Positions 1-64,000 of a DNA stretch of 64,000 nt are shown piece after piece. The stretch covers positions 2,189,945-2,253,944 of the forward strand of contig NZ_JACXZT010000019.1 in assembly GCF_014779595.1 (NCBI RefSeq), written 5' to 3'. This stretch comes from Halomonas sp. ML-15 (GTDB lineage: Bacteria; Pseudomonadota; Gammaproteobacteria; Pseudomonadales; Halomonadaceae). Positions within the stretch are counted from its first letter, which is position 1. Each line of letters begins with the position of its first letter. Position numbers and translations under genes: made by a program. The notes beneath the pieces are model-generated. The model saw nothing but the letters and a program-made list of their open reading frames with translations. It ran no database searches and was not told where the DNA came from.

Positions 1-1
1 A

Positions 2-784
2 GTACTGTCCGCGGAGGAGGAGCGCGAACTGGCGTTTCGTCTGCATGAACATAGCGATCTGGAGGCTGCACGCCGCCTGGTCATGTCGCATCTGCGCTTC
101 GTGGTGCACATCGCACGCAGCTACTCCGGCTATGGCCTGCCTCAGGCCGATCTGATCCAGGAGGGCAACGTCGGTCTGATGAAGGCGGTCAAGCGCTTCG
201 ATCCCAATCAGGGCGTGCGCCTGGTCTCCTTCGCCGTGCACTGGATCAAGGCCGAGATACACGAGTTCGTGCTACGTAACTGGCGCATCGTCAAGATCGC
301 CACCACCAAGGCGCAGCGTAAGCTGTTCTTCAACTTGCGCAGTGCCAAGAAGCGCCTGGCCTGGCTCAACAACGATGAAGTGGATGCCATCGCCAAGGAC
401 CTCGACGTCAAGCCCGAGGTGGTGCGTGAGATGGAAGGGCGGCTAACCGCCTATGATGCCGGCTTCGACGCCTCCCCCGGTGACGACGACGAACAGAGCT
501 ATCAGGCGCCGGTGCACTTCCTCGACGATGCTCGCTTCGACCCGGCCACCCAGCTCGAAGACAGCGACTGGGAAGAGGACTCGACCCGCCGTCTGCAGCT
601 GGCGTTGGAAGAGCTCGACGAGCGCTCACGCGATATACTCGAGCGCCGCTGGCTTAACGAGCCCAAGGCGACGCTGCATGAGCTGGCCGATGTCTATGGC
701 GTCTCCGCCGAGCGCATCCGTCAGCTCGAGAAGAACGCCATGAAGAAAATCAAGCTGCAGATCGGAGATGCGCTGGTAGCGTGA
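2..784 (+). CDS. rpoH: RNA polymerase heat-shock sigma factor RpoH (sigma-32), 5'-truncated by window edge
   Basis: This is the alternative sigma factor that directs RNA polymerase to heat-shock promoters. The frame is already open at base 2, and by comparison with E. coli RpoH about 28 N-terminal residues lie outside the window. Visible are region 2 ([30 protein letters not shown]), the promoter-melting stretch [15 protein letters not shown], the RpoH box around QRKLFFNLR that separates this family from RpoD and RpoS, and the region 4 helix-turn-helix ending [19 protein letters not shown] hairpin follows the stop codon. The family is usually controlled through mRNA structure near the start codon, which cannot be seen here. 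Identity is certain; only the true start is missing. Confidence 0.97.
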
Positions 785-805
785 TCAGCTACCATTCCTG
801 ATGTG

Positions 806-834
806 CAACGCCCGGGCCAATGGTCCGGGCGTTG
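806..834. terminator. GC-rich hairpin between convergent rpoH and slmA
   Basis: A stem beginning CAACGCCCGG pairs with CCGGGCGTTG around a short loop. It lies 22 bases after the rpoH stop and 14 bases past the slmA stop, so it could serve both convergent genes. No clear T tract follows on either strand, so the terminator call rests on stem strength and position. Confidence 0.6.
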
Positions 835-847
835 TCGTTGGGGCCGC

Positions 848-1465
848 TCAGGCGCGTGCCAGACTGGGCACGTCCAGCAGTAGCTGGGCCGAGAGCAGCT
901 GCCACTGGTCTTCCCAGTACTCGGTGGGTCGGCGTCGGAAGTCGCTGCGCACGTACTGCGAGATGCGCCCCTCGGCGTGGGCCATCAGCAGATTGGCAGC
1001 CGCCGACGCGGGCATACTGGTGCGCCGCCGCTCGCGCAGCTCGGCCTCGCGCAGCACCTGCTTGAGCTGGGTCTCGAGACGCTCGAAGAGCTGATGGATG
1101 CGCAGCCGCAGCCGCGCGGTCTCGCCGGTCAGCGCATCGCCACCCAGCAGCCGGGTGAGGCCGGGGTTCTTCTCGGCGAAGCCCAGCAGCAGAGTGAGGA
1201 TCTGCTGGCAGCGCGGCAGTGCTTCGGGCGTCTCATCGAGAATGCGCCGGATACGCTCGAACAGGGTCTCTTCGATAAACTCGATCAGCCCTTCGAACAT
1301 CCGCGCCTTGCTCGGGAAGTGGCGGTAGAGTGCCGCCTCGGAGACGCCCACCTGGCGCGCCAGGGCGGCGATGGTGATGCGTTTGCCGCTGTCCTCTTCG
1401 AGCATCAGCGCCAGCGCCTGGAGGATCTGCTCCCGGCGGTTCGTTTTCGAATTTTCCTGCGTCAT
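848..1465 (-). CDS. slmA: Nucleoid occlusion factor SlmA (TetR family)
   Basis: SlmA is a TetR-family DNA-binding protein that sits on chromosomal sites and antagonises FtsZ assembly, stopping septation over the nucleoid. The 205-residue product has the expected N-terminal helix-turn-helix (about residues 30-55: [20 protein letters not shown]) with the SlmA-typical [17 protein letters not shown] continuation, and a helical dimerisation domain after it. Length matches the family (about 200). The ATG has an AGAAGAA element upstream. It lies 87 bases downstream of argB in the same direction, the gene order seen near coaBC-dut in many gammaproteobacteria, and may be co-transcribed with that operon. 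Confidence 0.93.
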
Positions 1466-1552
1466 GATGTTCTTCTAATGATCCCGTTGTCCGCTCATCC
1501 TACTGTTGCCCTCGCGGCGGGGCAAACCCGTCGTGAGTCGAGTGCCGGTGGC

Positions 1553-2488
<936 letters not shown>

Positions 2489-3886
2489 TCAGTAGGGCAG
2501 TTCGACGTCCGGTGCAACCCGGGTCAGGGCTGCGCCGAACTGCGCCTGAATGCGTGCCAGGGCCGCCTCGCTCTTGCCTTCGAAGCGCAGCACCAGCACC
2601 GGTGTGGTGTTGGAGGCGCGGCACAGGCCCCAGCCGTCGGGGTAGTCGACGCGGATGCCGTCGAGGGTGGTCTTGATGCCGTCGTTGCCGAAGTCACCCT
2701 CGCGGGCCAGGCGCTCGACGATGTCGAACTTGGTCTCGTCGGTCACCGTGATATTGAGCTCCGGCGTGCCGAGGTCCTGGGGGAAGCGGGCGAAGTAGGT
2801 GTCGGCATCGTCGCCCTGCTTGGAGAGGATCTCGAGCAGTCGTGCGGCGCCGTAGAGGCCGTCGTCGAAGCCGTACCAGCGCTCCTTGAAGAAGATATGG
2901 CCGCTCATTTCGCCGGCCAGCAGGGCGCCGGTCTCCTTCATGCGCGCCTTGATCAGCGAGTGGCCGGTGCGCCACATCTCCGGGGTGCCACCGGCGGCCT
3001 CGACCACCTGGGCCAGGTTGCCGGTGCACTTGACGTCGAAGATCACCTTGCCTCCCGGGTTGCGGGAGAGCATGTCCTCGGCGAAGGCCATCATCAGTCG
3101 GTCGGGGTAGATCAGCTCGCCGGCGGGAGTGATCACGCCGAGGCGGTCGCCGTCGCCGTCGAAGGCCAGGCCGATGTCGGCGCCGGTCTCCTTGACGGTG
3201 CGAATCAGGTCGACCAGGTTCTCGGGCTTGCCGGGATCCGGGTGGTGGTTGGGGAAGGTGCCGTCGATCTCGGCGAATAGCGGGATCATCTCGGCGCCAA
3301 GCGCTTCGATCAGCTTGGGACCCAGTTCGCCGGCCACGCCGTTGCCGCAGTCGACCACCGCCTTGAGCGGGCGCGCGAGGCTGACGTCGCCGAGAATCCG
3401 CGCCAGGTAGGCGTCACGCACGTCCTGCTCGCTTACACTGCCCTGGCCGTCGCTCAGGTCGTTGTCGACGATGCGCTGGTAGAGGGCGGTGATGGCGTCG
3501 CCGGACAGCGTCTCGCCGCCGAGCACGATCTTGAAACCGTTGTAGTCGGGGGGATTGTGGCTGCCGGTGACCATCACCCCGGACTGGGTGCCCTCGATCA
3601 CATGGGTGGCGTAGTAGAGCACCGGGGTCGGCACCATGCCGATATCGATCACGTCGCGCCCGGCGGCGGTCAGGCCGCGAGTCAGGGCCGCCGTCAGGCG
3701 CGGCCCGGAGAGCCGGCCGTCACGGGCGACGACCACCGTCGATTCGCCGCGGGCGGCGGCTTCACTGCCGATGGCGCGGCCAATCAGTTCGACACTCGTT
3801 TCGGTCAAGGTCTCGTCGACGATGCCGCGGATGTCGTAGGCGCGGAAGATCGAGGCCGGGACGGCGATGTTCTGTTCAGGGGTCAT
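2489..3886 (-). CDS. algC: Phosphomannomutase/phosphoglucomutase (AlgC type)
   Basis: This alpha-D-phosphohexomutase interconverts hexose 1- and 6-phosphates, supplying mannose-1-phosphate and glucose-1-phosphate for polysaccharide and LPS synthesis. The 465-residue protein has the four expected domains: IFRAYDIRG near the start, the phosphoserine loop MVTGSHNPPDYNG (about residues 102-114), the metal-binding loop FDGDGDRLG (about 240-248), and the sugar-binding GEMSGHIFF. Its C-terminal domain contains the RASNTTPVLVLRFE phosphate-binding loop. The ATG at 3886 follows an AAGGAA box; a TTG two codons upstream was rejected. It lies in the coaBC-dut-algC-argB operon, matching pseudomonad order. 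Assignment to the dual-specificity AlgC type is by family resemblance. Confidence 0.94.
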   Translation of the reverse strand: MTPEQNIAVPASIFRAYDIRGIVDETLTETSVELIGRAIGSEAAARGESTVVVARDGRLSGPRLTAALTRGLTAAGRDVIDIGMVPTPVLYYATHVIEGTQSGVMVTGSHNPPDYNGFKIVLGGETLSGDAITALYQRIVDNDLSDGQGSVSEQDVRDAYLARILGDVSLARPLKAVVDCGNGVAGELGPKLIEALGAEMIPLFAEIDGTFPNHHPDPGKPENLVDLIRTVKETGADIGLAFDGDGDRLGVITPAGELIYPDRLMMAFAEDMLSRNPGGKVIFDVKCTGNLAQVVEAAGGTPEMWRTGHSLIKARMKETGALLAGEMSGHIFFKERWYGFDDGLYGAARLLEILSKQGDDADTYFARFPQDLGTPELNITVTDETKFDIVERLAREGDFGNDGIKTTLDGIRVDYPDGWGLCRASNTTPVLVLRFEGKSEAALARIQAQFGAALTRVAPDVELPY

Positions 3887-3915
3887 GGGCAATTCCTTTT
3901 TGCGTTATCCGGGGG

Positions 3916-4386
3916 TCAGTGGCGACCGGAGCTGCCGAAGCCGCCATCGCCACGCAGGCTGGTGTCGAAGTCGTCGACGACCTCGAGCTCGGCCTGCACC
4001 ACAGGTACAAGCACGTACTGTGCCAGGCGCTCGAAGGGCTCCAGCGTGAAGGCTGCCGTGCCGCGGTTCCACACCGAGATCATCAGCTCGCCTTGGTAGT
4101 CGGAGTCGATCAAGCCGACCAGGTTGCCAAGCACGATGCCATGCTTATGCCCCAGACCGGAGCGGGGCAGGATCATCCCGGCCAGACTTGGGTCGGCAAT
4201 ATGCACGGCGAGCCCGGTGCGCACCAGCTCGCACTGGCCGGGGGCCAGCGTCAGCGGGGCGTCGAGCAGGGCGCGCAGGTCCATGCCGGCGGAGCCCTGG
4301 GTGGCGTAGTGGGGCAGCGGAAACTCACGGACTCGCTGGTCGAGGATCTTGACGGCGAGGCGGGGACGGTCTGCGGGTGCGGTCAT
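3916..4386 (-). CDS. dut: Deoxyuridine 5'-triphosphate nucleotidohydrolase (dUTPase)
   Basis: Dut hydrolyses dUTP to dUMP and pyrophosphate, keeping uracil out of DNA and feeding thymidylate synthesis. The 156-residue product carries the trimeric dUTPase motifs in order: SAGMDLRA (motif 1, about residue 33), [11 protein letters not shown] (motif 2), [11 protein letters not shown] (motif 3, catalytic Asp), [10 protein letters not shown] (motif 4) and the C-terminal [10 protein letters not shown] arm that closes over the substrate (motif 5). It starts 17 bases after the coaBC stop and ends 29 bases before algC, inside the leftward operon. The ATG at 4386 is the only methionine near the expected N-terminus. 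Confidence 0.97.
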
Positions 4387-4403
4387 GATGTGTCCTGAAG
4401 GTG

Positions 4404-5648
4404 CTATTCGCTGGCCTGTCGAGCGATCAGCCGCTCGAGCAGGTGGCGGAGGATGGTGTCGGCCAGTTCGGCCTTGGTGAGCGTCGCGGTTTGGTGACAC
4501 CCGGGTGTCGTCGAATCGGCTCGTCGCCACAGCAGCAGAGCAGCGTTGTGGTCGGCGCCGAAGCCCTGGCCGGCCAGCGACACGTCGTTGGCAACGATCA
4601 TGTCGAGGCCCTTGCGGGTCAGCTTGTCGACGGCGTAGCGCTCGAGTTCCTGGGTCTCGGCGGCGAAGCCGACGACCAGCGGGCGCTCGGTGGCGGGCAG
4701 GGCCGCCACCGCGGCGATAATGTCGGGGTTCTTGACCAGCTCGAGGGTCAGGCCGTCGGCGTCGTCGCGCTTCTTGAGCTTGTGCGCCGCGGGCGCGGCG
4801 GCGCGGTAGTCGGCCACCGCGGCACAGCCGATAAAGGCGTCGCTGTCGACCGCCAGGCGCAGTGCGGCAGCGTGCATCTGCTCGGCGGTCTCGACGTCGA
4901 TACGCTCCACGCCCGGCGGCGTGGCCAGGCTCACCGGGCCGCTGATCAAGCGCACCCGAGCGCCCAGGCGCGCGGCGCTGGCGGCCAGCGCGTAGCCCAT
5001 CTTGCCGGAGCTCTGATTGGTCAGGTAGCGCACCGGGTCGAGCGGTTCGCGAGTCGGCCCGGCGGTCAGGGTGATGGTCAGCCCGGTGGCGGGGCCCCTC
5101 TCGCCCGGGGCCGACGTGAGCGCAGCCACGATTTCTTCGGGTTCGAGCATGCGCCCCGGGCCGACATCGCCACACGCCTGGTCGCCGGCATCGGGGCCGA
5201 GCAGCTGCCAGCCGTCGGCGGCAAGCTGTTCGGCGTTGCGCTGCGTCGCCGGGTGGCGCCACATCGCCTGGTTCATGGCTGGGGCCATCACGCGGCGCGC
5301 TTCGCTGGCCAGGTTCAAGGTGGTCAGCAGGTCGTCGGCATGGCCGTGGGCGAGACGCGCCATCAGGTCGGCGGTGGCCGGCGCGATCAGCAGGGTGTCG
5401 GCCCAGCGCGCCAGCTCGATGTGGCCCATGCCAGCCTCGGCGTCGGGGTCGAGCAGCGAGGTGCGTACCGCCTCGCCGGTCAGCGCCTGCAGCGTCAGCG
5501 GGGTGATAAAGGCCTGGGCGCCGTCGGTCATCACGACTCGCACCTCGGCGCCAGACTTCTTGAGTAGCCTGGCGAGGTGGGCACTCTTGTAGGCGGCGAT
5601 ACCGGCACTGATGCCGAGCAGGATGCGCTGGCCGAGTAGCGATGACAT
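4404..5648 (-). CDS. coaBC: Bifunctional phosphopantothenoylcysteine decarboxylase / phosphopantothenate-cysteine ligase
   Basis: CoaBC performs two consecutive steps of coenzyme A synthesis: cysteine ligation to 4'-phosphopantothenate, then flavin-dependent decarboxylation to phosphopantetheine. The N-terminal half is the HFCD flavoprotein domain ([14 protein letters not shown] at the start, [17 protein letters not shown] in the middle, [17 protein letters not shown]). The C-terminal half is the CoaB ligase ([49 protein letters not shown]). At 414 residues it is full length for a fusion. The ATG at 5648 has GGAAG upstream; an earlier in-frame TTG is less likely. It heads the leftward operon and is divergent from radC. 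Confidence 0.97.
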
Positions 5649-5833
5649 GGCAGCTTCCAAGCAGCTGTGGGGAGCCCCTTACCTTACCATTGGCGCCGCT
5701 TTTTGCGTAGCCGGGCGCTCGGCGTGCGGCGCGCTACACTTAATGGCAAAACGCTTATATTCATGTGTCGCTTCTTGCCGACAGGTCGTCGCAGGTGGCG
5801 GATCATTCAGCTTGGCAGAGCAGGGAGGCATCG

Positions 5834-6508
5834 ATGTCGATTCGAGACTGGCCGGAGGGTGAGCGGCCGCGGGAGAAACTGCTGGCACTGGGCTCGGAAG
5901 CGCTCTCGGATGCCGAGCTGCTGGCGATCTTCCTGCGCGTGGGGGTCAAGGGGCGCTCGGCGGTGGACCTGGCTCGCGACCTGCTGGGGGCGTTCGGCGG
6001 GCTGCGTCCGCTGCTGGAGGCCGAGCGCGAGCGCTTCTGCGCCGAGCACGGACTGGGCGAGGCCAAGTACGTGCAGCTACAGGCGGTGCTCGAGCTGTCG
6101 CGGCGCCATCTGGCCAGCCAGCTGGAGCGCGGCGGGGCGCTGACCTCGCCGAGCCTGGTCAGGGCCTTTCTCTCGGCCCACCTGCGCCATCTGGGTCACG
6201 AGGAGTTCGCGGCGCTGTTCCTGGACACCCAGCATCGGGTGATCCGCTTCGAGTCGCTGTTTCGCGGCACCCTCGACAGCGCTTCGGTCTACCCGCGCGA
6301 GGTGGCGCGGCGGGCGCTGGAGCTGGGCGCCGGGGCGATCATCTTCGCCCACAACCACCCCTCCGGGGTCGCCGAGCCCTCTGATGCCGACCGGCGCATC
6401 ACCGAGCGGCTGACCACGGCGCTGGGTCTGTTCGAGATTCGCGTGCTGGACCATTTCGTTGTCGGTGACGGTGAGGTAATATCCTTCGCCGAACGCGGGT
6501 GGCTGTAG
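5834..6508 (+). CDS. radC: RadC family JAB/MPN-domain protein
   Basis: RadC proteins carry a helix-hairpin-helix region and a C-terminal JAB/MPN metal-binding domain. The old link to DNA repair is not well supported and the function is unsettled. The 224-residue product starts with the typical [17 protein letters not shown] and ends with the JAMM-like motif HNHPSG followed by the SDADRRIT helix with the acidic ligand (about residues 172-188). The ATG at 5834 was chosen because a good AGGGAGG box lies just upstream and length then matches E. coli RadC; upstream in-frame starts add unconserved residues. It is divergent from coaBC and about 370 bases upstream of rpmB. Confidence 0.93.
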
Positions 6509-6570
6509 AGGTGCGGTCGGCGGTGCAGGGTGGCAATGTTTTCGCAGTAAACAGCATCGCTCGGAACTGA

Positions 6571-6668
6571 TCCGGCGACAGGCCTACGAGGAGGCGCTGT
6601 AAACCCGTCCCTGGGCGCTACCTTGCGCCATCCATGGCGCAAACCTCCTCTTCGGCCTGTCCCCGGCG
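6571..6668 (+). repeat. Family A intergenic hairpin repeat, copy A1 (short GCGCC apex)
   Basis: Imperfect terminal inverted repeat CCGGCGACAGGCC / GGCCTGTCCCCGG, an inner GAGGAGG / CCTCCTC stem and an apex TTGCGCC / GGCGCAA hairpin. The conserved box GCTGTAAACCCGTCCCTGG lies between left stem and apex. Five more copies occur in the window. The rest of the 374-base radC-rpmB gap holds only the rpmB promoter. Confidence 0.85.
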
Positions 6669-6719
6669 TTCCTTGCTTAGTGGGTGCCGCGGATAGTCCG
6701 GCAATATTTGGCACGCTGC

Positions 6720-6748
6720 TTGCCGTTTATCGTAGCGTCTGGTATAAA
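6720..6748 (+). promoter_or_regulatory. Probable sigma-70 promoter of rpmB-rpmG
   Basis: TTGCCG at 6720-6725, a 17-base spacer and TATAAA at 6743-6748, with a TGG immediately before the -10 (extended -10). It lies about 135 bases before rpmB, consistent with a strong ribosomal-protein promoter. Confidence 0.7.
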
Positions 6749-6882
6749 GTGCACCCTTTAGAATTCCCTTGGGTTAAATAAGGGGGCAGGCAGCGGTTAT
6801 CAGCCGCTCTACCGGCCCGGTTTGCCCGACAGGTTTTGAACACTCAGGTCTTGAACACCTGGCCAAGCGGTTGGAGGCTCCC

Positions 6883-7119
6883 ATGTCCAAAGTATGTCAG
6901 GTTACCGGCAAGCGCCCGGTGACTGGTAATAACGTATCGCACTCCCAGCGCAAGACGCGTCGCCGTTTCTTGCCTAACCTGCATTCCCACCGTTTCTGGT
7001 TGGAGTCAGAGAAGCGCTTCGTCAAGCTGCGCATCTCCTCCAAGGGTATGCGTATCATCGACAAGAAGGGTATCGAGGCGGTGATCGCCGATATCCGTAA
7101 GCGCGGCGACCGCGTTTAA
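6883..7119 (+). CDS. rpmB: 50S ribosomal protein L28
   Basis: L28 is a small basic protein of the large ribosomal subunit. The 78-residue product begins [20 protein letters not shown], the near-invariant bacterial L28 N-terminus, and ends in a basic tail ([11 protein letters not shown]). Length equals E. coli L28. The ATG at 6883 was chosen over one four codons earlier because it gives the conserved N-terminus; TTGGAGG lies upstream. It carries only the first Cys of a possible CXXC pair (VCQV), so it is the zinc-independent type. It is 23 bases upstream of rpmG. Confidence 0.98.
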
Positions 7120-7142
7120 GCGAATTCCAGGGAGAACGAGTC

Positions 7143-7298
7143 ATGCGCGACAAGATCAGAATGGTGTCCAGCGCCGGTACCGGCCACTTCTACACCACTG
7201 ACAAGAACAAGCGGAACACTCCGGACAAGCTTGAAATGAAAAAGTTTGACCCGGTGGTTCGCAAGCACGTGATGTACAAGGAAGCCAAGATCAAGTAA
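7143..7298 (+). CDS. rpmG: 50S ribosomal protein L33
   Basis: L33 is a 51-residue large-subunit protein encoded right after L28, as in most gammaproteobacteria. The translation begins [20 protein letters not shown] and ends with the conserved [17 protein letters not shown]. It lacks the paired CXXC zinc ligands of the zinc-dependent paralogue, so it is the zinc-free form. An AGGGAGAACGAG ribosome-binding region precedes the ATG. A hairpin terminator follows about 40 bases after the stop, defining an rpmB-rpmG transcription unit. Confidence 0.98.
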
Positions 7299-7336
7299 TC
7301 GATCTGCTGGCCTCCACAGGCGCAAGCCTGACGCTG

Positions 7337-7359
7337 AACCCGGCCCGGTGCCGGGTTTT
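7337..7359 (+). terminator. Intrinsic terminator after rpmG
   Basis: Perfect 8-bp stem AACCCGGC / GCCGGGTT with a five-base loop, running into TTTT. It closes the rpmB-rpmG unit before mutM. Confidence 0.75.
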
Positions 7360-7414
7360 CGCGTCTCTGGTTGCGCCTCAGCCCCGCCGACGATTGCCGA
7401 GACGAGACGCCGCC

Positions 7415-8248
7415 ATGCCCGAGCTACCCGAGGTCGAGACCACTCGCCGCGGCCTTGCGCCCCACGTTGAGGGGCGTGAGATCCGCGAGGTGATCGTGCG
7501 CGAGCGGCGCCTGCGTACGCCGGTGCCGGAGGGGCTGGAAAACGCCCTGATCGGTGCGCGTATCGGCGCCCTGGGTCGGCGTGCCAAGTACCTGCTGGTG
7601 CCGCTTTCGGGGGGCGAGTCGGCGGCCGAGCGCACCCTGCTGTGGCATCTCGGCATGTCCGGTAGCCTGCGGGTGGCACGTCTCGGCGACCTGCCGCGCA
7701 AGCACGATCATGTGGATCTGGTGCTCGAGGGGGGCGCCATCCTGCGCTATCACGATCCGCGCCGCTTCGGCTTCGTCGACTGGCTGGCCGGCAACGTACT
7801 GAGCGACCCGCGGCTGGCGCGTCTTGGCCCTGAGCCCTTGTCGCCAGACTTCAACGGCGAGCGGCTATATGCCATGTCCCGTGGCCGGCGCATCAGCGTC
7901 AAGCCGTTCCTGATGGATAACGCGGTGGTGGTGGGTGCAGGCAATATCTACGCCAGTGAAGCACTGTTCCTGGCGGGCATCGATCCACGTCGCGCCGCTG
8001 GGCGCATCTCCCGCGAGCGCTACCAGCGCCTCGCCGACGCGGTGCGCGAGGTGTTGGCGGCGGCCATCACCCAGGGGGGGACCACCCTGCGTGACTTCGT
8101 CAGCGGCACCGGCGAGCCGGGCTACTTTGCCCAGCGTCTCAACGTCTATGGGCGCGACGGGCAGCCCTGTCGGCGCTGCGGCGCCGAGCTCAGGCTGATT
8201 ACCCTCGGTCAGCGTGCCAGCGTTTTCTGCGGCCGCTGTCAGACCTGA
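7415..8248 (+). CDS. mutM: Formamidopyrimidine-DNA glycosylase
   Basis: MutM (Fpg) excises oxidised purines such as 8-oxoguanine and nicks the abasic site, in base excision repair. The 277-residue protein starts at [13 protein letters not shown], where Pro2 (after Met removal) is the catalytic nucleophile and Glu3 is the helper acid; this fixes the start at 7415. The interior has the Lys-containing [13 protein letters not shown] loop and the H2TH region ([21 protein letters not shown]). The C-terminal zinc finger has two Cys pairs, PCRRCGAE and VFCGRCQ. It is separated from rpmG by a terminator, so probably has its own promoter. Confidence 0.97.
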
Positions 8249-8305
8249 TGGCGACATTCGATCGCCGTCATAGCCTCCGCCGGTAACCGAAAAGTCCCGC
8301 GTGAA

Positions 8306-8314
8306 TGCTAGAAT
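8306..8314 (+). promoter_or_regulatory. Candidate extended -10 element upstream of rlmI
   Basis: TGC followed by TAGAAT at 8309-8314, about 40 bases before the rlmI start. No convincing -35 lies 16-18 bases upstream, so the call rests on the extended -10 alone. Confidence 0.4.
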
Positions 8315-8352
8315 GCCCCCTATTAGCTTGATACCTATCGTTGGAGATATTC

Positions 8353-9543
8353 GTGACTGAACGCCTGCGCTTGAAGAAGAATGCCGACCGCCGCCTCAAG
8401 GCGGGGCATCTGTGGCTCTACTCCAACGAGGTCGACATCGAGGCGACGCCGCTCAAGGGCTTCGAACCTGGCGCCCAGGCGGTGATCGAGGCCGCCAACG
8501 GCAGGGCGATGGGGGTGGCCTACGTCAACCCGCATTCGCTGATCTGCGCCCGGGTGGTATCGCGCGACCCCGACGTGCGCCTCGACCGCTCGCTGCTGGT
8601 GCATCGCTTCAAGCAAGCGCTTGGCCTGCGTCAGCGGCTGTACGCCAAACCCTTCTACCGCCTGGTGCACGGCGAGGGCGATCTGCTGCCCGGCCTGATC
8701 GTCGACCGCTTCGACGACGTGCTGGTGGTACAGCTCAACACCCTGGGCATGGAGCGACTCGGCGAAGAGGTGATTGCCGCCCTCGACAAGGTGCTGTCAC
8801 CGCGGGCGATCGTGTTCAAGAACGACTCCTCCGGGCGTCGCCAGGAGCAGCTCGAGCGCCACGTCGAGGTGGTTCATGGCGAGCTGCCCGAGCAGGTGCT
8901 GCTCGAGGAGAACGGCGTACGCTTCGTGGCGCCGGTGTTGAACGGTCAGAAAACCGGCTGGTTCTACGACCACCGCGCCAACCGCGCCTGGCTCAATGGT
9001 CTGGTGGCCGGCAAGCGCGTGCTTGATGTGTTCAGCTACGTGGGCGGCTGGGGGGTTCAGGCCGCGGCCAGCGGTGCCAGTGAGGTGCTGTGTATCGATT
9101 CCTCCGGCGAGGCGCTGGAGCGCGTCGCCGAGAATGCCGCACTCAACGGCGTGGCCGAGCAGGTGGCGATCGGCGAGGGCGACGCCTTCGAAGTGCTGGC
9201 CGCGCTCAAGGCCGAGGGTGAGCAGTTCGACGTGGTGATTCTCGATCCGCCGGCCTTTATCAAGAAGCGCAAGGACATCCCCAACGGCGAACGCGCCTAT
9301 TCGCGCCTCAATCGCGAGGCGATGCGCCTGCTGGGACGCGATGGCCTGCTGCTCTCGGCGTCGTGCTCCATGCACCTGGCCCCGGAGCGGCTGGTCGAGT
9401 GCGTGCGCGGCGCGGTGCGTCATCAGGATCGTCACGGCCAGGTCATCTACCAGGGCCACCAGGGGCCGGATCATCCGGTGCATCCGGCGATTCCCGAGAC
9501 CGCATATCTAAAAGCGCTCGGCGTCCGCGTCTTCCGGGATTGA
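8353..9543 (+). CDS. rlmI: 23S rRNA (cytosine) methyltransferase, RlmI family
   Basis: Members of this family methylate 23S rRNA; E. coli RlmI makes m5C1962. The 396-residue length equals RlmI. An N-terminal PUA domain (KKNADRRLKAGHLWLYSNEVD) is followed by an EEHD-like region (LVHGEGDLLPGLIVDRF) and a Rossmann methyltransferase domain: the SAM-binding motif VLDVFSYVGGWGVQAA, the motif II acid LCIDSS, and the catalytic-loop DPPAFIKKR (about residues 299-307). The GTG at 8353 has GGAG six bases upstream. Family B repeat B1 starts directly after the stop codon. The exact methylated base is inferred. Confidence 0.88.
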   Translation: MTERLRLKKNADRRLKAGHLWLYSNEVDIEATPLKGFEPGAQAVIEAANGRAMGVAYVNPHSLICARVVSRDPDVRLDRSLLVHRFKQALGLRQRLYAKPFYRLVHGEGDLLPGLIVDRFDDVLVVQLNTLGMERLGEEVIAALDKVLSPRAIVFKNDSSGRRQEQLERHVEVVHGELPEQVLLEENGVRFVAPVLNGQKTGWFYDHRANRAWLNGLVAGKRVLDVFSYVGGWGVQAAASGASEVLCIDSSGEALERVAENAALNGVAEQVAIGEGDAFEVLAALKAEGEQFDVVILDPPAFIKKRKDIPNGERAYSRLNREAMRLLGRDGLLLSASCSMHLAPERLVECVRGAVRHQDRHGQVIYQGHQGPDHPVHPAIPETAYLKALGVRVFRD

Positions 9544-9719
9544 GGAAAAATTGCTGCGCTCGGCCATACGGCGTTAAAAATCGGCTTAAATTGCTCATTT
9601 ACAACCTCGTAAACTCCGCATTTGCGCCGATTTTTGCCTTGCGACCCACATGGATGTGGGAAGTGCGTTGGCCCGTCGGGAACGGGCCTAGCCCTGGCCA
9701 TCGCTCGCTAATTTCTCTG
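9544..9719. repeat. Family B palindromic repeat, copy B1 (with a 48-base insertion)
   Basis: Shares about 90 bases with copy B2 (16296-16426), including GCTGCGCTCGGCCATACGGC, GTTAAAAATCGGC and the inverted GCCGATTTTTGCC. Between GCCTTG and CTGGCC, B1 carries about 48 extra bases holding two hairpins: CCCACA / TGTGGG (9645-9660) and GGCCCGT / ACGGGCC (9670-9688). The right end, GGCCATCGCTCGC, is an imperfect inverted copy of the left end. It fills the gap between rlmI and the DUF2007 gene. Confidence 0.8.
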
Positions 9720-9724
9720 TGCAT

Positions 9725-10048
9725 ATGAATGATTTTCGGTACATTCGCGTCTTCGCCCACTCCAATGGGTTGCTGGTCAGTCACCTGCACAATGTGCTGA
9801 GTGCCGCCGAGATCCCCGCCGAACTTCGCAACATGACCCTGGGCGGCGGGGCCGGCGAGCTGCCGCTGGGGGAGTGTGAGCCCGAAGTGTGGGTGGCGCC
9901 GCACAACGCCGAGCGCGCCAGGTGCCTGATTCAGCAGAGCCTCGAGGGAGCCGTGCAGCCCGCAGAGGATTGGATCTGCCCGGGTTGCGGCGAGCGCCTG
10001 GAGGGGGCGTTTGATGCCTGCTGGCAGTGCGGTAGCGCCAAGCCATAG
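9725..10048 (+). CDS. DUF2007 domain protein with C-terminal zinc ribbon
   Basis: The 107-residue product has an N-terminal DUF2007-like region (about residues 1-75: FRYIRVFAHSNGLLVSHLHN, then EIPAELRNMTLGGGAGELP and the VWVAPHNAERARCLI strand). A C-terminal zinc ribbon follows with two Cys pairs, CPGCGE and CWQCGS. DUF2007 proteins resemble PII-like folds and are called putative signal-transducing proteins; the function is unknown. An ATG at 9725 was chosen; a GTG two codons upstream would overlap the repeat. No clear ribosome-binding site is visible. It is 14 bases upstream of the thioesterase gene and probably co-transcribed with it. Confidence 0.75.
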   Translation: MNDFRYIRVFAHSNGLLVSHLHNVLSAAEIPAELRNMTLGGGAGELPLGECEPEVWVAPHNAERARCLIQQSLEGAVQPAEDWICPGCGERLEGAFDACWQCGSAKP

Positions 10049-10062
10049 GAGCCCTATCGAGC

Positions 10063-10509
10063 ATGCAGTGGGACCTGCCCAGCCCGTATATCTTGCCCAT
10101 CGAGGTCAAGGCATCGGCGATCGACGACTACGGCCATGTCAACAACACCGAGTACCTGCGCTGGATCGAAGCGGTCAGTTGGCAGCACTCTGCCGAGCTA
10201 GGCCTGGACCTGGCACGCTATCGTGAGCTCGACCGAGGCATGGCGGTGCATCGCCATGAGCTCGACTACCTGGCCCCGGCGTTCGTCGGGGAGCACCTCG
10301 AACTGGCGACCTGGATCGTTGCCTGCGACGGCCGCCTGATGCTGGCGCGGCGCTTTCAGCTGCTGCGACCCGACGATGGCCGCACCCTGTTGCGGGCGCG
10401 CACCCGCTTCGCCTGTATCGAGCTTTCCAGCGGTCGGCCGCGGCGTATGCCGGCGGAGTACGTCGCTCGCTATGGCAGCGTGCTGATCGAAGAGAATGAT
10501 CCATCGTAA
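10063..10509 (+). CDS. Acyl-CoA thioesterase, 4HBT/FadM-like hotdog fold
   Basis: Hotdog-fold thioesterases of this group hydrolyse acyl-CoA thioesters to free acid and CoA. The 148-residue product has the 4HBT active-site motif DDYGHVNNTEYLRWIE (about residues 21-36), containing the catalytic Asp and the conserved HVNN, followed by the long hotdog helix and a five-stranded sheet (MAVHRHELDYLAPAFVGEHL). An AGGAG box precedes the ATG. The substrate cannot be read from sequence; FadM-type long-chain acyl-CoA and YbgC-type short-chain substrates are both possible. It follows the DUF2007 gene closely. Confidence 0.8.
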   Translation: MQWDLPSPYILPIEVKASAIDDYGHVNNTEYLRWIEAVSWQHSAELGLDLARYRELDRGMAVHRHELDYLAPAFVGEHLELATWIVACDGRLMLARRFQLLRPDDGRTLLRARTRFACIELSSGRPRRMPAEYVARYGSVLIEENDPS

Positions 10510-10658
10510 GAGGGCTTTCTGGCCGGATATTTTCTTGTGATTGCGGCGCGATTTTGGCTTCTTTGCTGATTTTTAGCGTGATTTTATCGTGATTGTGCGT
10601 CTGTGCTGTAATGAGGGTAGCGTCGAATCGTATCCCGCTCATCGCACAGGAGGTCATT

Positions 10659-11774
10659 ATGCAGGTCGCCGTTCCCAAGGAGATCAAGAACCACGAATAT
10701 CGGGTCGCGCTGACGCCCACGGGTGCCCGTGAACTATGCGGTCGCGGCCACACGGTAGTGGTGCAGGCCGGCGCCGGTGAGGGCGCCGGCTTCAGCGACG
10801 CTGACTACCAGGCCGCCGGGGCCAGCATCGAGGCCGACGTGGCCACGCTGTGGCAGGCTGCCGAACTGATCCTCAAGGTCAAGGAGCCGCAGCCCGACGA
10901 GGTCGCCCGGCTCACGCCTGAGCAGACCCTGTTCACCTATCTGCATCTCGCCGCCGAGGAGTCGCTGACCCGCGGCCTGATCGATAGCGGCGCGACCTGC
11001 ATCGCCTATGAAACCATCACCGGCGCCGACGGCGGTCTGCCGCTGCTGGCGCCGATGAGTGCGGTGGCCGGACGCATGGCGATCCAGGCAGGTGCCCATA
11101 GTCTGGAGAAAGCCCAGGGCGGCGCCGGGATTCTGCTGCCCGGGGTGCCGGGGGTGGCGCCGGCCAAGGTCACGGTAATCGGCGGCGGCGTGGTCGGCGA
11201 GAACGCCGCGCGCATGGCGCTGGGCCTGGGCGCCGAGGTGACCATCCTCGACAAGTCACTGGCGCGCCTCGAGGTGCTCGACGACCGCTATCAGGGCCGC
11301 ATTCGCACCGTCTACTCCACTGCCGATGCCCTGGACAGGGCGGTGCGCGAGTCCGACCTGATCGTCGGCGCGGTGCTGATCGCCGGTGCGGCGGCGCCCA
11401 AGCTGATCACCCGCCAGATGCTTGCTGACATGAAGCCCGGCAGCGTACTGGTCGACGTGGCCATCGATCAGGGCGGCTGTTTCGAGACCAGCCGCGCCAC
11501 TACCCACGCTGATCCGACCTACCTCGTCGACGGCATCGTGCATTACTGCGTGGCCAATATGCCCGGCGCGGTCGCCCGCACCTCCACCCAGGCGCTGACC
11601 AACGCCACCATGCCGTTCGTGCTGGCGCTGGCCGACAAGGGCTGGCAGCAGGCGTTGGCCGACGACCACCACTTCCTGCCGGGGCTCAACGTGCATGCCG
11701 GCCAGGTTACCTATCGCGCGGTGGCCGAGGCTTTTGGGCTGGAGTATGTAGACCCTGCCAGTTTGCTTGTGTGA
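10659..11774 (+). CDS. ald: Alanine dehydrogenase
   Basis: Ald catalyses NAD-dependent reversible oxidative deamination of L-alanine to pyruvate and ammonia. The 371-residue length matches the family exactly. It starts [20 protein letters not shown], the conserved N-terminus with the pyruvate-binding Arg, and contains KVKEPQPDE (active-site Lys), [11 protein letters not shown], the NAD-binding [19 protein letters not shown] (about residues 170-188), and the C-terminal [20 protein letters not shown]. The ATG at 10659 is preceded by ACAGGAGG. The 149-base upstream region is AT-rich for this genome and contains GTGATT twice in tandem (10578-10594), possibly a regulator site; Ald genes are often controlled by Lrp-type regulators, not visible here. 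Confidence 0.96.
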
Positions 11775-11816
11775 AAGACCTGCGTAGTAAAGAGGCTTCG
11801 GTGCCAATTGTGAGCG

Positions 11817-11917
11817 GCGCCGGGGACAGGTCGTAGAGGGGGTTTGCGCCATGGATGGCGCAAGGTAGCGCCCAGGGACGGGTTTACAGCGCCCCCTCGT
11901 AGGCCTGTCGCCGGTGC
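11817..11917 (-). repeat. Family A intergenic hairpin repeat, copy A2 (short GCGCC apex)
   Basis: Reverse orientation relative to A1 and almost the same sequence: GCCGGGGACAGG, an inner GAGGGGG / CCCCCTC stem, apex TTGCGCC ATGGAT GGCGCAA, then the conserved box read on the minus strand. It lies between ald and trpS. Its right edge is duplicated in tandem (11901-11956). The remaining gap holds a GC hairpin around 11999-12019 (GCCCCGG / CCGGGGC) without a T tract. Confidence 0.85.
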
Positions 11918-11956
11918 CTTAACCACTCAGGCCTGTTGCCGTTGCCTTAACCACAC
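11901..11956. repeat. Two tandem 28-base units at the edge of repeat A2
   Basis: Units 11901-11928 and 11929-11956 both begin AGGCCTGT and end GCCTTAACCAC plus two bases. They match at about 25 of 28 positions. The first unit includes the terminal arm of copy A2. Confidence 0.75.
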
Positions 11957-12066
11957 AGGGCGGTGACCATCGCCGCACGTCCAAGCAAGGCTCTCATGCC
12001 CCGGTCGCCTTGGCCGGGGCCTCGCGTTACCATAGCGGCATTTCCGACCACGAGAGTCCGCTTTCC

Positions 12067-13095
12067 ATGAGTGCAGCTTCCGAGCAGAAGACCCGCGTAC
12101 TGACCGGTATCACCACCAGCGGCACCCCCCATCTGGGCAACTACGTCGGCGCTATCAAGCCGGCGATCGCCGCCAGTCAGGACCCCAGCGTACAGTCCTA
12201 CTACTTTCTCGCCGACCTCCATGCGCTGATCAAGTGCCAGGATCCCCAGCGGGTCCAGGCGTCGCGTCTCGAGATCGCCGCTACCTGGCTGGCGCTGGGC
12301 CTGGATACCGACAACGCCATCTTCTACCGCCAATCGGACGTGCCCGAGATCACCGAACTGGCCTGGATGCTCTCCTGCGTCTGCGCCAAGGGGCTGATGA
12401 ACCGCGCCCACGCCTACAAGGCGGCGGTGGCCGAGAACGAGGCCGCCGGCAACCAGGACCCGGACAAGGGCATCACCATGGGCCTGTTTGGCTATCCGGT
12501 GCTGATGGCCGCGGATATTCTGATGTTCAACGCCCAAAAAGTGCCGGTGGGTCGCGACCAGATCCAGCATATCGAGATGGCGCGGGATATCGCCGGACGC
12601 TTCAACCACCTCTACAAGGGCGACTACTTTGCCCTCCCCGAGGCGGTGGTCGACGATAATGTGCCGACGTTGAATGGTCTGGACGGGCGCAAGATGTCCA
12701 AGAGCTACAACAACACCATCCCGCTGTTCGTCGCCGAGAAGAAGCTCCAGAAGCTGGTGCGCAAGATCAAGACCAACTCGCTGGAGCCCGGTGAGCCCAA
12801 GGACCCGGATAGCTGCACCCTGTTCCAGATCTACTCGGCCTTCGCCACGGCGGAGGAGAGTGCCGCCATGCGTCAGGAGTACGCCAACGGCATCGGCTGG
12901 GGCGACGCCAAGAACCGCGTCTTCGAGCACCTCAACGACCACCTGCGCGAGCCGCGGGAGCGCTACCAGGCGCTGATGGAAGATCCGGGCCATATCGAGC
13001 AGGTGTTACGCAAAGGCGCCGAGCGGGCTCGCGCCGAGGCGGCCCCTTTCATGGATCGTATGCGCCAGGCCGCGGGGCTGGGGCGCTTTGCCTAA
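12067..13095 (+). CDS. trpS: Tryptophanyl-tRNA synthetase
   Basis: TrpS charges tRNA(Trp) with tryptophan; it is a class I aminoacyl-tRNA synthetase. The 342-residue protein has the HIGH-type signature as TPHLGNYVG (about residues 19-27) and the KMSKS loop as GRKMSKSYNN (about residues 208-217). The core contains LMNRAHAYKA and GLFGYPVLMAADILMF, the tryptophan pocket region typical of the bacterial enzyme. The ATG at 12067 gives the conserved N-terminus KTRVLTGITTSG a few residues in. A strong terminator follows, so it appears monocistronic. Confidence 0.97.
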   Translation: MSAASEQKTRVLTGITTSGTPHLGNYVGAIKPAIAASQDPSVQSYYFLADLHALIKCQDPQRVQASRLEIAATWLALGLDTDNAIFYRQSDVPEITELAWMLSCVCAKGLMNRAHAYKAAVAENEAAGNQDPDKGITMGLFGYPVLMAADILMFNAQKVPVGRDQIQHIEMARDIAGRFNHLYKGDYFALPEAVVDDNVPTLNGLDGRKMSKSYNNTIPLFVAEKKLQKLVRKIKTNSLEPGEPKDPDSCTLFQIYSAFATAEESAAMRQEYANGIGWGDAKNRVFEHLNDHLREPRERYQALMEDPGHIEQVLRKGAERARAEAAPFMDRMRQAAGLGRFA

Positions 13096-13114
13096 GCCGC
13101 CGGGCCGGAAGATG

Positions 13115-13155
13115 ACCTCTCCACAGGGCTGCCTGGGGGGAGGTTTTATATTTTT
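13115..13155 (+). terminator. Intrinsic terminator after trpS
   Basis: Long stem ACCTCTCC / GGGGAGGT with an inner CAGG / CCTG extension and a GCTG loop, followed by TTTTATATTTTT. One of the strongest terminators in the window. Confidence 0.88.
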
Positions 13156-13268
13156 GGGGAATGCTTGTGATAGCCGTTATGCATTTCCTTTATCCCGAGT
13201 AAAATACTAGGGTATTGCCTGTCGACGGAGTGATACTGCTCCAGTCTGGTCTGTTACGGGAGGAAAGC

Positions 13269-14474
13269 ATGACGCAAGCACTGGCTACCCAGCGTATGTC
13301 GCCGGTTACCCCAGTAGCGGCTGGGCTGCTGCTGCTCGGTGCCCTGGCGATTGGGATCATCTTCGAAGCTCGCACCGGCCTGCTGATGGTGGTTGGCGGG
13401 CTGCTGGGCATGGTGCTCTACCACGCGGCCTTCGGCTTTACCGCTGCCTGGCGAGTCTTTATCAGCGAGCGCCGCGGTCGCGGCCTGCGCGCCCAGATGG
13501 TGATGCTGGCCATCGCCGTGCTGCTGTTCTTTCCGGCGCTCGGCGCCGGCACGCTGTTTGGTAACCCAGTCTCCGGGTTTGTCGCGCCGATCGGCGTATC
13601 GGTGGTGGTGGGTGCCTTCCTGTTCGGGCTTGGCATGCAGCTCGGCGGCGGTTGCGCCTCGGGCACGCTGTTTACCGCCGGCGGCGGTAATGCACGGATG
13701 CTGATCACCCTGCTGTTCTTTATCGTCGGCTCGGTGATCGGTAGCGCCCACTTTACCTGGTGGCAGAGCCTGCCGGCCTTTCAGCCGGTGTCGCTGGTGG
13801 AGACCGCAGGAGCAGGTGGCGGTATCGTCATCAGCCTGGCGCTGTTCGCGGCGATTGCGGCCTTTACCGTGGTGATGGAGAAGCGCCGCCACGGTCAGCT
13901 CGAGGAGGCGCCCCGGGTCGAGATGCGCGAGCGCCGCTGGCTGACCGGCCCCTGGCCGCTGCTTGCCGGTGCGGTGGCCCTGGCGCTGCTCAATTTCGCC
14001 ACCCTGGCGCTGGCCGGGCGGCCCTGGGGCATCACCTCGGCCTTCGCGCTGTGGGGCGCCAAGGGCTTCGAATTCCTCGGCGGCGATGTCTCCGGCTGGG
14101 GCTATTGGCAGTCATCGGCCAACGCCGAGGCGCTCCAGGCCAGTGTATGGAGCGATATCACCACGGTGATGAACGTCGGCATCATTCTCGGTGCGCTGAT
14201 CGCCGCCACTCTGGCCGGCCGCTTTGCGCCCAATTTTCGTATTCCGCTCAAATCGCTGGCGGCGGCCGTCATCGGTGGGTTGATGCTCGGCTATGGCGCG
14301 CGGCTGGCCTTTGGCTGCAATATCGGCGCCTATTTCAGCGGCATTGCCTCGGGTAGCCTGCATGGCTGGGTATGGCTGGTGGCGGGCTTTGCCGGCAACA
14401 TACTTGGCGTGCGCCTGCGGCCGCTGTTCTTCGAGGGCGAGGCGGGGCGGCGGCCCGCGGCCAAACGCTGCTGA
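13269..14474 (+). CDS. YeeE/YedE family transporter (putative thiosulfate or sulfur-compound uptake)
   Basis: An integral inner-membrane protein of 401 residues with about ten hydrophobic segments. It is built from two YeeE/YedE-like halves, each with a Gly-rich conserved Cys motif: LGGGCASGTLF (about residue 125) and AFGCNIGAYFSGIASG (about residue 350). In this family (TsuA of Spirochaeta is the characterised member) such cysteines line the thiosulfate pathway. A basic cytoplasmic loop (EKRRHGQLEEAPRVEMRERR) separates the halves. The ATG at 13269 has GGGAGGAAAGC upstream, far better than the earlier in-frame start. No TusA or rhodanese partner is adjacent. Substrate is inferred from the family only. 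Confidence 0.82.
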   Translation: MTQALATQRMSPVTPVAAGLLLLGALAIGIIFEARTGLLMVVGGLLGMVLYHAAFGFTAAWRVFISERRGRGLRAQMVMLAIAVLLFFPALGAGTLFGNPVSGFVAPIGVSVVVGAFLFGLGMQLGGGCASGTLFTAGGGNARMLITLLFFIVGSVIGSAHFTWWQSLPAFQPVSLVETAGAGGGIVISLALFAAIAAFTVVMEKRRHGQLEEAPRVEMRERRWLTGPWPLLAGAVALALLNFATLALAGRPWGITSAFALWGAKGFEFLGGDVSGWGYWQSSANAEALQASVWSDITTVMNVGIILGALIAATLAGRFAPNFRIPLKSLAAAVIGGLMLGYGARLAFGCNIGAYFSGIASGSLHGWVWLVAGFAGNILGVRLRPLFFEGEAGRRPAAKRC

Positions 14475-14495
14475 GCCCTCGCGGCGACACCCAGA

Positions 14496-14520
14496 CGCGC
14501 CCCGGCACTGCCGGGGCGCG
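14496..14520. terminator. Hairpin after the YeeE/YedE transporter gene
   Basis: Perfect 11-bp stem CGCGCCCCGGC / GCCGGGGCGCG with a three-base loop, 22 bases after the stop codon. There is no T tract, so termination is likely but not certain. Confidence 0.55.
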
Positions 14521-14552
14521 CTGCGTTGGATGAGAAGCTAGCGCATTGGGCG

Positions 14553-14561
14553 TGGTAGAAT
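14553..14561 (+). promoter_or_regulatory. Candidate extended -10 element upstream of maeA
   Basis: TGG followed by TAGAAT at 14556-14561, 60 bases before the maeA start. No matching -35 hexamer at standard spacing, so this depends on the extended -10. Confidence 0.4.
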
Positions 14562-14620
14562 GCGGCGACCAGGGCGCCACCAAGAGCGCCAAGCTTTCTA
14601 TCAACATGACGAGACGAGAG

Positions 14621-16291
14621 ATGACTCAATCTGCCAAGCGCCCGCTGTATCTGCCCTATGCCGGCCCATCGCTGCTCGAGATGCCGCTGCTCAACAAGGG
14701 TAGCGCCTTTACCCTCAACGAGCGCATTGCCTTCAACCTGATCGGGCTGCTGCCGCAGAACGTCGAGTCCATCGAAGAGCAGGCCGAGCGCGCTTATCGT
14801 CAGTACCGTCTGTGCCAGAACGATCTCGATCGGCATGTCTACCTGCGCGCCATACAGGACGACAACGAGACGCTATTCTTTCGTCTTCTCGAGGAGCACC
14901 TCGAGGAGATGCTGCCGATCATCTACACCCCCACCGTGGGCGAGGCGTGCGAAGAGTTCTCCAATATCTATCGCAACCATCGCGGGTTGTTCATCGGCTA
15001 CCCGGATCGCGAGCACATGGATGACATCCTGCGCAGCGCCACCAAGGACAACGTCAAGGTGATCGTGGTCACCGACGGTGAGCGTATCCTCGGCCTCGGC
15101 GACCAGGGCATCGGCGGCATGGGCATCCCGATCGGCAAGCTGTCGCTGTATACCGCCTGCGGCGGGATCAGCCCAGCGTACACGCTGCCGATCACCCTCG
15201 ATGTAGGCACTAACAACCAGACCCTGCTCGACGACCCGATGTACATGGGCTGGCGCCATGAGCGGGTGTCCCAGGCCGAGTATGACGCCTTTATCGCCGA
15301 CTTCATGGCCGCGGTGAAGCGACGCTGGCCCAATGTGCTGCTGCAATTCGAGGATTTCGCCCAGACCAACGCCATGCCGCTGCTGGACCGCTATCGCGAT
15401 GAGCTGTGCTGTTTCAATGACGATATCCAGGGCACCGCGGCGGTGTGCGTCGGCACCCTGTTGGCGGCCTGCAAGGCCAAGGGCGAGAAGATCAGCGAAC
15501 AGCGCGTGGCCTTCGTCGGCGCCGGCTCGGCGGGTTGCGGCATCGCCGAACAGATCGTGCTGGCGATGCAGGCCGAAGGCCTGGGTGAAGCCGAGGCGCG
15601 CGCGCAGATCTTCATGGTCGATCGTCACGGCCTGCTGACCCGCGATATGGAAGGCCTCTACGACTTCCAGTCCCGGCTGGCCCACGACCCGGCCGGGTGG
15701 CAGGGCACGGCGCTGCTCGACGTCGTCGCCCAGGCCAAGCCGACGGTGTTGATCGGTGTCTCCGGCCAGCGCGGGTTGTTCAGCAAGGAGGTGATCCAGA
15801 CGCTCCACGCCGGCTGCGCCAAGCCGCTGGTGATGCCGCTCTCCAACCCCACCTCCAAGGTCGAGGCGACACCGGAGGAGATTCTGGTGTGGACCGAAGG
15901 CCAGGCGCTGGTGGCCACCGGCAGCCCCTTCGCGCCGGTGGAGTTCCGCGGCAAGCAGTACCCCATCGCCCAGTGCAACAACTCCTATATCTTCCCCGGT
16001 ATCGGTCTCGGGGTGATCGCTGCGCGGGCCTCACGGGTCACCGATGGCATGCTGATGGCCGCCTCCAATGCGCTGGCCAAGGGCGCGCCCATGGTGCAGG
16101 AAGGCAAGGGCCCGCTGCTGCCGCCGCTGGCCGAGATTCGCGAGATCAGCAAGGCGATCGCCTTCGAGGTGGCCAAGCAGGCCATGGCCGAGGAGGTGGC
16201 ATTGACCTGCGACGACGAGACCCTGCGCGACGCCATCGAGGCCAACTTCTGGTACCCGCGCTATCGCGAGTACCGGCGCAAGGCGTTTTAG
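14621..16291 (+). CDS. maeA: NAD-dependent malic enzyme (oxaloacetate-decarboxylating)
   Basis: MaeA oxidatively decarboxylates L-malate to pyruvate with NAD, linking the TCA cycle to pyruvate. The 556-residue protein is close to E. coli MaeA (565). Visible are the N-terminal [16 protein letters not shown], the malic-enzyme signature around [19 protein letters not shown], the metal-binding acids in FEDFAQTNA and [10 protein letters not shown], the NAD fold [17 protein letters not shown], and [14 protein letters not shown]. The ATG at 14621 follows a GAGACGAGAG stretch; an ATG five codons earlier has no ribosome-binding site. It faces acnA, another malate/citrate-cycle gene, across repeats B2 and A3. 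Confidence 0.94.
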
Positions 16292-16295
16292 GCTC

Positions 16296-16426
16296 TGTCC
16301 GAAAACTGGCTGCGCTCGGCCATACGGCGTTAAAAATCGGCTCAAAGTACTCATTTACACCCCGTAAACTCCGTCTTTTCGCCGATTTTTGCCTTGTCTG
16401 GCCTTCGCTCGCCGACTTTTCAGACA
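16296..16426. repeat. Family B palindromic repeat, copy B2
   Basis: Imperfect terminal inverted repeats: left TGTCCGAAAACTGGCTGCGC, and right read on the opposite strand TGTCTGAAAAGTCGGCGAGC. An inner perfect 10-bp pair AAAAATCGGC / GCCGATTTTT gives a long cruciform. It lies between convergent maeA and acnA, next to copy A3. Symmetry extends out to about 16290 and 16431. Confidence 0.82.
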
Positions 16427-16456
16427 AACCCTAAGCTCACCTAGCAGCTGCGCCAG

Positions 16457-16560
16457 CCGGCACCGGGGCAGGTCATAAGCGAACCTCATTTTTCAGGACG
16501 AAAAATGGAGCGCCCAGGGAAGGGTTTACAGCGTGTTCGCGCTGACCTGCGCCGGGTAGC
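16457..16560 (-). repeat. Family A intergenic hairpin repeat, copy A3 (CATTTTT apex)
   Basis: The outer arm CACCGGGGCAGGTC and the conserved box (GCGCCCAGGGAAGGGTTTAC on this strand) match the family. The apex is CATTTTT / AAAAATG instead of GCGCC / GGCGC. The 368-base maeA-acnA gap is otherwise filled by B2 and the acnA terminator. Confidence 0.8.
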
Positions 16561-16591
16561 CGGCGGGAAAGAATAGCAGTAGTAGAGACAC

Positions 16592-16624
16592 AAAAACGCC
16601 CAGCCGGTTAGCCGGCTGGGCGTT
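16592..16624 (-). terminator. Intrinsic terminator of acnA
   Basis: Perfect 13-bp stem (AACGCCCAGCCGG pairing with CCGGCTGGGCGTT) around a four-base loop. Read on the minus strand it ends in a run of five T. It lies 35 bases past the acnA stop. Confidence 0.88.
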
Positions 16625-16659
16625 GTCGTGCTGGCGCCTCAGACGCCGCGGCTAGCGCC

Positions 16660-19398
<2,739 letters not shown>

Positions 19399-19607
19399 GG
19401 TCTCCTCCTCATGAAGAGCGATGGGCGCCCATCCGGGGCGCACGAAAGCGCGGTCACTGCTGCTACATGGTCATGATAGGCGTTGAATTCAAGCGTTGCT
19501 CGGCGGGGCCCTCCCTGCGCCAGCTGCAGCGACTATGCTGGAGTAATGCCAAAGATGTGTCGGACATTGTCTCTCCGCCGAATGGCACACCGATGACAGG
19601 AGTCACC

Positions 19608-19817
19608 ATGCACGAAGAGATGCTCACCTCCCGAGCGGTCCACTGCCCCTACTGCGATACTGCCTTCGAGCTGCTGGTCGATGCCAGCCAGGGCAGCCAT
19701 ATGACCTGGGAAGACTGTCCGCGCTGCTGCGCGCCGATTCAGCTGCGCATCAGCGTATCGCCGCAGAGTGGCGAGTTGGAGGAGGTGGCCCTGGGACGCG
19801 ATGACGATGTGGTATAA
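19608..19817 (+). CDS. CPXCG-motif cysteine-rich small protein
   Basis: A 69-residue protein with two Cys pairs, HCPYCDTAFELL near residue 12 and DCPRCCAPIQL near residue 38. This spacing is typical of the Cys-rich CPXCG family, presumed to bind one zinc ion. The C-terminal tail is acidic (GRDDDVV). The ATG at 19608 has AGGAG upstream and gives the usual family length. The function is unknown. It is divergent from acnA and about 140 bases upstream of ahpC, separated from it by the OxyR-like site, so it is probably a separate unit. Confidence 0.78.
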   Translation: MHEEMLTSRAVHCPYCDTAFELLVDASQGSHMTWEDCPRCCAPIQLRISVSPQSGELEEVALGRDDDVV

Positions 19818-19838
19818 ACACGGGATAGTGCCATTGTG

Positions 19839-19875
19839 ATAGGGTCGGGCTATGGGGGCGATTGCTTATTTCAAT
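19839..19875 (+). promoter_or_regulatory. Probable OxyR binding site upstream of ahpC
   Basis: ATAG-N7-CTAT (19839-19853), a seven-base spacer, then ATTG-N7-CAAT (19861-19875). This reproduces the four-contact OxyR spacing ATAG-N7-CTAT-N7-ATAG-N7-CTAT; the second half has one symmetric substitution in each arm. Its right edge lies 22 bases upstream of the putative ahpC -35. Confidence 0.7.
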
Positions 19876-19897
19876 TGTCAGCCCCTGTGGATGGACT

Positions 19898-19927
19898 TTA
19901 GTCTAACACCCCATTTGTCCATATAAT
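19898..19927 (+). promoter_or_regulatory. Probable ahpC promoter
   Basis: A perfect -10 TATAAT at 19922-19927 with a poor -35 TTTAGT at 19898-19903, spacing 18. A perfect -10 with a weak -35 and an OxyR-type operator upstream is the pattern of an activator-dependent promoter. Confidence 0.6.
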
Positions 19928-19957
19928 CATCATTCGCATTTCAAGGGAGAGACCTGA

Positions 19958-20560
19958 ATGAGCGTACTGGTAGGCCGCCAAGCCCCCGATTTTGAAACTG
20001 CCGCAGTCCTGGGCAACGGCGAGATCGTCGATAACTTCAAGCTGTCCGATAGCCACGGCAAGCTGCGCGTGCTGTTCTTCTGGCCGCTCGATTTTACCTT
20101 CGTGTGTCCGTCCGAGATCATCGCTCATGACAACCGTCTGGCGCAGTTCAAGGAGCTCGGCGTCGAGGTGATCGGTGTCTCCATCGACTCCCAGTTCACC
20201 CACCACGCCTGGCGCAAGACCTCACCCGAGAAGGGTGGCATCGGCGAAGTCGGCTTCCCGATCGTGGCCGACGTCAAGCACGAAGTGACCCAGGCCTACG
20301 GCATCGAGCATCCGGAAGCAGGCGTCGCCATGCGCGCCTCCTTCCTGATCGACGAGAACGGTGTGGTCCAGCACCAGACCGTCAACAACCTGCCGCTGGG
20401 CCGCAACGTCGACGAGATGCTGCGCATGGTCAAGGCGCTCAAGCACCACCAGCAGCACGGCGAAGTCTGCCCGGCCGGCTGGGACGAAGGTCAGGAAGGC
20501 ATGAAGGATACGGCAGAGGGCGTGGCCAAGTACCTTGGTGCCCACTCCAAGGCGCTGTAA
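19958..20560 (+). CDS. ahpC: Peroxiredoxin, AhpC/Prx1 type (typical 2-Cys)
   Basis: A typical 2-Cys peroxiredoxin that reduces hydrogen peroxide and organic hydroperoxides. The 200-residue product has the peroxidatic cysteine in FTFVCPSEII (Cys about residue 50) and the resolving cysteine in GEVCPAGW (about residue 170), with the YLG C-terminal motif in AKYLGAHSKAL. That YLG, with a GGIGEV loop resembling GGLG, marks the overoxidation-sensitive eukaryote-like Prx1/Prx2 subgroup rather than E. coli AhpC. No ahpF follows; trxB is the next gene and encodes a plausible supplier of electrons through thioredoxin. AAGGGAGA precedes the ATG. Confidence 0.93.
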   Translation: MSVLVGRQAPDFETAAVLGNGEIVDNFKLSDSHGKLRVLFFWPLDFTFVCPSEIIAHDNRLAQFKELGVEVIGVSIDSQFTHHAWRKTSPEKGGIGEVGFPIVADVKHEVTQAYGIEHPEAGVAMRASFLIDENGVVQHQTVNNLPLGRNVDEMLRMVKALKHHQQHGEVCPAGWDEGQEGMKDTAEGVAKYLGAHSKAL

Positions 20561-20575
20561 ACCGCGCGCCTGCAG

Positions 20576-20602
20576 AGAGGCGGCCTCCGGGCCGCCTCTT
20601 TT
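20576..20602 (+). terminator. Intrinsic terminator after ahpC
   Basis: 10-bp stem AGAGGCGGCC / GGCCGCCTCT, TCCG loop, followed by a short T run. It lies 15 bases after the ahpC stop and separates ahpC from trxB. Confidence 0.85.
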
Positions 20603-20693
20603 CGTTGGTGCGGTGGTACAATTTGCCACCGGCGCATTGCGGCATGCCGACCCGCGTCGCCATGCCGGAGCGCGTCGCTTATGCGGCGACTAG

Positions 20694-21683
<990 letters not shown>

Positions 21684-21744
21684 CGCCCAGCGCCCAGCGC
21701 CCAGGCAGGCGACTCGCCAGGCACTTTTCAGCCGACGCCTGCTG

Positions 21745-21987
21745 CTAATAGTGCGGCGGCAGTTCCTGGCTGGGATCGCCCCCCTCGGCCTGATCACTTA
21801 GCGCCTGCTGCTGTTCGCGCAGGCGCCCCTGCATCAAGGCGCTAAGCCGCAGCAGTTCCTGCAGGCGCCGCTCCTGACTCGCTACCGCCTCGTCCAGCTG
21901 GTCCAGCCAGTGCTCCTGGTGGGCGGTACGACTCTCCAGTGCCTCTAGCCTTGCTGCCAGGCCGGCGAGCGACTCGTGATCAGGCAT
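21745..21987 (-). CDS. slyX: SlyX family protein
   Basis: SlyX is a short coiled-coil protein of unknown function. The 80-residue product aligns with the E. coli protein: ESLAGLAARLEALESRTAHQE matches the conserved N-terminal helix, a heptad-rich helix continues to about residue 60, and the chain ends with the diagnostic PPHY. The start at 21987 follows this alignment; an ATG 11 codons upstream (22020) has a better AAGGTG ribosome-binding site and cannot be excluded. It is convergent with trxB. No slyD is adjacent. Confidence 0.85.
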   Translation of the reverse strand: MPDHESLAGLAARLEALESRTAHQEHWLDQLDEAVASQERRLQELLRLSALMQGRLREQQQALSDQAEGGDPSQELPPHY

Positions 21988-22130
21988 GCTAGAATCCCCG
22001 CGTTGTGTGTTGCCGTTCATCGCTGCACCTTCATCAATGTCACAGTGGTCCGTCGGTCATTGGCCGTGGCCACAACCGTGATCGTCATAGCTAGTATCCA
22101 CTTCCACCACAACAAGAGAAGTCGAGGTCC

Positions 22131-22607
22131 ATGAATCGTAAGGTGTTTGTTCGCTGTCTTATCATCAGTCTCCTGCTCGCCGCGCCTGCTCCACTGCTGA
22201 TTACCCTGTTCGTCTCGCTCACTGGGGGCCTGCTCTCCCAGCAGCTGTTGGCATCCCTCGAACTGGGTGGGGTGGCCGCTGTGTATATGGCCGTCGCTAC
22301 CGCGGTATTCGTGCTGTTGCTGGTCGCCACCAGTGCCGTCCAGGTGCTGTCGCCGGCGTCGTCGCCCGCCTCGGCCGTGCTCGCCGACATCGAAAACGAT
22401 GATCGCGAGATCGGTGAGGTCAAGTGGTTCAACGTCAACAAGGGGTACGGTTTCATCACCCGTGATAACGGCGACGATGTGTTCGTGCACTTCCGGGCCA
22501 TTCGCGGCAAGGGCCATCGCACCCTGGCCGAGGGTCAGAAGGTGCGCTACTACATCGTCGAGAATGAGCGGGGGTTGCAAGCCGACGACGTCACCGTGAT
22601 TACCTAG
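22131..22607 (+). CDS. Membrane-anchored cold-shock-domain protein
   Basis: A 158-residue protein with two hydrophobic segments (about residues 9-31 and 46-70), a short acidic linker, and one complete cold-shock domain (about 93-157). The RNA-binding motifs are intact: KGYGFIT (RNP1) and DVFVHF (RNP2), with the KWFN element just before. The domain binds single-stranded RNA or DNA in ordinary Csp proteins. The predicted topology would tether it to the inner membrane facing the cytoplasm, which is inference. AGAGAAGTCGAGG precedes the ATG. It is divergent from slyX and followed by a strong hairpin. Confidence 0.83.
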
Positions 22608-22648
22608 GAAAGTGGCTGCGCTCGCCTGACGCGTCTTCCCCACCGATA

Positions 22649-22672
22649 ATCGCCCCGCTTTCGCGGGGCGAT
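22649..22672. terminator. Bidirectional hairpin after the cold-shock-domain gene
   Basis: Perfect 10-bp stem ATCGCCCCGC / GCGGGGCGAT with a TTTC loop, between two convergent genes. There is only a weak T run on either side. Confidence 0.65.
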
Positions 22673-22694
22673 CTCGTTTGCGGCCTGGCCTGGA

Positions 22695-23081
22695 TCATTG
22701 GCCGGAGTCTGGCCAGGTAATGGCCTCCTCCTGGCCGTCGGGCAGCACCCGCCAGAAGCGGTCCGGGTCGTCGCCGGGCTGCCAGCCACCCAGCGAGCAG
22801 CGCACCTCGCAGCTCAGCGCCTGACTGGCGTCGCGGGCGCAGTCGGCGTCGCGGGGCCAGGGGGTCGCGTCACTGTCAAACCATAGGCTGCTGAAGCCGT
22901 CGGCGGCTTGCTCGACCAGCAGCACCGGGATGCGCTGGCCCTGCAGGTGTCCGCTGGTGCGCCACTGGCGCTTGCCGGCGGGGCGTAATGGGGCGGCGTC
23001 GAGGCGTTGGCTGAGCCAGTGGCCCACCGTCTCGACGCTGGCGTCGGCGAGGTAGATCTCGATATCCGGATAGCGCTGCAT
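22695..23081 (-). CDS. Conserved-looking hypothetical protein downstream of dapE
   Basis: A 128-residue soluble protein beginning MQRYPDIEIYLADASVETVG. It has no signal peptide or membrane segment, an acidic C-terminus (DGQEEAITWPDSGQ), three cysteines (DADCARD, LSCEVRC) and many tryptophans. Its ATG lies seven bases after the dapE stop, so it is almost certainly translated from the same mRNA. I recognise no domain or catalytic motif. The location suggests co-expression with lysine/diaminopimelate synthesis but proves no role in it. An upstream in-frame ATG inside dapE is less likely. Confidence 0.65.
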   Translation of the reverse strand: MQRYPDIEIYLADASVETVGHWLSQRLDAAPLRPAGKRQWRTSGHLQGQRIPVLLVEQAADGFSSLWFDSDATPWPRDADCARDASQALSCEVRCSLGGWQPGDDPDRFWRVLPDGQEEAITWPDSGQ

Positions 23082-23088
23082 GGTGTCC

Positions 23089-24258
23089 TCAGCTGGCCTG
23101 GCCACTGGCGAACAGGCGCACCAGGATGGCTTCATAGATCTCGCTCAGGGTGTCCAGATCGGTGGCGCGTACGCGCTCGTTGACCTGATGAATGGTGGCA
23201 TTGAGCGGCCCCAGTTCGACCACCTGGCTGCCCAGGGTGGCGATGAAGCGGCCATCGGAGGTGCCGCCGCTGGTCGAGAGCGATGGCCGCTGCCCGGTGA
23301 CCCCTTCCACGCCGCTCAGCGCGGCTTCCACCAATTCGCCCTCGGCGGTAAGGAAGGGCTCGCCGTTGAGGGTCCAGTCGAGGCGGTAGTCGAGTCCATG
23401 GGCGTCGAGGATCGCCTCGGTGCGCTCGCGCAGCTGCTGGTGGGTCACCTCGGTGGAGTAGCGGAAATTGAATACCGCTTCCAGCTCGCCGGGTATCACA
23501 TTGGTGGCGCCGGTCCCGGCACGCAGGTTGGAGATCTGGAAACTGGTGGCGGGGAAGAAGGCGTTGCCATCGTCCCAGTGCTCGCGCACCAGGGCATCCA
23601 GCGCCGGGGTGGTGGCATGAATGGGGTTGGCGGCCAGGTGCGGATAGGCCACGTGGCCCTGCACGCCCTTGACGTGGAGTACCGCGCCCAGCGAGCCACG
23701 CCGACCGTTCTTGATCACGTCGCCGACGCGCTCGGTGGATGAGGGTTCGCCGACGATGCAGTAATCGAGGCGTTCGTGGCGCTCGCGCAGATGCTCGACC
23801 ACGGCGCGGGTGCCGTCGACCGCCGGGCCCTCCTCGTCGGAGGTGATCAGGAAAGCGAGCTTGCCGTGGTGGTTCGGATGAGCGGCAATGAAGCGCTCTA
23901 CGGCGGTGACCATCGCCGCCAGACTGCCCTTCATGTCGGCAGCACCGCGTCCCCTGAGCATGCCCTGGGCATCGATGCAGGGCTCGAAGGGAGGTGTTTC
24001 CCAGTTGGTATGCGGCCCGCTGGGCACCACGTCGGTGTGGCCGGCGAAGGCCAGCACCGGGCCGTGGTGGCCGCGTACCGCCCAGAAGTTGTCGACGTCA
24101 CCGAACGGCAGCCGCTCGACGTGAAAGCCCAGAGCCTCGAGGCGGGCGATCATCAGCGCCTGGCAGCCCTCATCATCGGGAGTCACCGAGGGCCTGGCCA
24201 TCAGGTCGATGGCCAGGTCCAGGGTCGGCGACAGAGGCTGCGACTCAGTTGTGGGCAT
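23089..24258 (-). CDS. dapE: Succinyl-diaminopimelate desuccinylase
   Basis: DapE removes succinate from N-succinyl-LL-diaminopimelate, giving the precursor of lysine and peptidoglycan cross-links. The 389-residue product is an M20 metallohydrolase. Zinc-site motifs are [11 protein letters not shown] (about residues 70-80), [15 protein letters not shown] (metal Asp) and ITSDEEGPA (general-base Glu-Glu). The dimerisation domain has [10 protein letters not shown], and the C-terminal His is in NATIHQVNE. It overlaps dapD by 14 bases, indicating translational coupling, and is followed at seven bases by a hypothetical gene. Confidence 0.96.
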
Positions 24259-25270
24259 GCAGCGCCTCGTTGAGCGCGATGGCGCTCTTGTTGGTCAGGC
24301 ACTCGATACGGCCGTTCTGGGAGTTGCGGCGCAGCAGCAGGTCGTCCTGGCCGGCCAGCTCGCGGGCGGCCACGGTCTTGACCTCCTGGCCCTGGTCGTC
24401 GAGCAGGGTGACCTTGGCGCCGGCGGTAATGTAGAGCCCCGCCTCTACGGTGCAGCGGTCCCCCAGCGGGATGCCGATGCCGGCGTTGGCACCGATCAGG
24501 CAGCCCTCACCGACCTTGATCACGATGTTGCCACCGCCGGAGAGGGTGCCCATGGTCGAGCAGCCACCGCCGAGATCCGAGCCCTTGCCGACCATCACTC
24601 CGGCCGAGATGCGGCCCTCGATCATGCCGGGCCCCTCGGTGCCGGCGTTGAAATTGACGAAGCCCTCGTGCATCACGGTGGTGCCTTCGCCGAGGTAGGC
24701 GCCCAGGCGCACCCGTGCGGTATCGCCGATGCGGATGCCCTTGGGTACCACGTAGTCGGTCATCTTGGGGAACTTGTCGACGCAGTCCACCGACAGCGCG
24801 CGACCCTCGAGGCGCGCCTTGAGGCGGCGGGCCGGCAGCTCATCGACGTCGATGGCGCCTTCGTTGGTCCAGGCGACGTTACGCAGCAGGCCGAACATGC
24901 CGCTCAGGTCGAGCTGGTGGGGGGTGACCAGGCGGTGGGACAGCAGATGCAGCTTGAGATAGACCTCCGGTGCGTTCTCCGGGGCGCTGTCGGTGTCGAG
25001 GAAGGTCGCCACCAGCGGGCGCGTGCTGGCCGCGAAAGCCGCGGCGATCTCGGCCTGCTCGGGGGCGCCGGCGGCCTTGAGGGCCTCGGCCAGGGCGGCG
25101 CAGTGCTCGGGCAGGAAGCTCACTGCGGCGTTGCCTGCGGGCGCACCAAGGGCCTGGCGGGCGGCGTCGACCAGGGCCGCATCGGGCTGGAACAGCGGCG
25201 CCGGATAGTAGATTTCCAGCCAGTCGCCCTGGGTGTTCTGGGTGCCGATGCCGAGTGCAAAGCTGAGCAT
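24245..25270 (-). CDS. dapD: 2,3,4,5-tetrahydropyridine-2,6-dicarboxylate N-succinyltransferase
   Basis: DapD succinylates tetrahydrodipicolinate, committing it to the succinylase branch of the diaminopimelate pathway. At 341 residues it is the long pseudomonad-type enzyme, not the 274-residue E. coli type. The C-terminal half is a left-handed beta-helix of hexapeptide repeats ([40 protein letters not shown]). The substrate loop [14 protein letters not shown] is characteristic of the family. It lies 56 bases downstream of the ArsC-family gene and overlaps dapE. Confidence 0.95.
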
Positions 25271-25326
25271 TGAGGGGTCCTCTTGAAATGCGTTATTGAA
25301 AAAGTGTTATCGGGTCGAGTCGCGGC

Positions 25327-25671
25327 TCAGATCTGCAGGTTGTCGTAGTCACCGTCGCGATAGCCGACCAGGATCTCGTCGCCGGTATCCAGCAGCGGCC
25401 GCTTGAGCAGGGTCGGGTGAGCCAGCATCAGCTCGCGGGCGCGGTTGGCGTCGACCTCCTGCTTTTCGGCGTCGTCGAGCTGACGCCAAGTGGTGCTGCG
25501 CTTGTTGAGCAGGCTCATCACCGGGACCCGCTCGAGGATGTGCTCGAGCAGTGCCGCCGAGAGGCCATCCTCGCGCAGGTCGTGGAACTGGTAGGGCACC
25601 CCCGAGGCGTCCATGGCCTTGCGTGCGCGGCGGCAGGTGTCGCAGTTCTTGATGCCAAACAGGGTCAGCAT
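25327..25671 (-). CDS. ArsC/Spx family reductase-like protein (YffB type)
   Basis: A 114-residue thioredoxin-fold protein that begins MLTLFGIKNCDTCRRARK. The CDTC pair at about residues 10-13 and the following Arg residues are typical of the YffB branch of the ArsC/Spx family. YffB is regularly found between dapC and dapD or dapE in gammaproteobacteria. A thiol-dependent reductase role is proposed for the branch, but arsenate reduction is not established. It overlaps the end of dapC by seven bases. Confidence 0.85.
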   Translation of the reverse strand: MLTLFGIKNCDTCRRARKAMDASGVPYQFHDLREDGLSAALLEHILERVPVMSLLNKRSTTWRQLDDAEKQEVDANRARELMLAHPTLLKRPLLDTGDEILVGYRDGDYDNLQI

Positions 25672-26882
25672 GACGGATTCCTCGTTGACTGGCGCTCGAT
25701 AAAGCGTCGCAGGCGACGGGCGCCTTCGATGGTGGTCTCGAGCTCGGCGACCAGCGCCAGGCGCACGCGTCCGCTTCCAGGGTTGCTGCCGTCGGCGCCG
25801 ACGCGTCCCATATAACTGCCCGGTAGCACGCTGACGTGCTCCTCGGCGAACAGCGCGCGGGTGAAGGCCTCGTCGTCACCACCGGGCACCGCCGGCCACA
25901 GATAGAAACTCGCCTCGGGGGCAGGAAAGTCCATGACCGGGGCGAGGATCTCGGTGACCGCGGTGAATTTCTCGCGGTAGGCGTCGCGGTTGGCGCGTAC
26001 GTGAGCCTCGTCCTGCCAGGCGGCGATCGAAGCGTGCTGCAGCGGCAGCGACATGGCGCAGCCGTGGTAGGTGCGGTAGCGCTTGAAGGGGGCGATCAGC
26101 GCGGCGTCGCCGGCCACGAAGCCGGAGCGCAGGCCGGGCAGGTTGGAGCGCTTGGAGAGCGAGTGAAACACCAGGCAGCGCCGGTAGTCGTGACGTCCCA
26201 GTGCCGCACAGGCTTGCAGCAGCCCCGGTGGTGGCGCGGCTTCGTCGAGGTAGAGCTCCGAGTAGCACTCGTCCGAGGCGATCAGGAAGTCGAATTCGTC
26301 GGCCAGCGCGAGTAGACGCTGGAAGTCGGCCAGCGGCGTGACCGCTCCGGTGGGGTTGCCCGGCGAACAGAGGAAGACGATCTGCACCTCGCGCCAGGTA
26401 TCGGCGGGCACGGCGTCCAGGTTCGGGCGGAAGCCGTGCTCGGGGCGGCAGTCGAGGTAGAGCGGTTCGCCGCCGGCCAGCAGCGCCGCGCCTTCATAGA
26501 TCTGATAGAAGGGGTTGGGCACCACCACCTTGGCCGGGCGGGTGCGGTCGAGCGCCGCCTGAACGAAGGCGAAGATCGCCTCGCGGGTGCCGTTGACCGG
26601 CAGCACCTGAGCCTCCGGGTCGAGTCCGGCGAGGCCGAAGCGCCGCGTTGCCCAGGCGGCGATCGTCTGGCGCAGTTCGGGCATGCCCGTAGTCGCCGGG
26701 TAGCGCGCCATCTCCTGCTGGTGCGCCACCAGTGCCTCGAGTGCGGCCGGGTAGGGCGCGTGCTGCGGCTCGCCGATGGTCAGCGGGACAGGCGTCAGCC
26801 CCGCGGGGGGCGTCACGTCTGCCTTGAGCGCGGCGAGCTTCTCGAAGGGGTAGGGCTTGAGAGCATCGAGATCGGGGTTCAT
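25665..26882 (-). CDS. dapC: Succinyldiaminopimelate transaminase
   Basis: DapC is a PLP-dependent class I/II aminotransferase that transfers the amino group of glutamate to N-succinyl-2-amino-6-ketopimelate. The 405-residue protein starts MNPDLDALKPYPFEKLAALK, typical of DapC. It has the substrate-side GTREAIFAFVQAALD, the PLP-ring region FLCSPGNPTGAV, and the lysine that forms the internal aldimine in FHSLSKRSNLPGLRSG (about residue 244). It heads the dapC-arsC-dapD-dapE group, 115 bases after glnD. Clustering with dapD and dapE supports DapC over a general aminotransferase. Confidence 0.92.
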   Translation of the reverse strand: MNPDLDALKPYPFEKLAALKADVTPPAGLTPVPLTIGEPQHAPYPAALEALVAHQQEMARYPATTGMPELRQTIAAWATRRFGLAGLDPEAQVLPVNGTREAIFAFVQAALDRTRPAKVVVPNPFYQIYEGAALLAGGEPLYLDCRPEHGFRPNLDAVPADTWREVQIVFLCSPGNPTGAVTPLADFQRLLALADEFDFLIASDECYSELYLDEAAPPPGLLQACAALGRHDYRRCLVFHSLSKRSNLPGLRSGFVAGDAALIAPFKRYRTYHGCAMSLPLQHASIAAWQDEAHVRANRDAYREKFTAVTEILAPVMDFPAPEASFYLWPAVPGGDDEAFTRALFAEEHVSVLPGSYMGRVGADGSNPGSGRVRLALVAELETTIEGARRLRRFIERQSTRNPSC

Positions 26883-26997
26883 GACTGTCCTGGCCGCCTC
26901 GGGCGGCGGAAACGTGGGCTGGGTGGCGCCGACGGCGACGGCATAACCCGAGGATTATAGGGAAGCGGCCGGGGCGCCTCAAACCTGCTTTCCTTGG

Positions 26998-29673
26998 CTA
27001 GACGCCAAGCACCTCGATCAGGCGCTCGCGCAGCTGCTGCTGTCGCTCGGGATCTGTGAGCGGTTCGCCGCCCTTGGTGGTGATGAAGAAGACATCTTCG
27101 ACGCGCTCACCGAGGGTGGCGATCTTGGCCGCCGAGAGGGCGATGTCCTGTTCCATGAAGATGCGCCCGACCCGTGCCAGCAGGCCGGGGCGATCGGGGG
27201 CGGTGAGTTCCAGCAGGGTGCGCTCATTGGCCGGGTCCTGCTCGATCAGCACCTGGGTCGGGACCTTGAAGTGCTTGAGCTGGCGTGGGGTATGACGGGT
27301 GACGATGAGCGGATAGTCGTCCGGATCGTCGAGCTCCTCGACCAGGTGGCGGCGAATGGTCTCGATGCGGTCGCGGTCGCGGATCGCCTCGCCGTCGTCA
27401 TCCAGCACGATAAAGGTGTTGAGCGTCCAGTCGTTGCTCGAGGTGGCGATACGCGCATCGTGAATCGACAGGCCCAGCTGCTCCATGGCGGCGGCGGTGG
27501 CGGCAAACAGGTCGTCCACCGAGCGGGTGTGGATAAACACCTTGGTGCCGCCCTCGGCCATGTCCTCGGTGGGCGCGCTGACCAGGATCAGCGGCAGCTG
27601 GGAGTCACCGTGACCGAGGATCCCCTGAGTCTGCCAGACGATCTCGCTGGGCGCGTACTGCAGGAAGTAGTCCTCACCCAGCGACTCCCACAGCCTCTCG
27701 ACCCGTGCCGGGTCGGCGCCGACGCTGGTCAGCAGCGAGCGCGCCTCCTCGCGGGTTTCGCGAACCCACTCGTCGCGATCCAGTGGGTTCTCCAGGCCGC
27801 GGCGCAGGGCGCGCTTGGTCTCGGCGTGCAGCTGGCGCAGCAGGCTGGCGCGCCAGCCGTTCCACAGCGACGGATTGGTGGCGTTGATATCCGCCACAGT
27901 CAGCACATAGAGATAGTCCAGGTGCACTTCGTCGCGCACCTGGCGGGCGAAGTCGCGGATCACGTCGGGGTCGGTAATGTCGCGCTTCTGGGCGGTCTTC
28001 GACATCAGCAGATGGTGCTCGATCAGCCAGCTGAGCAGTCGGGTGTCGCGGGGCGACAGGCCGTGACGCTCGGCGAAGCCCTCGACGTCTCGCGCGCCAA
28101 TGATCGAATGGTTGCCGCCGCGGCCCTTGCCGATGTCGTGGTAGAGGCCGGCGATCCACAGTAGCTCGAGCTTGGGGAGCTGGTGGATCAGCGTGGCGGC
28201 CACCGGAAAGGCCTCACGGGCCTCGGGTTCGCGGAAGCGCTGGATGAACTTGAGCAGGCGCAGGGTGTGGGCGTCGACGGTGTAGATATGGAACAGGTCG
28301 TGCTGCATCAGGCCCACCGCCTGGCCGAACTCCGGCAGGTATTTTCCGAGCACGCCGTAGCGGTTCATGCGCCGCAGCTGGCGTGCCACGTTGCCGCTGG
28401 AGCGTAGCAGCTCCATGAACAGGCTCTGGTGGCGCACGTCGTCGCGGAACAGGTCGTCGATGCGGTGGCGGTTGTCGCGGATCAGGCGAATCGTCTCGGC
28501 GCGCACACCCTCGATCTCGGGGTGCTGGGCCATCAGCAGGAACAGCTCGAGCAGGGCCGCGGGACGCTGGCGGAAGACCCGTGGGTGGCGGGCCTGAATG
28601 TAGCCGCCCTTGATCTCGAAGCGGTCGTTGAGCGGGGTAGTCTCGAGACGCTCGTCACCGCGCAGGATCACCTCGTCGAAATGCTGCAGCAGCATGTCGT
28701 TGAGGCCGGCCAGCGCGGTGACATGGCGATAGTAGCGCTTCATGAACTGCTCGACGGCGAGGCGCTCGGGGGTGTCGCGGTAGCCGAACAGCTCGGCGAT
28801 GGCGCGCTGGTGGTCGAACAGCAGACGGTCCTCGGCGCGCCCGGTGAGCATGTGCAGCGCATAGCGCACCTGCCACAGAAAGGCCTGGCCCTGGCTGAGG
28901 ATGCGCAGCTCGGCGTCGTTCATAAAGCCGTTGTCGACTACGTCCTCGTAGCGCAGGGTGCCGAAGTGGCGCTTGGCCACCCAGCCGATCATCTGGATAT
29001 CGCGTAGCCCACCCGGGGAGCTCTTGATATTGGGTTCGAGGTGATACTCGGAGTTGTTATAGCGGTAGTGGCGGGTGATCTGCTCCTGCCATTTGGCTTC
29101 GAAGAAGCGGTCCGCCGGCCACAGCTGGTCGGTGGCCAGCCGCTTGCGCATGGCGTCGCGCAGCCGCTCGCTGCCGGCCAGGGTGCGGGTCTCGAGCAGG
29201 TTGGTGATCACCGTGACGTCGGCCTCGGCCTCGCGCCGGCAGTCGTTGAGCGAGCGCACGCTGTGGCCGATCTCCAGCCCGATGTCCCACAGGAAGGTGA
29301 TGAAGTCGGTGAGCGGCTCGCGGTAGGGGGTGTCGTCGTCGTGCTCGAGCAGCAGCAGCAGGTCGATATCGGAGTGCGGGTGCAGCTCGCCGCGGCCGTA
29401 GCCGCCTACCGCGAGCAGGGCGATGCCGTCGTCGGGCCAGGGGTGCCGCGACCAGGCCACCTGCAGCAGGCGGTCGAGACACCAGGCGCGGCCGTGGATC
29501 AGATCGCGGATATCGGCGCCGTCGCGAAAGCGGGCGTCGAGTCGCGCCTGGATTTCACGCAGTGCGGCCTTGAAGGGCGCGATGGGCGAACGGCTGCCGT
29601 CGAGCTCGGCGCGCAGCGTGGCCTCGTCGAACAGCGTCGCGTCGGGCGTGAAGCGGTAGTGGTGCAGTAGCAT
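26998..29673 (-). CDS. glnD: Bifunctional uridylyltransferase / uridylyl-removing enzyme (PII)
   Basis: GlnD senses glutamine and controls nitrogen assimilation by adding UMP to PII proteins or removing it. The 891-residue protein is close to E. coli GlnD (890). Domains in order are a nucleotidyltransferase with GGYGRGELHPHSDIDLLLL (about residues 90-108), an HD hydrolase with LYHDIGKGRGGNHSIIG in the middle, and two C-terminal ACT domains for glutamine (VFIHTRSVDDLFAATAAAM; LELTAPDRPGLLARVGRIF). The ATG at 29673 is one base after the map stop. An upstream in-frame start inside map would add 11 residues. Confidence 0.95.
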   Translation of the reverse strand: MLLHHYRFTPDATLFDEATLRAELDGSRSPIAPFKAALREIQARLDARFRDGADIRDLIHGRAWCLDRLLQVAWSRHPWPDDGIALLAVGGYGRGELHPHSDIDLLLLLEHDDDTPYREPLTDFITFLWDIGLEIGHSVRSLNDCRREAEADVTVITNLLETRTLAGSERLRDAMRKRLATDQLWPADRFFEAKWQEQITRHYRYNNSEYHLEPNIKSSPGGLRDIQMIGWVAKRHFGTLRYEDVVDNGFMNDAELRILSQGQAFLWQVRYALHMLTGRAEDRLLFDHQRAIAELFGYRDTPERLAVEQFMKRYYRHVTALAGLNDMLLQHFDEVILRGDERLETTPLNDRFEIKGGYIQARHPRVFRQRPAALLELFLLMAQHPEIEGVRAETIRLIRDNRHRIDDLFRDDVRHQSLFMELLRSSGNVARQLRRMNRYGVLGKYLPEFGQAVGLMQHDLFHIYTVDAHTLRLLKFIQRFREPEAREAFPVAATLIHQLPKLELLWIAGLYHDIGKGRGGNHSIIGARDVEGFAERHGLSPRDTRLLSWLIEHHLLMSKTAQKRDITDPDVIRDFARQVRDEVHLDYLYVLTVADINATNPSLWNGWRASLLRQLHAETKRALRRGLENPLDRDEWVRETREEARSLLTSVGADPARVERLWESLGEDYFLQYAPSEIVWQTQGILGHGDSQLPLILVSAPTEDMAEGGTKVFIHTRSVDDLFAATAAAMEQLGLSIHDARIATSSNDWTLNTFIVLDDDGEAIRDRDRIETIRRHLVEELDDPDDYPLIVTRHTPRQLKHFKVPTQVLIEQDPANERTLLELTAPDRPGLLARVGRIFMEQDIALSAAKIATLGERVEDVFFITTKGGEPLTDPERQQQLRERLIEVLGV

Positions 29674-29674
29674 A

Positions 29675-30466
29675 TCAGCGGTCGAGGAAGGTGAGGTCTT
29701 CCTCACCTCGGGCGGTGAGCACCTCGACGCCGTCGGCGGTGACCAGCAGGGTGTGCTCCCACTGCGCCGACAGGCTGCGATCCTTGGTCACCGCGGTCCA
29801 GCCGTCGCGCAGCACCTTGGTGCGGTAGCCGCCGACATTGATCATCGGCTCGATGGTGAAGCACATGCCCTCGGCCAGCGCGATATCGGCCTCCGGGGCA
29901 TAGCCGTCGTAGTGCAGGATCTGCGGGTCCTCGTGGAAGCCGGCGCCGATACCGTGGCCGCAGAAATCGCGCACCACCGAGTAGCCGTTGGCCTCGGCGT
30001 GCTGCTGGATGACCTGCGCCAGCGCTGAAAGGCGCACCCCTGGCTTGACCAGCGCGATGCTCTTGTAGAGGCACTCCTGGGTCACCCGGCACAGGCGCTC
30101 GCCCTGGATGGTTTCACCAATCACGAACATCTTGCTCGAGTCACCGTGATAGCCGTCGGCGGTCTTGACGGTGATATCGATGTTCATGATGTCGCCTTTC
30201 TTGAGGCGCTTGGCGTCATCGGGAATGCCGTGGCACACCACATGGTTGATCGAGGTGCAGGTGGCATTGGGGAAACCATGATAGTTGAGCGGCGCCGGCG
30301 TCGAGCCGAGCTCGTCGACGATAAAGGTGTGGCACAGGCGGTCGAGTTCACCGGTGGACACGCCGGCCACGACGTGGGGTGTGATCATTTCCAGCACGCG
30401 GGCGGCCTGGCGACCGGCCTCGCGCATCTTGTCGATTTCCGCTGCGGTCTTGATGGGAACGTTCAT
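29675..30466 (-). CDS. map: Methionine aminopeptidase, type I
   Basis: Map removes the initiator methionine from nascent proteins with small second residues. The 263-residue pita-bread-fold enzyme has the metal-site acids and His in order: NIDITVKTADGYHGDSSKMF (two Asp), FCGHGIGAGFHEDPQI (His) and CFTIEPMINVGG (Glu), then a Glu in AQWEHTLLVT. Its divergent placement opposite rpsB, with an approximately 300-base shared upstream region, is the standard gammaproteobacterial arrangement. It is followed immediately by glnD. Confidence 0.97.
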   Translation of the reverse strand: MNVPIKTAAEIDKMREAGRQAARVLEMITPHVVAGVSTGELDRLCHTFIVDELGSTPAPLNYHGFPNATCTSINHVVCHGIPDDAKRLKKGDIMNIDITVKTADGYHGDSSKMFVIGETIQGERLCRVTQECLYKSIALVKPGVRLSALAQVIQQHAEANGYSVVRDFCGHGIGAGFHEDPQILHYDGYAPEADIALAEGMCFTIEPMINVGGYRTKVLRDGWTAVTKDRSLSAQWEHTLLVTADGVEVLTARGEEDLTFLDR

Positions 30467-30537
30467 GGAGTCTCGAATCTGGAGGCGGGTGACGCGCCGG
30501 GCGATGGGCGCTGGATGGACAGTGCGCGCCCGGCGAC

Positions 30538-30566
30538 TTCATCTCGGTAGCGAACTATGGTATAAA
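30538..30566 (+). promoter_or_regulatory. Probable rpsB promoter (extended -10)
   Basis: TGG plus TATAAA at 30561-30566, the same extended -10 as the rpmB promoter, followed by a GC-rich discriminator (GCCGCGCGC). The -35 at 17 bases is weak (TTCATC). It implies a transcript leader of roughly 190 bases before rpsB. Confidence 0.55.
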
Positions 30567-30572
30567 GCCGCG

Positions 30573-30766
30573 CGCTTTCCTGCAATCGTTGACCGAACGC
30601 GCTCGGGCCTTGAGTGCCCGTCGCGGGCAGACGATAATGCAGGGGCGTTTGAACGCCTAAATCACACATGCACCGTCACATGGTCCCGGGTGCCTGCGCT
30701 ACGCGAGTACGTAGGTCGGATCCATGGGGTGCGTGGAGGCCTAACCCGATTTATCAGGAGCCACCC
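30573..30766 (+). ncRNA. Long rpsB mRNA leader, candidate t44/S2 autoregulatory element
   Basis: About 190 non-coding bases lie between the putative promoter and the rpsB start. In gammaproteobacteria the map-rpsB gap contains the conserved t44 RNA element, part of the rpsB leader and linked to S2 autoregulation. The stretch 30690-30745 is rich in complementary G/C segments (GGGTGCCTGCGCTACGCGAG, TACGTAGGTCGGATCC) and ends shortly before CAGGAG. I did not fold it or match it to the covariance model. Confidence 0.5.
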
Positions 30767-31504
30767 ATGGCACAAGTCAATATGCGTGACCTGCTCAAGG
30801 CAGGCGCTCACTTCGGCCACCAGACCAAGTACTGGAACCCGAAGATGAGCAAGTTCATCTTCGGTGCGCGCAACAAGATTCACATCATCAACCTCGAGCA
30901 CACCCTGCCGGCGCTGAATGACGCCATCGGTGTGGTCGAGAAGATGGCCGCTTCCAACAACAAGATCCTGTTCGTCGGTACCAAGCGTTCCGCCAGCAAG
31001 ATCATCAAGGAAGAGGCGAATCGCGTCAGTCAGCCGTTCGTCAACCACCGCTGGCTCGGCGGCATGCTGACCAACTTCAAGACCATTCGTCAGTCGATCA
31101 AGCGTCTGCGTGAACTCGAAGCGATGCACGAGGATGGCACCTTCGAGAAGCTGACCAAGAAAGAAGTCCTGATGGCCACTCGCGAGCAGGACAAGCTCGA
31201 GCGTTCCGTGGGCGGCATCAAGGAGATGGGCGGTCTTCCCGATGCGCTGTTCGTGATCGACGTCGACCACGAGCGGATTGCCATCAACGAAGCCAACAAG
31301 CTGGGCATCCCGGTGATCGGGGTGGTCGATACCAACTCCAATCCGGATGGCGTCGACTACGTGATCCCGGGCAACGATGACTCCATCCGCGCGATCCAGA
31401 TCTACGTCAAGGCCATCGCCGATGCCTGCGGTCGCGCCAAGGAAGGTCGTCCCGACGAGTTCGTTGAAGTCGCGGACGCCGACGCCAGCGAAACCGCCGA
31501 GTAA
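30767..31504 (+). CDS. rpsB: 30S ribosomal protein S2
   Basis: S2 binds late in small-subunit assembly at the head-body junction near S1. The 245-residue product begins [20 protein letters not shown] and contains [20 protein letters not shown], the [17 protein letters not shown] block and the [19 protein letters not shown] region, all hallmark S2 sequence, with the usual acidic C-terminal tail ([11 protein letters not shown]). CAGGAG precedes the ATG at 30767; upstream in-frame starts fall in the leader. It is followed by a terminator and then tsf, the standard bacterial pair. Confidence 0.98.
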
Positions 31505-31550
31505 TACCGCTGCGCCTGCTGCCGCTCCGCATGCGCGGCGGGCAGGCGAG

Positions 31551-31574
31551 AAGGGGGCTTCGGCCCCCTTTTTT
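31551..31574 (+). terminator. Intrinsic terminator between rpsB and tsf
   Basis: 8-bp stem AAGGGGGC / GCCCCCTT closed by a TTCG tetraloop and followed by TTTT. Partial termination here would give more S2 than EF-Ts transcript, as is known in E. coli. Confidence 0.88.
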
Positions 31575-31630
31575 CCCGCTGCGCGGGAGATCCGCGTACC
31601 GACGTCGAACCAATTTCAGAGGTTAATATC

Positions 31631-32500
31631 ATGGCAGCTATCAGCGCCTCTCAGGTCAAGGAACTGCGCGAGCGTACCGGGCTCGGCATGATGGAGTGCA
31701 AGAAGGCCCTCACCGAGGCCGGTGGTGACATCGAACAGGCCATCGAGGACCTGCGCAAGAATTCCGGTCTCAAGGCCGCCAAGAAGGCTGGCCGCACCGC
31801 CGCCGAAGGCGCCGTGGTGACCCGTGTTGCCGACGACAACAGCTACGGGGTGATGGTCGAGATCAACTCCGAGACCGATTTCGTCGCCCGTGACGATAAC
31901 TTCAAGGGCTTTGCCGACAAGGTCGTCGACGCGCTGTTCGCCGCCAAGAGCGACGACGTGGTCGCGCTGATGAGCGGCGAGATGGAAGCCACCCGTGAGC
32001 AGCTGGTGCAGAAGATCGGCGAGAACATCAGCGTGCGTCGCGCGGTGGTGGTCGAGGCCGGTGCCGGCAACCTGGTGGGCGAGTATGTCCACGGTGGCCG
32101 TATCGGTGTGCTGACCGTGCTCAAGGGCGCCAATGCCGAGGTGGCCAAGGATGTCGCCATGCACGTCGCCGCCATCAACCCGGCCGTGGCACTGCCCGAG
32201 AACATGCCCCAGGAGCAGCTCGACCAGGAAAAGGCGATCATCCTCGCCCAGCCGGACATGGCCGGCAAGCCGGAGCAGATCGCCGAGAAGATGGTGCAGG
32301 GCCGCCTCAAGAAGTACCTGGCAGAGAACAGCCTGACCGAGCAGCCCTTCGTCAAGGACCCGAACCAGACCGTCGCCGAGTTCGTCAAGAGCGCCGGCGG
32401 TGAAGTGGTCGGCTTCACACGATTCGAAGTGGGCGAGGGGATCGAGAAGGAAGAGGTCGACTTTGCCAAGGAAGTGATGGAACAGGCTCGCCGTAGCTGA
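31631..32500 (+). CDS. tsf: Elongation factor Ts
   Basis: EF-Ts recycles EF-Tu by catalysing GDP release. The 289-residue protein starts with the UBA-like N-terminal domain [20 protein letters not shown], continuing [13 protein letters not shown], then the core motif [18 protein letters not shown] (about residues 80-97) whose Asp-Phe inserts into EF-Tu. The C-terminal subdomain and coiled coil follow ([20 protein letters not shown]). It sits between rpsB and pyrH as in most bacteria. AGAGGTTAATATC precedes the ATG. Confidence 0.98.
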
Positions 32501-32524
32501 GGTCTGACTTCATCGACACGTGTT

Positions 32525-32546
32525 GGCGTGCGCGCAAGCGCACGCC
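32525..32546 (+). terminator. Hairpin between tsf and pyrH
   Basis: Perfect 8-bp stem GGCGTGCG / CGCACGCC with a six-base loop, followed only by TT. It may be a weak terminator or an mRNA-stabilising stem. Confidence 0.4.
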
Positions 32547-32612
32547 TTCGCGTATCCGGCTGGTGGATGCCAGCCTTGCCCGCCCGCTAGCATAGCCATC
32601 AGGAGAGCTTCC

Positions 32613-33374
32613 ATGCCCACAAGCCCCGACCTCCAGAGCACCAAGTCCGAGCGCAGTGCCAAATCGAAGTACAAACGCATCCTTCTCAAGCTGTCCGGCG
32701 AAGCCCTGATGGGGGATCACGATTTCGGCATCGATCCGAAAGTGCTCGATCGGATGGCGCTGGAGATCGGCCAGCTGGTGGGGATCGGGGTGCAGGTCGG
32801 CATCGTGGTCGGCGGCGGCAACCTGTTCCGCGGGGCAGCGCTCAACGAGGCAGGCATGGATCGCGTCACCGGCGACCACATGGGCATGCTGGCCACGGTG
32901 ATGAACGCGCTGGCCATGCGCGATGCGCTGGAGCGCTCCAACATCCGCTCGCGGGTGATGTCGGCGATTCCCATGAGCGGGGTGGTGGAGCACTACGATC
33001 GCCGCACCGGGATTCGCTACCTGACCTCCGGCGACGTGGTATTGTTTTCCGCCGGGACCGGTAACCCCTTCTTTACCACCGACTCGGCGGCCTGCCTGCG
33101 CGGCATCGAGATCGATGCCGACGTGGTGGTCAAGGCGACCAAGGTTGACGGGGTCTACGACAAGGACCCGGTCAAGCACGCCGATGCGGTGAAGTATGAG
33201 CATCTCACCTATGACGAGGTGCTCGACCAGAAGCTGGGTGTCATGGATTTGACCGCCATTTGCCTGGTGCGTGACCATGACATGCCGGTACGTGTATTCG
33301 ACATGAACAAGCCCGGTGCCCTGCTCAACCTGGTGGTGGGCGGCAAGGAAGGCACGCTGATAGACAGAGGGTAA
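32613..33374 (+). CDS. pyrH: Uridylate kinase
   Basis: PyrH phosphorylates UMP to UDP for RNA, DNA and cell-wall precursor synthesis. The 253-residue hexameric amino-acid-kinase-fold enzyme has [20 protein letters not shown] near the start, [13 protein letters not shown] (nucleotide/phosphate loop), [19 protein letters not shown], and [13 protein letters not shown] toward the C-terminus. A 13-residue polar extension precedes the conserved core. AGGAGAG supports the ATG at 32613. It lies four bases before frr. Confidence 0.97.
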
Positions 33375-33378
33375 TGAC

Positions 33379-33936
33379 GTGATCAACGATATTCAGAAAG
33401 ACGCCGAGTCTCGCATGAAGAAGAGCCTCGAGGCGCTGCAGAGCAACTTCCACAAGATTCGTACCGGGCGTGCCCATACCAGTATTCTCGATGCGGTGAT
33501 GGTCGAATACTACGGTGGCCAGGTGCCGATCAACCAGGTGGCCAGCGTCAACATCGAGGACGCCCGGACCCTGAGCGTATCGCCCTGGGAAAAGGACATG
33601 GTCCCCAAGGTGGAGAAGGCGATCATGACCGCCGACCTGGGCCTCAATCCGTCCACCGCCGGCAGCGTGATCCGCGTGCCGATGCCGATGCTGACCGAAG
33701 AGACCCGCAAGGGCTATATCAAGCAGGCACGCAGCGAGGCGGAGCATGCTCGAGTGGCGGTGCGCAACGTGCGCCGTGATGCCAATGGAGATCTCAAGTC
33801 GCTGCTCAAGGACAAGGCGATCTCCGAGGACGAGCAGCACAAGGGCGAGGACATGATCCAGAAGCTCACCGACAAGTATATCGGCGAGATCGATAGCCTG
33901 CTGGAAGCCAAGGAACATGACCTGATGCAGGTCTGA
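33379..33936 (+). CDS. frr: Ribosome recycling factor
   Basis: RRF, with EF-G, splits post-termination ribosomes. The 185-residue product equals the E. coli length. It begins at GTG with [20 protein letters not shown], has the conserved hinge [13 protein letters not shown] and the second-domain [15 protein letters not shown], and ends in a long helix ([18 protein letters not shown]). The GTG is only four bases after the pyrH stop, so coupling is likely. Confidence 0.98.
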
Positions 33937-33988
33937 GCGGCTGGCGGGCTGCATGCCCGCCCCACCCTATCTCCCGATGCGAGACCCC

Positions 33989-34747
33989 ATGACCTCAACG
34001 CTGTCTTCAGAAGGACACCGTGATGGCATGCCGCGCCACGTGGCGGTCATCATGGATGGCAATAATCGTTGGGCCCGCGCCCGCGGCTTTTCCGGGGTGC
34101 GTGGCCACCGTGCCGGTGTCGAGTCGGTGCGCGCGGTGATTCGTCGCGCCGCCGAGCGGCGACTAGAGGTGCTGACCCTGTTCGCTTTCTCAAGCGAGAA
34201 TTGGCGGCGACCCGCCGATGAGGTCAGCGCGCTGATGGAGCTGTTCCTGTGGGCGCTCAAACGTGAGGTCAAGAAGCTACATGAGCACGATATCCGCCTT
34301 TCCGTGATCGGCGACCGCGACGGCTTTTCGGCCTCGATTCAGCAGCATATCGAGCGCGCCGAAGCGCTGACCCGCGACAATCGCGGCCTGCATCTGGTGA
34401 TCGCTGCCAACTATGGCGGCCAGTGGGATCTGGCGCGGGCCGCGCGGCGCCTGGCGGAACGCGTCGAAGCCGGCGAGCTGCGCGCCGAGCAGATCGACGA
34501 GGCCGCCCTGGGCAGCGAGGTGTGCCTGGCCGAGGCGCCGCCGGTGGATCTCTGCATACGTACCAGCGGCGAACAGCGCATCTCCAATTTCCTGCTCTGG
34601 CAGCTGGCCTATGCCGAGTTCTATTTTACCCCGGTGCTGTGGCCGGACGTCGACGGCGCGGTCTTCGATGAGGCCCTCGACGCCTTTCGACGCCGGCTAC
34701 GGCGCTTTGGCATGACCGACGAACAGGTCGAGGCACAGCATGCTTAA
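33989..34747 (+). CDS. uppS: Undecaprenyl diphosphate synthase
   Basis: UppS condenses eight isopentenyl diphosphates onto farnesyl diphosphate in cis configuration to make the lipid carrier for peptidoglycan and O-antigen. The 252-residue protein has the catalytic motif HVAVIMDGNNRWARARG (about residues 16-32), FAFSSENWRRP, and the C-terminal IRTSGEQRISNFLLWQLAY and FYFTPVLWPDV. The start at 33989 is a choice among three in-frame ATGs (also 33953 and 33977); none has a strong ribosome-binding site. Its end overlaps cdsA by eight bases. Confidence 0.95.
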   Translation: MTSTLSSEGHRDGMPRHVAVIMDGNNRWARARGFSGVRGHRAGVESVRAVIRRAAERRLEVLTLFAFSSENWRRPADEVSALMELFLWALKREVKKLHEHDIRLSVIGDRDGFSASIQQHIERAEALTRDNRGLHLVIAANYGGQWDLARAARRLAERVEAGELRAEQIDEAALGSEVCLAEAPPVDLCIRTSGEQRISNFLLWQLAYAEFYFTPVLWPDVDGAVFDEALDAFRRRLRRFGMTDEQVEAQHA

Positions 34748-35537
34748 ACAGCGCATTATTACCGCCCTGTGGTTGGCGCCGCTGGTCCTGCTGGGACTGT
34801 TCTGGCTCGACGGTGGCGCCTTTGCGCTGTTCACCGCGGTTATCGTGCTGCTGGCGAGCTGGGAGTGGGTCAACCTGGCCGGTCTCGAGGCTCAGCGCCA
34901 GCGCCTGCTGGGCGCCGCTGGCATGGCGCTGTTGATGCTGCTGCTTTGGTTCAGCGGCGCCGTTCACAGCGCCTGGCCGCTATGGCTGGGCGCGCTGGGC
35001 TGGCTGGCCAATCTCTACTGGATTATCCACTACCCCGACAAGGGAGCTCAGTGGCAGGCCTCATCGCGGCGACTGGCCATGGGCCTGTGGGTGCTGTTGC
35101 CGTGTTGGGTTGGCTTCGTGGCGCTGCGCGACAGTGGCGCGGTATGGCTGCTGTTTGTGCTGCTGCTGGTGTGGTGCGCCGACACCGGTGCCTACTTTGC
35201 CGGTCGCGCCTTCGGGCGGCGCAAGCTGGCGCCGCGAGTCAGCCCCGGCAAGAGCTGGGAGGGCGTGGCCGGCGGTCTGGTCGCGACGACGCTGCTGGCA
35301 CTGGTGTTCGTGTTCTGGCAGTCGCTGGGCTTGGGGCTGGGGCTGGCACTGCTGGTGATTACCTGGCTGGTGACCCTGATCTCGGTGCTTGGCGACCTGC
35401 TCGAGAGCATGCTCAAGCGCCACCGCGGGATCAAGGACTCCAGCGCCCTGTTACCCGGCCACGGCGGGGTGCTCGACCGCATCGACAGCCTGACTGCGGC
35501 GGTGCCGTGGTTTGCGCTGCTCGGCGGCTGGTTGTGA
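34740..35537 (+). CDS. cdsA: Phosphatidate cytidylyltransferase
   Basis: CdsA makes CDP-diacylglycerol from phosphatidate and CTP, the branch point for all membrane phospholipids. The 265-residue integral membrane protein has about seven to eight hydrophobic segments. It carries the diagnostic C-terminal signature: [19 protein letters not shown] followed by VLDRIDSL (about residues 222-248), preceded by the [18 protein letters not shown] and SPGKSWEG blocks. The ATG overlaps the end of uppS, and dxr follows after seven bases. Confidence 0.96.
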
Positions 35538-35544
35538 GCCGCAC

Positions 35545-36756
35545 ATGGCCCCAGTGACCTCCTCTCCGCAGTATGTCAGCGTGCTGGGTGCCACCGGTTC
35601 GATCGGCACCAGTACCCTGGATGTCATCGCCCGGCACCCTGACCGCTACCGCGTGCATGCGCTGACCGCGCATACCTCGCGGGAAGCGCTGCTGGCGCTG
35701 TGCCGTCTGCACCGTCCAGAGGTGGCGGTGCTGGCCCTGGAGGCCGACGCCATCTGGCTGCGCCAGCGGCTGGCTGAGGAGCGGCTCGACACCGAGGTGC
35801 GCGCCGGCGAGGCGGCCCTGGTCGAGGTTGCCGAGGCCAGCGAGGTCGATGTGGTGATGGCCGCCATCGTCGGCGCCGCCGGGCTGCTGCCGACGTTGGC
35901 GGCGGTGCGAGCCGGCAAGCGCGTGCTGCTGGCCAACAAGGAGGCGCTGGTGATGAGCGGGGCGCTGTTCATGGACGCGGTCGCGGCCCACGGCGCGACC
36001 CTGCTGCCGATCGATTCCGAACACAATGCCATCTACCAGTGTCTACCCGTTGAGCATCGTGGCGGACTAACGCGGCACGGTGTCACCCAGCTACTGCTGA
36101 CGGCATCCGGCGGGCCCTTCCTGGGCTGGACGCCGGCCCAACTGGCCGATGTGACGCCGACGCAGGCCTGTGCCCACCCCAACTGGTCGATGGGCCGCAA
36201 GATATCGGTGGATAGCGCCACCCTGATGAACAAGGGGCTAGAGCTGATCGAGGCGTGCTGGCTGTTCGACGCTGCCCCGCAGCAGGTTCAGGTGGTGGTG
36301 CACCCGCAGAGTGTGATCCACTCCATGGCCGCCTACAGCGATGGCTCGGTCATCGCCCAGCTCGGCAACCCTGATATGCGCACGCCGATCGCCTTCGGGC
36401 TGGCCTGGCCGGAGCGAATTGAGGCCGGCGTCGAGGCGCTGGACCTGTTCCAGGTGGCGCGCCTCGATTTCCAGGCCCCGGATGAGTCGGCCTTCCCCTG
36501 TCTGAGTCTGGCTCGCGAGGCGATGGTGGCCGGCGGCACCGCACCGGCGGTACTCAATGCGGCCAACGAGGTGGCGGTAGATGCCTTCCTCGCAGGCCAA
36601 CTACGCTTTACCGGCATCGCTGAGCTGGTGGCCCGGGTACGTGAGATGCGCCCGGTGTTGCCTGCAGACGAGCTGGCGACGATTCTCGACGAGGATCGCC
36701 GGGCGCGTCAGGCCGCCCAGGAGATCCTGAAGCGAATGCTCGAGGAGACGATCTAG
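35545..36756 (+). CDS. dxr: 1-deoxy-D-xylulose 5-phosphate reductoisomerase
   Basis: Dxr (IspC) converts DXP to 2-C-methyl-D-erythritol 4-phosphate with NADPH, the committed step of the MEP isoprenoid pathway and the target of fosmidomycin. The 403-residue protein has the NADPH loop [18 protein letters not shown] near the N-terminus, [12 protein letters not shown], the metal/substrate region [18 protein letters not shown], the [18 protein letters not shown] helix and HPQSVIHSM. It directly precedes rseP (ATG adjacent to the stop), and with uppS and cdsA forms an isoprenoid/lipid module. Confidence 0.96.
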
Positions 36757-38115
36757 ATGGGCGTGATGCAGAATATTCTGGCGGTGATCGTGGTCCTCGG
36801 CGTGTTGATCACCTTCCATGAGTACGGCCACTTCTGGGTGGCACGGCGCTGCGGCGTCAAGGTGCTGCGTTTCTCGGTGGGCTTCGGTAAGCCGCTGTGG
36901 TCGCGGGTCGATCGCCACGGCACCGAATTTGTGGTGGCTGCCATTCCGCTTGGCGGCTATGTCAAGATGCTCGACGAGCGCGAGGCACCGGTGGGTCCTG
37001 CCGAGCAGGACCAGGCCTTCAACCGCAAGAGCGTCTGGCAGCGCATCGCCATCGTCGCCGCCGGGCCACTGGCCAACTTCCTTCTGGCGATCGTCGCCTA
37101 CTGGCTGCTGTTCGTGGTCGGCACCACCACGGTGGCGCCGGTGGTGGGCAGTGTCGCTCCCGGTTCGCCGGCCGAAGAGGGCGGCTTGAGTCCCGGTCAG
37201 GAGATCGTTGCAGTACAGGGCGAGACGGTGCGCTCCTGGGACGAGATCAACCTCAAGCTGGTGGCGGCCATCGGTCACAGCGGCGCGCTCTCGGTGAGCG
37301 CCCGCGACGAGGGCAGCAGCAGTGCCAGGGACTATCAGCTGCCGGTCAATGACTGGCTGGTGCGCCAGGATCCGCCTCAGCCGCTGCCGAGTCTGGGGCT
37401 CGAGCCTTGGCGGCCGCCGTTCCCGGCCGTGCTGGGCCAGATTCTCGATGGCCAGGCCGCGGGTCAGGCGGGTCTTCAGCCCGGCGACCAAGTGCTGATG
37501 GCGGACGGTGAGCCGGTTGACGACTGGCTGCACTTCGTCGATCTGGTGCGCGCCAGTCCCGAATCGCCGATGGCCCTCGAGGTGGAGCGTAATGGCGAGA
37601 CCCTGGCGATTGAGTTGATCCCTGGCCGTAATGAAATTGAGGACGGTGTGGAGATCGGCTATATCGGTGCTGGCGTCGAGGCGGTGGAGTGGCCCGAGGA
37701 GTACCGCCGCGAGATCCGCTATGGGCCGTTGGCGGCGGTGGGCCAATCGCTCTCACGCACCGGGGAGATGTCGCTGCTCACCGTCGACGCCATTCGCAAG
37801 ATGTTCGTCGGTCTGATCTCGCCGACGAACCTCTCCGGGCCGATCACGATTGCCCGAGTGGCCGGCGACTCGGCGCGCACTGGCCTCGAGACCTTCGTCA
37901 GCTTCCTGGCCTATCTGTCGATCAGCCTGGCGATCCTCAACCTGCTGCCGATTCCGGTGCTGGATGGGGGGCACCTGGTCTACTACTTCGTCGAAGCGGT
38001 GCGCGGCAAGCCGGTGTCAGAGCGCATTCAGGCCATGGGGCTGCGTATCGGCGTTGCGCTGGTCGGCAGTCTGATGCTGATGGCGCTCTATTTCGACCTG
38101 ATGAGGCTATGGTGA
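36757..38115 (+). CDS. rseP: Site-2 metalloprotease RseP
   Basis: RseP is the inner-membrane protease that cuts anti-sigma factor RseA within the membrane, releasing sigma-E during envelope stress; it also clears signal-peptide remnants. The 452-residue protein has the zinc motif HEYGH in TM1 (about residues 22-26), the GGYVKM loop, two periplasmic PDZ domains (about residues 115-310), and the third ligand motif NLLPIPVLDGGHLV in a C-terminal TM segment (about residues 395-408). It starts immediately at the dxr stop codon and is followed by bamA, itself a sigma-E-linked gene in E. coli. Confidence 0.96.
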   Translation: MGVMQNILAVIVVLGVLITFHEYGHFWVARRCGVKVLRFSVGFGKPLWSRVDRHGTEFVVAAIPLGGYVKMLDEREAPVGPAEQDQAFNRKSVWQRIAIVAAGPLANFLLAIVAYWLLFVVGTTTVAPVVGSVAPGSPAEEGGLSPGQEIVAVQGETVRSWDEINLKLVAAIGHSGALSVSARDEGSSSARDYQLPVNDWLVRQDPPQPLPSLGLEPWRPPFPAVLGQILDGQAAGQAGLQPGDQVLMADGEPVDDWLHFVDLVRASPESPMALEVERNGETLAIELIPGRNEIEDGVEIGYIGAGVEAVEWPEEYRREIRYGPLAAVGQSLSRTGEMSLLTVDAIRKMFVGLISPTNLSGPITIARVAGDSARTGLETFVSFLAYLSISLAILNLLPIPVLDGGHLVYYFVEAVRGKPVSERIQAMGLRIGVALVGSLMLMALYFDLMRLW

Positions 38116-38140
38116 CACACGACCCGCGGCAGGGTTCGGC

Positions 38141-38168
38141 TTGTCAGAACCCTGCACAAATGTATATG
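38141..38168 (+). promoter_or_regulatory. Candidate bamA promoter overlapping a hairpin
   Basis: TTGTCA (38141-38146) and TATATG (38163-38168) with a 16-base spacer. The -35 lies in the loop and right arm of a perfect hairpin AGGGTTC / GAACCCT (38131-38153), which could terminate or retard transcripts from rseP. No sigma-E consensus was seen. Confidence 0.35.
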
Positions 38169-38214
38169 GTGCCTGTTCCACACGCGGGCAGACCAACTCG
38201 AGCGAATCGACTGC

Positions 38215-40548
38215 ATGAAACTCAAGACCATCGGATTGGCGGCGCTGCTGCTTACCAGCGCCCAGGTAGCGCTGGCAGACTCTTTCAATGTTTCCGACAT
38301 CCGCGTAGAGGGACTGCAGCGAGTTTCTGCAGCCTCCGTGTTCAATGCCTTCCCGGTCAGCACCAGCGACCGCGTCGATGAGCGCGAGCTAGCCGACGCC
38401 GCGCGCGAGCTGTTCGGTACCGGGCTGTTTGACGACGTCCAGCTGGCCCGAGACGGCGACATCCTGATCATCCAGGTAGTCGAACGTCCGTTCATTACCG
38501 CCTTGAATATCACCGGCAACTCGCAGATCTCCGAAGACGACCTGCTTGAGGGCCTGAGCGAGGCCGGCCTTGCCGAGGGCCAGGTGCTGCAGCTGTCGAC
38601 GCTGGAAGAGATTCAGCGCGAACTGGAGCAGGTTTATCAGGCCCAAGGGCGCTACAGCGCACGTATCGAGACCAGCGTCGACGAGATCGATGAGAGCCGG
38701 GTGCGGGTCAACATCGATATCAACGAAGGTGCGGTGGCCTCGATTCGTCAGATCAATATCGTCGGCAACCAGGCGTTCGATGACGACACCCTGCGCGACC
38801 AGTTCGAGCTCAATGATCGTCCCGGTCGCTTCTTCGGCTGGTTCTCTCGGGATGAGTACTCCCGCGAGGCGCTGTCAGGCGATCTCGAGCGACTGCGCTC
38901 CTACTATCTCGACCGCGGCTACGTCAATTTCGACATCAGCTCGACCCAGGTCTCGATCAGTCCCGACAAGTCGGAAATCTTCATCACCGTCAACGTCGAT
39001 GAGGGCCAGCAGTTCCGCCTTGGCGACATTCGCTTCGCCGGTGACCTGGAGATTCCCGAGTCCGAGGCCCGCGAACTGGTTACCGCCGAGCCAGGCGAAG
39101 TCTTCTCGCGCAGCGATATCACCGCCTCATCCGAAGCGCTGCGTTCGCGCCTCGGCGCCGAGGGCTTCGCCTTCGCCAACGTCGACGCGCGGCCTCAGCC
39201 GTCGTCCGATGGCCAGACAGTGGACGTGGTCTTCAACGTCAACCCCGGCCAGCGTGCCTATGTGCGGCGGATCTCCTTCGAGGGTAACACCACCACCGAA
39301 GACGAGGTGCTGCGCCGCGAAATGATCCAGATGGAGGGCGCGCCCGCGTCCACCGACCAGATTCGCCAGTCGCGTCAGCGCCTCGAGCGGCTGGGTTTCT
39401 TCCGTCAGGTTGACGTCGACACCCAGCCGGTGCCCGGCGAAAGCGATCTGCTGGACGTGACCTACAACGTCGAAGAGCAGCCCTCGGGCTCGATCTCGGC
39501 CAGCGTCGGCTTCTCGCAGAGCGCTGGGGTGATCTACGGAGCTGCGCTGTCGCAGAACAACTTCCTGGGCACCGGTAATCGGGTCAACGTCGGCGCCCAG
39601 CGCAGCGACACCTTCACCAGTCTCAACTTTGGCTTCACCGACCCGTACTGGACCCTGGACGGCATCTCCCGCGGCTATAATCTCTACTACCGTGAGACCG
39701 ACTACGAAGACTCGGATATCTCGACCTACTCCACCGACGCCTACGGCGCGGGGATCAACTTCGGTTATCCGATCAACGAACTGACGCGCCTCAACTTCGG
39801 CGCTACGGTGGAAGATCTGACGGTGCAGACCTATAACGACACCGCTTCCGAGATCGTGCGCTACGTCGAGGACGAAGGCGCCGGCGCCCAGAGTCTCAAG
39901 CTCACCGCCAGCTGGACGCGCAACAACCTCAATCGCGGCGTGATGCCCACCGCCGGCAGCTACCAGCGGCTGTCGCTGGAAACGGCCGCGCCCGGCAGCG
40001 ACGCCGAATACTACAAGCTGCGCGCCCGCGCCCAGCAACTGTTCGAGCTCAACAACGACTGGTCGCTGAAGTTCGGCGGCACCCTGGGCTATGCCGATAC
40101 CATCGGCAACGACCCCTATCCGTTCTACGAGAACTTCTTCTCCGGCGGTCTGGGCTCGGTACGCGGCTTCACCGGCAATACCCTGGGGCCGCGCACCACG
40201 CCGCGTGGCGGCGGCAATGATCGTACCCTGGGCGGCAACGTGCTGGTCGAAGGGTCGGCCGAGCTGCTGTTCCCGACGCCGTTCATGGAGGACCAGCGTT
40301 CGGTGCAGACCGGCTTCTTCTTCGATGCCGGTAACACCTTCCTGACCGACTGCTATGAGGTGCTCGATGGCGATCAGTCGCGCTGTGAGTCGGGCGTTGA
40401 TCTCAGCGAGCTGCGCTACAGTGTGGGTATCGGCTTGTCGTGGCTGACCCCGGTGGGGCCGCTGACCTTCAGCATCGCCGAGCCGCTCAACGACAAGGAA
40501 GGTGACGATACCCAGTTCTTCCAGTTCTCGCTGGGCCAGACCTTCTAA
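38215..40548 (+). CDS. bamA: Outer membrane protein assembly factor BamA
   Basis: BamA is the essential Omp85 pore of the BAM complex that folds beta-barrel proteins into the outer membrane. The 777-residue precursor has a signal peptide (MKLKTIGLAALLLTSAQVALA), five periplasmic POTRA domains (about residues 22-420, first DSFNVSDIRVEGLQRVSAAS) and a 16-stranded barrel. Barrel motifs include the loop-6 VRGF element in GLGSVRGFTGNTLGP and the C-terminal beta-signal ending FSLGQTF with terminal Phe. It lies between rseP and skp, matching its function with the Skp chaperone. Confidence 0.97.
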   Translation: MKLKTIGLAALLLTSAQVALADSFNVSDIRVEGLQRVSAASVFNAFPVSTSDRVDERELADAARELFGTGLFDDVQLARDGDILIIQVVERPFITALNITGNSQISEDDLLEGLSEAGLAEGQVLQLSTLEEIQRELEQVYQAQGRYSARIETSVDEIDESRVRVNIDINEGAVASIRQINIVGNQAFDDDTLRDQFELNDRPGRFFGWFSRDEYSREALSGDLERLRSYYLDRGYVNFDISSTQVSISPDKSEIFITVNVDEGQQFRLGDIRFAGDLEIPESEARELVTAEPGEVFSRSDITASSEALRSRLGAEGFAFANVDARPQPSSDGQTVDVVFNVNPGQRAYVRRISFEGNTTTEDEVLRREMIQMEGAPASTDQIRQSRQRLERLGFFRQVDVDTQPVPGESDLLDVTYNVEEQPSGSISASVGFSQSAGVIYGAALSQNNFLGTGNRVNVGAQRSDTFTSLNFGFTDPYWTLDGISRGYNLYYRETDYEDSDISTYSTDAYGAGINFGYPINELTRLNFGATVEDLTVQTYNDTASEIVRYVEDEGAGAQSLKLTASWTRNNLNRGVMPTAGSYQRLSLETAAPGSDAEYYKLRARAQQLFELNNDWSLKFGGTLGYADTIGNDPYPFYENFFSGGLGSVRGFTGNTLGPRTTPRGGGNDRTLGGNVLVEGSAELLFPTPFMEDQRSVQTGFFFDAGNTFLTDCYEVLDGDQSRCESGVDLSELRYSVGIGLSWLTPVGPLTFSIAEPLNDKEGDDTQFFQFSLGQTF

Positions 40549-40601
40549 GCCGAGTACCATGGAACGCCCAATTGGGGCATGTTTTTTCAGGAGAATGGTT
40601 C

Positions 40602-41108
40602 ATGCGTAAGATGATGGGTGTCATGTCCCTCGGACTGCTTGGCCTGTTCGCTTCGGTCGCCCAGGCGGCGGAAGTGGCGGTAGTCGATTGGCGTCAGGCG
40701 CTGATGGAAACCCGTGCTGCTCAACAGTCGATGAGCCAGCTTGAGAGCCAGATCGGCAGTCAGCAGCAGCAAGCCCAGGCGCTGGGCGAGGAGCTCGAGC
40801 AGCTGCAGCAACGCTTGCAGCAGGATGGCGCGGTGATGTCCGACAGCGAGCGTCAGTCGCTGATGCAGGAAGGCCAGCAGAAGGAGCAGCAGTTCGTCGA
40901 ACTTCGCCAGCAGATCATTCAGGCACAGCAGCAGGCCGAACAGGCCTTCCTGCAGGACGCCGAGCCAAAGCTGGAGCGCGCCGTTGACGAGCTCATGACG
41001 CGTCACGGCATCGACGTGCTGATGGACATCAATGGCATCATCAATACCAATCAGGATCTGATGAATCTCACCGATGAAGTTACCGAGATTCTCGACTCGA
41101 TGAACTGA
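40602..41108 (+). CDS. skp: OmpH/Skp family periplasmic chaperone
   Basis: Skp holds unfolded outer-membrane proteins in the periplasm for delivery to BamA. The 168-residue precursor has a signal peptide (MRKMMGVMSLGLLGLFASVAQA), then the conserved VAVVDWRQALMETRAAQ trimerisation strand-helix, and a long Gln-rich coiled-coil tentacle (about residues 45-125), closing with a C-terminal strand (IDVLMDINGIINTNQDLMNL). CAGGAG precedes the ATG at 40602. It is immediately downstream of bamA and upstream of lpxD, the classical order. Confidence 0.93.
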   Translation: MRKMMGVMSLGLLGLFASVAQAAEVAVVDWRQALMETRAAQQSMSQLESQIGSQQQQAQALGEELEQLQQRLQQDGAVMSDSERQSLMQEGQQKEQQFVELRQQIIQAQQQAEQAFLQDAEPKLERAVDELMTRHGIDVLMDINGIINTNQDLMNLTDEVTEILDSMN

Positions 41109-41159
41109 GTGCCCGCCCGCGAGGGCGGGGCCTTGCCTCCTTCAGCCGACTCAGGTTCC

Positions 41160-42200
41160 ATGACCGACGCCACCTCTCACTGCTATACGCTCCACGACCT
41201 CGCCGAGCGCCTGGGCGCCCGGGTGGCCGGCGATGGCAGTATACGGGTCAGTGGCCTGGCTACGCTCAGTGATGCCGGCCCCGACGATATCAGCTTTCTC
41301 GCCAACAAGGCGTATCTCAAGCATCTGGCCAACACGCGGGCGGCGGCCGTCTTGCTGCACCCCAGCCACGCCGATGAGTGCCCGGTTACCTGCTTGACTC
41401 TGGACAATCCCTATCTCGGCTATGCCGAGCTGTCACGGCTATTCGACCCCCTGGCCCAGCGTCCTCACCTGGGGGTGCACGCCTCGGCGGTGATAGAGGC
41501 TGGCGCTGCGCTCGGCGCGGATGTTCAGATCGGCCCCCAGGCGGTCATCGAAGCCGGTGCGGTGATCGGCGATCGCGCCGTCATCGGCCCGGGAAGCGTC
41601 GTGGGTGCCGACAGCCGGATCGGCGCTGATTCTCGGCTGCACGCCAACGTCACGGTGTGCCACGGCGTGGTGATTGGTGAACGAGCCATTCTCCACAGTG
41701 GTTGCGTGATCGGTGGCGATGGGTTCGGGTTTGCCCACGATGGGAGCCGCTGGCACAAGATCGCGCAGCTCGGTGGCGTGGTAATGGGGGATGACGTCGA
41801 GGTCGGCAGCTGCTCGAGTATCGATCGCGGTGCCCTGGGCGATACGCTCATCGGCAACGACGTCAAGATCGATAGCCAGGTGCAGATCGCCCACAACGTG
41901 CAGATCGGTGATCACAGCGCCCTGGCCGGCTGCGTGGGCATTGCCGGCTCTACCAAGGTGGGCAAGCACTGCATGCTGGGCGGCGGCGTGGGGCTCTCCG
42001 GGCATCTGACGATCTGCGACGGTGTGCAGGTCACCGGCATGAGCCTGGTCACCAACTCCCTTCATGAGCCGGGCGTCTACTCCTCAGGGACCGGGGCCAT
42101 GAGCAACGCCCAGTGGCGCAAGAACGCTGTGCGCTTCAAGCAGCTCGATGATATCGCCAAGCGGCTCGCGCGCCTTGAAAAGCACCATGGTGGCCGTTGA
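41160..42200 (+). CDS. lpxD: UDP-3-O-(3-hydroxyacyl)glucosamine N-acyltransferase
   Basis: LpxD adds the second 3-hydroxyacyl chain during lipid A synthesis, using acyl-ACP. The 346-residue protein has an N-terminal uridine-binding domain (YTLHDLAERLGARVAGDGSI, then DDISFLANKAYLKHL) and a left-handed beta-helix made of hexapeptide repeats (IEAGAALGADVQIGPQAVIE). The catalytic His lies in GGDGFGFAHDGSRWHKIAQ (about residues 190-208). A C-terminal helix follows (LDDIAKRLARLEKHH). The ATG at 41160 was chosen for fit to family length; no strong ribosome-binding site is visible. Confidence 0.95.
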   Translation: MTDATSHCYTLHDLAERLGARVAGDGSIRVSGLATLSDAGPDDISFLANKAYLKHLANTRAAAVLLHPSHADECPVTCLTLDNPYLGYAELSRLFDPLAQRPHLGVHASAVIEAGAALGADVQIGPQAVIEAGAVIGDRAVIGPGSVVGADSRIGADSRLHANVTVCHGVVIGERAILHSGCVIGGDGFGFAHDGSRWHKIAQLGGVVMGDDVEVGSCSSIDRGALGDTLIGNDVKIDSQVQIAHNVQIGDHSALAGCVGIAGSTKVGKHCMLGGGVGLSGHLTICDGVQVTGMSLVTNSLHEPGVYSSGTGAMSNAQWRKNAVRFKQLDDIAKRLARLEKHHGGR

Positions 42201-42305
42201 GTCTCGCCAGTCTGCCGCTATAATCGCTGTCCTGGCCAGGAAGGCGCCTGCCGCCACTGCACGCTCACCGAGGTGAGCCGTTTCGCTTTTTCAGAGGTCG
42301 CATCG

Positions 42306-42749
42306 ATGGTAATGGACATCAACGAGATTCGTGAGTATCTACCTCACCGCTACCCTTTTCTGCTGATCGATCGCGTGACCGAACTGGAGCTCGGCGAGTT
42401 GATTCGTGGTTATAAGAACGTCAGCATCAATGAGCCGTTCTTCAACGGCCATTTTCCGCATCACCCCATCATGCCCGGCGTCCTGGTGATCGAAGCCATG
42501 GCCCAGGCGTGCGGTATTCTGGGGTTCAAGACCGTCAACAAGCTGCCTGCCGACGGCTATGTCTACTACCTGGTGGGCAGCGACAACGTGCGCTTCAAGC
42601 GGCCGGTGATGCCCGGCGACCAACTGCATATTGAAGCCAAGGTAATGCGTGAGAAGCGCGGCATCTGGAAGTTTGCCTGTCGCGCCAGCGTCGACAACGA
42701 ATTGGCCTGCGAGGCCGAGATCATCTGCGCCGAGAGGAAGGTCGCTTGA
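42306..42749 (+). CDS. fabZ: 3-hydroxyacyl-ACP dehydratase FabZ
   Basis: FabZ dehydrates 3-hydroxyacyl-ACP in type II fatty acid elongation. It draws on the same 3-hydroxyacyl-ACP pool used by LpxA and LpxD, which explains its place in the cluster. The 147-residue hotdog protein has the active-site His in [19 protein letters not shown] (catalytic His in GHFP, catalytic Glu in VIEA, about residues 50-70). AGAGG lies upstream of the ATG. Its stop overlaps the lpxA start. Confidence 0.97.
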
Positions 42750-43513
42750 TTCATCCCACCGCGCTCATTGACCCTGCCGCACGGCTGGCTGATGACGTCG
42801 AGGTTGGCCCGTTCAGCGTGATCGGTGCCGACGTCGAAATCGGCCCTGGTTCGAAGATTGGTCCCCATGTGGTGATCAAGGGGCCCACTGTGCTTGGCGC
42901 CCGCACGCGTATCTTCCAGTTCGCCTCGGTGGGTGAGGACTGTCAGGACAAGAAGTACGCCGGCGAGCCGACCCGCCTGGTGATGGGTGACGATAACGTG
43001 ATCCGCGAGGGCGTGACGATCCATCGCGGCACCATGCAGGATCGCGGCGAAACCACCGTGGGCTCGCGCAATTTGCTTATGGCCTACGCCCACGTGGGGC
43101 ACGACTGTGTGATCGGCAGCGACTGTATCCTGGCCAATCAGGTGACCCTCGCCGGCCACGTCAAGGTGGGCGACTTCGCCATCCTTGGCGGGCTGGCGGC
43201 GGTGCATCAGTTCTGCCATTTCGGCACTCATGCCATGGCTGGCGGCGGCTCGATCATCACCAAAGACACCCCCGCTTTCGTGATGATCAACGGCAACCCT
43301 GCCGAGGCCCATGGCCTCAATCTCATCGGTCTCAAGCGGCGTGGCTTTTCGCGTGAGGCGCTCAAGGCGCTGGGTGAGTCCTACAAGCTGGTCTACCGCC
43401 AGGGGCTCACCGTCGAGCAGGCCCTTGCTGAAATACGCCGTCGCTTCGAACTGCCGGAGGTCGATACCTTCGTCGCTTCTATCGAAGTGGCCTCCCGCGG
43501 CATCACGCGCTAG
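42746..43513 (+). CDS. lpxA: UDP-N-acetylglucosamine acyltransferase
   Basis: LpxA performs the first lipid A step, moving a 3-hydroxyacyl chain from ACP to the 3-OH of UDP-GlcNAc. The 255-residue trimeric beta-helix protein begins [20 protein letters not shown], has the catalytic His in [10 protein letters not shown] (about residues 118-127) and the C-terminal helical domain ([19 protein letters not shown]). It starts at TTG, four bases inside the fabZ end and preceded by GAGGAAGG; no ATG would preserve the conserved N-terminus. A TTG start with coupling may keep its level low. Confidence 0.96.
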
Positions 43514-43516
43514 GCC

Positions 43517-44728
43517 ATGACAGGTTCCGTGCTCAAGGTCTATCTGGTCGCCGGTGAGCTGTCCGGGGATATTCTCGGCGCCAGTCTGATGCGGGCGCTC
43601 AAGGCGCGCTACCCTGGGGTGGCCTTTCGCGGTATCGGCGGACCACGCATGCTGGCCGAAGGCATCGACAGCCGCTACCCCCTCGAAACCCTCTCGGTAA
43701 TGGGCCTGGTCGAGGTGCTCAAGCACCTGCCGCGGCTGATCGGCGTGCGCCGTGAGCTGCGACGCGATGCGCTGGCTTGGCAGCCCGACATCATGCTTGG
43801 CATCGATGCCCCCGACTTCAATCTCGGCCTCGAGCGGCAGCTGCACGACGCTGGCATGACCACCGCCCATTACGTCAGCCCCTCGGTATGGGCCTGGCGC
43901 CAGGGGCGCGTCAAGGGTATCGCCAAGTCGGTGGATGCCATGCTCACCTTCCTGCCCTTCGAAGCAGACTTCTATGCCCGTCACCGGGTGCCGGTGGCCT
44001 TCGTCGGCCATCCGCTGGCCGACGAGATGCCGCTGAAGACAGACCGCGGGGCGATGCGTCGTGAGCTTGGTCTGCCCGAAGAGGGCGAGCTGCTGGCACT
44101 CTTGCCCGGCTCGCGAGCCAACGAGATTCGCTTTCTGGGCGCCACCTTCCTGGCCGCCGCCGAGCGCCTCTGCAGCAAGCGTCCAGCGCTGCGCTTCGTG
44201 GTGCCGGCGGCAACCGCCCAGCGCCGCGCCGAGCTCGAGACGCTGATCGCCGACTACCCGTCGCTGGCCGAGCGCCTGACGCTGCTCGAGGGTCAGTCTC
44301 GCGAGGCGATGGTGGCGGCGGATGCCGTGCTGCTGGCGTCGGGCACCGCGGCGCTGGAGGCGATGCTCTGCCACCGGCCGATGCTGGTCGCCTACAAGAT
44401 GGCGCCGGCCACCCACTGGCTGGCCAAGCGCCTGGTCAAGACCGACTGGATCTCACTGCCTAATCTGATCGCCGGCGCGGGGCTGGTACCGGAGCTGATC
44501 CAGGACGCCGCCAGTCCCGCGGCCATCGCTGCAGCCCTCGACGAGATGCTGACGGACAGCGCCGGGCGCGCGGCGCTGGAGTCGCGCTTCGCCGAAATGC
44601 ATGCCGGGCTACAGCGCGGCGCCAGCGAGCGCGCCGTGGATGCCATCGCCGCGCTGATCGCCGGCCGTCCGCTGCCAGAGAGTGTCGCCGCCGAGGGGCT
44701 CGATGCCCCCATCGCGGGGCGCCTGTGA
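43517..44728 (+). CDS. lpxB: Lipid-A-disaccharide synthase
   Basis: LpxB is a GT19 glycosyltransferase that joins UDP-2,3-diacylglucosamine and lipid X into the tetraacyl disaccharide of lipid A. The 403-residue peripheral membrane protein starts [20 protein letters not shown], has [13 protein letters not shown], the [13 protein letters not shown] core, [15 protein letters not shown], and the UDP-binding region [11 protein letters not shown] with [17 protein letters not shown]. Its end overlaps the GTG start of rnhB by four bases. Confidence 0.96.
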
Positions 44729-45336
44729 AGGCCGCGTCGCTGCCGCCGCTGGTGGTCGACTATTGCGGTGAACGCTTGGCCGGGGTCGACGAAGTGGGGC
44801 GCGGGCCGCTGGTGGGCAGCGTGGTGGCGGCGGCGGTGATCCTCGACCCGGCGCGCCCTGTCATCGGACTCAACGACTCCAAGACGCTCAGCGCCAAGCG
44901 CCGTGAGGCATTGGACACCGAGATTCGTGAGCATGCCCTGGCCTTCGCGGTGGCCGAGGCCAGCGCCGCCGAGATCGACGAGCTCAATATCTACCACGCC
45001 ACCCATTTGGCCATGCGCCGCGCCATCGACGCCCTGGCGCCGGCCGCCGAGTATCTGCTGGTGGACGGCAATCGCCTGCCCGGGCATCATGTTCCTGGCC
45101 AGGCGGTGGTCAAGGGCGACGCTCGCCATCCGGCCATCGCCGCCGCCTCGATACTCGCCAAGGTGGCCCGCGATGCGCAGATGCTGGCGCTCGACGCCCG
45201 CCATCCCGACTACGGCTTCGCCCGCCACAAGGGCTATCCGACCCGCGAGCATCTGGCGGCGCTGGAGCGCCTCGGCGCACTGCCCGAGCACCGCCGCTCC
45301 TTCGGCCCGGTCAAGCGACAGTTAGCGTTGTTTTAG
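44725..45336 (+). CDS. rnhB: Ribonuclease HII
   Basis: RnhB cleaves RNA in RNA-DNA hybrids and single ribonucleotides embedded in DNA. The 203-residue protein has the DEDD metal site: [12 protein letters not shown] (Asp-Glu, about residues 20-31), [10 protein letters not shown] (third Asp) and [11 protein letters not shown] (fourth Asp), plus the [14 protein letters not shown] substrate loop. The GTG start overlaps the lpxB stop. It is followed by long repeat A4 and then dnaE. Confidence 0.96.
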
Positions 45337-45357
45337 CCTAGCCAGCGGTAGCGAGGA

Positions 45358-45537
45358 GCGCCGGGGATAGGTCGTAGCGGGGGGTTTTTGCCATGGGTGA
45401 GGAGCAAAGCTCCGAACGGGCTGGCCATGGATGGCCAGCACCGGTCCTGCAAGCGAAGCAGGATGCGAGAGCGCAGCAGGGCAAAAGTAGCGTACAGGGA
45501 GGTATTTACAGCGCCCCCGCGCAGACCTATCGCCGGA
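45358..45537 (-). repeat. Family A intergenic repeat, copy A4 (long branched apex), upstream of dnaE
   Basis: Outer arms GCGCCGGGGATAGGTC and GACCTATCGCCGGA bracket a branched interior: GGAGC / GCTCC, CTGGCCATGGATGGCCAG and CCTGC / GCAGG hairpins. The conserved box is degenerate (GCGTACAGGGAGGTATTTAC). The interior of about 90 bases is nearly identical to copy A5. It occupies most of the 306-base rnhB-dnaE gap; the remaining 105 bases contain no clear promoter. Confidence 0.82.
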
Positions 45538-45642
45538 TCAGCCCCGAGCGGTCGGGTTACCCAAGCGCTTGATCAGTCCGAGCGGGCAGAATCCGCAAGT
45601 GCCGAGCTATCAATACTTTTACTGCCAATTCTTGAGTTAGCC

Positions 45643-49143
<3,501 letters not shown>

Positions 49144-49179
49144 GATGCTGGCGTCGGGGCTGCGACATATCAGCGAGGC

Positions 49180-49359
49180 GCGCCGGGGGCAGGTCGAAGG
49201 GGAGGTTTGCGCCATGGGTGAGGAGCATCGCTCCGAACGGGCTGGCCATGGATGGCCAGCACCGGTCCTGCAAGCGAAGCAGGATGCGGGAGCGCAGCAG
49301 GGCGCAAGGTAGCGCCCAGGGATGGGTTTACAGCGCCTCCCCGCAGGCCTGCCCCCGGA
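49180..49359 (-). repeat. Family A intergenic repeat, copy A5 (long branched apex), downstream of dnaE
   Basis: Same orientation and layout as A4, with an intact conserved box (GCGCCCAGGGATGGGTTTAC) and the apex split between GCGCC and GGCGC by the branched module. The rest of the 390-base dnaE-accA gap contains the candidate accA promoter and no gene. Confidence 0.85.
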
Positions 49360-49422
49360 TCAGCGCCGAGCAACCTGTCCCCAGCGCCCCGGTCTGGCGC
49401 TGGCACTCGTGATGCACTTGCC

Positions 49423-49450
49423 TTGCGCCGGGCGTTGAGGGTGCGATAAT
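49423..49450 (+). promoter_or_regulatory. Candidate accA promoter
   Basis: TTGCGC (49423-49428), a 16-base spacer and GATAAT (49445-49450), about 84 bases upstream of accA. Confidence 0.42.
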
Positions 49451-49533
49451 GCCGACACTCGATTTTATGGCGTCCGGGGGTTAACACCCTTCATCCTCCC
49501 CGGAGACAGCAATGACAAGGCGGCTTAGCCACT

Positions 49534-50487
49534 ATGAATCCCAACTATCTCGACTTTGAACAGCCCATCGCCGAACTGCAGGCCAAGATCGAAGAGCTGC
49601 GGCTGGTCGGCAACGACAGCAAGATCAACATCAGCGAAGAGGTCGCCAAGCTCGAGGAGAAGAGCAAGAAGCTCACCGAGTCGATCTTCAAGGACCTCAG
49701 CGCCTGGCAGGTCTCGCAGCTGTCGCGCCACCCCCAGCGTCCCTACACCCTCGATTATCTCGAGCACGTCTTCAGCGACTTCGACGAGCTCCACGGCGAT
49801 CGGCACTTCGCCGACGATGCCGCTATCGTCGGCGGCGTGGCGCGGCTCGACGACAAGCCGGTGATGGTGATCGGTCACCAGAAGGGCCGCGACGTCAAGG
49901 AGAAGGTGCGCCGCAACTTCGGCATGCCGCGCCCCGAAGGCTACCGCAAGGCGTGCCGCCTGATGGAGATGGCCGAGCGCTTCAAGATGCCGGTGCTGAC
50001 CTTTATCGACACCCCCGGGGCTTATCCGGGTATCGATGCGGAAGAGCGCGGCCAGTCCGAGGCGATCGCCTACAACCTGGCGGTGATGTCACGGCTCAAG
50101 ACGCCGATCATCGCCACGGTGGTCGGTGAGGGCGGCTCCGGCGGGGCGCTGGCCATCGGCGTGTGCGACGAGCTGGCCATGCTGCAGTACTCCACCTACT
50201 CGGTGATCTCCCCCGAGGGGTGCGCCTCGATCCTCTGGAAGAGCGCCGAGAAGGCCTCCGAGGCCGCCCATGCCATGGGCATTACCGCCGAGCGCCTCGA
50301 GGAGCTCGGCTTCGTCGACACCCTGATCCCCGAGCCCCTGGGCGGCGCGCATCGGCACCCGCGGACTACCGCCAGCCGCGTCAAGGAGGCCCTGCAGGGC
50401 AGCCTGGAGCGCCTGCAGAGCATGGATGTTGACGCCCTGCTGGAACGTCGCTATCAGCGCCTGATGAGCTATGGGGCTCCAGCGTAG
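49534..50487 (+). CDS. accA: Acetyl-CoA carboxylase carboxyltransferase subunit alpha
   Basis: AccA is half of the carboxyltransferase that makes malonyl-CoA for fatty acid synthesis. The 317-residue product begins [20 protein letters not shown] and has the crotonase-like core: [40 protein letters not shown] and [17 protein letters not shown] (oxyanion-hole glycines, about residues 190-206). It ends with the typical [12 protein letters not shown]. It follows dnaE as in E. coli but is separated by repeat A5 and probably has its own promoter. No clear Shine-Dalgarno is adjacent to the ATG. Confidence 0.97.
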
Positions 50488-50491
50488 CGCG

Positions 50492-51799
50492 ATGTTGCTA
50501 CAAACCCTGATCGATGACGCCCTGGCGGAGACCCCGCCGGGGCGCGCTGTCTGGGTGGCGCTATCCGGTGGGCTCGACTCCTCGCTGCTGCTGACCCTGG
50601 CCGCCGATGCCTGTCGTCGCCATCCCCGCCCGCTGCACGCCCTGCATGTTCACCATGGTCTGCAATCCGCCGCCGACGATTTCGAGCGCCACTGCCGCCA
50701 GCTCTGCGCGCAGCTGGGCGTGCCGCTGAGCGTCGAGCGGGCCAGCGTTGCGCCCGATGGCGGTCAGGGGCTGGAGGGGGCCGCCCGCGAGGCGCGCTAC
50801 GCCGCCTTTGCTCGCCGGGTAGGCGAGGGCGAGACGCTGTGGCTGGCCCAGCATCGCGACGACCAGGCCGAGACCTTTCTGCTCGCGGCGCTGCGTGGTA
50901 GCGGCGTGCGCGGTCTGGCCGGCATGCCGCCGCGGCGCCTCTGGCAGGGTCGCGAGCTGCAGCGCCCGCTGCTGGGTGTGGCCCGGGCCGAGCTCGAGGC
51001 GGCCGCCAGGCAGCTGGCGGTCAGCTGGGTCGAGGATCCCAGCAATGATGATATCGCGCTGGACCGCAATCGCCTGCGCCATGCGCTGATGCCGGCACTC
51101 GAGGCGCGTTGGCCGCAAGCGGCGGCATCGCTGGCGCGCTCCGCGCATCTGGCCGGCGAGGCCGAAGCGCTGCTCGGCGAGCTGGCGGCACTCGATCTGG
51201 CCACACTGGGAGGCTGCGCTGAACGGCTCCCTCTGGCGCCGCTAGTGGCGCTATCGGCGCCGCGCCAGCGGCTGTTGCTGCGCCACTGCTGCCAGACACT
51301 GGGGCTGCCGCCTCCCCCAGCTGCGCGGCTGGCAACGCTACTTGAGCAGCTCGATAGCCGCCGCGACGCCGAGGTGCGCGTCGCCTGGTCGGGCGGAGAG
51401 GCGCGCTGCTGGCGTGACGCGCTATATCTGCTGGCGCCGTCCACGCCGCTGCCCGAGAGCTGGCAGGCAGACTGGGATGGTCGCCTGCCCCTCGATACAC
51501 CGCTGGGGCGGCTCATCTGCACGCTGACGCATGAGCGCGACGAGGAGGTGGCGCTGCAGGTGAGTGCACGGCGTGGCGGAGAGCGGCTAGCTCAGCCGCA
51601 GCGCGGCCGCCGCGACCTAAAGCGGCTGTTGCAGGAGGCCGGGGTGCCGCCCTGGCGCCGTCGGCGGCTGCTGGTGGTGTGGCTTGGCGAGCAGGTGGTC
51701 GCGGTACTCGATGAAATGGGACGCGCCGTGGTGCCCTGTGCGCCGGGCTGGTCTCTTACACTTCATCAGCCTGGCCCGGCAGCACCAGGGTCAGGCTGA
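50492..51799 (+). CDS. tilS: tRNA(Ile)-lysidine synthase
   Basis: TilS attaches lysine to C34 of tRNA(Ile2) so that it reads AUA. The 435-residue protein has the PP-loop ATP pyrophosphatase motif ALSGGLDSSLLL (about residues 22-33), the LHVHHGLQ strand, the WLAQHRDDQAETFLL and LLAALRGSGVRGLAGM segments, and ENPSN-like VEDPSNDD. The C-terminal substrate-binding domains are present (SARRGGERLAQPQRGRRDLK). The ATG at 50492 is after the accA stop; an ATG at 50471 within accA is also possible. Its 3' end overlaps the convergent ppx gene by 44 bases. Confidence 0.93.
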   Translation: MLLQTLIDDALAETPPGRAVWVALSGGLDSSLLLTLAADACRRHPRPLHALHVHHGLQSAADDFERHCRQLCAQLGVPLSVERASVAPDGGQGLEGAAREARYAAFARRVGEGETLWLAQHRDDQAETFLLAALRGSGVRGLAGMPPRRLWQGRELQRPLLGVARAELEAAARQLAVSWVEDPSNDDIALDRNRLRHALMPALEARWPQAAASLARSAHLAGEAEALLGELAALDLATLGGCAERLPLAPLVALSAPRQRLLLRHCCQTLGLPPPPAARLATLLEQLDSRRDAEVRVAWSGGEARCWRDALYLLAPSTPLPESWQADWDGRLPLDTPLGRLICTLTHERDEEVALQVSARRGGERLAQPQRGRRDLKRLLQEAGVPPWRRRRLLVVWLGEQVVAVLDEMGRAVVPCAPGWSLTLHQPGPAAPGSG

Positions 51800-53306
51800 T
51801 GCCGGCGGCAGCCTGGTACTCCACTTCCTGCTCGAGGTCGGTGATTAGCAGGGCGGCATCGTCGAGCGGTGTAAGCAGGGTCAGGATCAGGTTATCGCCA
51901 TCTGTTGCCAGTTCGATGCCAGGCGTCGGGGTCTCCGGGCGCGAGTGGTTCATCAGCACCGCCAGGCGTAGCAGGCGTGCCAGACGCGCATAGGGGCGCT
52001 GCAGCGCCTGCGGCAGGTTGTCGAGCTCCTTGAGCGGAAACTTGCGACGGTGGGCGCGGACCAGGAAGGCCAGCACCTGCTGCTCGGGTCGCGAGAAACC
52101 GGGCAGGTCGGAGTGGTTGAGCAGGTAGGCGCCGTGTCGATGGAACTGGCTATGCGAGATGGCCAGTCCGATCTCGTGCAACTGGGCGGCCCAGTCGAGG
52201 AACTGTGCATGCTCGTCGACCAGCGCCCAGTCGCTACGAACCTGCTCGAACAGCGCCCGGGCCGTCACGGCGACACGCTCGGCCTGGTCGTGATCGACGC
52301 CGTAGCGGCGGCGCAGCGTGGCCAGCGACTGGCGGCGCGAGTCTTCGGCGGTGTTGCGGCCGGCGAGGTCGTAGAGCACCCCCTCGCGCAGCGCGCCGTC
52401 GGCGAAGCGCATTTCGGCCAGGTCGAAGGCCTCGAAAGTGGCGCAGAGGATCGCAATGCCGGCGGGAAACACCGAGGCGCGGTCCTCCTTGAGCCCTTCC
52501 ATGGCCACCTGGTCAAGCCGTTTGCACTTGATCAGTCGCTTGCGCAGGCTTAGCAGCGCCTCGTGCTCGATCACCCCTTCCGGACACTCGCCACTGGCTG
52601 CCAACACCGCGGCAGCGGCCTTGATGGTGCCGCTGGAGCCGACCGGGTCGGCCCAGCCCAGGGCGCGATAAGCGCGACGGATGTTGGCCAGCTCGGAGAG
52701 TGCCGCAAGCTCGGCGCGGCGAAAGCGCTTTTCGCTGAGTTCGCCGTCGCCGAAAAAGCGCTGGGTATAGGTCACGCACCCCATATGCAGGCTCTCCAGC
52801 GCCAACGGAGCGAAATTCTCGCCGATGATGTATTCGGTGGAGCCACCGCCAATATCGACGATCAGCCGCCGGCCGTGCACCTCGGCCAGGGCGTGGGCGG
52901 CGCCCAGGTAGATCAGGCGCGCCTCTTCGCGGCCGGCGATGATCTCGATGCCGTGGCCGAGCTGGGCCTCGGCGCGGTCGATAAACTCGCGGCTGTTGCT
53001 GGCAGCACGCAGCGCATTGGTGCCGACGATGCGCAGTTGGTCGGGAGGGGTGTCGCCGATAAAGGGGGCAAAACGCGCGAGGCAGTCCAGGGCTCGCTGC
53101 ATGGCCGCTTCGCTGAGCCGATTCTCTGCGTCGAGACCGGCGGCCAGTTGGACCTTTTCGCCGAGCTTGGCCACGACCTGCAGCTGACCGCTCTGATAGT
53201 TGGCGACCAGCAGGTGAAAGCTGTTGGAACCGAGATCGATGGCGGCGAGTCGACGGGAGGTGTCGCTGGCGCTAGGCATCCTGCGCGTGGCCGAATCAGA
53301 GAGCAT
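51756..53306 (-). CDS. ppx: Exopolyphosphatase
   Basis: Ppx degrades inorganic polyphosphate processively from the ends and may also hydrolyse pppGpp. The 516-residue length matches E. coli Ppx (513). The actin-like ATPase fold shows LAAIDLGSNSFHLLVA (phosphate 1, about residues 22-37), LIVDIGGGSTEYIIG (phosphate 2) and GSSGTIKAAAAVL. The C-terminal HD-like helical domain has QLHEIGLAISHSQFHRHGAY. The ATG at 53306 has AAGGA eight bases before it; a downstream ATG at 53279 is possible. Its partner ppk1 is 7.4 kb away on the same strand. Confidence 0.95.
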   Translation of the reverse strand: MLSDSATRRMPSASDTSRRLAAIDLGSNSFHLLVANYQSGQLQVVAKLGEKVQLAAGLDAENRLSEAAMQRALDCLARFAPFIGDTPPDQLRIVGTNALRAASNSREFIDRAEAQLGHGIEIIAGREEARLIYLGAAHALAEVHGRRLIVDIGGGSTEYIIGENFAPLALESLHMGCVTYTQRFFGDGELSEKRFRRAELAALSELANIRRAYRALGWADPVGSSGTIKAAAAVLAASGECPEGVIEHEALLSLRKRLIKCKRLDQVAMEGLKEDRASVFPAGIAILCATFEAFDLAEMRFADGALREGVLYDLAGRNTAEDSRRQSLATLRRRYGVDHDQAERVAVTARALFEQVRSDWALVDEHAQFLDWAAQLHEIGLAISHSQFHRHGAYLLNHSDLPGFSRPEQQVLAFLVRAHRRKFPLKELDNLPQALQRPYARLARLLRLAVLMNHSRPETPTPGIELATDGDNLILTLLTPLDDAALLITDLEQEVEYQAAAGISLTLVLPGQADEV

Positions 53307-53733
53307 GTGGGGATCCTTGCATCTACATCGCTCAAGGTTGCGGTGACCTCCGATGCTTGTCAATCCAGCTTCGCGGATACCAGGCGATACAGGGCTTGCG
53401 TTTGCCGTCGGGCTTGTCTAACATCGAATCGTTCGCCTGTTCCGAATACTTCCCGACCGCGTCGCGGTCAACCTCAAGTCGTCAGACAGCCCGCTGATTC
53501 CGTGCCGGACAATGGTGTTATTTCCGAGCCGTTAATCAGGCGACACGAACATTGCTTCCCTCGCGCTTGCCATCGTCTCTGTCGTTTCCTGACGGGAACG
53601 CCGTTTGGCGAATGTCTCCCGAGTGAATGCCCGCCGGGCCCTGAACGCACCACGCGGCGTTTCGTCACCGCCTCCTGTCTTATTCCGGCGATTCATATCG
53701 CCCCGCTGACACGAGCAATTTCTGAACAAACCG
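53307..53733 (+). other. Non-coding ppx-rho divergent region; probable rho leader
   Basis: 427 bases with no supported gene; the thioredoxin gene often found here in related bacteria is absent. A candidate promoter is TTGCGT (53396-53401) and TAACAT (53419-53424), spacing 17, giving a leader of about 300 bases. The leader is C-rich, with long G-poor stretches between 53560 and 53700, fitting the known autogenous Rho-dependent control of rho in E. coli. No Shine-Dalgarno precedes rho. Confidence 0.45.
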
Positions 53734-54993
53734 ATGAATCTTACCGAACTCAAGCAAAAGACCGTGCCTGAACTGTTGGAAATCGCCCAGGAAATGGGTG
53801 CCGACAACCTCGCACGGTCACGTAAGCAAGACATTATCTTCGCCATTCTCAAGAAGCACGCCAAGAGCGGCGAAGACATTTATGGCGATGGCGTACTGGA
53901 GATACTCCAGGACGGTTTCGGCTTCCTGCGTAGTGCCGATAGTTCCTATCTGGCCGGGCCCGATGACATCTATGTCTCGCCCTCTCAGATCAGGCGCTTC
54001 AATCTGCGCAAGGGCGATTCCATCTCCGGCAAGATTCGTCCGCCCAAGGAGGGCGAGCGCTATTTTGCGCTGTTGAAGGTCAATCAGATCAACTTCGACA
54101 AGCCGGAAAACGCCAAGCACAAGATCCTGTTCGAGAACCTCACGCCGCTGTTCCCCGATCAGCGCATGGTGATGGAGATCGGCAACGGTTCTACCGAGGA
54201 TCTGACGGCGCGCATCATCGACCTCACCGCGCCCATCGGCAAGGGCCAGCGCGGCCTGATCGTCTCGCCGCCCAAGGCCGGCAAGACGCTGATGCTGCAG
54301 AACATCGCCACCTCGATCACGCGCAACAACCCCGAGTGTCACCTGATCGTGCTGCTGATCGATGAGCGTCCCGAGGAGGTCACCGAGATGTCGCGCACGG
54401 TGCGGGGTGAAGTGGTTGCCTCGACCTTCGACGAGCCGCCGGCGCGCCACGTACAGGTCGCCGAGATGGTAATCGAGAAGGCCAAGCGTCTGGTCGAGCA
54501 CAAGAAGGACGTGGTGATCCTGCTCGACTCCATCACCCGTCTGGCGCGTGCCTACAACACCGTGGTGCCCAGCTCCGGCAAGGTGCTCACCGGTGGTGTC
54601 GACGCCCATGCCCTGGAGAAGCCCAAGCGCTTCTTCGGTGCCGCGCGTAACATCGAGGAGGGCGGCAGCCTGACCATCATCGCCACCGCGCTGGTTGATA
54701 CCGGCTCGAAGATGGACGAGGTGATCTTCGAAGAGTTCAAGGGTACCGGCAACATGGAGGCGCACCTCGACCGCAAGCTGGCCGAGAAGCGCGTCTACCC
54801 GGCGATCAACATTCGCCGCAGCGGTACCCGCCGCGAGGATCTGCTGGCCTCGGAAGATGAGATGCAGCGCATGTGGATTCTGCGCAAGCTGCTCAATCCG
54901 ATGGACGATATGGGGGCGACCGAATTCCTGATCGACCGGCTCAAGGATACCAAGACTAATATTGAGTTCTTCGAGGCAATGAAGCGGCGTTAA
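53734..54993 (+). CDS. rho: Transcription termination factor Rho
   Basis: Rho is the hexameric RNA-dependent ATPase that terminates transcription. The 419-residue protein equals E. coli Rho in length. It has the N-terminal helical domain [20 protein letters not shown], the primary RNA-binding OB fold ([20 protein letters not shown]), Walker [13 protein letters not shown] (about residues 178-189), Walker [16 protein letters not shown], the Q-loop and R-loop region ([20 protein letters not shown]), and the terminal [15 protein letters not shown]. The leader is long and the ATG has no clear ribosome-binding site. Confidence 0.98.
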
Positions 54994-55059
54994 TGGCTGG
55001 TGGCTGTCGCCCGGAAGGCTGTGTTTCCGGGGTCAGCTGCCATCTTCACCGCGGCTGAT

Positions 55060-55159
55060 CCGGCGGGAGGCGACTCGCGAAGACGCTGTAAACCCTTCCC
55101 TGGGCGCTCCATTTTTCATCCCTGAAAAATGAGCTTCGCTTGCACCTCCCCCCGGCGCC
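55060..55159 (+). repeat. Family A intergenic hairpin repeat, copy A6 (CATTTTT apex)
   Basis: Conserved box GCTGTAAACCCTTCCCTGGG with apex CATTTTTC / GAAAAATG, as in copy A3 but in the opposite orientation. Outer arms are CCGGCGGGAGG and CCTCCCCCCGG. The 309-base rho-ubiD gap also has a weak hairpin CCCGGAA / TTCCGGG (55010-55031) after rho, and nothing else recognised. Confidence 0.82.
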
Positions 55160-55302
55160 GCTAGCGTAGATGCCTCGCTGGCCTATCGCCGGCACAGCCG
55201 CGGTGGTGTGGCAGAGCGGTGGATTGTCGAGATGGCAGCAGCGAAGTGAAGGGGGGCAGCATGCTATGCTGCCCCTTTCGTCGTTTTTGATACAGGAAGC
55301 CT

Positions 55303-56805
55303 ATGAAGTACAAGGACCTGCGCGACTTCATCGCGGCACTGGAGGAACGGGGCGAGCTGGTGCGGGTCAGCGCCGAGGTCGACCCCTATCTCGAGATCAC
55401 CGAAATCTGCGACCGCACCCTGCGCGCCGGCGGGCCGGCGCTGCTGTTCGAGAACGTCAAGGGTCACAGCATGCCGCTGCTTGGCAACCTATTCGGCACT
55501 CCGCATCGGGTCGCGCTGGGCATGGGTGAGGAGTCGGTCGAGGCGCTCAGCGAGGTCGGCAAGCTGCTGGCCTTCCTCAAGGAGCCTGATCCGCCCAAGG
55601 GCATGCGCGACGCCTGGAACAAGCTACCGATCTTCAAGCAGGTCATGAGCATGGGCCCCAAGGTGGTGCGGTCATCACCGGTGCAGGAGGTGGTCCTCGA
55701 GGGCGATGAGGTCGACCTCGATCGCCTGCCGATCCAGCACTGCTGGCCGGGAGACGCCGCGCCGCTGGTGACCTGGGCGCTGGTGGTGACCCGCGGGCCG
55801 CACAAGACGCGCCAGAACCTGGGCATCTACCGTCAGCAGAAGCTTGGCAAGAACCGCTTGATCATGCGCTGGCTGTCGCACCGCGGCGGCGCGCTCGACT
55901 TCCAGGAGTTCCAGAAGGCCAATCCCGGTCAGCCGTTTCCAGTGGCGGTGGCGCTGGGCGCCGATCCCGCCACCATCCTCGGCGCGGTCACCCCGGTGCC
56001 GGACTCGCTCTCTGAATACGCCTTCGCCGGGCTCTTGCGGGGTTCACGCACCGAGCTGATCAAGTGCGGCCACGCCGACCTCGAGGTGCCGGCCTCGGCG
56101 GAGGTGATCCTCGAGGGCTATATCTACCCCGACGACACTGCCCCCGAAGGCCCCTACGGCGACCACACCGGCTACTACAACGAGGTCGAGCACTTCCCGG
56201 TGTTCAGCGTCGAGCGCATGACCATGCGCCGCGACGCCATCTACCACTCCACCTACACCGGTCGGCCGCCGGATGAGCCGGCGATCCTCGGGCTCGCGCT
56301 CAATGAAGTTTTCGTGCCGATCCTGCGCAAGCAGTTTCCCGAAATCGTCGACTTCTATCTGCCGCCGGAGGGCTGCTCCTATCGCATGGCGGTGGTGACC
56401 ATGAAGAAGCAGTACCCCGGCCACGCCAAGCGCGTGATGATGGGCGTGTGGAGCTTCCTGCGCCAGTTCATGTACACCAAGTTCGTGGTGGTGCTCGACG
56501 ACGACGTCAGCGCCCGCGACTGGAAGGATGTGATCTGGGCCATTACCACCCGTATGGATCCGGCACGGGACACCGTGCTGGTCGAGAATACGCCCATCGA
56601 CTACCTCGACTTCGCCTCGCCGGTGGCCGGTCTCGGCTCCAAGATGGGGCTCGATGCCACCAGCAAGTGGCCCGGCGAAACCGACCGCGAGTGGGGCACG
56701 CCGATCGTCATGGACGAAGGCGTCAAGCAGTCGGTGACGGCGCGCTGGGACACGCTCGGCATCCCGCTACCGGGCGATGCCACCACAGACAAGAGGACGC
56801 CATGA
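55303..56805 (+). CDS. ubiD: 4-hydroxy-3-polyprenylbenzoate decarboxylase UbiD
   Basis: UbiD decarboxylates 3-polyprenyl-4-hydroxybenzoate in ubiquinone synthesis, using the prenylated FMN made by UbiX. The 500-residue protein has [20 protein letters not shown] at the start, [20 protein letters not shown] (prFMN and metal binding), the catalytic Glu/Arg region [28 protein letters not shown], and [19 protein letters not shown]. The C-terminus is ADENKW-like but altered to [18 protein letters not shown] precedes the ATG. It overlaps fre by four bases; no ubiX is seen in the window. Confidence 0.95.
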
Positions 56806-57587
56806 CGGCACGCATCCTGACCTGCCTGGTCGACGAGGTCGAGAACCTCACCCCCGACGTCTTCCGCGTGAGCCTGATGGGCCGCGCCGAGGCCGTTGCC
56901 CACGCCCCGGGCCAGTACCTCGAGCTGCAACTCGACGATGAGACCTGGGTGCCGTTCTCGATTGCCAATGCCCATCGCGGTGACGGCCTGATCGAACTGC
57001 ATATTCAGCACTGGCCGGAGCGTGAGAATTCGGCCCGCCTGCGCGAGCTGATGCAAGAGGCCAGTCGTCTGACCCTGCGTCTGCCCGGCGGTGACTGTGT
57101 ACTCGACCCGGACAGCACACGGCCGCTGCTGCTGATTGCCGCCGGCACCGGCTTCGCCCAGATGAAAGCGATCATCGAGGCGGCGCTGGCCAGTGACCCG
57201 ACACGCGAGATCGACTTGTGGTGGGCGGCCCGCGAGCGCCGCGACCTCTATCTCGAGCGGCTGCCCCGTGAGTGGGCCGCGGAGTATCCCGGGGTACGCT
57301 TCCATGCGGTCAGTGAGATCGTTCCTGAGGAGCCGTTCGACGCTGAGGGCGTTAGCGGCCATCTGGGGCGTGTGGACGCGGTGCTCGGCAGCACCCTGAA
57401 AGATGTGGCGGGCCGCGATGTCTATCTGTCCGGTTCGCCGGGCATGGTCTACGCCTGCGTCGACGTGCTGGCGTCGCTGGGGCTCGACGCCTCGCGGGTA
57501 TTCTCGGATGTATTTGCCTATGCACCGCGGGACCCGCTGGTGCCTACCGTGGGCAGCCTGGTCAAGCAGCGGGAGGCCTCGAAGTGA
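56802..57587 (+). CDS. fre: NAD(P)H-flavin reductase (Fre-like)
   Basis: Fre-type enzymes reduce free flavins with NAD(P)H; reduced FMN is what the UbiX/UbiD system needs, which fits its overlap with ubiD. The 261-residue ferredoxin-reductase-fold protein has an N-terminal flavin barrel ([20 protein letters not shown]) and a nucleotide domain with [19 protein letters not shown] (about residues 108-126) and [13 protein letters not shown]. The usual flavin motif RPFS reads VPFS here, losing the Arg. Its stop overlaps the folM GTG start. The exact electron acceptor is uncertain. Confidence 0.83.
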
Positions 57588-58297
57588 GCGCTTCGCCGAT
57601 CCTGATCACCGGTGGCGCCCAGCGCCTCGGTCGCCACTGCGCTGAGCGACTGCTCGACGATGGTCATAGCGTGATCATCAGCTACCGTCGCGAACGTCCC
57701 GAACTCGAGACGCTGCGCGAGCGCGGTGTCGTCACTCTGGCGGCGGACTTTTCCAGTGAGGCGGGCATTCTCGACTTTATCGCGCGGCTCAGGGCGGCGA
57801 CCCCCTCGCTGCGGGCGATTATCCACAACGCCAGCGACTGGGCACCTGACAGCCAGGAGGCGGATGCCGGGGCGACCTTCGAGCGACTGTTCCGAGTCCA
57901 TATGCAGGCCCCCTATCTGATCAACCTGCAGTGTCGCGACCTGCTCGATGCCTGCACCGAGCCGCAGCGCGATATCGTGCATATCACCGACTATGTGGTA
58001 CAGAAGGGCTCGAAGAAACATGCCGCCTATGCTGCCACCAAGGCCGGCCTCGACAACCTGACGCTGTCGTTTGCCGCCCTCTATGCCCCGACCATTCAGG
58101 TCAACGCCATCGCGCCGGCGCTGATCATGCTCAACGAGGGCGATGACGAGGCCTACGCGGAAAAAGCCAAGGCCAAGTCGGCGATGCAGATGATTCCCGG
58201 CCCAGGTGTGGTCTACCAGAGCCTGCGCTACCTGCTCGACAATCGCTACGTCACCGGCGCCACCCTGCCGGTCGATGGTGGCCGTCACCTGCGCTAG
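57584..58297 (+). CDS. folM: Dihydromonapterin reductase (FolM, short-chain dehydrogenase)
   Basis: FolM is an SDR that reduces dihydromonapterin to tetrahydromonapterin with NADPH and has weak dihydrofolate reductase activity. The 237-residue protein has the SDR cofactor motif ITGGAQRLGRHCAERLL (about residues 7-23) with FolM-typical QRLG, the IHNASDW motif, the catalytic Tyr-Lys in HAAYAATKAGLDNL (about residues 145-158), and ATLPVDGGRHLR at the end. It starts at GTG overlapping the fre stop, so ubiD-fre-folM appears to be one translationally coupled unit. Confidence 0.87.
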   Translation: MSASPILITGGAQRLGRHCAERLLDDGHSVIISYRRERPELETLRERGVVTLAADFSSEAGILDFIARLRAATPSLRAIIHNASDWAPDSQEADAGATFERLFRVHMQAPYLINLQCRDLLDACTEPQRDIVHITDYVVQKGSKKHAAYAATKAGLDNLTLSFAALYAPTIQVNAIAPALIMLNEGDDEAYAEKAKAKSAMQMIPGPGVVYQSLRYLLDNRYVTGATLPVDGGRHLR

Positions 58298-58342
58298 AAT
58301 GGCGCCATTCAGGATCTACCCAATACTGTCAGGAGAGTACCC

Positions 58343-58468
58343 ATGACGGAACAGGACCCCAACTTCAAAGACGATAGTGGCCTGCTGGCGATTACGCTGG
58401 GGCTGGTGGTAGTGGTGGCCTTGAGTGCGCTGCCGGCGACCATCGGCTGGATTCAGCTGGCCGGCTAA
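58343..58468 (+). CDS. Small single-pass membrane protein (41 aa)
   Basis: A 41-codon ORF preceded by a good AGGAGAG box. The translation has a charged N-terminus (MTEQDPNFKDDSG) and one hydrophobic segment (LLAITLGLVVVVALSALPAT, about residues 14-33), ending IGWIQLAG. It lies 45 bases after folM in the same direction and upstream of the aroG leader promoter. Coding is supported by the ribosome-binding site and the amphipathic layout, but no family is recognised. It has a single Trp, so it is not a leader peptide of the attenuator type. Confidence 0.55.
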   Translation: MTEQDPNFKDDSGLLAITLGLVVVVALSALPATIGWIQLAG

Positions 58469-58481
58469 AGCAACAGAGTAC

Positions 58482-58509
58482 TTGCCAAGCGCGCTCAGCG
58501 CGGTAGGAT
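58482..58509 (+). promoter_or_regulatory. Probable promoter of the aroG leader, with an inverted repeat in the spacer
   Basis: TTGCCA (58482-58487), a 16-base spacer and TAGGAT (58504-58509). The spacer contains the perfect inverted repeat CGCGCT-C-AGCGCG (58490-58502), a possible operator. Transcription would begin near 58516, about 22 bases before the leader ORF. Confidence 0.6.
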
Positions 58510-58537
58510 AGGCCCAACAGCACACTTGGAGCGACCC

Positions 58538-58666
58538 ATGACCGCTAGTCACCGCCAATTCACCAGCGCCGACGCGATGCCCGCCATCGTCGTTGCCGCG
58601 TGGGCCTTGGTAGGCGGCTATTGGTATTGGTTTAGCGCCGGTGTGCCGGCGATGCGGTCGCGCTGA
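58538..58666 (+). CDS. Aromatic-codon leader peptide of the aroG attenuator
   Basis: A 42-codon ORF with GGAG upstream. Codons 22, 28, 29, 30, 31 and 32 are Trp, Tyr, Trp, Tyr, Trp and Phe; the last five are consecutive (58619-58633). The stop codon (58664-58666) lies in the apical part of the 1:2 hairpin. A perfect intrinsic terminator follows 47 bases later, before a DAHP synthase gene. The run of rare aromatic codons in a short ORF before a terminator is the signature of ribosome-mediated attenuation. Three Trp and two Tyr codons suggest that Trp, perhaps with Tyr, is sensed. The peptide is hydrophobic, so a small membrane protein is the alternative reading. Confidence 0.72.
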   Translation: MTASHRQFTSADAMPAIVVAAWALVGGYWYWFSAGVPAMRSR

Positions 58667-58733
58667 CCCATCGCCAGGCACACCCTCCACGGGTTGCCTC
58701 CACCATCTCTCAGAACCCCCGGTCGGCAACCCG
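58640..58733 (+). promoter_or_regulatory. Attenuator RNA: competing 1:2, 2:3 and antiterminator stems
   Basis: The 1:2 hairpin pairs 58640-58659 with 58665-58684: GGTGTGCC/GGCACACC, GGCGATG/CATCGCC and GGTC/GACC, 19 bp with two single-base bulges and a five-base loop. The 2:3 hairpin pairs AGGCA and ACCC (58676-58685) with GGGT and TGCCT (58691-58699). The antiterminator pairs CGGGTTGCC (58690-58698) with GGCAACCCG (58725-58733). Each stem excludes the next and the antiterminator excludes the terminator, so 1:2 with the antiterminator means readthrough, and 2:3 with the terminator means stop. Confidence 0.72.
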
Positions 58734-58751
58734 ACCGGGGGTTTTGTTTTT
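58714..58751 (+). terminator. Attenuator terminator upstream of aroG
   Basis: Perfect 13-bp stem AACCCCCGGTCGG / CCGACCGGGGGTT with a CAAC loop, followed by TTGTTTTT. It lies 47 bases after the leader stop codon and about 197 bases before the aroG start. Confidence 0.92.
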
Positions 58752-58780
58752 GACATCATTGTCCAACGAGGAGACCGACC

Positions 58781-58942
58781 ATGTTCGACCCTATCGCCTT
58801 CCCCACGCTGTCATGCACCGCTTACTACCGTGCTTATGGCAGCTGGCGATTTAGCGGCGTCCGGTCGGCTCAGCTCGCCACCTCCGACCGGGAGACCATC
58901 GGTGGCCCCACGACCCGATGTTCGACACCCTGTACGAGGTAA
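58781..58942 (+). CDS. Second leader ORF with an aromatic cluster, ending at the aroG ribosome-binding site
   Basis: A 53-codon ORF preceded by ACGAGGAGACCGACC. Codons 15, 16, 19, 22 and 24 are Tyr, Tyr, Tyr, Trp and Phe. The TAA stop (58940-58942) follows directly on, and overlaps by one base, the GAGGT that serves aroG, so the two are likely translationally coupled. Downstream of the cluster CCGGTCGG (58861-58868) can pair with CCGACCGG (58884-58891), and ACCTC (58880-58884) could pair with the aroG GAGGT. Whether it is a regulatory leader or just a coupling ORF cannot be told from sequence alone. The second half of the peptide looks unstructured. Confidence 0.5.
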   Translation: MFDPIAFPTLSCTAYYRAYGSWRFSGVRSAQLATSDRETIGGPTTRCSTPCTR

Positions 58943-58947
58943 GCGCC

Positions 58948-60036
58948 ATGAGCATGACTCTGATCAAACCGACCCCCAGCGATGCCGCCCCTGCCGCTGG
59001 CCTGGCCGCGCCTGCTGGCGAAGCGATAATGGAATCCCCCCTGCCCACGCCCCAGGCGCTGCGCCAGCAGCTGCCCCTCGATGGCGAGCTACGTCAGCGA
59101 GTGGCCGCCCAGCGCGAGGCGGTCAAGGCGATTCTCGATGGCCGCGATGACCGCCTGCTGGTGGTGGTCGGACCCTGCTCGATCCACGATCCCAGGGCGG
59201 CCCGCGAATACGCCGAAAATCTCAGTGTGCTGGCGCGCCAGGTCGAGGACCGGCTGCTGCTGGTGATGCGCGTCTATGTCGAGAAGCCGCGCACCACGGT
59301 GGGCTGGAAGGGCTTGGCCTATGATCCGCACCTCGACGGTAGCGACGACATGGCCCACGGCCTCGCTCAGTCCCGTGGGCTGATGCGTGACGTGATCGCC
59401 CTGGGTCTGCCGGTGGCCACCGAACTGCTGCAGCCGATGGTCGCCAGCTATCTCGACGACCTGCTGGCGTGGACGGCGGTTGGTGCGCGTACTACCGAGT
59501 CCCAGGTGCATCGCGAGCTGGCCAGCGGCCTGGCGGCGGCGGTGGGTTTCAAGAATGCTACCGACGGCGGCATCCAGGTGGCAATCGATGCCATCCAGGC
59601 CGCGGCCCATGGCCACCGCTATCCAGGACTTTCCGACTCAGGACTGCCGAGCCTGCGCCACACCCCGGGCAATCCGTACACCCATGTGGTGCTGCGCGGC
59701 GGCCACGGCGCGCCCAACTATCAGGCCGAGCATGTGGCATCTACCCGCCGTGCGCTGGAGGCGGCGGGCCTGGCACCGCGGCTGATGGTAGACTGCAGCC
59801 ACGCCAATTCACGCAAGGACCACCGCCGCCAGAGCGAGGTACTGCTCGACGTGCTCGATCAACGTCTGGCCGGCGAGAAGGGGCTGTGCGGGGTGATGCT
59901 GGAAAGTCAGCTGTTCGAAGGGCGACAGCCGCTCAAGCCGGGCGCAATGCGCCACGGGGTCTCGGTTACCGATGCTTGCATTGGCTGGGAGACCACCGAG
60001 CATCTGCTGAGTCTGGCGGCCGAGCGGCTGCGCTAA
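58948..60036 (+). CDS. aroG: 3-deoxy-7-phosphoheptulonate (DAHP) synthase, class I
   Basis: This enzyme condenses phosphoenolpyruvate and erythrose 4-phosphate, the first step of the shikimate pathway to Trp, Tyr and Phe. The 362-residue protein has the class I core: LLVVVGPCSIHDPRAAREYA (about residues 70-89), MRVYVEKPRTTVGWKGL, ARTTESQVHRELASGL, VGFKNATDGG, VVLRGGHGAPNY, MVDCSHANSRKDH and GVSVTDACIGWE. An approximately 35-residue Ala/Pro-rich N-terminal extension precedes the usual start. It resembles the pseudomonad Trp-sensitive form more than E. coli AroG, by memory of the family. GAGGT supports the ATG at 58948. The attenuator upstream fits end-product control. Confidence 0.93.
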   Translation: MSMTLIKPTPSDAAPAAGLAAPAGEAIMESPLPTPQALRQQLPLDGELRQRVAAQREAVKAILDGRDDRLLVVVGPCSIHDPRAAREYAENLSVLARQVEDRLLLVMRVYVEKPRTTVGWKGLAYDPHLDGSDDMAHGLAQSRGLMRDVIALGLPVATELLQPMVASYLDDLLAWTAVGARTTESQVHRELASGLAAAVGFKNATDGGIQVAIDAIQAAAHGHRYPGLSDSGLPSLRHTPGNPYTHVVLRGGHGAPNYQAEHVASTRRALEAAGLAPRLMVDCSHANSRKDHRRQSEVLLDVLDQRLAGEKGLCGVMLESQLFEGRQPLKPGAMRHGVSVTDACIGWETTEHLLSLAAERLR

Positions 60037-60060
60037 GGTTATCCGAGGAACCCACTGCCG

Positions 60061-60573
60061 ATGATGTTTCGTTTCGAATCCCATGAGCCCGAGGTGTATC
60101 GCCGCAAGGCGCGGCTGATCAGCATTGCCATGGCTGCCCAACTGATCGTGCTGGGCCTGCTGTTCTCACAGCTGCTGACCCGTGCCTTCGGCTCCAGCCT
60201 GTGGCTCAACGCCCTGGGGGTGCTGCTCGGGTTGGTGGCCACCAGCCTGGTATTTGCCGCACTGCGCGAGCGGCCGTGGATGCAGGAGATGCGCTACGTG
60301 TGGCAGCTCAAGCACCACCTGTCGCGGGTCAGCGGCTATCTGCCGGCGCTGCGCCGCGGCGTTGCCGAGCACAACCACGTGGCGCTGGGTATTTTGAGCT
60401 TCTATCACCAGGGCATGGCGCAGCTCGCCGAGCTCAACGGGCGCACCCTGGACGACGATAGCGAACTGATCGCCGAGCGCCAGCAGCTCCTTGAGCAGCG
60501 TGAGCGGCTGGGGCTGCCCCTCGAAGTGGACGGCTACGATACCGAGGACCTGGCCGCCTTTAAGCGCGGCTAA
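60061..60573 (+). CDS. DUF3087 family membrane protein
   Basis: A 170-residue protein with two hydrophobic segments close to the N-terminus (about residues 19-38 and 50-67), followed by a soluble helical region of about 100 residues (WMQEMRYVWQLKHHLSRVSG, then LGILSFYHQGMAQLAELNGR) and a charged C-terminus. The pattern and length fit DUF3087, a family of unknown function in gammaproteobacteria. It is 24 bases after aroG with GAGGAACC upstream and is probably co-transcribed. Its stop lies 10 bases before repeat C1. Confidence 0.75.
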   Translation: MMFRFESHEPEVYRRKARLISIAMAAQLIVLGLLFSQLLTRAFGSSLWLNALGVLLGLVATSLVFAALRERPWMQEMRYVWQLKHHLSRVSGYLPALRRGVAEHNHVALGILSFYHQGMAQLAELNGRTLDDDSELIAERQQLLEQRERLGLPLEVDGYDTEDLAAFKRG

Positions 60574-60583
60574 ATTTATTATA

Positions 60584-60726
60584 GGGAAGCGCTGTATAAA
60601 TCGGCGAGCGGGATGAAGCACAAGGCGCACGGAGCACAGAAACCGGAGCCTATGGGGTATAGGTGAGGATTTCGAGCACCGCGCAACGCAGTGATTCGCC
60701 CGCGCAGCCATTTATTCAGTGTTTCC
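60584..60726. repeat. Family C MITE-like repeat between the DUF3087 gene and ppk1
   Basis: A 143-base element with imperfect terminal inverted repeats: left GGGAAGCGCTGTATAAATCG, and right read on the opposite strand GGAAACACTGAATAAATGGC, about 15 matches over the first 18 positions, continuing more weakly to about 30. The centre can form CCTAT / ATAGG. It fills the space from 10 bases after one stop codon to the base next to the ppk1 stop, so it may act as a shared terminator. Only one copy is in the window. Confidence 0.65.
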
Positions 60727-62913
60727 TCAAGCCTTGCTGGCGTAGGCGTAGAGCAGCGTCTCCTGGGCGCTGATCGGCGCGGCGTCGCCCAGTTCCCGCT
60801 TGGTATAGCCGCCGTCGCTGTCGAGCAGCCAGCTCTGGCAGTTGTCGACCAGGTAGGTTTCCAGGTCCTTGCGCACCCGGGCGGCGAGCTTGTTGTCGAG
60901 CAGCGGAAAGCAGGTTTCGACGCGGTGGAACATGTTGCGCTCCATGAAGTCGGCGCTGGAGGCCCATACCTCGCCGCTGCCGTCATTGTGGAAGTAGAAC
61001 ACCCGGGTGTGCTCGAGGAAGCGGCCGATGATCGAGCGCACCCGGATATTGTCCGAGATGCCCGGCACCCCGGGGCGCAGGCAGCACATCCCGCGGATGA
61101 TCAGGTCGCACTCCACCCCGGCGTGGGAGGCGCGATAGAGGGCGCGAATCAGTTTCGGCTCGGTGAGGGAATTGCATTTGATGATCAGATGCGCACGGCG
61201 GCCGGCGGCGGCGTGGGCGGCCTCGCGCTCGATCATTGCCACCAGCCGCTCATGCAGGGTAAAGGGGGCATGCAGCAGGTGCTCGATATGCCGCGCCTTG
61301 CCCATGCCCGAGAGCTGCTGAAACACCTTGTGGACGTCATCGCACAGCACCTCATGGGTGGTCATCAGACTGTAGTCGGTGTAGAGCTTGGCGGTACCGG
61401 CGTGGTAGTTGCCGGTGCCGAGGTGGGCGTAGTAGCGCAGCTCGCCGCGCTCGCGGCGCACGATATGCATCAGCTTGGCGTGGGTCTTGAAGGCCATTAC
61501 GCCGTAGATCACGATGGCCCCCGCCTCCTGAAGACGCGATGCCAGGGCAAGGTTCTCGGCCTCGTCGAAGCGCGCGCGCAGCTCGATCACCACCGTGACC
61601 TCCTTGCCGCCGCGGGCGGCGTCGACCAGCGCCGAGACGATCGCGGAATCGGCGCCGGTGCGGTACAGGGTCTGCTTGATGGCCAGTACGGCCGGGTCGC
61701 GGGCCGCCTCGGCGAGCAGCTCCTCCACCGGGGAAAAGGACTGGTAAGGGTGGTGGAGCAGGATATCGCCGTCCTTGATGGCGTCGAACAGCGAGTCGTG
61801 TTTTTTCAGCGCCTTGGGCAGGCCCGGCGTAAAGGGCCGATAGCGCAGCTCCGGGCGCTCGACGTCTGCCAGTACCGCCATCATGCGGGTCAGATTGACC
61901 GGACCCTGAACGCGATAGAGATCGCTCTCCTCGAGTTCGAACTGCTTGAGCAGAAAGCTGGCCAGCGCCTCGGGGCAGTTATCGGCGACCTCCAGGCGCA
62001 CGCCGCTGCCGTAGCGGCGCGCCAGCAGCTCGCCGCGCAGCGCCGAGGCCAGATCAGAGACCTCCTCGGGGTCGACGGAGAGATCGGCGTTGCGGGTCAG
62101 GCGGAACTGATAGCAGCCGCGCACCTGCATGCCCGGGAACACCTCGTGGGCGTGGGCGTGGATCATCGACGACAGAAACACGTATTCGCTATAGCCGTCC
62201 GAGCAGCACGCCGCGGGCAGTGCAATCAGGCGCGGCAGCGAGCGCGGCGCGGGCAGGATCGCCAGGCCGCCCTCGCGGCCGAAGACGTCCTTGCCCTCCA
62301 GTTCGACGATAAAGTTGAGGCTCTTGTTGACCAGTCGTGGAAAGGGGTGGGAAGGGTCGAGGCCGATGGGGCTGATCACCGGCATGATCTCGTCATCGAA
62401 ATACTCGCGCACCCAGGCCTGCTGGGCCGGGGTCCACTGGTCGCGACGGCGAAAGCGCAGCTTCTGCTTCTCCAGCGCGGGGATCAGCACCTCATTGAGT
62501 ATCCGATACTGGCGGGTGATCTGTTCGTGGGCGATGCGCGAGATCTCATTCAAGACCTGACGTGGCAGCATGCCGTCAGCGCCGGTGCTGTCGTTGCCCA
62601 GCGCCAGCTTGTGCTTGAGCCCGGCGACGCGGATCTCGAAGAACTCGTCGAGATTCGACGAGAAAATCAGTAGGAACATCAGCCGGTTGAGCAGCGGGTG
62701 CGAGGTATCCAGCGCCTGCTCCAGTACCCGGATGTTGAACTGCAGATGCGACAGCTCGCGGTTCAGATAGAGTGCCGGGTCGTCGAGATTGAGCGCCGCT
62801 GGCTCGCCCTTGGCCCGCACCCCGGTACGGGTGCGGTTGACTCGCAGAGGCAAAGGCTCGGTTGCCGCTACCGACGGCTGGTCAGGCTCGGGCGTGGCAC
62901 GCGGGTCTTCCAT
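60727..62913 (-). CDS. ppk1: Polyphosphate kinase 1
   Basis: PPK1 reversibly polymerises the gamma phosphate of ATP into polyphosphate at the inner membrane. The 728-residue protein has four domains: the N-terminal YLNRELSHLQFNIRVLEQAL with SSNLDEFFEIRVAGLK, the head domain, and the two PLD-like catalytic domains. Visible are the HHPYQSFSPVEELL loop, the phospho-histidine region (AFKTHAKLMHIVRRE; catalytic His about residue 470) and NSLTEPKLIRALYRASHAGV. An approximately 40-residue polar extension precedes the core. The ATG at 62913 has AGGAGG upstream. It is the enzymatic opposite of ppx nearby and lies 53 bases after hemB. Confidence 0.95.
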   Translation of the reverse strand: MEDPRATPEPDQPSVAATEPLPLRVNRTRTGVRAKGEPAALNLDDPALYLNRELSHLQFNIRVLEQALDTSHPLLNRLMFLLIFSSNLDEFFEIRVAGLKHKLALGNDSTGADGMLPRQVLNEISRIAHEQITRQYRILNEVLIPALEKQKLRFRRRDQWTPAQQAWVREYFDDEIMPVISPIGLDPSHPFPRLVNKSLNFIVELEGKDVFGREGGLAILPAPRSLPRLIALPAACCSDGYSEYVFLSSMIHAHAHEVFPGMQVRGCYQFRLTRNADLSVDPEEVSDLASALRGELLARRYGSGVRLEVADNCPEALASFLLKQFELEESDLYRVQGPVNLTRMMAVLADVERPELRYRPFTPGLPKALKKHDSLFDAIKDGDILLHHPYQSFSPVEELLAEAARDPAVLAIKQTLYRTGADSAIVSALVDAARGGKEVTVVIELRARFDEAENLALASRLQEAGAIVIYGVMAFKTHAKLMHIVRRERGELRYYAHLGTGNYHAGTAKLYTDYSLMTTHEVLCDDVHKVFQQLSGMGKARHIEHLLHAPFTLHERLVAMIEREAAHAAAGRRAHLIIKCNSLTEPKLIRALYRASHAGVECDLIIRGMCCLRPGVPGISDNIRVRSIIGRFLEHTRVFYFHNDGSGEVWASSADFMERNMFHRVETCFPLLDNKLAARVRKDLETYLVDNCQSWLLDSDGGYTKRELGDAAPISAQETLLYAYASKA

Positions 62914-62966
62914 CTCGCCTCCTGAGGCAGAGGAAGGGCCGCGCGGCTCGCTGCCGACCCTTCCGG

Positions 62967-63998
<1,032 letters not shown>

Positions 63999-64000
63999 GA

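Follow-up and report, generated by a model that had tools for sequence, protein, structure and literature searches.

The window, by which we mean the whole 64,000-nucleotide stretch of Halomonas sp. ML-15 DNA analysed here, carries a type I DAHP synthase gene behind a compound leader. From 5' to 3', the leader comprises a short reading frame (ORF1), the helices 1:2, 2:3 and 3:4, a terminator, a second short reading frame (ORF2) and the helices of a pseudoknot, and it ends at the DAHP synthase gene. The start codon assigned to this gene is inferred, and another in-frame start is possible at 58918. The features, in window coordinates, are as follows.

58482-58509, + strand: sigma-70-like leader promoter, TTGCCA-16-TAGGAT (consensus scan 9/12, weak)
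58538-58666, + strand: ORF1, first leader peptide, 42 aa, MTASHRQ..GGYWYWFSAGVPAMRSR; SD GGAG at 58528-58531
58619-58633, + strand: ORF1 aromatic run Tyr-Trp-Tyr-Trp-Phe, TAT TGG TAT TGG TTT (sequence, alignment A1)
58640-58647, + strand: region 1, pairs with 58677-58684 of region 2
58676-58685, + strand: region 2, pairs with region 1 or region 3
58691-58699, + strand: region 3, pairs with region 2 or region 4
58714-58750, + strand: intrinsic terminator, with region 4 (58725-58732) in its loop and arms (sequence, folding)
58781-58942, + strand: ORF2, second aromatic leader peptide, 53 aa, MFDPIAFPTLSCTAYYRAYGSWRFSGVRSAQLATSDRETIGGPTTRCSTPCTR; SD AGGAG at 58769-58773
58823-58852, + strand: ORF2 aromatic segment YYRAYGSWRF, ending TGG CGA TTT (alignment)
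58862-58890, + strand: helix S1, 58862-58868 with 58884-58890; 98.0 % of cells paired in alignment A3
58877-58906, + strand: helix S2, 58877-58882 with 58901-58906; 98.7 % of cells paired in alignment A3
58936-58950, + strand: DAHP synthase SD GAGG, ORF2 stop TAA (58940-58942) and inferred DAHP synthase start ATG (58948), adjoining
58948-60036, + strand: type I DAHP synthase gene, aroF/G/H family (TIGR00034 439 bits, PF00793)

The part of the leader up to the terminator, which we call stage 1, had been described in a first-pass annotation as an attenuator, and its claimed anatomy was borne out. ORF1 has 42 codons and a stop, is preceded by an SD and contains the YWYWF run at the position given. 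The proposed competing hairpin is present, as 58676-58685 is complementary to 58691-58699 with one bulged base. Helix 3:4 joins 58691-58698 to 58725-58732, and C58690-G58733 is a possible ninth pair, in line with the nine-pair antiterminator that had been described. Of the terminator arms, 58714-58726 matches 58731-58743 without a flaw over 13 bp, as stated, and a T-rich tract comes next. When 58510-58760 was folded, as the annotation had suggested, its energy was -128.5 kcal/mol compared to a shuffle mean of -92.6 (z -7.25; 0 of 200 shuffles as low), and this far more stable fold contained the 19-pair 1:2 stem; the figures of nine pairs for 3:4 and 19 for 1:2 refer to the window sequence only. 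The claimed promoter fared less well: a sigma-70-like match is there, but it is weak. An SD-preceded and presumably translated leader ORF, an aromatic codon run and a terminator with a mutually exclusive antiterminator, three of the hallmarks of an attenuator, are found in stage 1.

This arrangement is kept in relatives. All 30 of the best family matches have DAHP synthase after the leader, as do 54 of 60 further regions with weaker matches; the remaining six had no DAHP synthase within the piece fetched. By a strict test (a looser one could count ORF2), an aromatic ORF1 is present in all 30 best matches and in 53 of the 54 weaker-match regions that have the gene. Among Halomonadaceae loci with DAHP synthase, 83 of 84 have the aromatic block, the exception being L142. 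The pN/pS ratio of ORF1 is 0.52 in frame, and the two remaining frames give 1.0 and 0.81. The leader peptides vary outside the aromatic block. The helices were tracked as cores of eight pairs (1:2), nine pairs and one bulge (2:3) and eight pairs (3:4), using a search expression that fixes some helix bases and permits mostly transitions; 70 of 145 loci fit it, 63 of them distinct, and those outside the count are of Pseudomonadaceae type, have no leader of this kind or are variants from Halomonadaceae. Within these 63 loci, helix 1:2 is paired in 504/504 cells and shows 26 both-side changes, where shuffling gave a mean of 8. Helices 2:3 and 3:4 are paired in 549/567 and 485/504 cells, and their outermost pair is often broken (paired in 51/63 and 48/63 loci, respectively). 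For these three mutually exclusive helices, the covariation sought by the first-pass annotation is present, all three being kept with compensatory changes, and the loss of leader ORF or stems from relatives that it named as grounds for abandoning its reading was not observed: aromatic ORF1, helices and gene order are all retained.

We folded stage 1 with a ribosome masked onto it, its front edge assumed to lie 11 nt ahead; at the second Trp codon of ORF1, this edge reaches the base before region 1. For window RNAs ending at 58700 and 58712, stalls from Y1 to W2 gave P(1:2) of 1.0 and P(2:3) of 0, and a ribosome at the stop codon gave 0 and 0.98. Across 68 loci, median P(1:2) was 0.99 when stalled versus 0.0 at the stop, and P(2:3) was 0.0 versus 0.97. 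The switch from 1:2 to 2:3, as the annotation had envisaged it, was reproduced in 51 to 55 of the 68 loci. In 13, helix 1:2 was not reduced by more than half at the stop codon, and in the model two congeners of the window, L004 and L006, retain it there (0.79 and 0.77). At equilibrium, helix 3:4 was about equal in the stalled and stop states (mean 0.77 versus 0.72; 68 loci) and, in the window, the full terminator prevails in every ribosome state once transcribed, so the decision would have to be kinetic. The classical trp arrangement, in which the stalled ribosome covers region 1 and 2:3 is the antiterminator, is not what we find. The leader ORF, codon run, alternative helices and terminator of the claimed trp/phe-operon architecture stand, with a parity of the helices that differs from the textbook trp leader. 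Sequence, covariation and computation together support the anatomy and, as modelled, the 1:2/2:3 switch. Stage 1 is very likely a ribosome-controlled transcription attenuator, and we infer that it responds to amino acids.

An Rfam search of the window at the gathering threshold returned t44 only. Rfam family RF00627, 'Pseudomonas sRNA P15', spans the leader from aromatic run to terminator, and the window copy aligns to all 119 of its positions with 38.5 bits, short of the family's gathering score (70 bits), which 38 of 59 Pseudomonadaceae genomes attain. All 29 P15 loci fetched in Pseudomonadaceae have an aromatic ORF1 and lie directly upstream of DAHP synthase. Four of the five matches from a search of the class with P15, the window included, precede DAHP synthase and have an aromatic ORF; the fifth, L037 (28.4 bits), does not. 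The palindromic terminator also yields weaker opposite-strand P15 matches (L003, 27.0 bits; L012, 25.1; L009, 20.7). P15 appears to be the same leader as stage 1 of the window, filed by Rfam as an sRNA gene and not as an attenuator.

Between the terminator and the DAHP synthase gene lies ORF2, which contains ..AYYRAYGSWRFS.. and is conserved in Halomonadaceae and Pseudomonadaceae. Among 84 Halomonadaceae loci, 73 carry its motif, and among 29 P15 loci, 28 do; the motif is absent from genus g4 (11 of 11 loci examined) and from L142. Loci for the ORF2 statistics were selected by TGGCG[AC]TTT, which makes any conservation within this nine-base motif circular. The resulting table has 111 rows, with a few loci entered twice. 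Every row has an ATG with an SD of at least four letters (the start choice favours SDs), and in every row the stretch of 14 residues up to WRF contains three to seven aromatic ones, of which the search motif imposes two. From the ATG to WRF, pN/pS is 0.46 in frame versus 1.11 and 0.78 in the other frames; by this measure, ORF2 is under purifying selection. Neither ORF2 nor the pseudoknot (58781-58942) appears in the first-pass annotation. A frameshift at TGG CGA TTT into the DAHP synthase frame was rejected by inspection: the -1 frame meets TAG immediately, and ORF2 shares the frame of the gene in L008 but not in L009 or the window. The sole other TGGCGATTTARC in the genome, set aside as well, lies by eye within a membrane-transport-like frame. 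The genome's second DAHP synthase gene was rejected as a further case: no comparable leader adjoins it, and its sole upstream ORF with an aromatic cluster (..WYFF..), about 440 nt away, lies by eye opposite a sigma-factor-like frame.

Downstream of the ORF2 aromatic segment, helices S1 and S2 interleave to form an H-type pseudoknot, at a fixed spacing from that segment in the window and many relatives. A ribosome whose A site holds the ORF2 Phe codon would have its front edge, again taken as 11 nt ahead, on the base before S1. In alignment A3, all rows share the spacings 8, 1 and 10 nt apart from L010, which is misaligned there. The 8-nt and 10-nt loops have no conserved sequence, and the single junction U between the helices is the only nearly invariant unpaired base inside the pseudoknot. 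Compensatory forms of S1 were found in L109, L018/L032 and L010 and of S2 in L010, L123 and L134; L113 and L135 each have one broken S2 pair. L123, L134, L113 and L135 were filtered out of A3, within which S2 has no both-side change. Covariation of S1 and S2 is modest (6 cells and 3 pairs with both-side changes); a control slid by +3 had more both-side changes (10 cells, 4 pairs), yet only 44 % of its cells were paired. A scan of named sequences matched at least 119 stretches, 80 of which were examined. Among the matches listed, S2 is present in 65 of 65 distinct named sequences, with its 3' arm outside the search pattern, and 46 of the 65, all of pseudomonad type, have a pyrimidine-pyrimidine mismatch in S1. 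Recognition of ORF1 succeeded in 74 of 78 of the examined stretches; of the four that it missed, L178 at least (which contains L005) has ORF1. We also considered a ligand-binding pseudoknot. Metabolite riboswitches are expected to conserve the unpaired bases of a pocket, and A3 has variable loops without conserved bases, on which ground this candidate was rejected.

A covariance model of the pseudoknot, biased to Halomonadaceae and run with strict filters, matched 2 of 369 genomes of the class, both Halomonadaceae. In Pseudomonadaceae, it matched 5 of 99 genomes, all of one genus, and under this search the pseudoknot is thus missing from most genomes of the family. On the DAHP synthase tree, the pseudoknot needs three changes, which can be read as a single gain that predates the Halomonadaceae-Pseudomonadaceae split, plus two losses.

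In 54 of the 111 rows, all of them among the 77 from Halomonadaceae, the distance between the ORF2 stop and the DAHP synthase start is -4 to 7 nt, and seven of these 54 have a 4-nt overlap. In Pseudomonadaceae rows, the stop is 37-48 nt before the start (L094 is misassigned at 111), so occlusion by a terminating ribosome cannot be the same there. A leader stop at or just before the SD, a feature of rtpLP, is found in the window and in these 54 rows and not in the Pseudomonadaceae rows. Close stop-start spacing equally marks translational coupling, whose effect would be of opposite sign. We also examined access to the SD in 74 loci. The mean probability that it is unpaired was 0.464 with the pseudoknot versus 0.465 with the 5' arm of S1 covered; covering this arm raised accessibility in 21 loci and lowered it in 21, and pairing between a pseudoknot strand and the SD exceeded 0.2 in 25. 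Sequestration of the SD by the CCUCC-bearing pseudoknot strand, as in ermC, is attractive by eye and was rejected because the 74 loci revealed no consistent effect.

We propose that a pair of leader-peptide sensors for Tyr, Trp and Phe acts in series on one DAHP synthase gene, at transcription and then at translation, and we think this probable. When charging of aromatic tRNAs is short, the ribosome would stall in YWYWF with its front edge at region 1; helix 1:2 would form, region 3 would be left free, 3:4 would block the terminator, and RNA polymerase would continue. A ribosome at the stop codon would instead cover region 1, allowing 2:3 to form and the terminator to end the transcript, and the terminated product would be the short RNA that Rfam names P15 in Pseudomonas. 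Stage 2 would act on messages that pass the terminator. ORF2, its conservation and the two helices are there to be seen, and from them we infer the regulatory act. A ribosome that stalls where the ORF2 aromatic segment ends would sit directly before the pseudoknot, which would stay folded, and the DAHP synthase ribosome-binding site downstream would stay free. A ribosome that completes ORF2 would melt the pseudoknot, terminate atop the binding site and hinder initiation. The proposal in full is that two independent leader peptides each read Tyr/Trp/Phe tRNA charging, that the first decides transcription termination and the second, by way of a pseudoknot that meets the stalled ribosome at its front edge, translation of the same gene, that the arrangement predates the Halomonadaceae-Pseudomonadaceae split and that its first stage is already catalogued as P15; in this complete form, we see the case as evenly balanced.

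Several other accounts of the leader can be weighed against the same data. ORF1 and the terminator might be the sole sensor, with ORF2 a coupling ORF from which ribosomes re-initiate at DAHP synthase and a pseudoknot that tunes or insulates translation. The 54 closely spaced stops and starts, including the seven 4-nt overlaps, are typical of coupling, and mean SD accessibility is equal with and without the pseudoknot. However, this account leaves unexplained the aromatic content kept in all 111 ORF2 rows (beyond the two residues that the motif fixes) and the constant distance from ORF2 to the pseudoknot, starvation would lower DAHP synthase, and the close spacing is absent in Pseudomonadaceae; we consider it unlikely. 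ORF2 could alternatively provide a second control of transcription, for example by guarding the RNA against Rho-dependent termination or exposing it to it. By eye, a C-rich stretch follows WRFS in many Pseudomonadaceae, and no U tract follows S1 or the Pseudomonadaceae hairpins in the sequences inspected, making an intrinsic terminator there unlikely. The pseudoknot would then have no obvious role, however, and we judge this quite improbable.

H-type pseudoknots occur in known riboswitches, and this fact and the constant spacings would suit a ligand-binding riboswitch or a protein-binding site to which the aromatic codons of ORF2 are secondary. With 8-nt and 10-nt loops that vary and the lone U between the helices as the nearly invariant base, such an element is very doubtful. 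A view that dispenses with a cis sensor, in which the ORF1 RNA is a trans-acting small RNA or both ORFs encode functional small proteins, draws on the Rfam name and on the inclusion of P15 among the sRNAs detected in P. aeruginosa (excerpt of PMC2375449). It is hardly credible given that 29 of 29 Pseudomonadaceae P15 loci lie directly upstream of DAHP synthase with an aromatic ORF1 and that three mutually exclusive helices are conserved, and the small-protein version faces peptides that vary outside the aromatic block. We retain control by two leader peptides in series as our preferred reading.

DAHP synthase controls the entry of carbon into the shikimate pathway, and enteric bacteria regulate it through TyrR, TrpR and feedback inhibition. 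Here, the leader RNA seems to read all three aromatic products simultaneously, and to do so twice. If the serial model is true, RNA control of the shikimate entry point would be ancestral in Pseudomonas and Halomonas, both of which serve as production hosts; the orphan P15 RNA would gain a function; and the leader would be a natural example of a pseudoknot at the front edge of a codon-starved ribosome.

Attenuation of a DAHP synthase gene is already known; the first-pass annotation had been aware of no attenuator of exactly this design on such a gene. In Corynebacterium glutamicum aroR-aroF, a leader peptide with Phe-Tyr-Phe precedes the gene (Neshat et al. 2014, via PMC11802643), and ribosome stalling under Phe limitation raises aroF transcription (PMC11802643); this leader is treated also in PMC4046766. 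The C. glutamicum system resembles the window in having an aromatic leader peptide on a DAHP synthase gene, and the excerpts that describe it mention no tandem second leader or pseudoknot. A table of Shewanella predictions lists for aroF an 'attenuator sensing tyr-tRNA', sourced to Camakaris et al. 1980 on E. coli aroF-tyrA (excerpt of PMC2659441); the claim likewise concerns a gammaproteobacterial DAHP synthase gene, and the entry gives no leader anatomy. For the tandem leader, we found no printed account: the literature searched held none that we recognised of this leader, of P15 as a DAHP synthase leader or of a tandem aromatic leader, and a 2004 survey of proteobacterial attenuators might list it.

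The E. coli trp, phe and his attenuators combine a leader peptide, a run of cognate codons, alternative helices and an intrinsic terminator. In the textbook trp leader, the stalled ribosome uncovers 2:3 as the antiterminator, whereas in the window the stall would leave 1:2 intact and 3:4 is the antiterminator. The window further differs from the E. coli leaders in that its antiterminator pairs with the terminator loop region, its run includes all three aromatic amino acids and a second leader follows. Tandem sensing of one uncharged tRNA, at transcription and translation, was reportedly described for rtpA by Chen and Yanofsky in 2003 and 2004, and its second stage, rtpLP, is said to work by ribosome stalling. 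We know of no pseudoknot in that system; its first stage is a T-box, not a leader peptide, and the regulated gene encodes an inhibitor protein. The combination of T-box and rtpLP leader peptide belongs to Bacillus subtilis rtpA (anti-TRAP; excerpt of PMC11255114), and leader attenuators in general are described in PMC11802643. As in the window, two leaders stand before one gene in erm(A), erm(B) and erm(D), where, according to excerpts of PMC8274638, macrolide-stalled ribosomes act translationally on resistance genes. In the LEU element of actinobacterial leuA, a leader ORF carrying cognate codons occurs together with a pseudoknot close to where a biosynthetic gene begins; in that element it is the codon run that pairs with the SD, and the authors deemed leader-peptide attenuation unlikely (excerpts of PMC1262725). 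Although the gene and the phylum differ, the LEU element and the window thus have in common a leader ORF and a pseudoknot.

The first-pass annotation had proposed an aromatic-amino-acid attenuator upstream of a DAHP synthase gene, and we found its leader peptide, codon run, helices and terminator where it had placed them. The downstream gene encodes a type I DAHP synthase (TIGR00034, PF00793). A congener of the window's genome, G012, is Franzmannia pantelleriensis (Halomonadaceae), with locus L005 falling within the named locus L178. A second aromatic leader in the same upstream region, ORF2, was absent from that annotation. The elements of the transcriptional stage (stage 1, built on ORF1) and of a proposed translational stage (stage 2, built on ORF2) in the window are:

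58538-58666: ORF1, preceded by GGAG
58619-58633: Tyr-Trp-Tyr-Trp-Phe codons of ORF1
58640-58647: region 1
58676-58685: region 2
58691-58699: region 3
58725-58732: region 4, within the terminator
58781-58942: ORF2, between the terminator and the DAHP synthase gene, its ATG preceded by AGGAG; includes the segment YYRAYGSWRFS
58862-58868 with 58884-58890: helix S1, starting 9 nt after the Phe codon
58877-58882 with 58901-58906: helix S2, interleaved with S1

Folding gave -13.3, -12.0 and -12.4 kcal/mol for the mutually exclusive helices 1:2, 2:3 and 3:4, and -26.9 kcal/mol for the terminator downstream of them. The aromatic blocks of both leaders end in TTT AGC (TGG TTT AGC, 58628-58636; TGG CGA TTT AGC, 58844-58855), and these endings are mostly conserved at synonymous positions, an observation that is partly circular for ORF2. 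The 3' half of the stage 1 element weakly matched RF01678 ('Pseudomonas sRNA P37'; 26.8 bits, gathering 50, E 0.11; positions 1653-1712 of L003, the window copy), and a t44 RNA (RF00127, 70 bits) at 30645-30745 bears no relation to the leader.

Alignment across Halomonadaceae bore out conservation and covariation of the proposed attenuator. In a family search with ORF1, all 30 best loci had an aromatic ORF1 with DAHP synthase downstream. Among weaker matches, DAHP synthase was within reach in 54 of 60 additional fetched regions, and 53 of these 54 carried ORF1 by a strict test, the exception being L142. Across 63 distinct loci fitting the motif expression, helices 1:2, 2:3 and 3:4 were paired in 504/504, 549/567 and 485/504 cells, proportions that are flattering because the expression fixes some bases. 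Changes on both sides of a pair are a better measure, with the proviso that relatedness survives shuffling: they numbered 26 for 1:2 (shuffled mean 8.0, maximum 14), 10 for 2:3 (4.3, 9) and 8 for 3:4 (1.7, 5). In a typical set-wide change, 15 loci have GGTGTGCC / AGGCACACCC / GGGTTGCCT / GGCAACCC and 3 loci have GGCGTGCC / AGGCACGCCC / GGGCTGCCT / GGCAGCCC. The pN/pS of ORF1 was 0.52 in frame compared to 1.0 and 0.81 in the other frames.

The annotation had reasoned that a ribosome stalled at the aromatic codons leaves 1:2 intact and that one reaching the stop codon melts it, allowing 2:3. We folded the leader while keeping unpaired a stretch from 17 nt 5' to 11 nt 3' of the first A-site base, an assumed ribosome size, and this model reproduced the logic in the window and most of 68 loci. 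In the window (RNA ends 58700 and 58712), a stall at any of the two Tyr and two Trp codons gave P(1:2) 1.0 and P(2:3) 0.0, and a stall at the Phe codon 0.62 and at most 0.09; once the ribosome had reached the stop codon, the values were 0.0 for 1:2 and 0.98 for 2:3. Between the stalled and the stop state, median P(1:2) over the 68 loci fell from 0.99 to 0.0 and median P(2:3) rose from 0.0 to 0.97; the fall in 1:2 exceeded one half in 55 loci and the rise in 2:3 did so in 51. The parity differs from that of the trp leader: here it is an intact first hairpin that signals ON. At equilibrium, 3:4 was nearly the same in the two states (0.77 stalled versus 0.72 at the stop, 68 loci), and the complete terminator outcompeted the alternatives in every state; the choice between 3:4 and terminator must rest on the order of helix formation. 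There is no clear prediction for an untranslated leader, because the window shifts from 2:3 (0.84 at RNA end 58700) to 1:2 slightly later (0.96 at 58712), while the 68 loci favor 1:2 (median 0.97).

With Rfam matches below threshold included, RF00627 ('Pseudomonas sRNA P15', gathering score 70) aligned over all 119 positions in each of the four loci scanned, with 39.8 bits in L012, 38.5 in the window copy, 30.2 in L009 and a non-significant 25.7 in L020 (E 0.062). Of 59 Pseudomonadaceae genomes searched, 41 contained P15 and 38 had it above the gathering score, and all 29 newly fetched P15 loci had an aromatic ORF1 (e.g. GYYFGYWFSHRRA) followed by DAHP synthase. A class-wide search gave matches in 5/274 genomes and in none of 14 control genomes; four of these matches, including that in the window, lie upstream of DAHP synthase, unlike the one in L037 (28.4 bits). 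We conclude that P15 and the terminated leader of the DAHP synthase gene are one RNA. An excerpt of PMC2375449 lists P15 among sRNAs detected in P. aeruginosa, and we infer the same identity there. Unrelated-looking aromatic leaders lie upstream of DAHP synthase in other families of the order (L052 1160-1297, FFWWFGYGFYFS; L062 1154-1351, VYWYFAEYFFGYYFS), and terminator-like hairpins come next; attenuation of DAHP synthase by aromatic leaders may thus extend beyond P15.

ORF2 takes forms such as DYYGWGYGWRFS in Halomonadaceae and YYRYYRNSDWRFS in Pseudomonadaceae. Its motif was present in 29/30 best Halomonadaceae loci, 44/54 additional loci and 28/29 P15 loci, the remaining one (L095) carrying a WRY form. 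The 11 Halomonadaceae loci without it were L142 and ten from a single genus, g4; an eleventh g4 locus, L045, was fetched by another route. The g4 loci that keep ORF1 and lack the ORF2 motif are L023, L045, L115, L119, L136, L140, L144, L152, L154, L155 and L156, a natural absence of stage 2 usable for comparison. From ATG to WRF, pN/pS was 0.46 in frame, while the two alternative frames gave 1.11 and 0.78. The ATG had an SD four or more letters long in 111/111 rows, with a start choice that favors SDs.

The spacings of S1 and S2 (8, 1 and 10 nt) fit a putative H-type pseudoknot, an established geometry. The helices, with S1 at the same 9-nt distance from the Phe codon of ORF2, are present in Halomonadaceae and one Pseudomonadaceae genus, with Pseudomonas fluorescens, putida, syringae, chlororaphis and protegens among the matches listed. 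In 64 distinct sequences, 98.3% of cells were paired versus 97.6% shuffled (0/500 as high), with 6 both-side cells versus 0.9 (0/500) and 3 both-side pairs versus 0.9 (15/500). Sliding the partner 1 to 3 columns gave only 26-49% pairing; the +3 slide, with 10 both-side cells and 4 both-side pairs, nevertheless exceeded S1/S2, which calls for care with covariation in so conserved an alignment. The clearest compensatory cases are L109 (CGATCGG:CCGATCG), L018 and L032 (CGGTCAG:CTGACCG), L123 and L134 (ACCACC:GGTGGT), and L010, with both helices rebuilt. A named scan whose pattern excluded the S2 3' arm found, among the matches listed, all six S2 pairs intact in 65/65 distinct sequences; the third S1 pair was kept in only 19, and the other 46, all of pseudomonad type, had two pyrimidines there. 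DAHP synthase lay downstream in 78/78 named loci with enough sequence, again among the matches listed. The pseudoknot requires three changes on the DAHP synthase tree (63 rows); one gain before the Halomonadaceae-Pseudomonadaceae split and two losses would fit. Other Pseudomonadaceae retain ORF2 without it. In those inspected, a strong hairpin occupies the space from ORF2 to DAHP synthase, past the ORF2 stop and ending beside the SD of DAHP synthase; its arms in L072, L085 and L095 are complementary but quite different in sequence among loci.

The ORF2 stop lies -4 to 7 nt from the inferred DAHP synthase start in 54/77 Halomonadaceae rows, and GAGG, TAA and ATG follow in succession inside 15 bases of the window. 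In Pseudomonadaceae this distance is 37-48 nt in 32/33 rows, the start being misassigned in the other (L094). A model of SD sequestration was tested by computation and failed. The closest precedent for stage 2 is the anti-TRAP leader of B. subtilis, in which a terminating leader ribosome blocks the next SD. By analogy, a ribosome completing ORF2 would hinder initiation at DAHP synthase, and one stalled in ORF2 would not. The main rival is translational coupling of ORF2 to DAHP synthase, which predicts the opposite sign. According to excerpts of PMC11255114, the anti-TRAP leader senses uncharged tRNA-Trp in tandem, through transcription and translation, and ribosome stalling depends on tRNA.

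A search of full-text literature, with most subscription papers outside it, found no account of two aromatic leaders in tandem, the second with a pseudoknot. Stage 1 is not the first DAHP synthase attenuator, since one is already known in Corynebacterium glutamicum (excerpts of PMC11802643 and PMC4046766) and a claim of tyrosine attenuation has been made for enteric aroF (excerpt of PMC2659441). What stage 1 adds to these systems is that the orphan Rfam family P15 is now tied to DAHP synthase attenuation.
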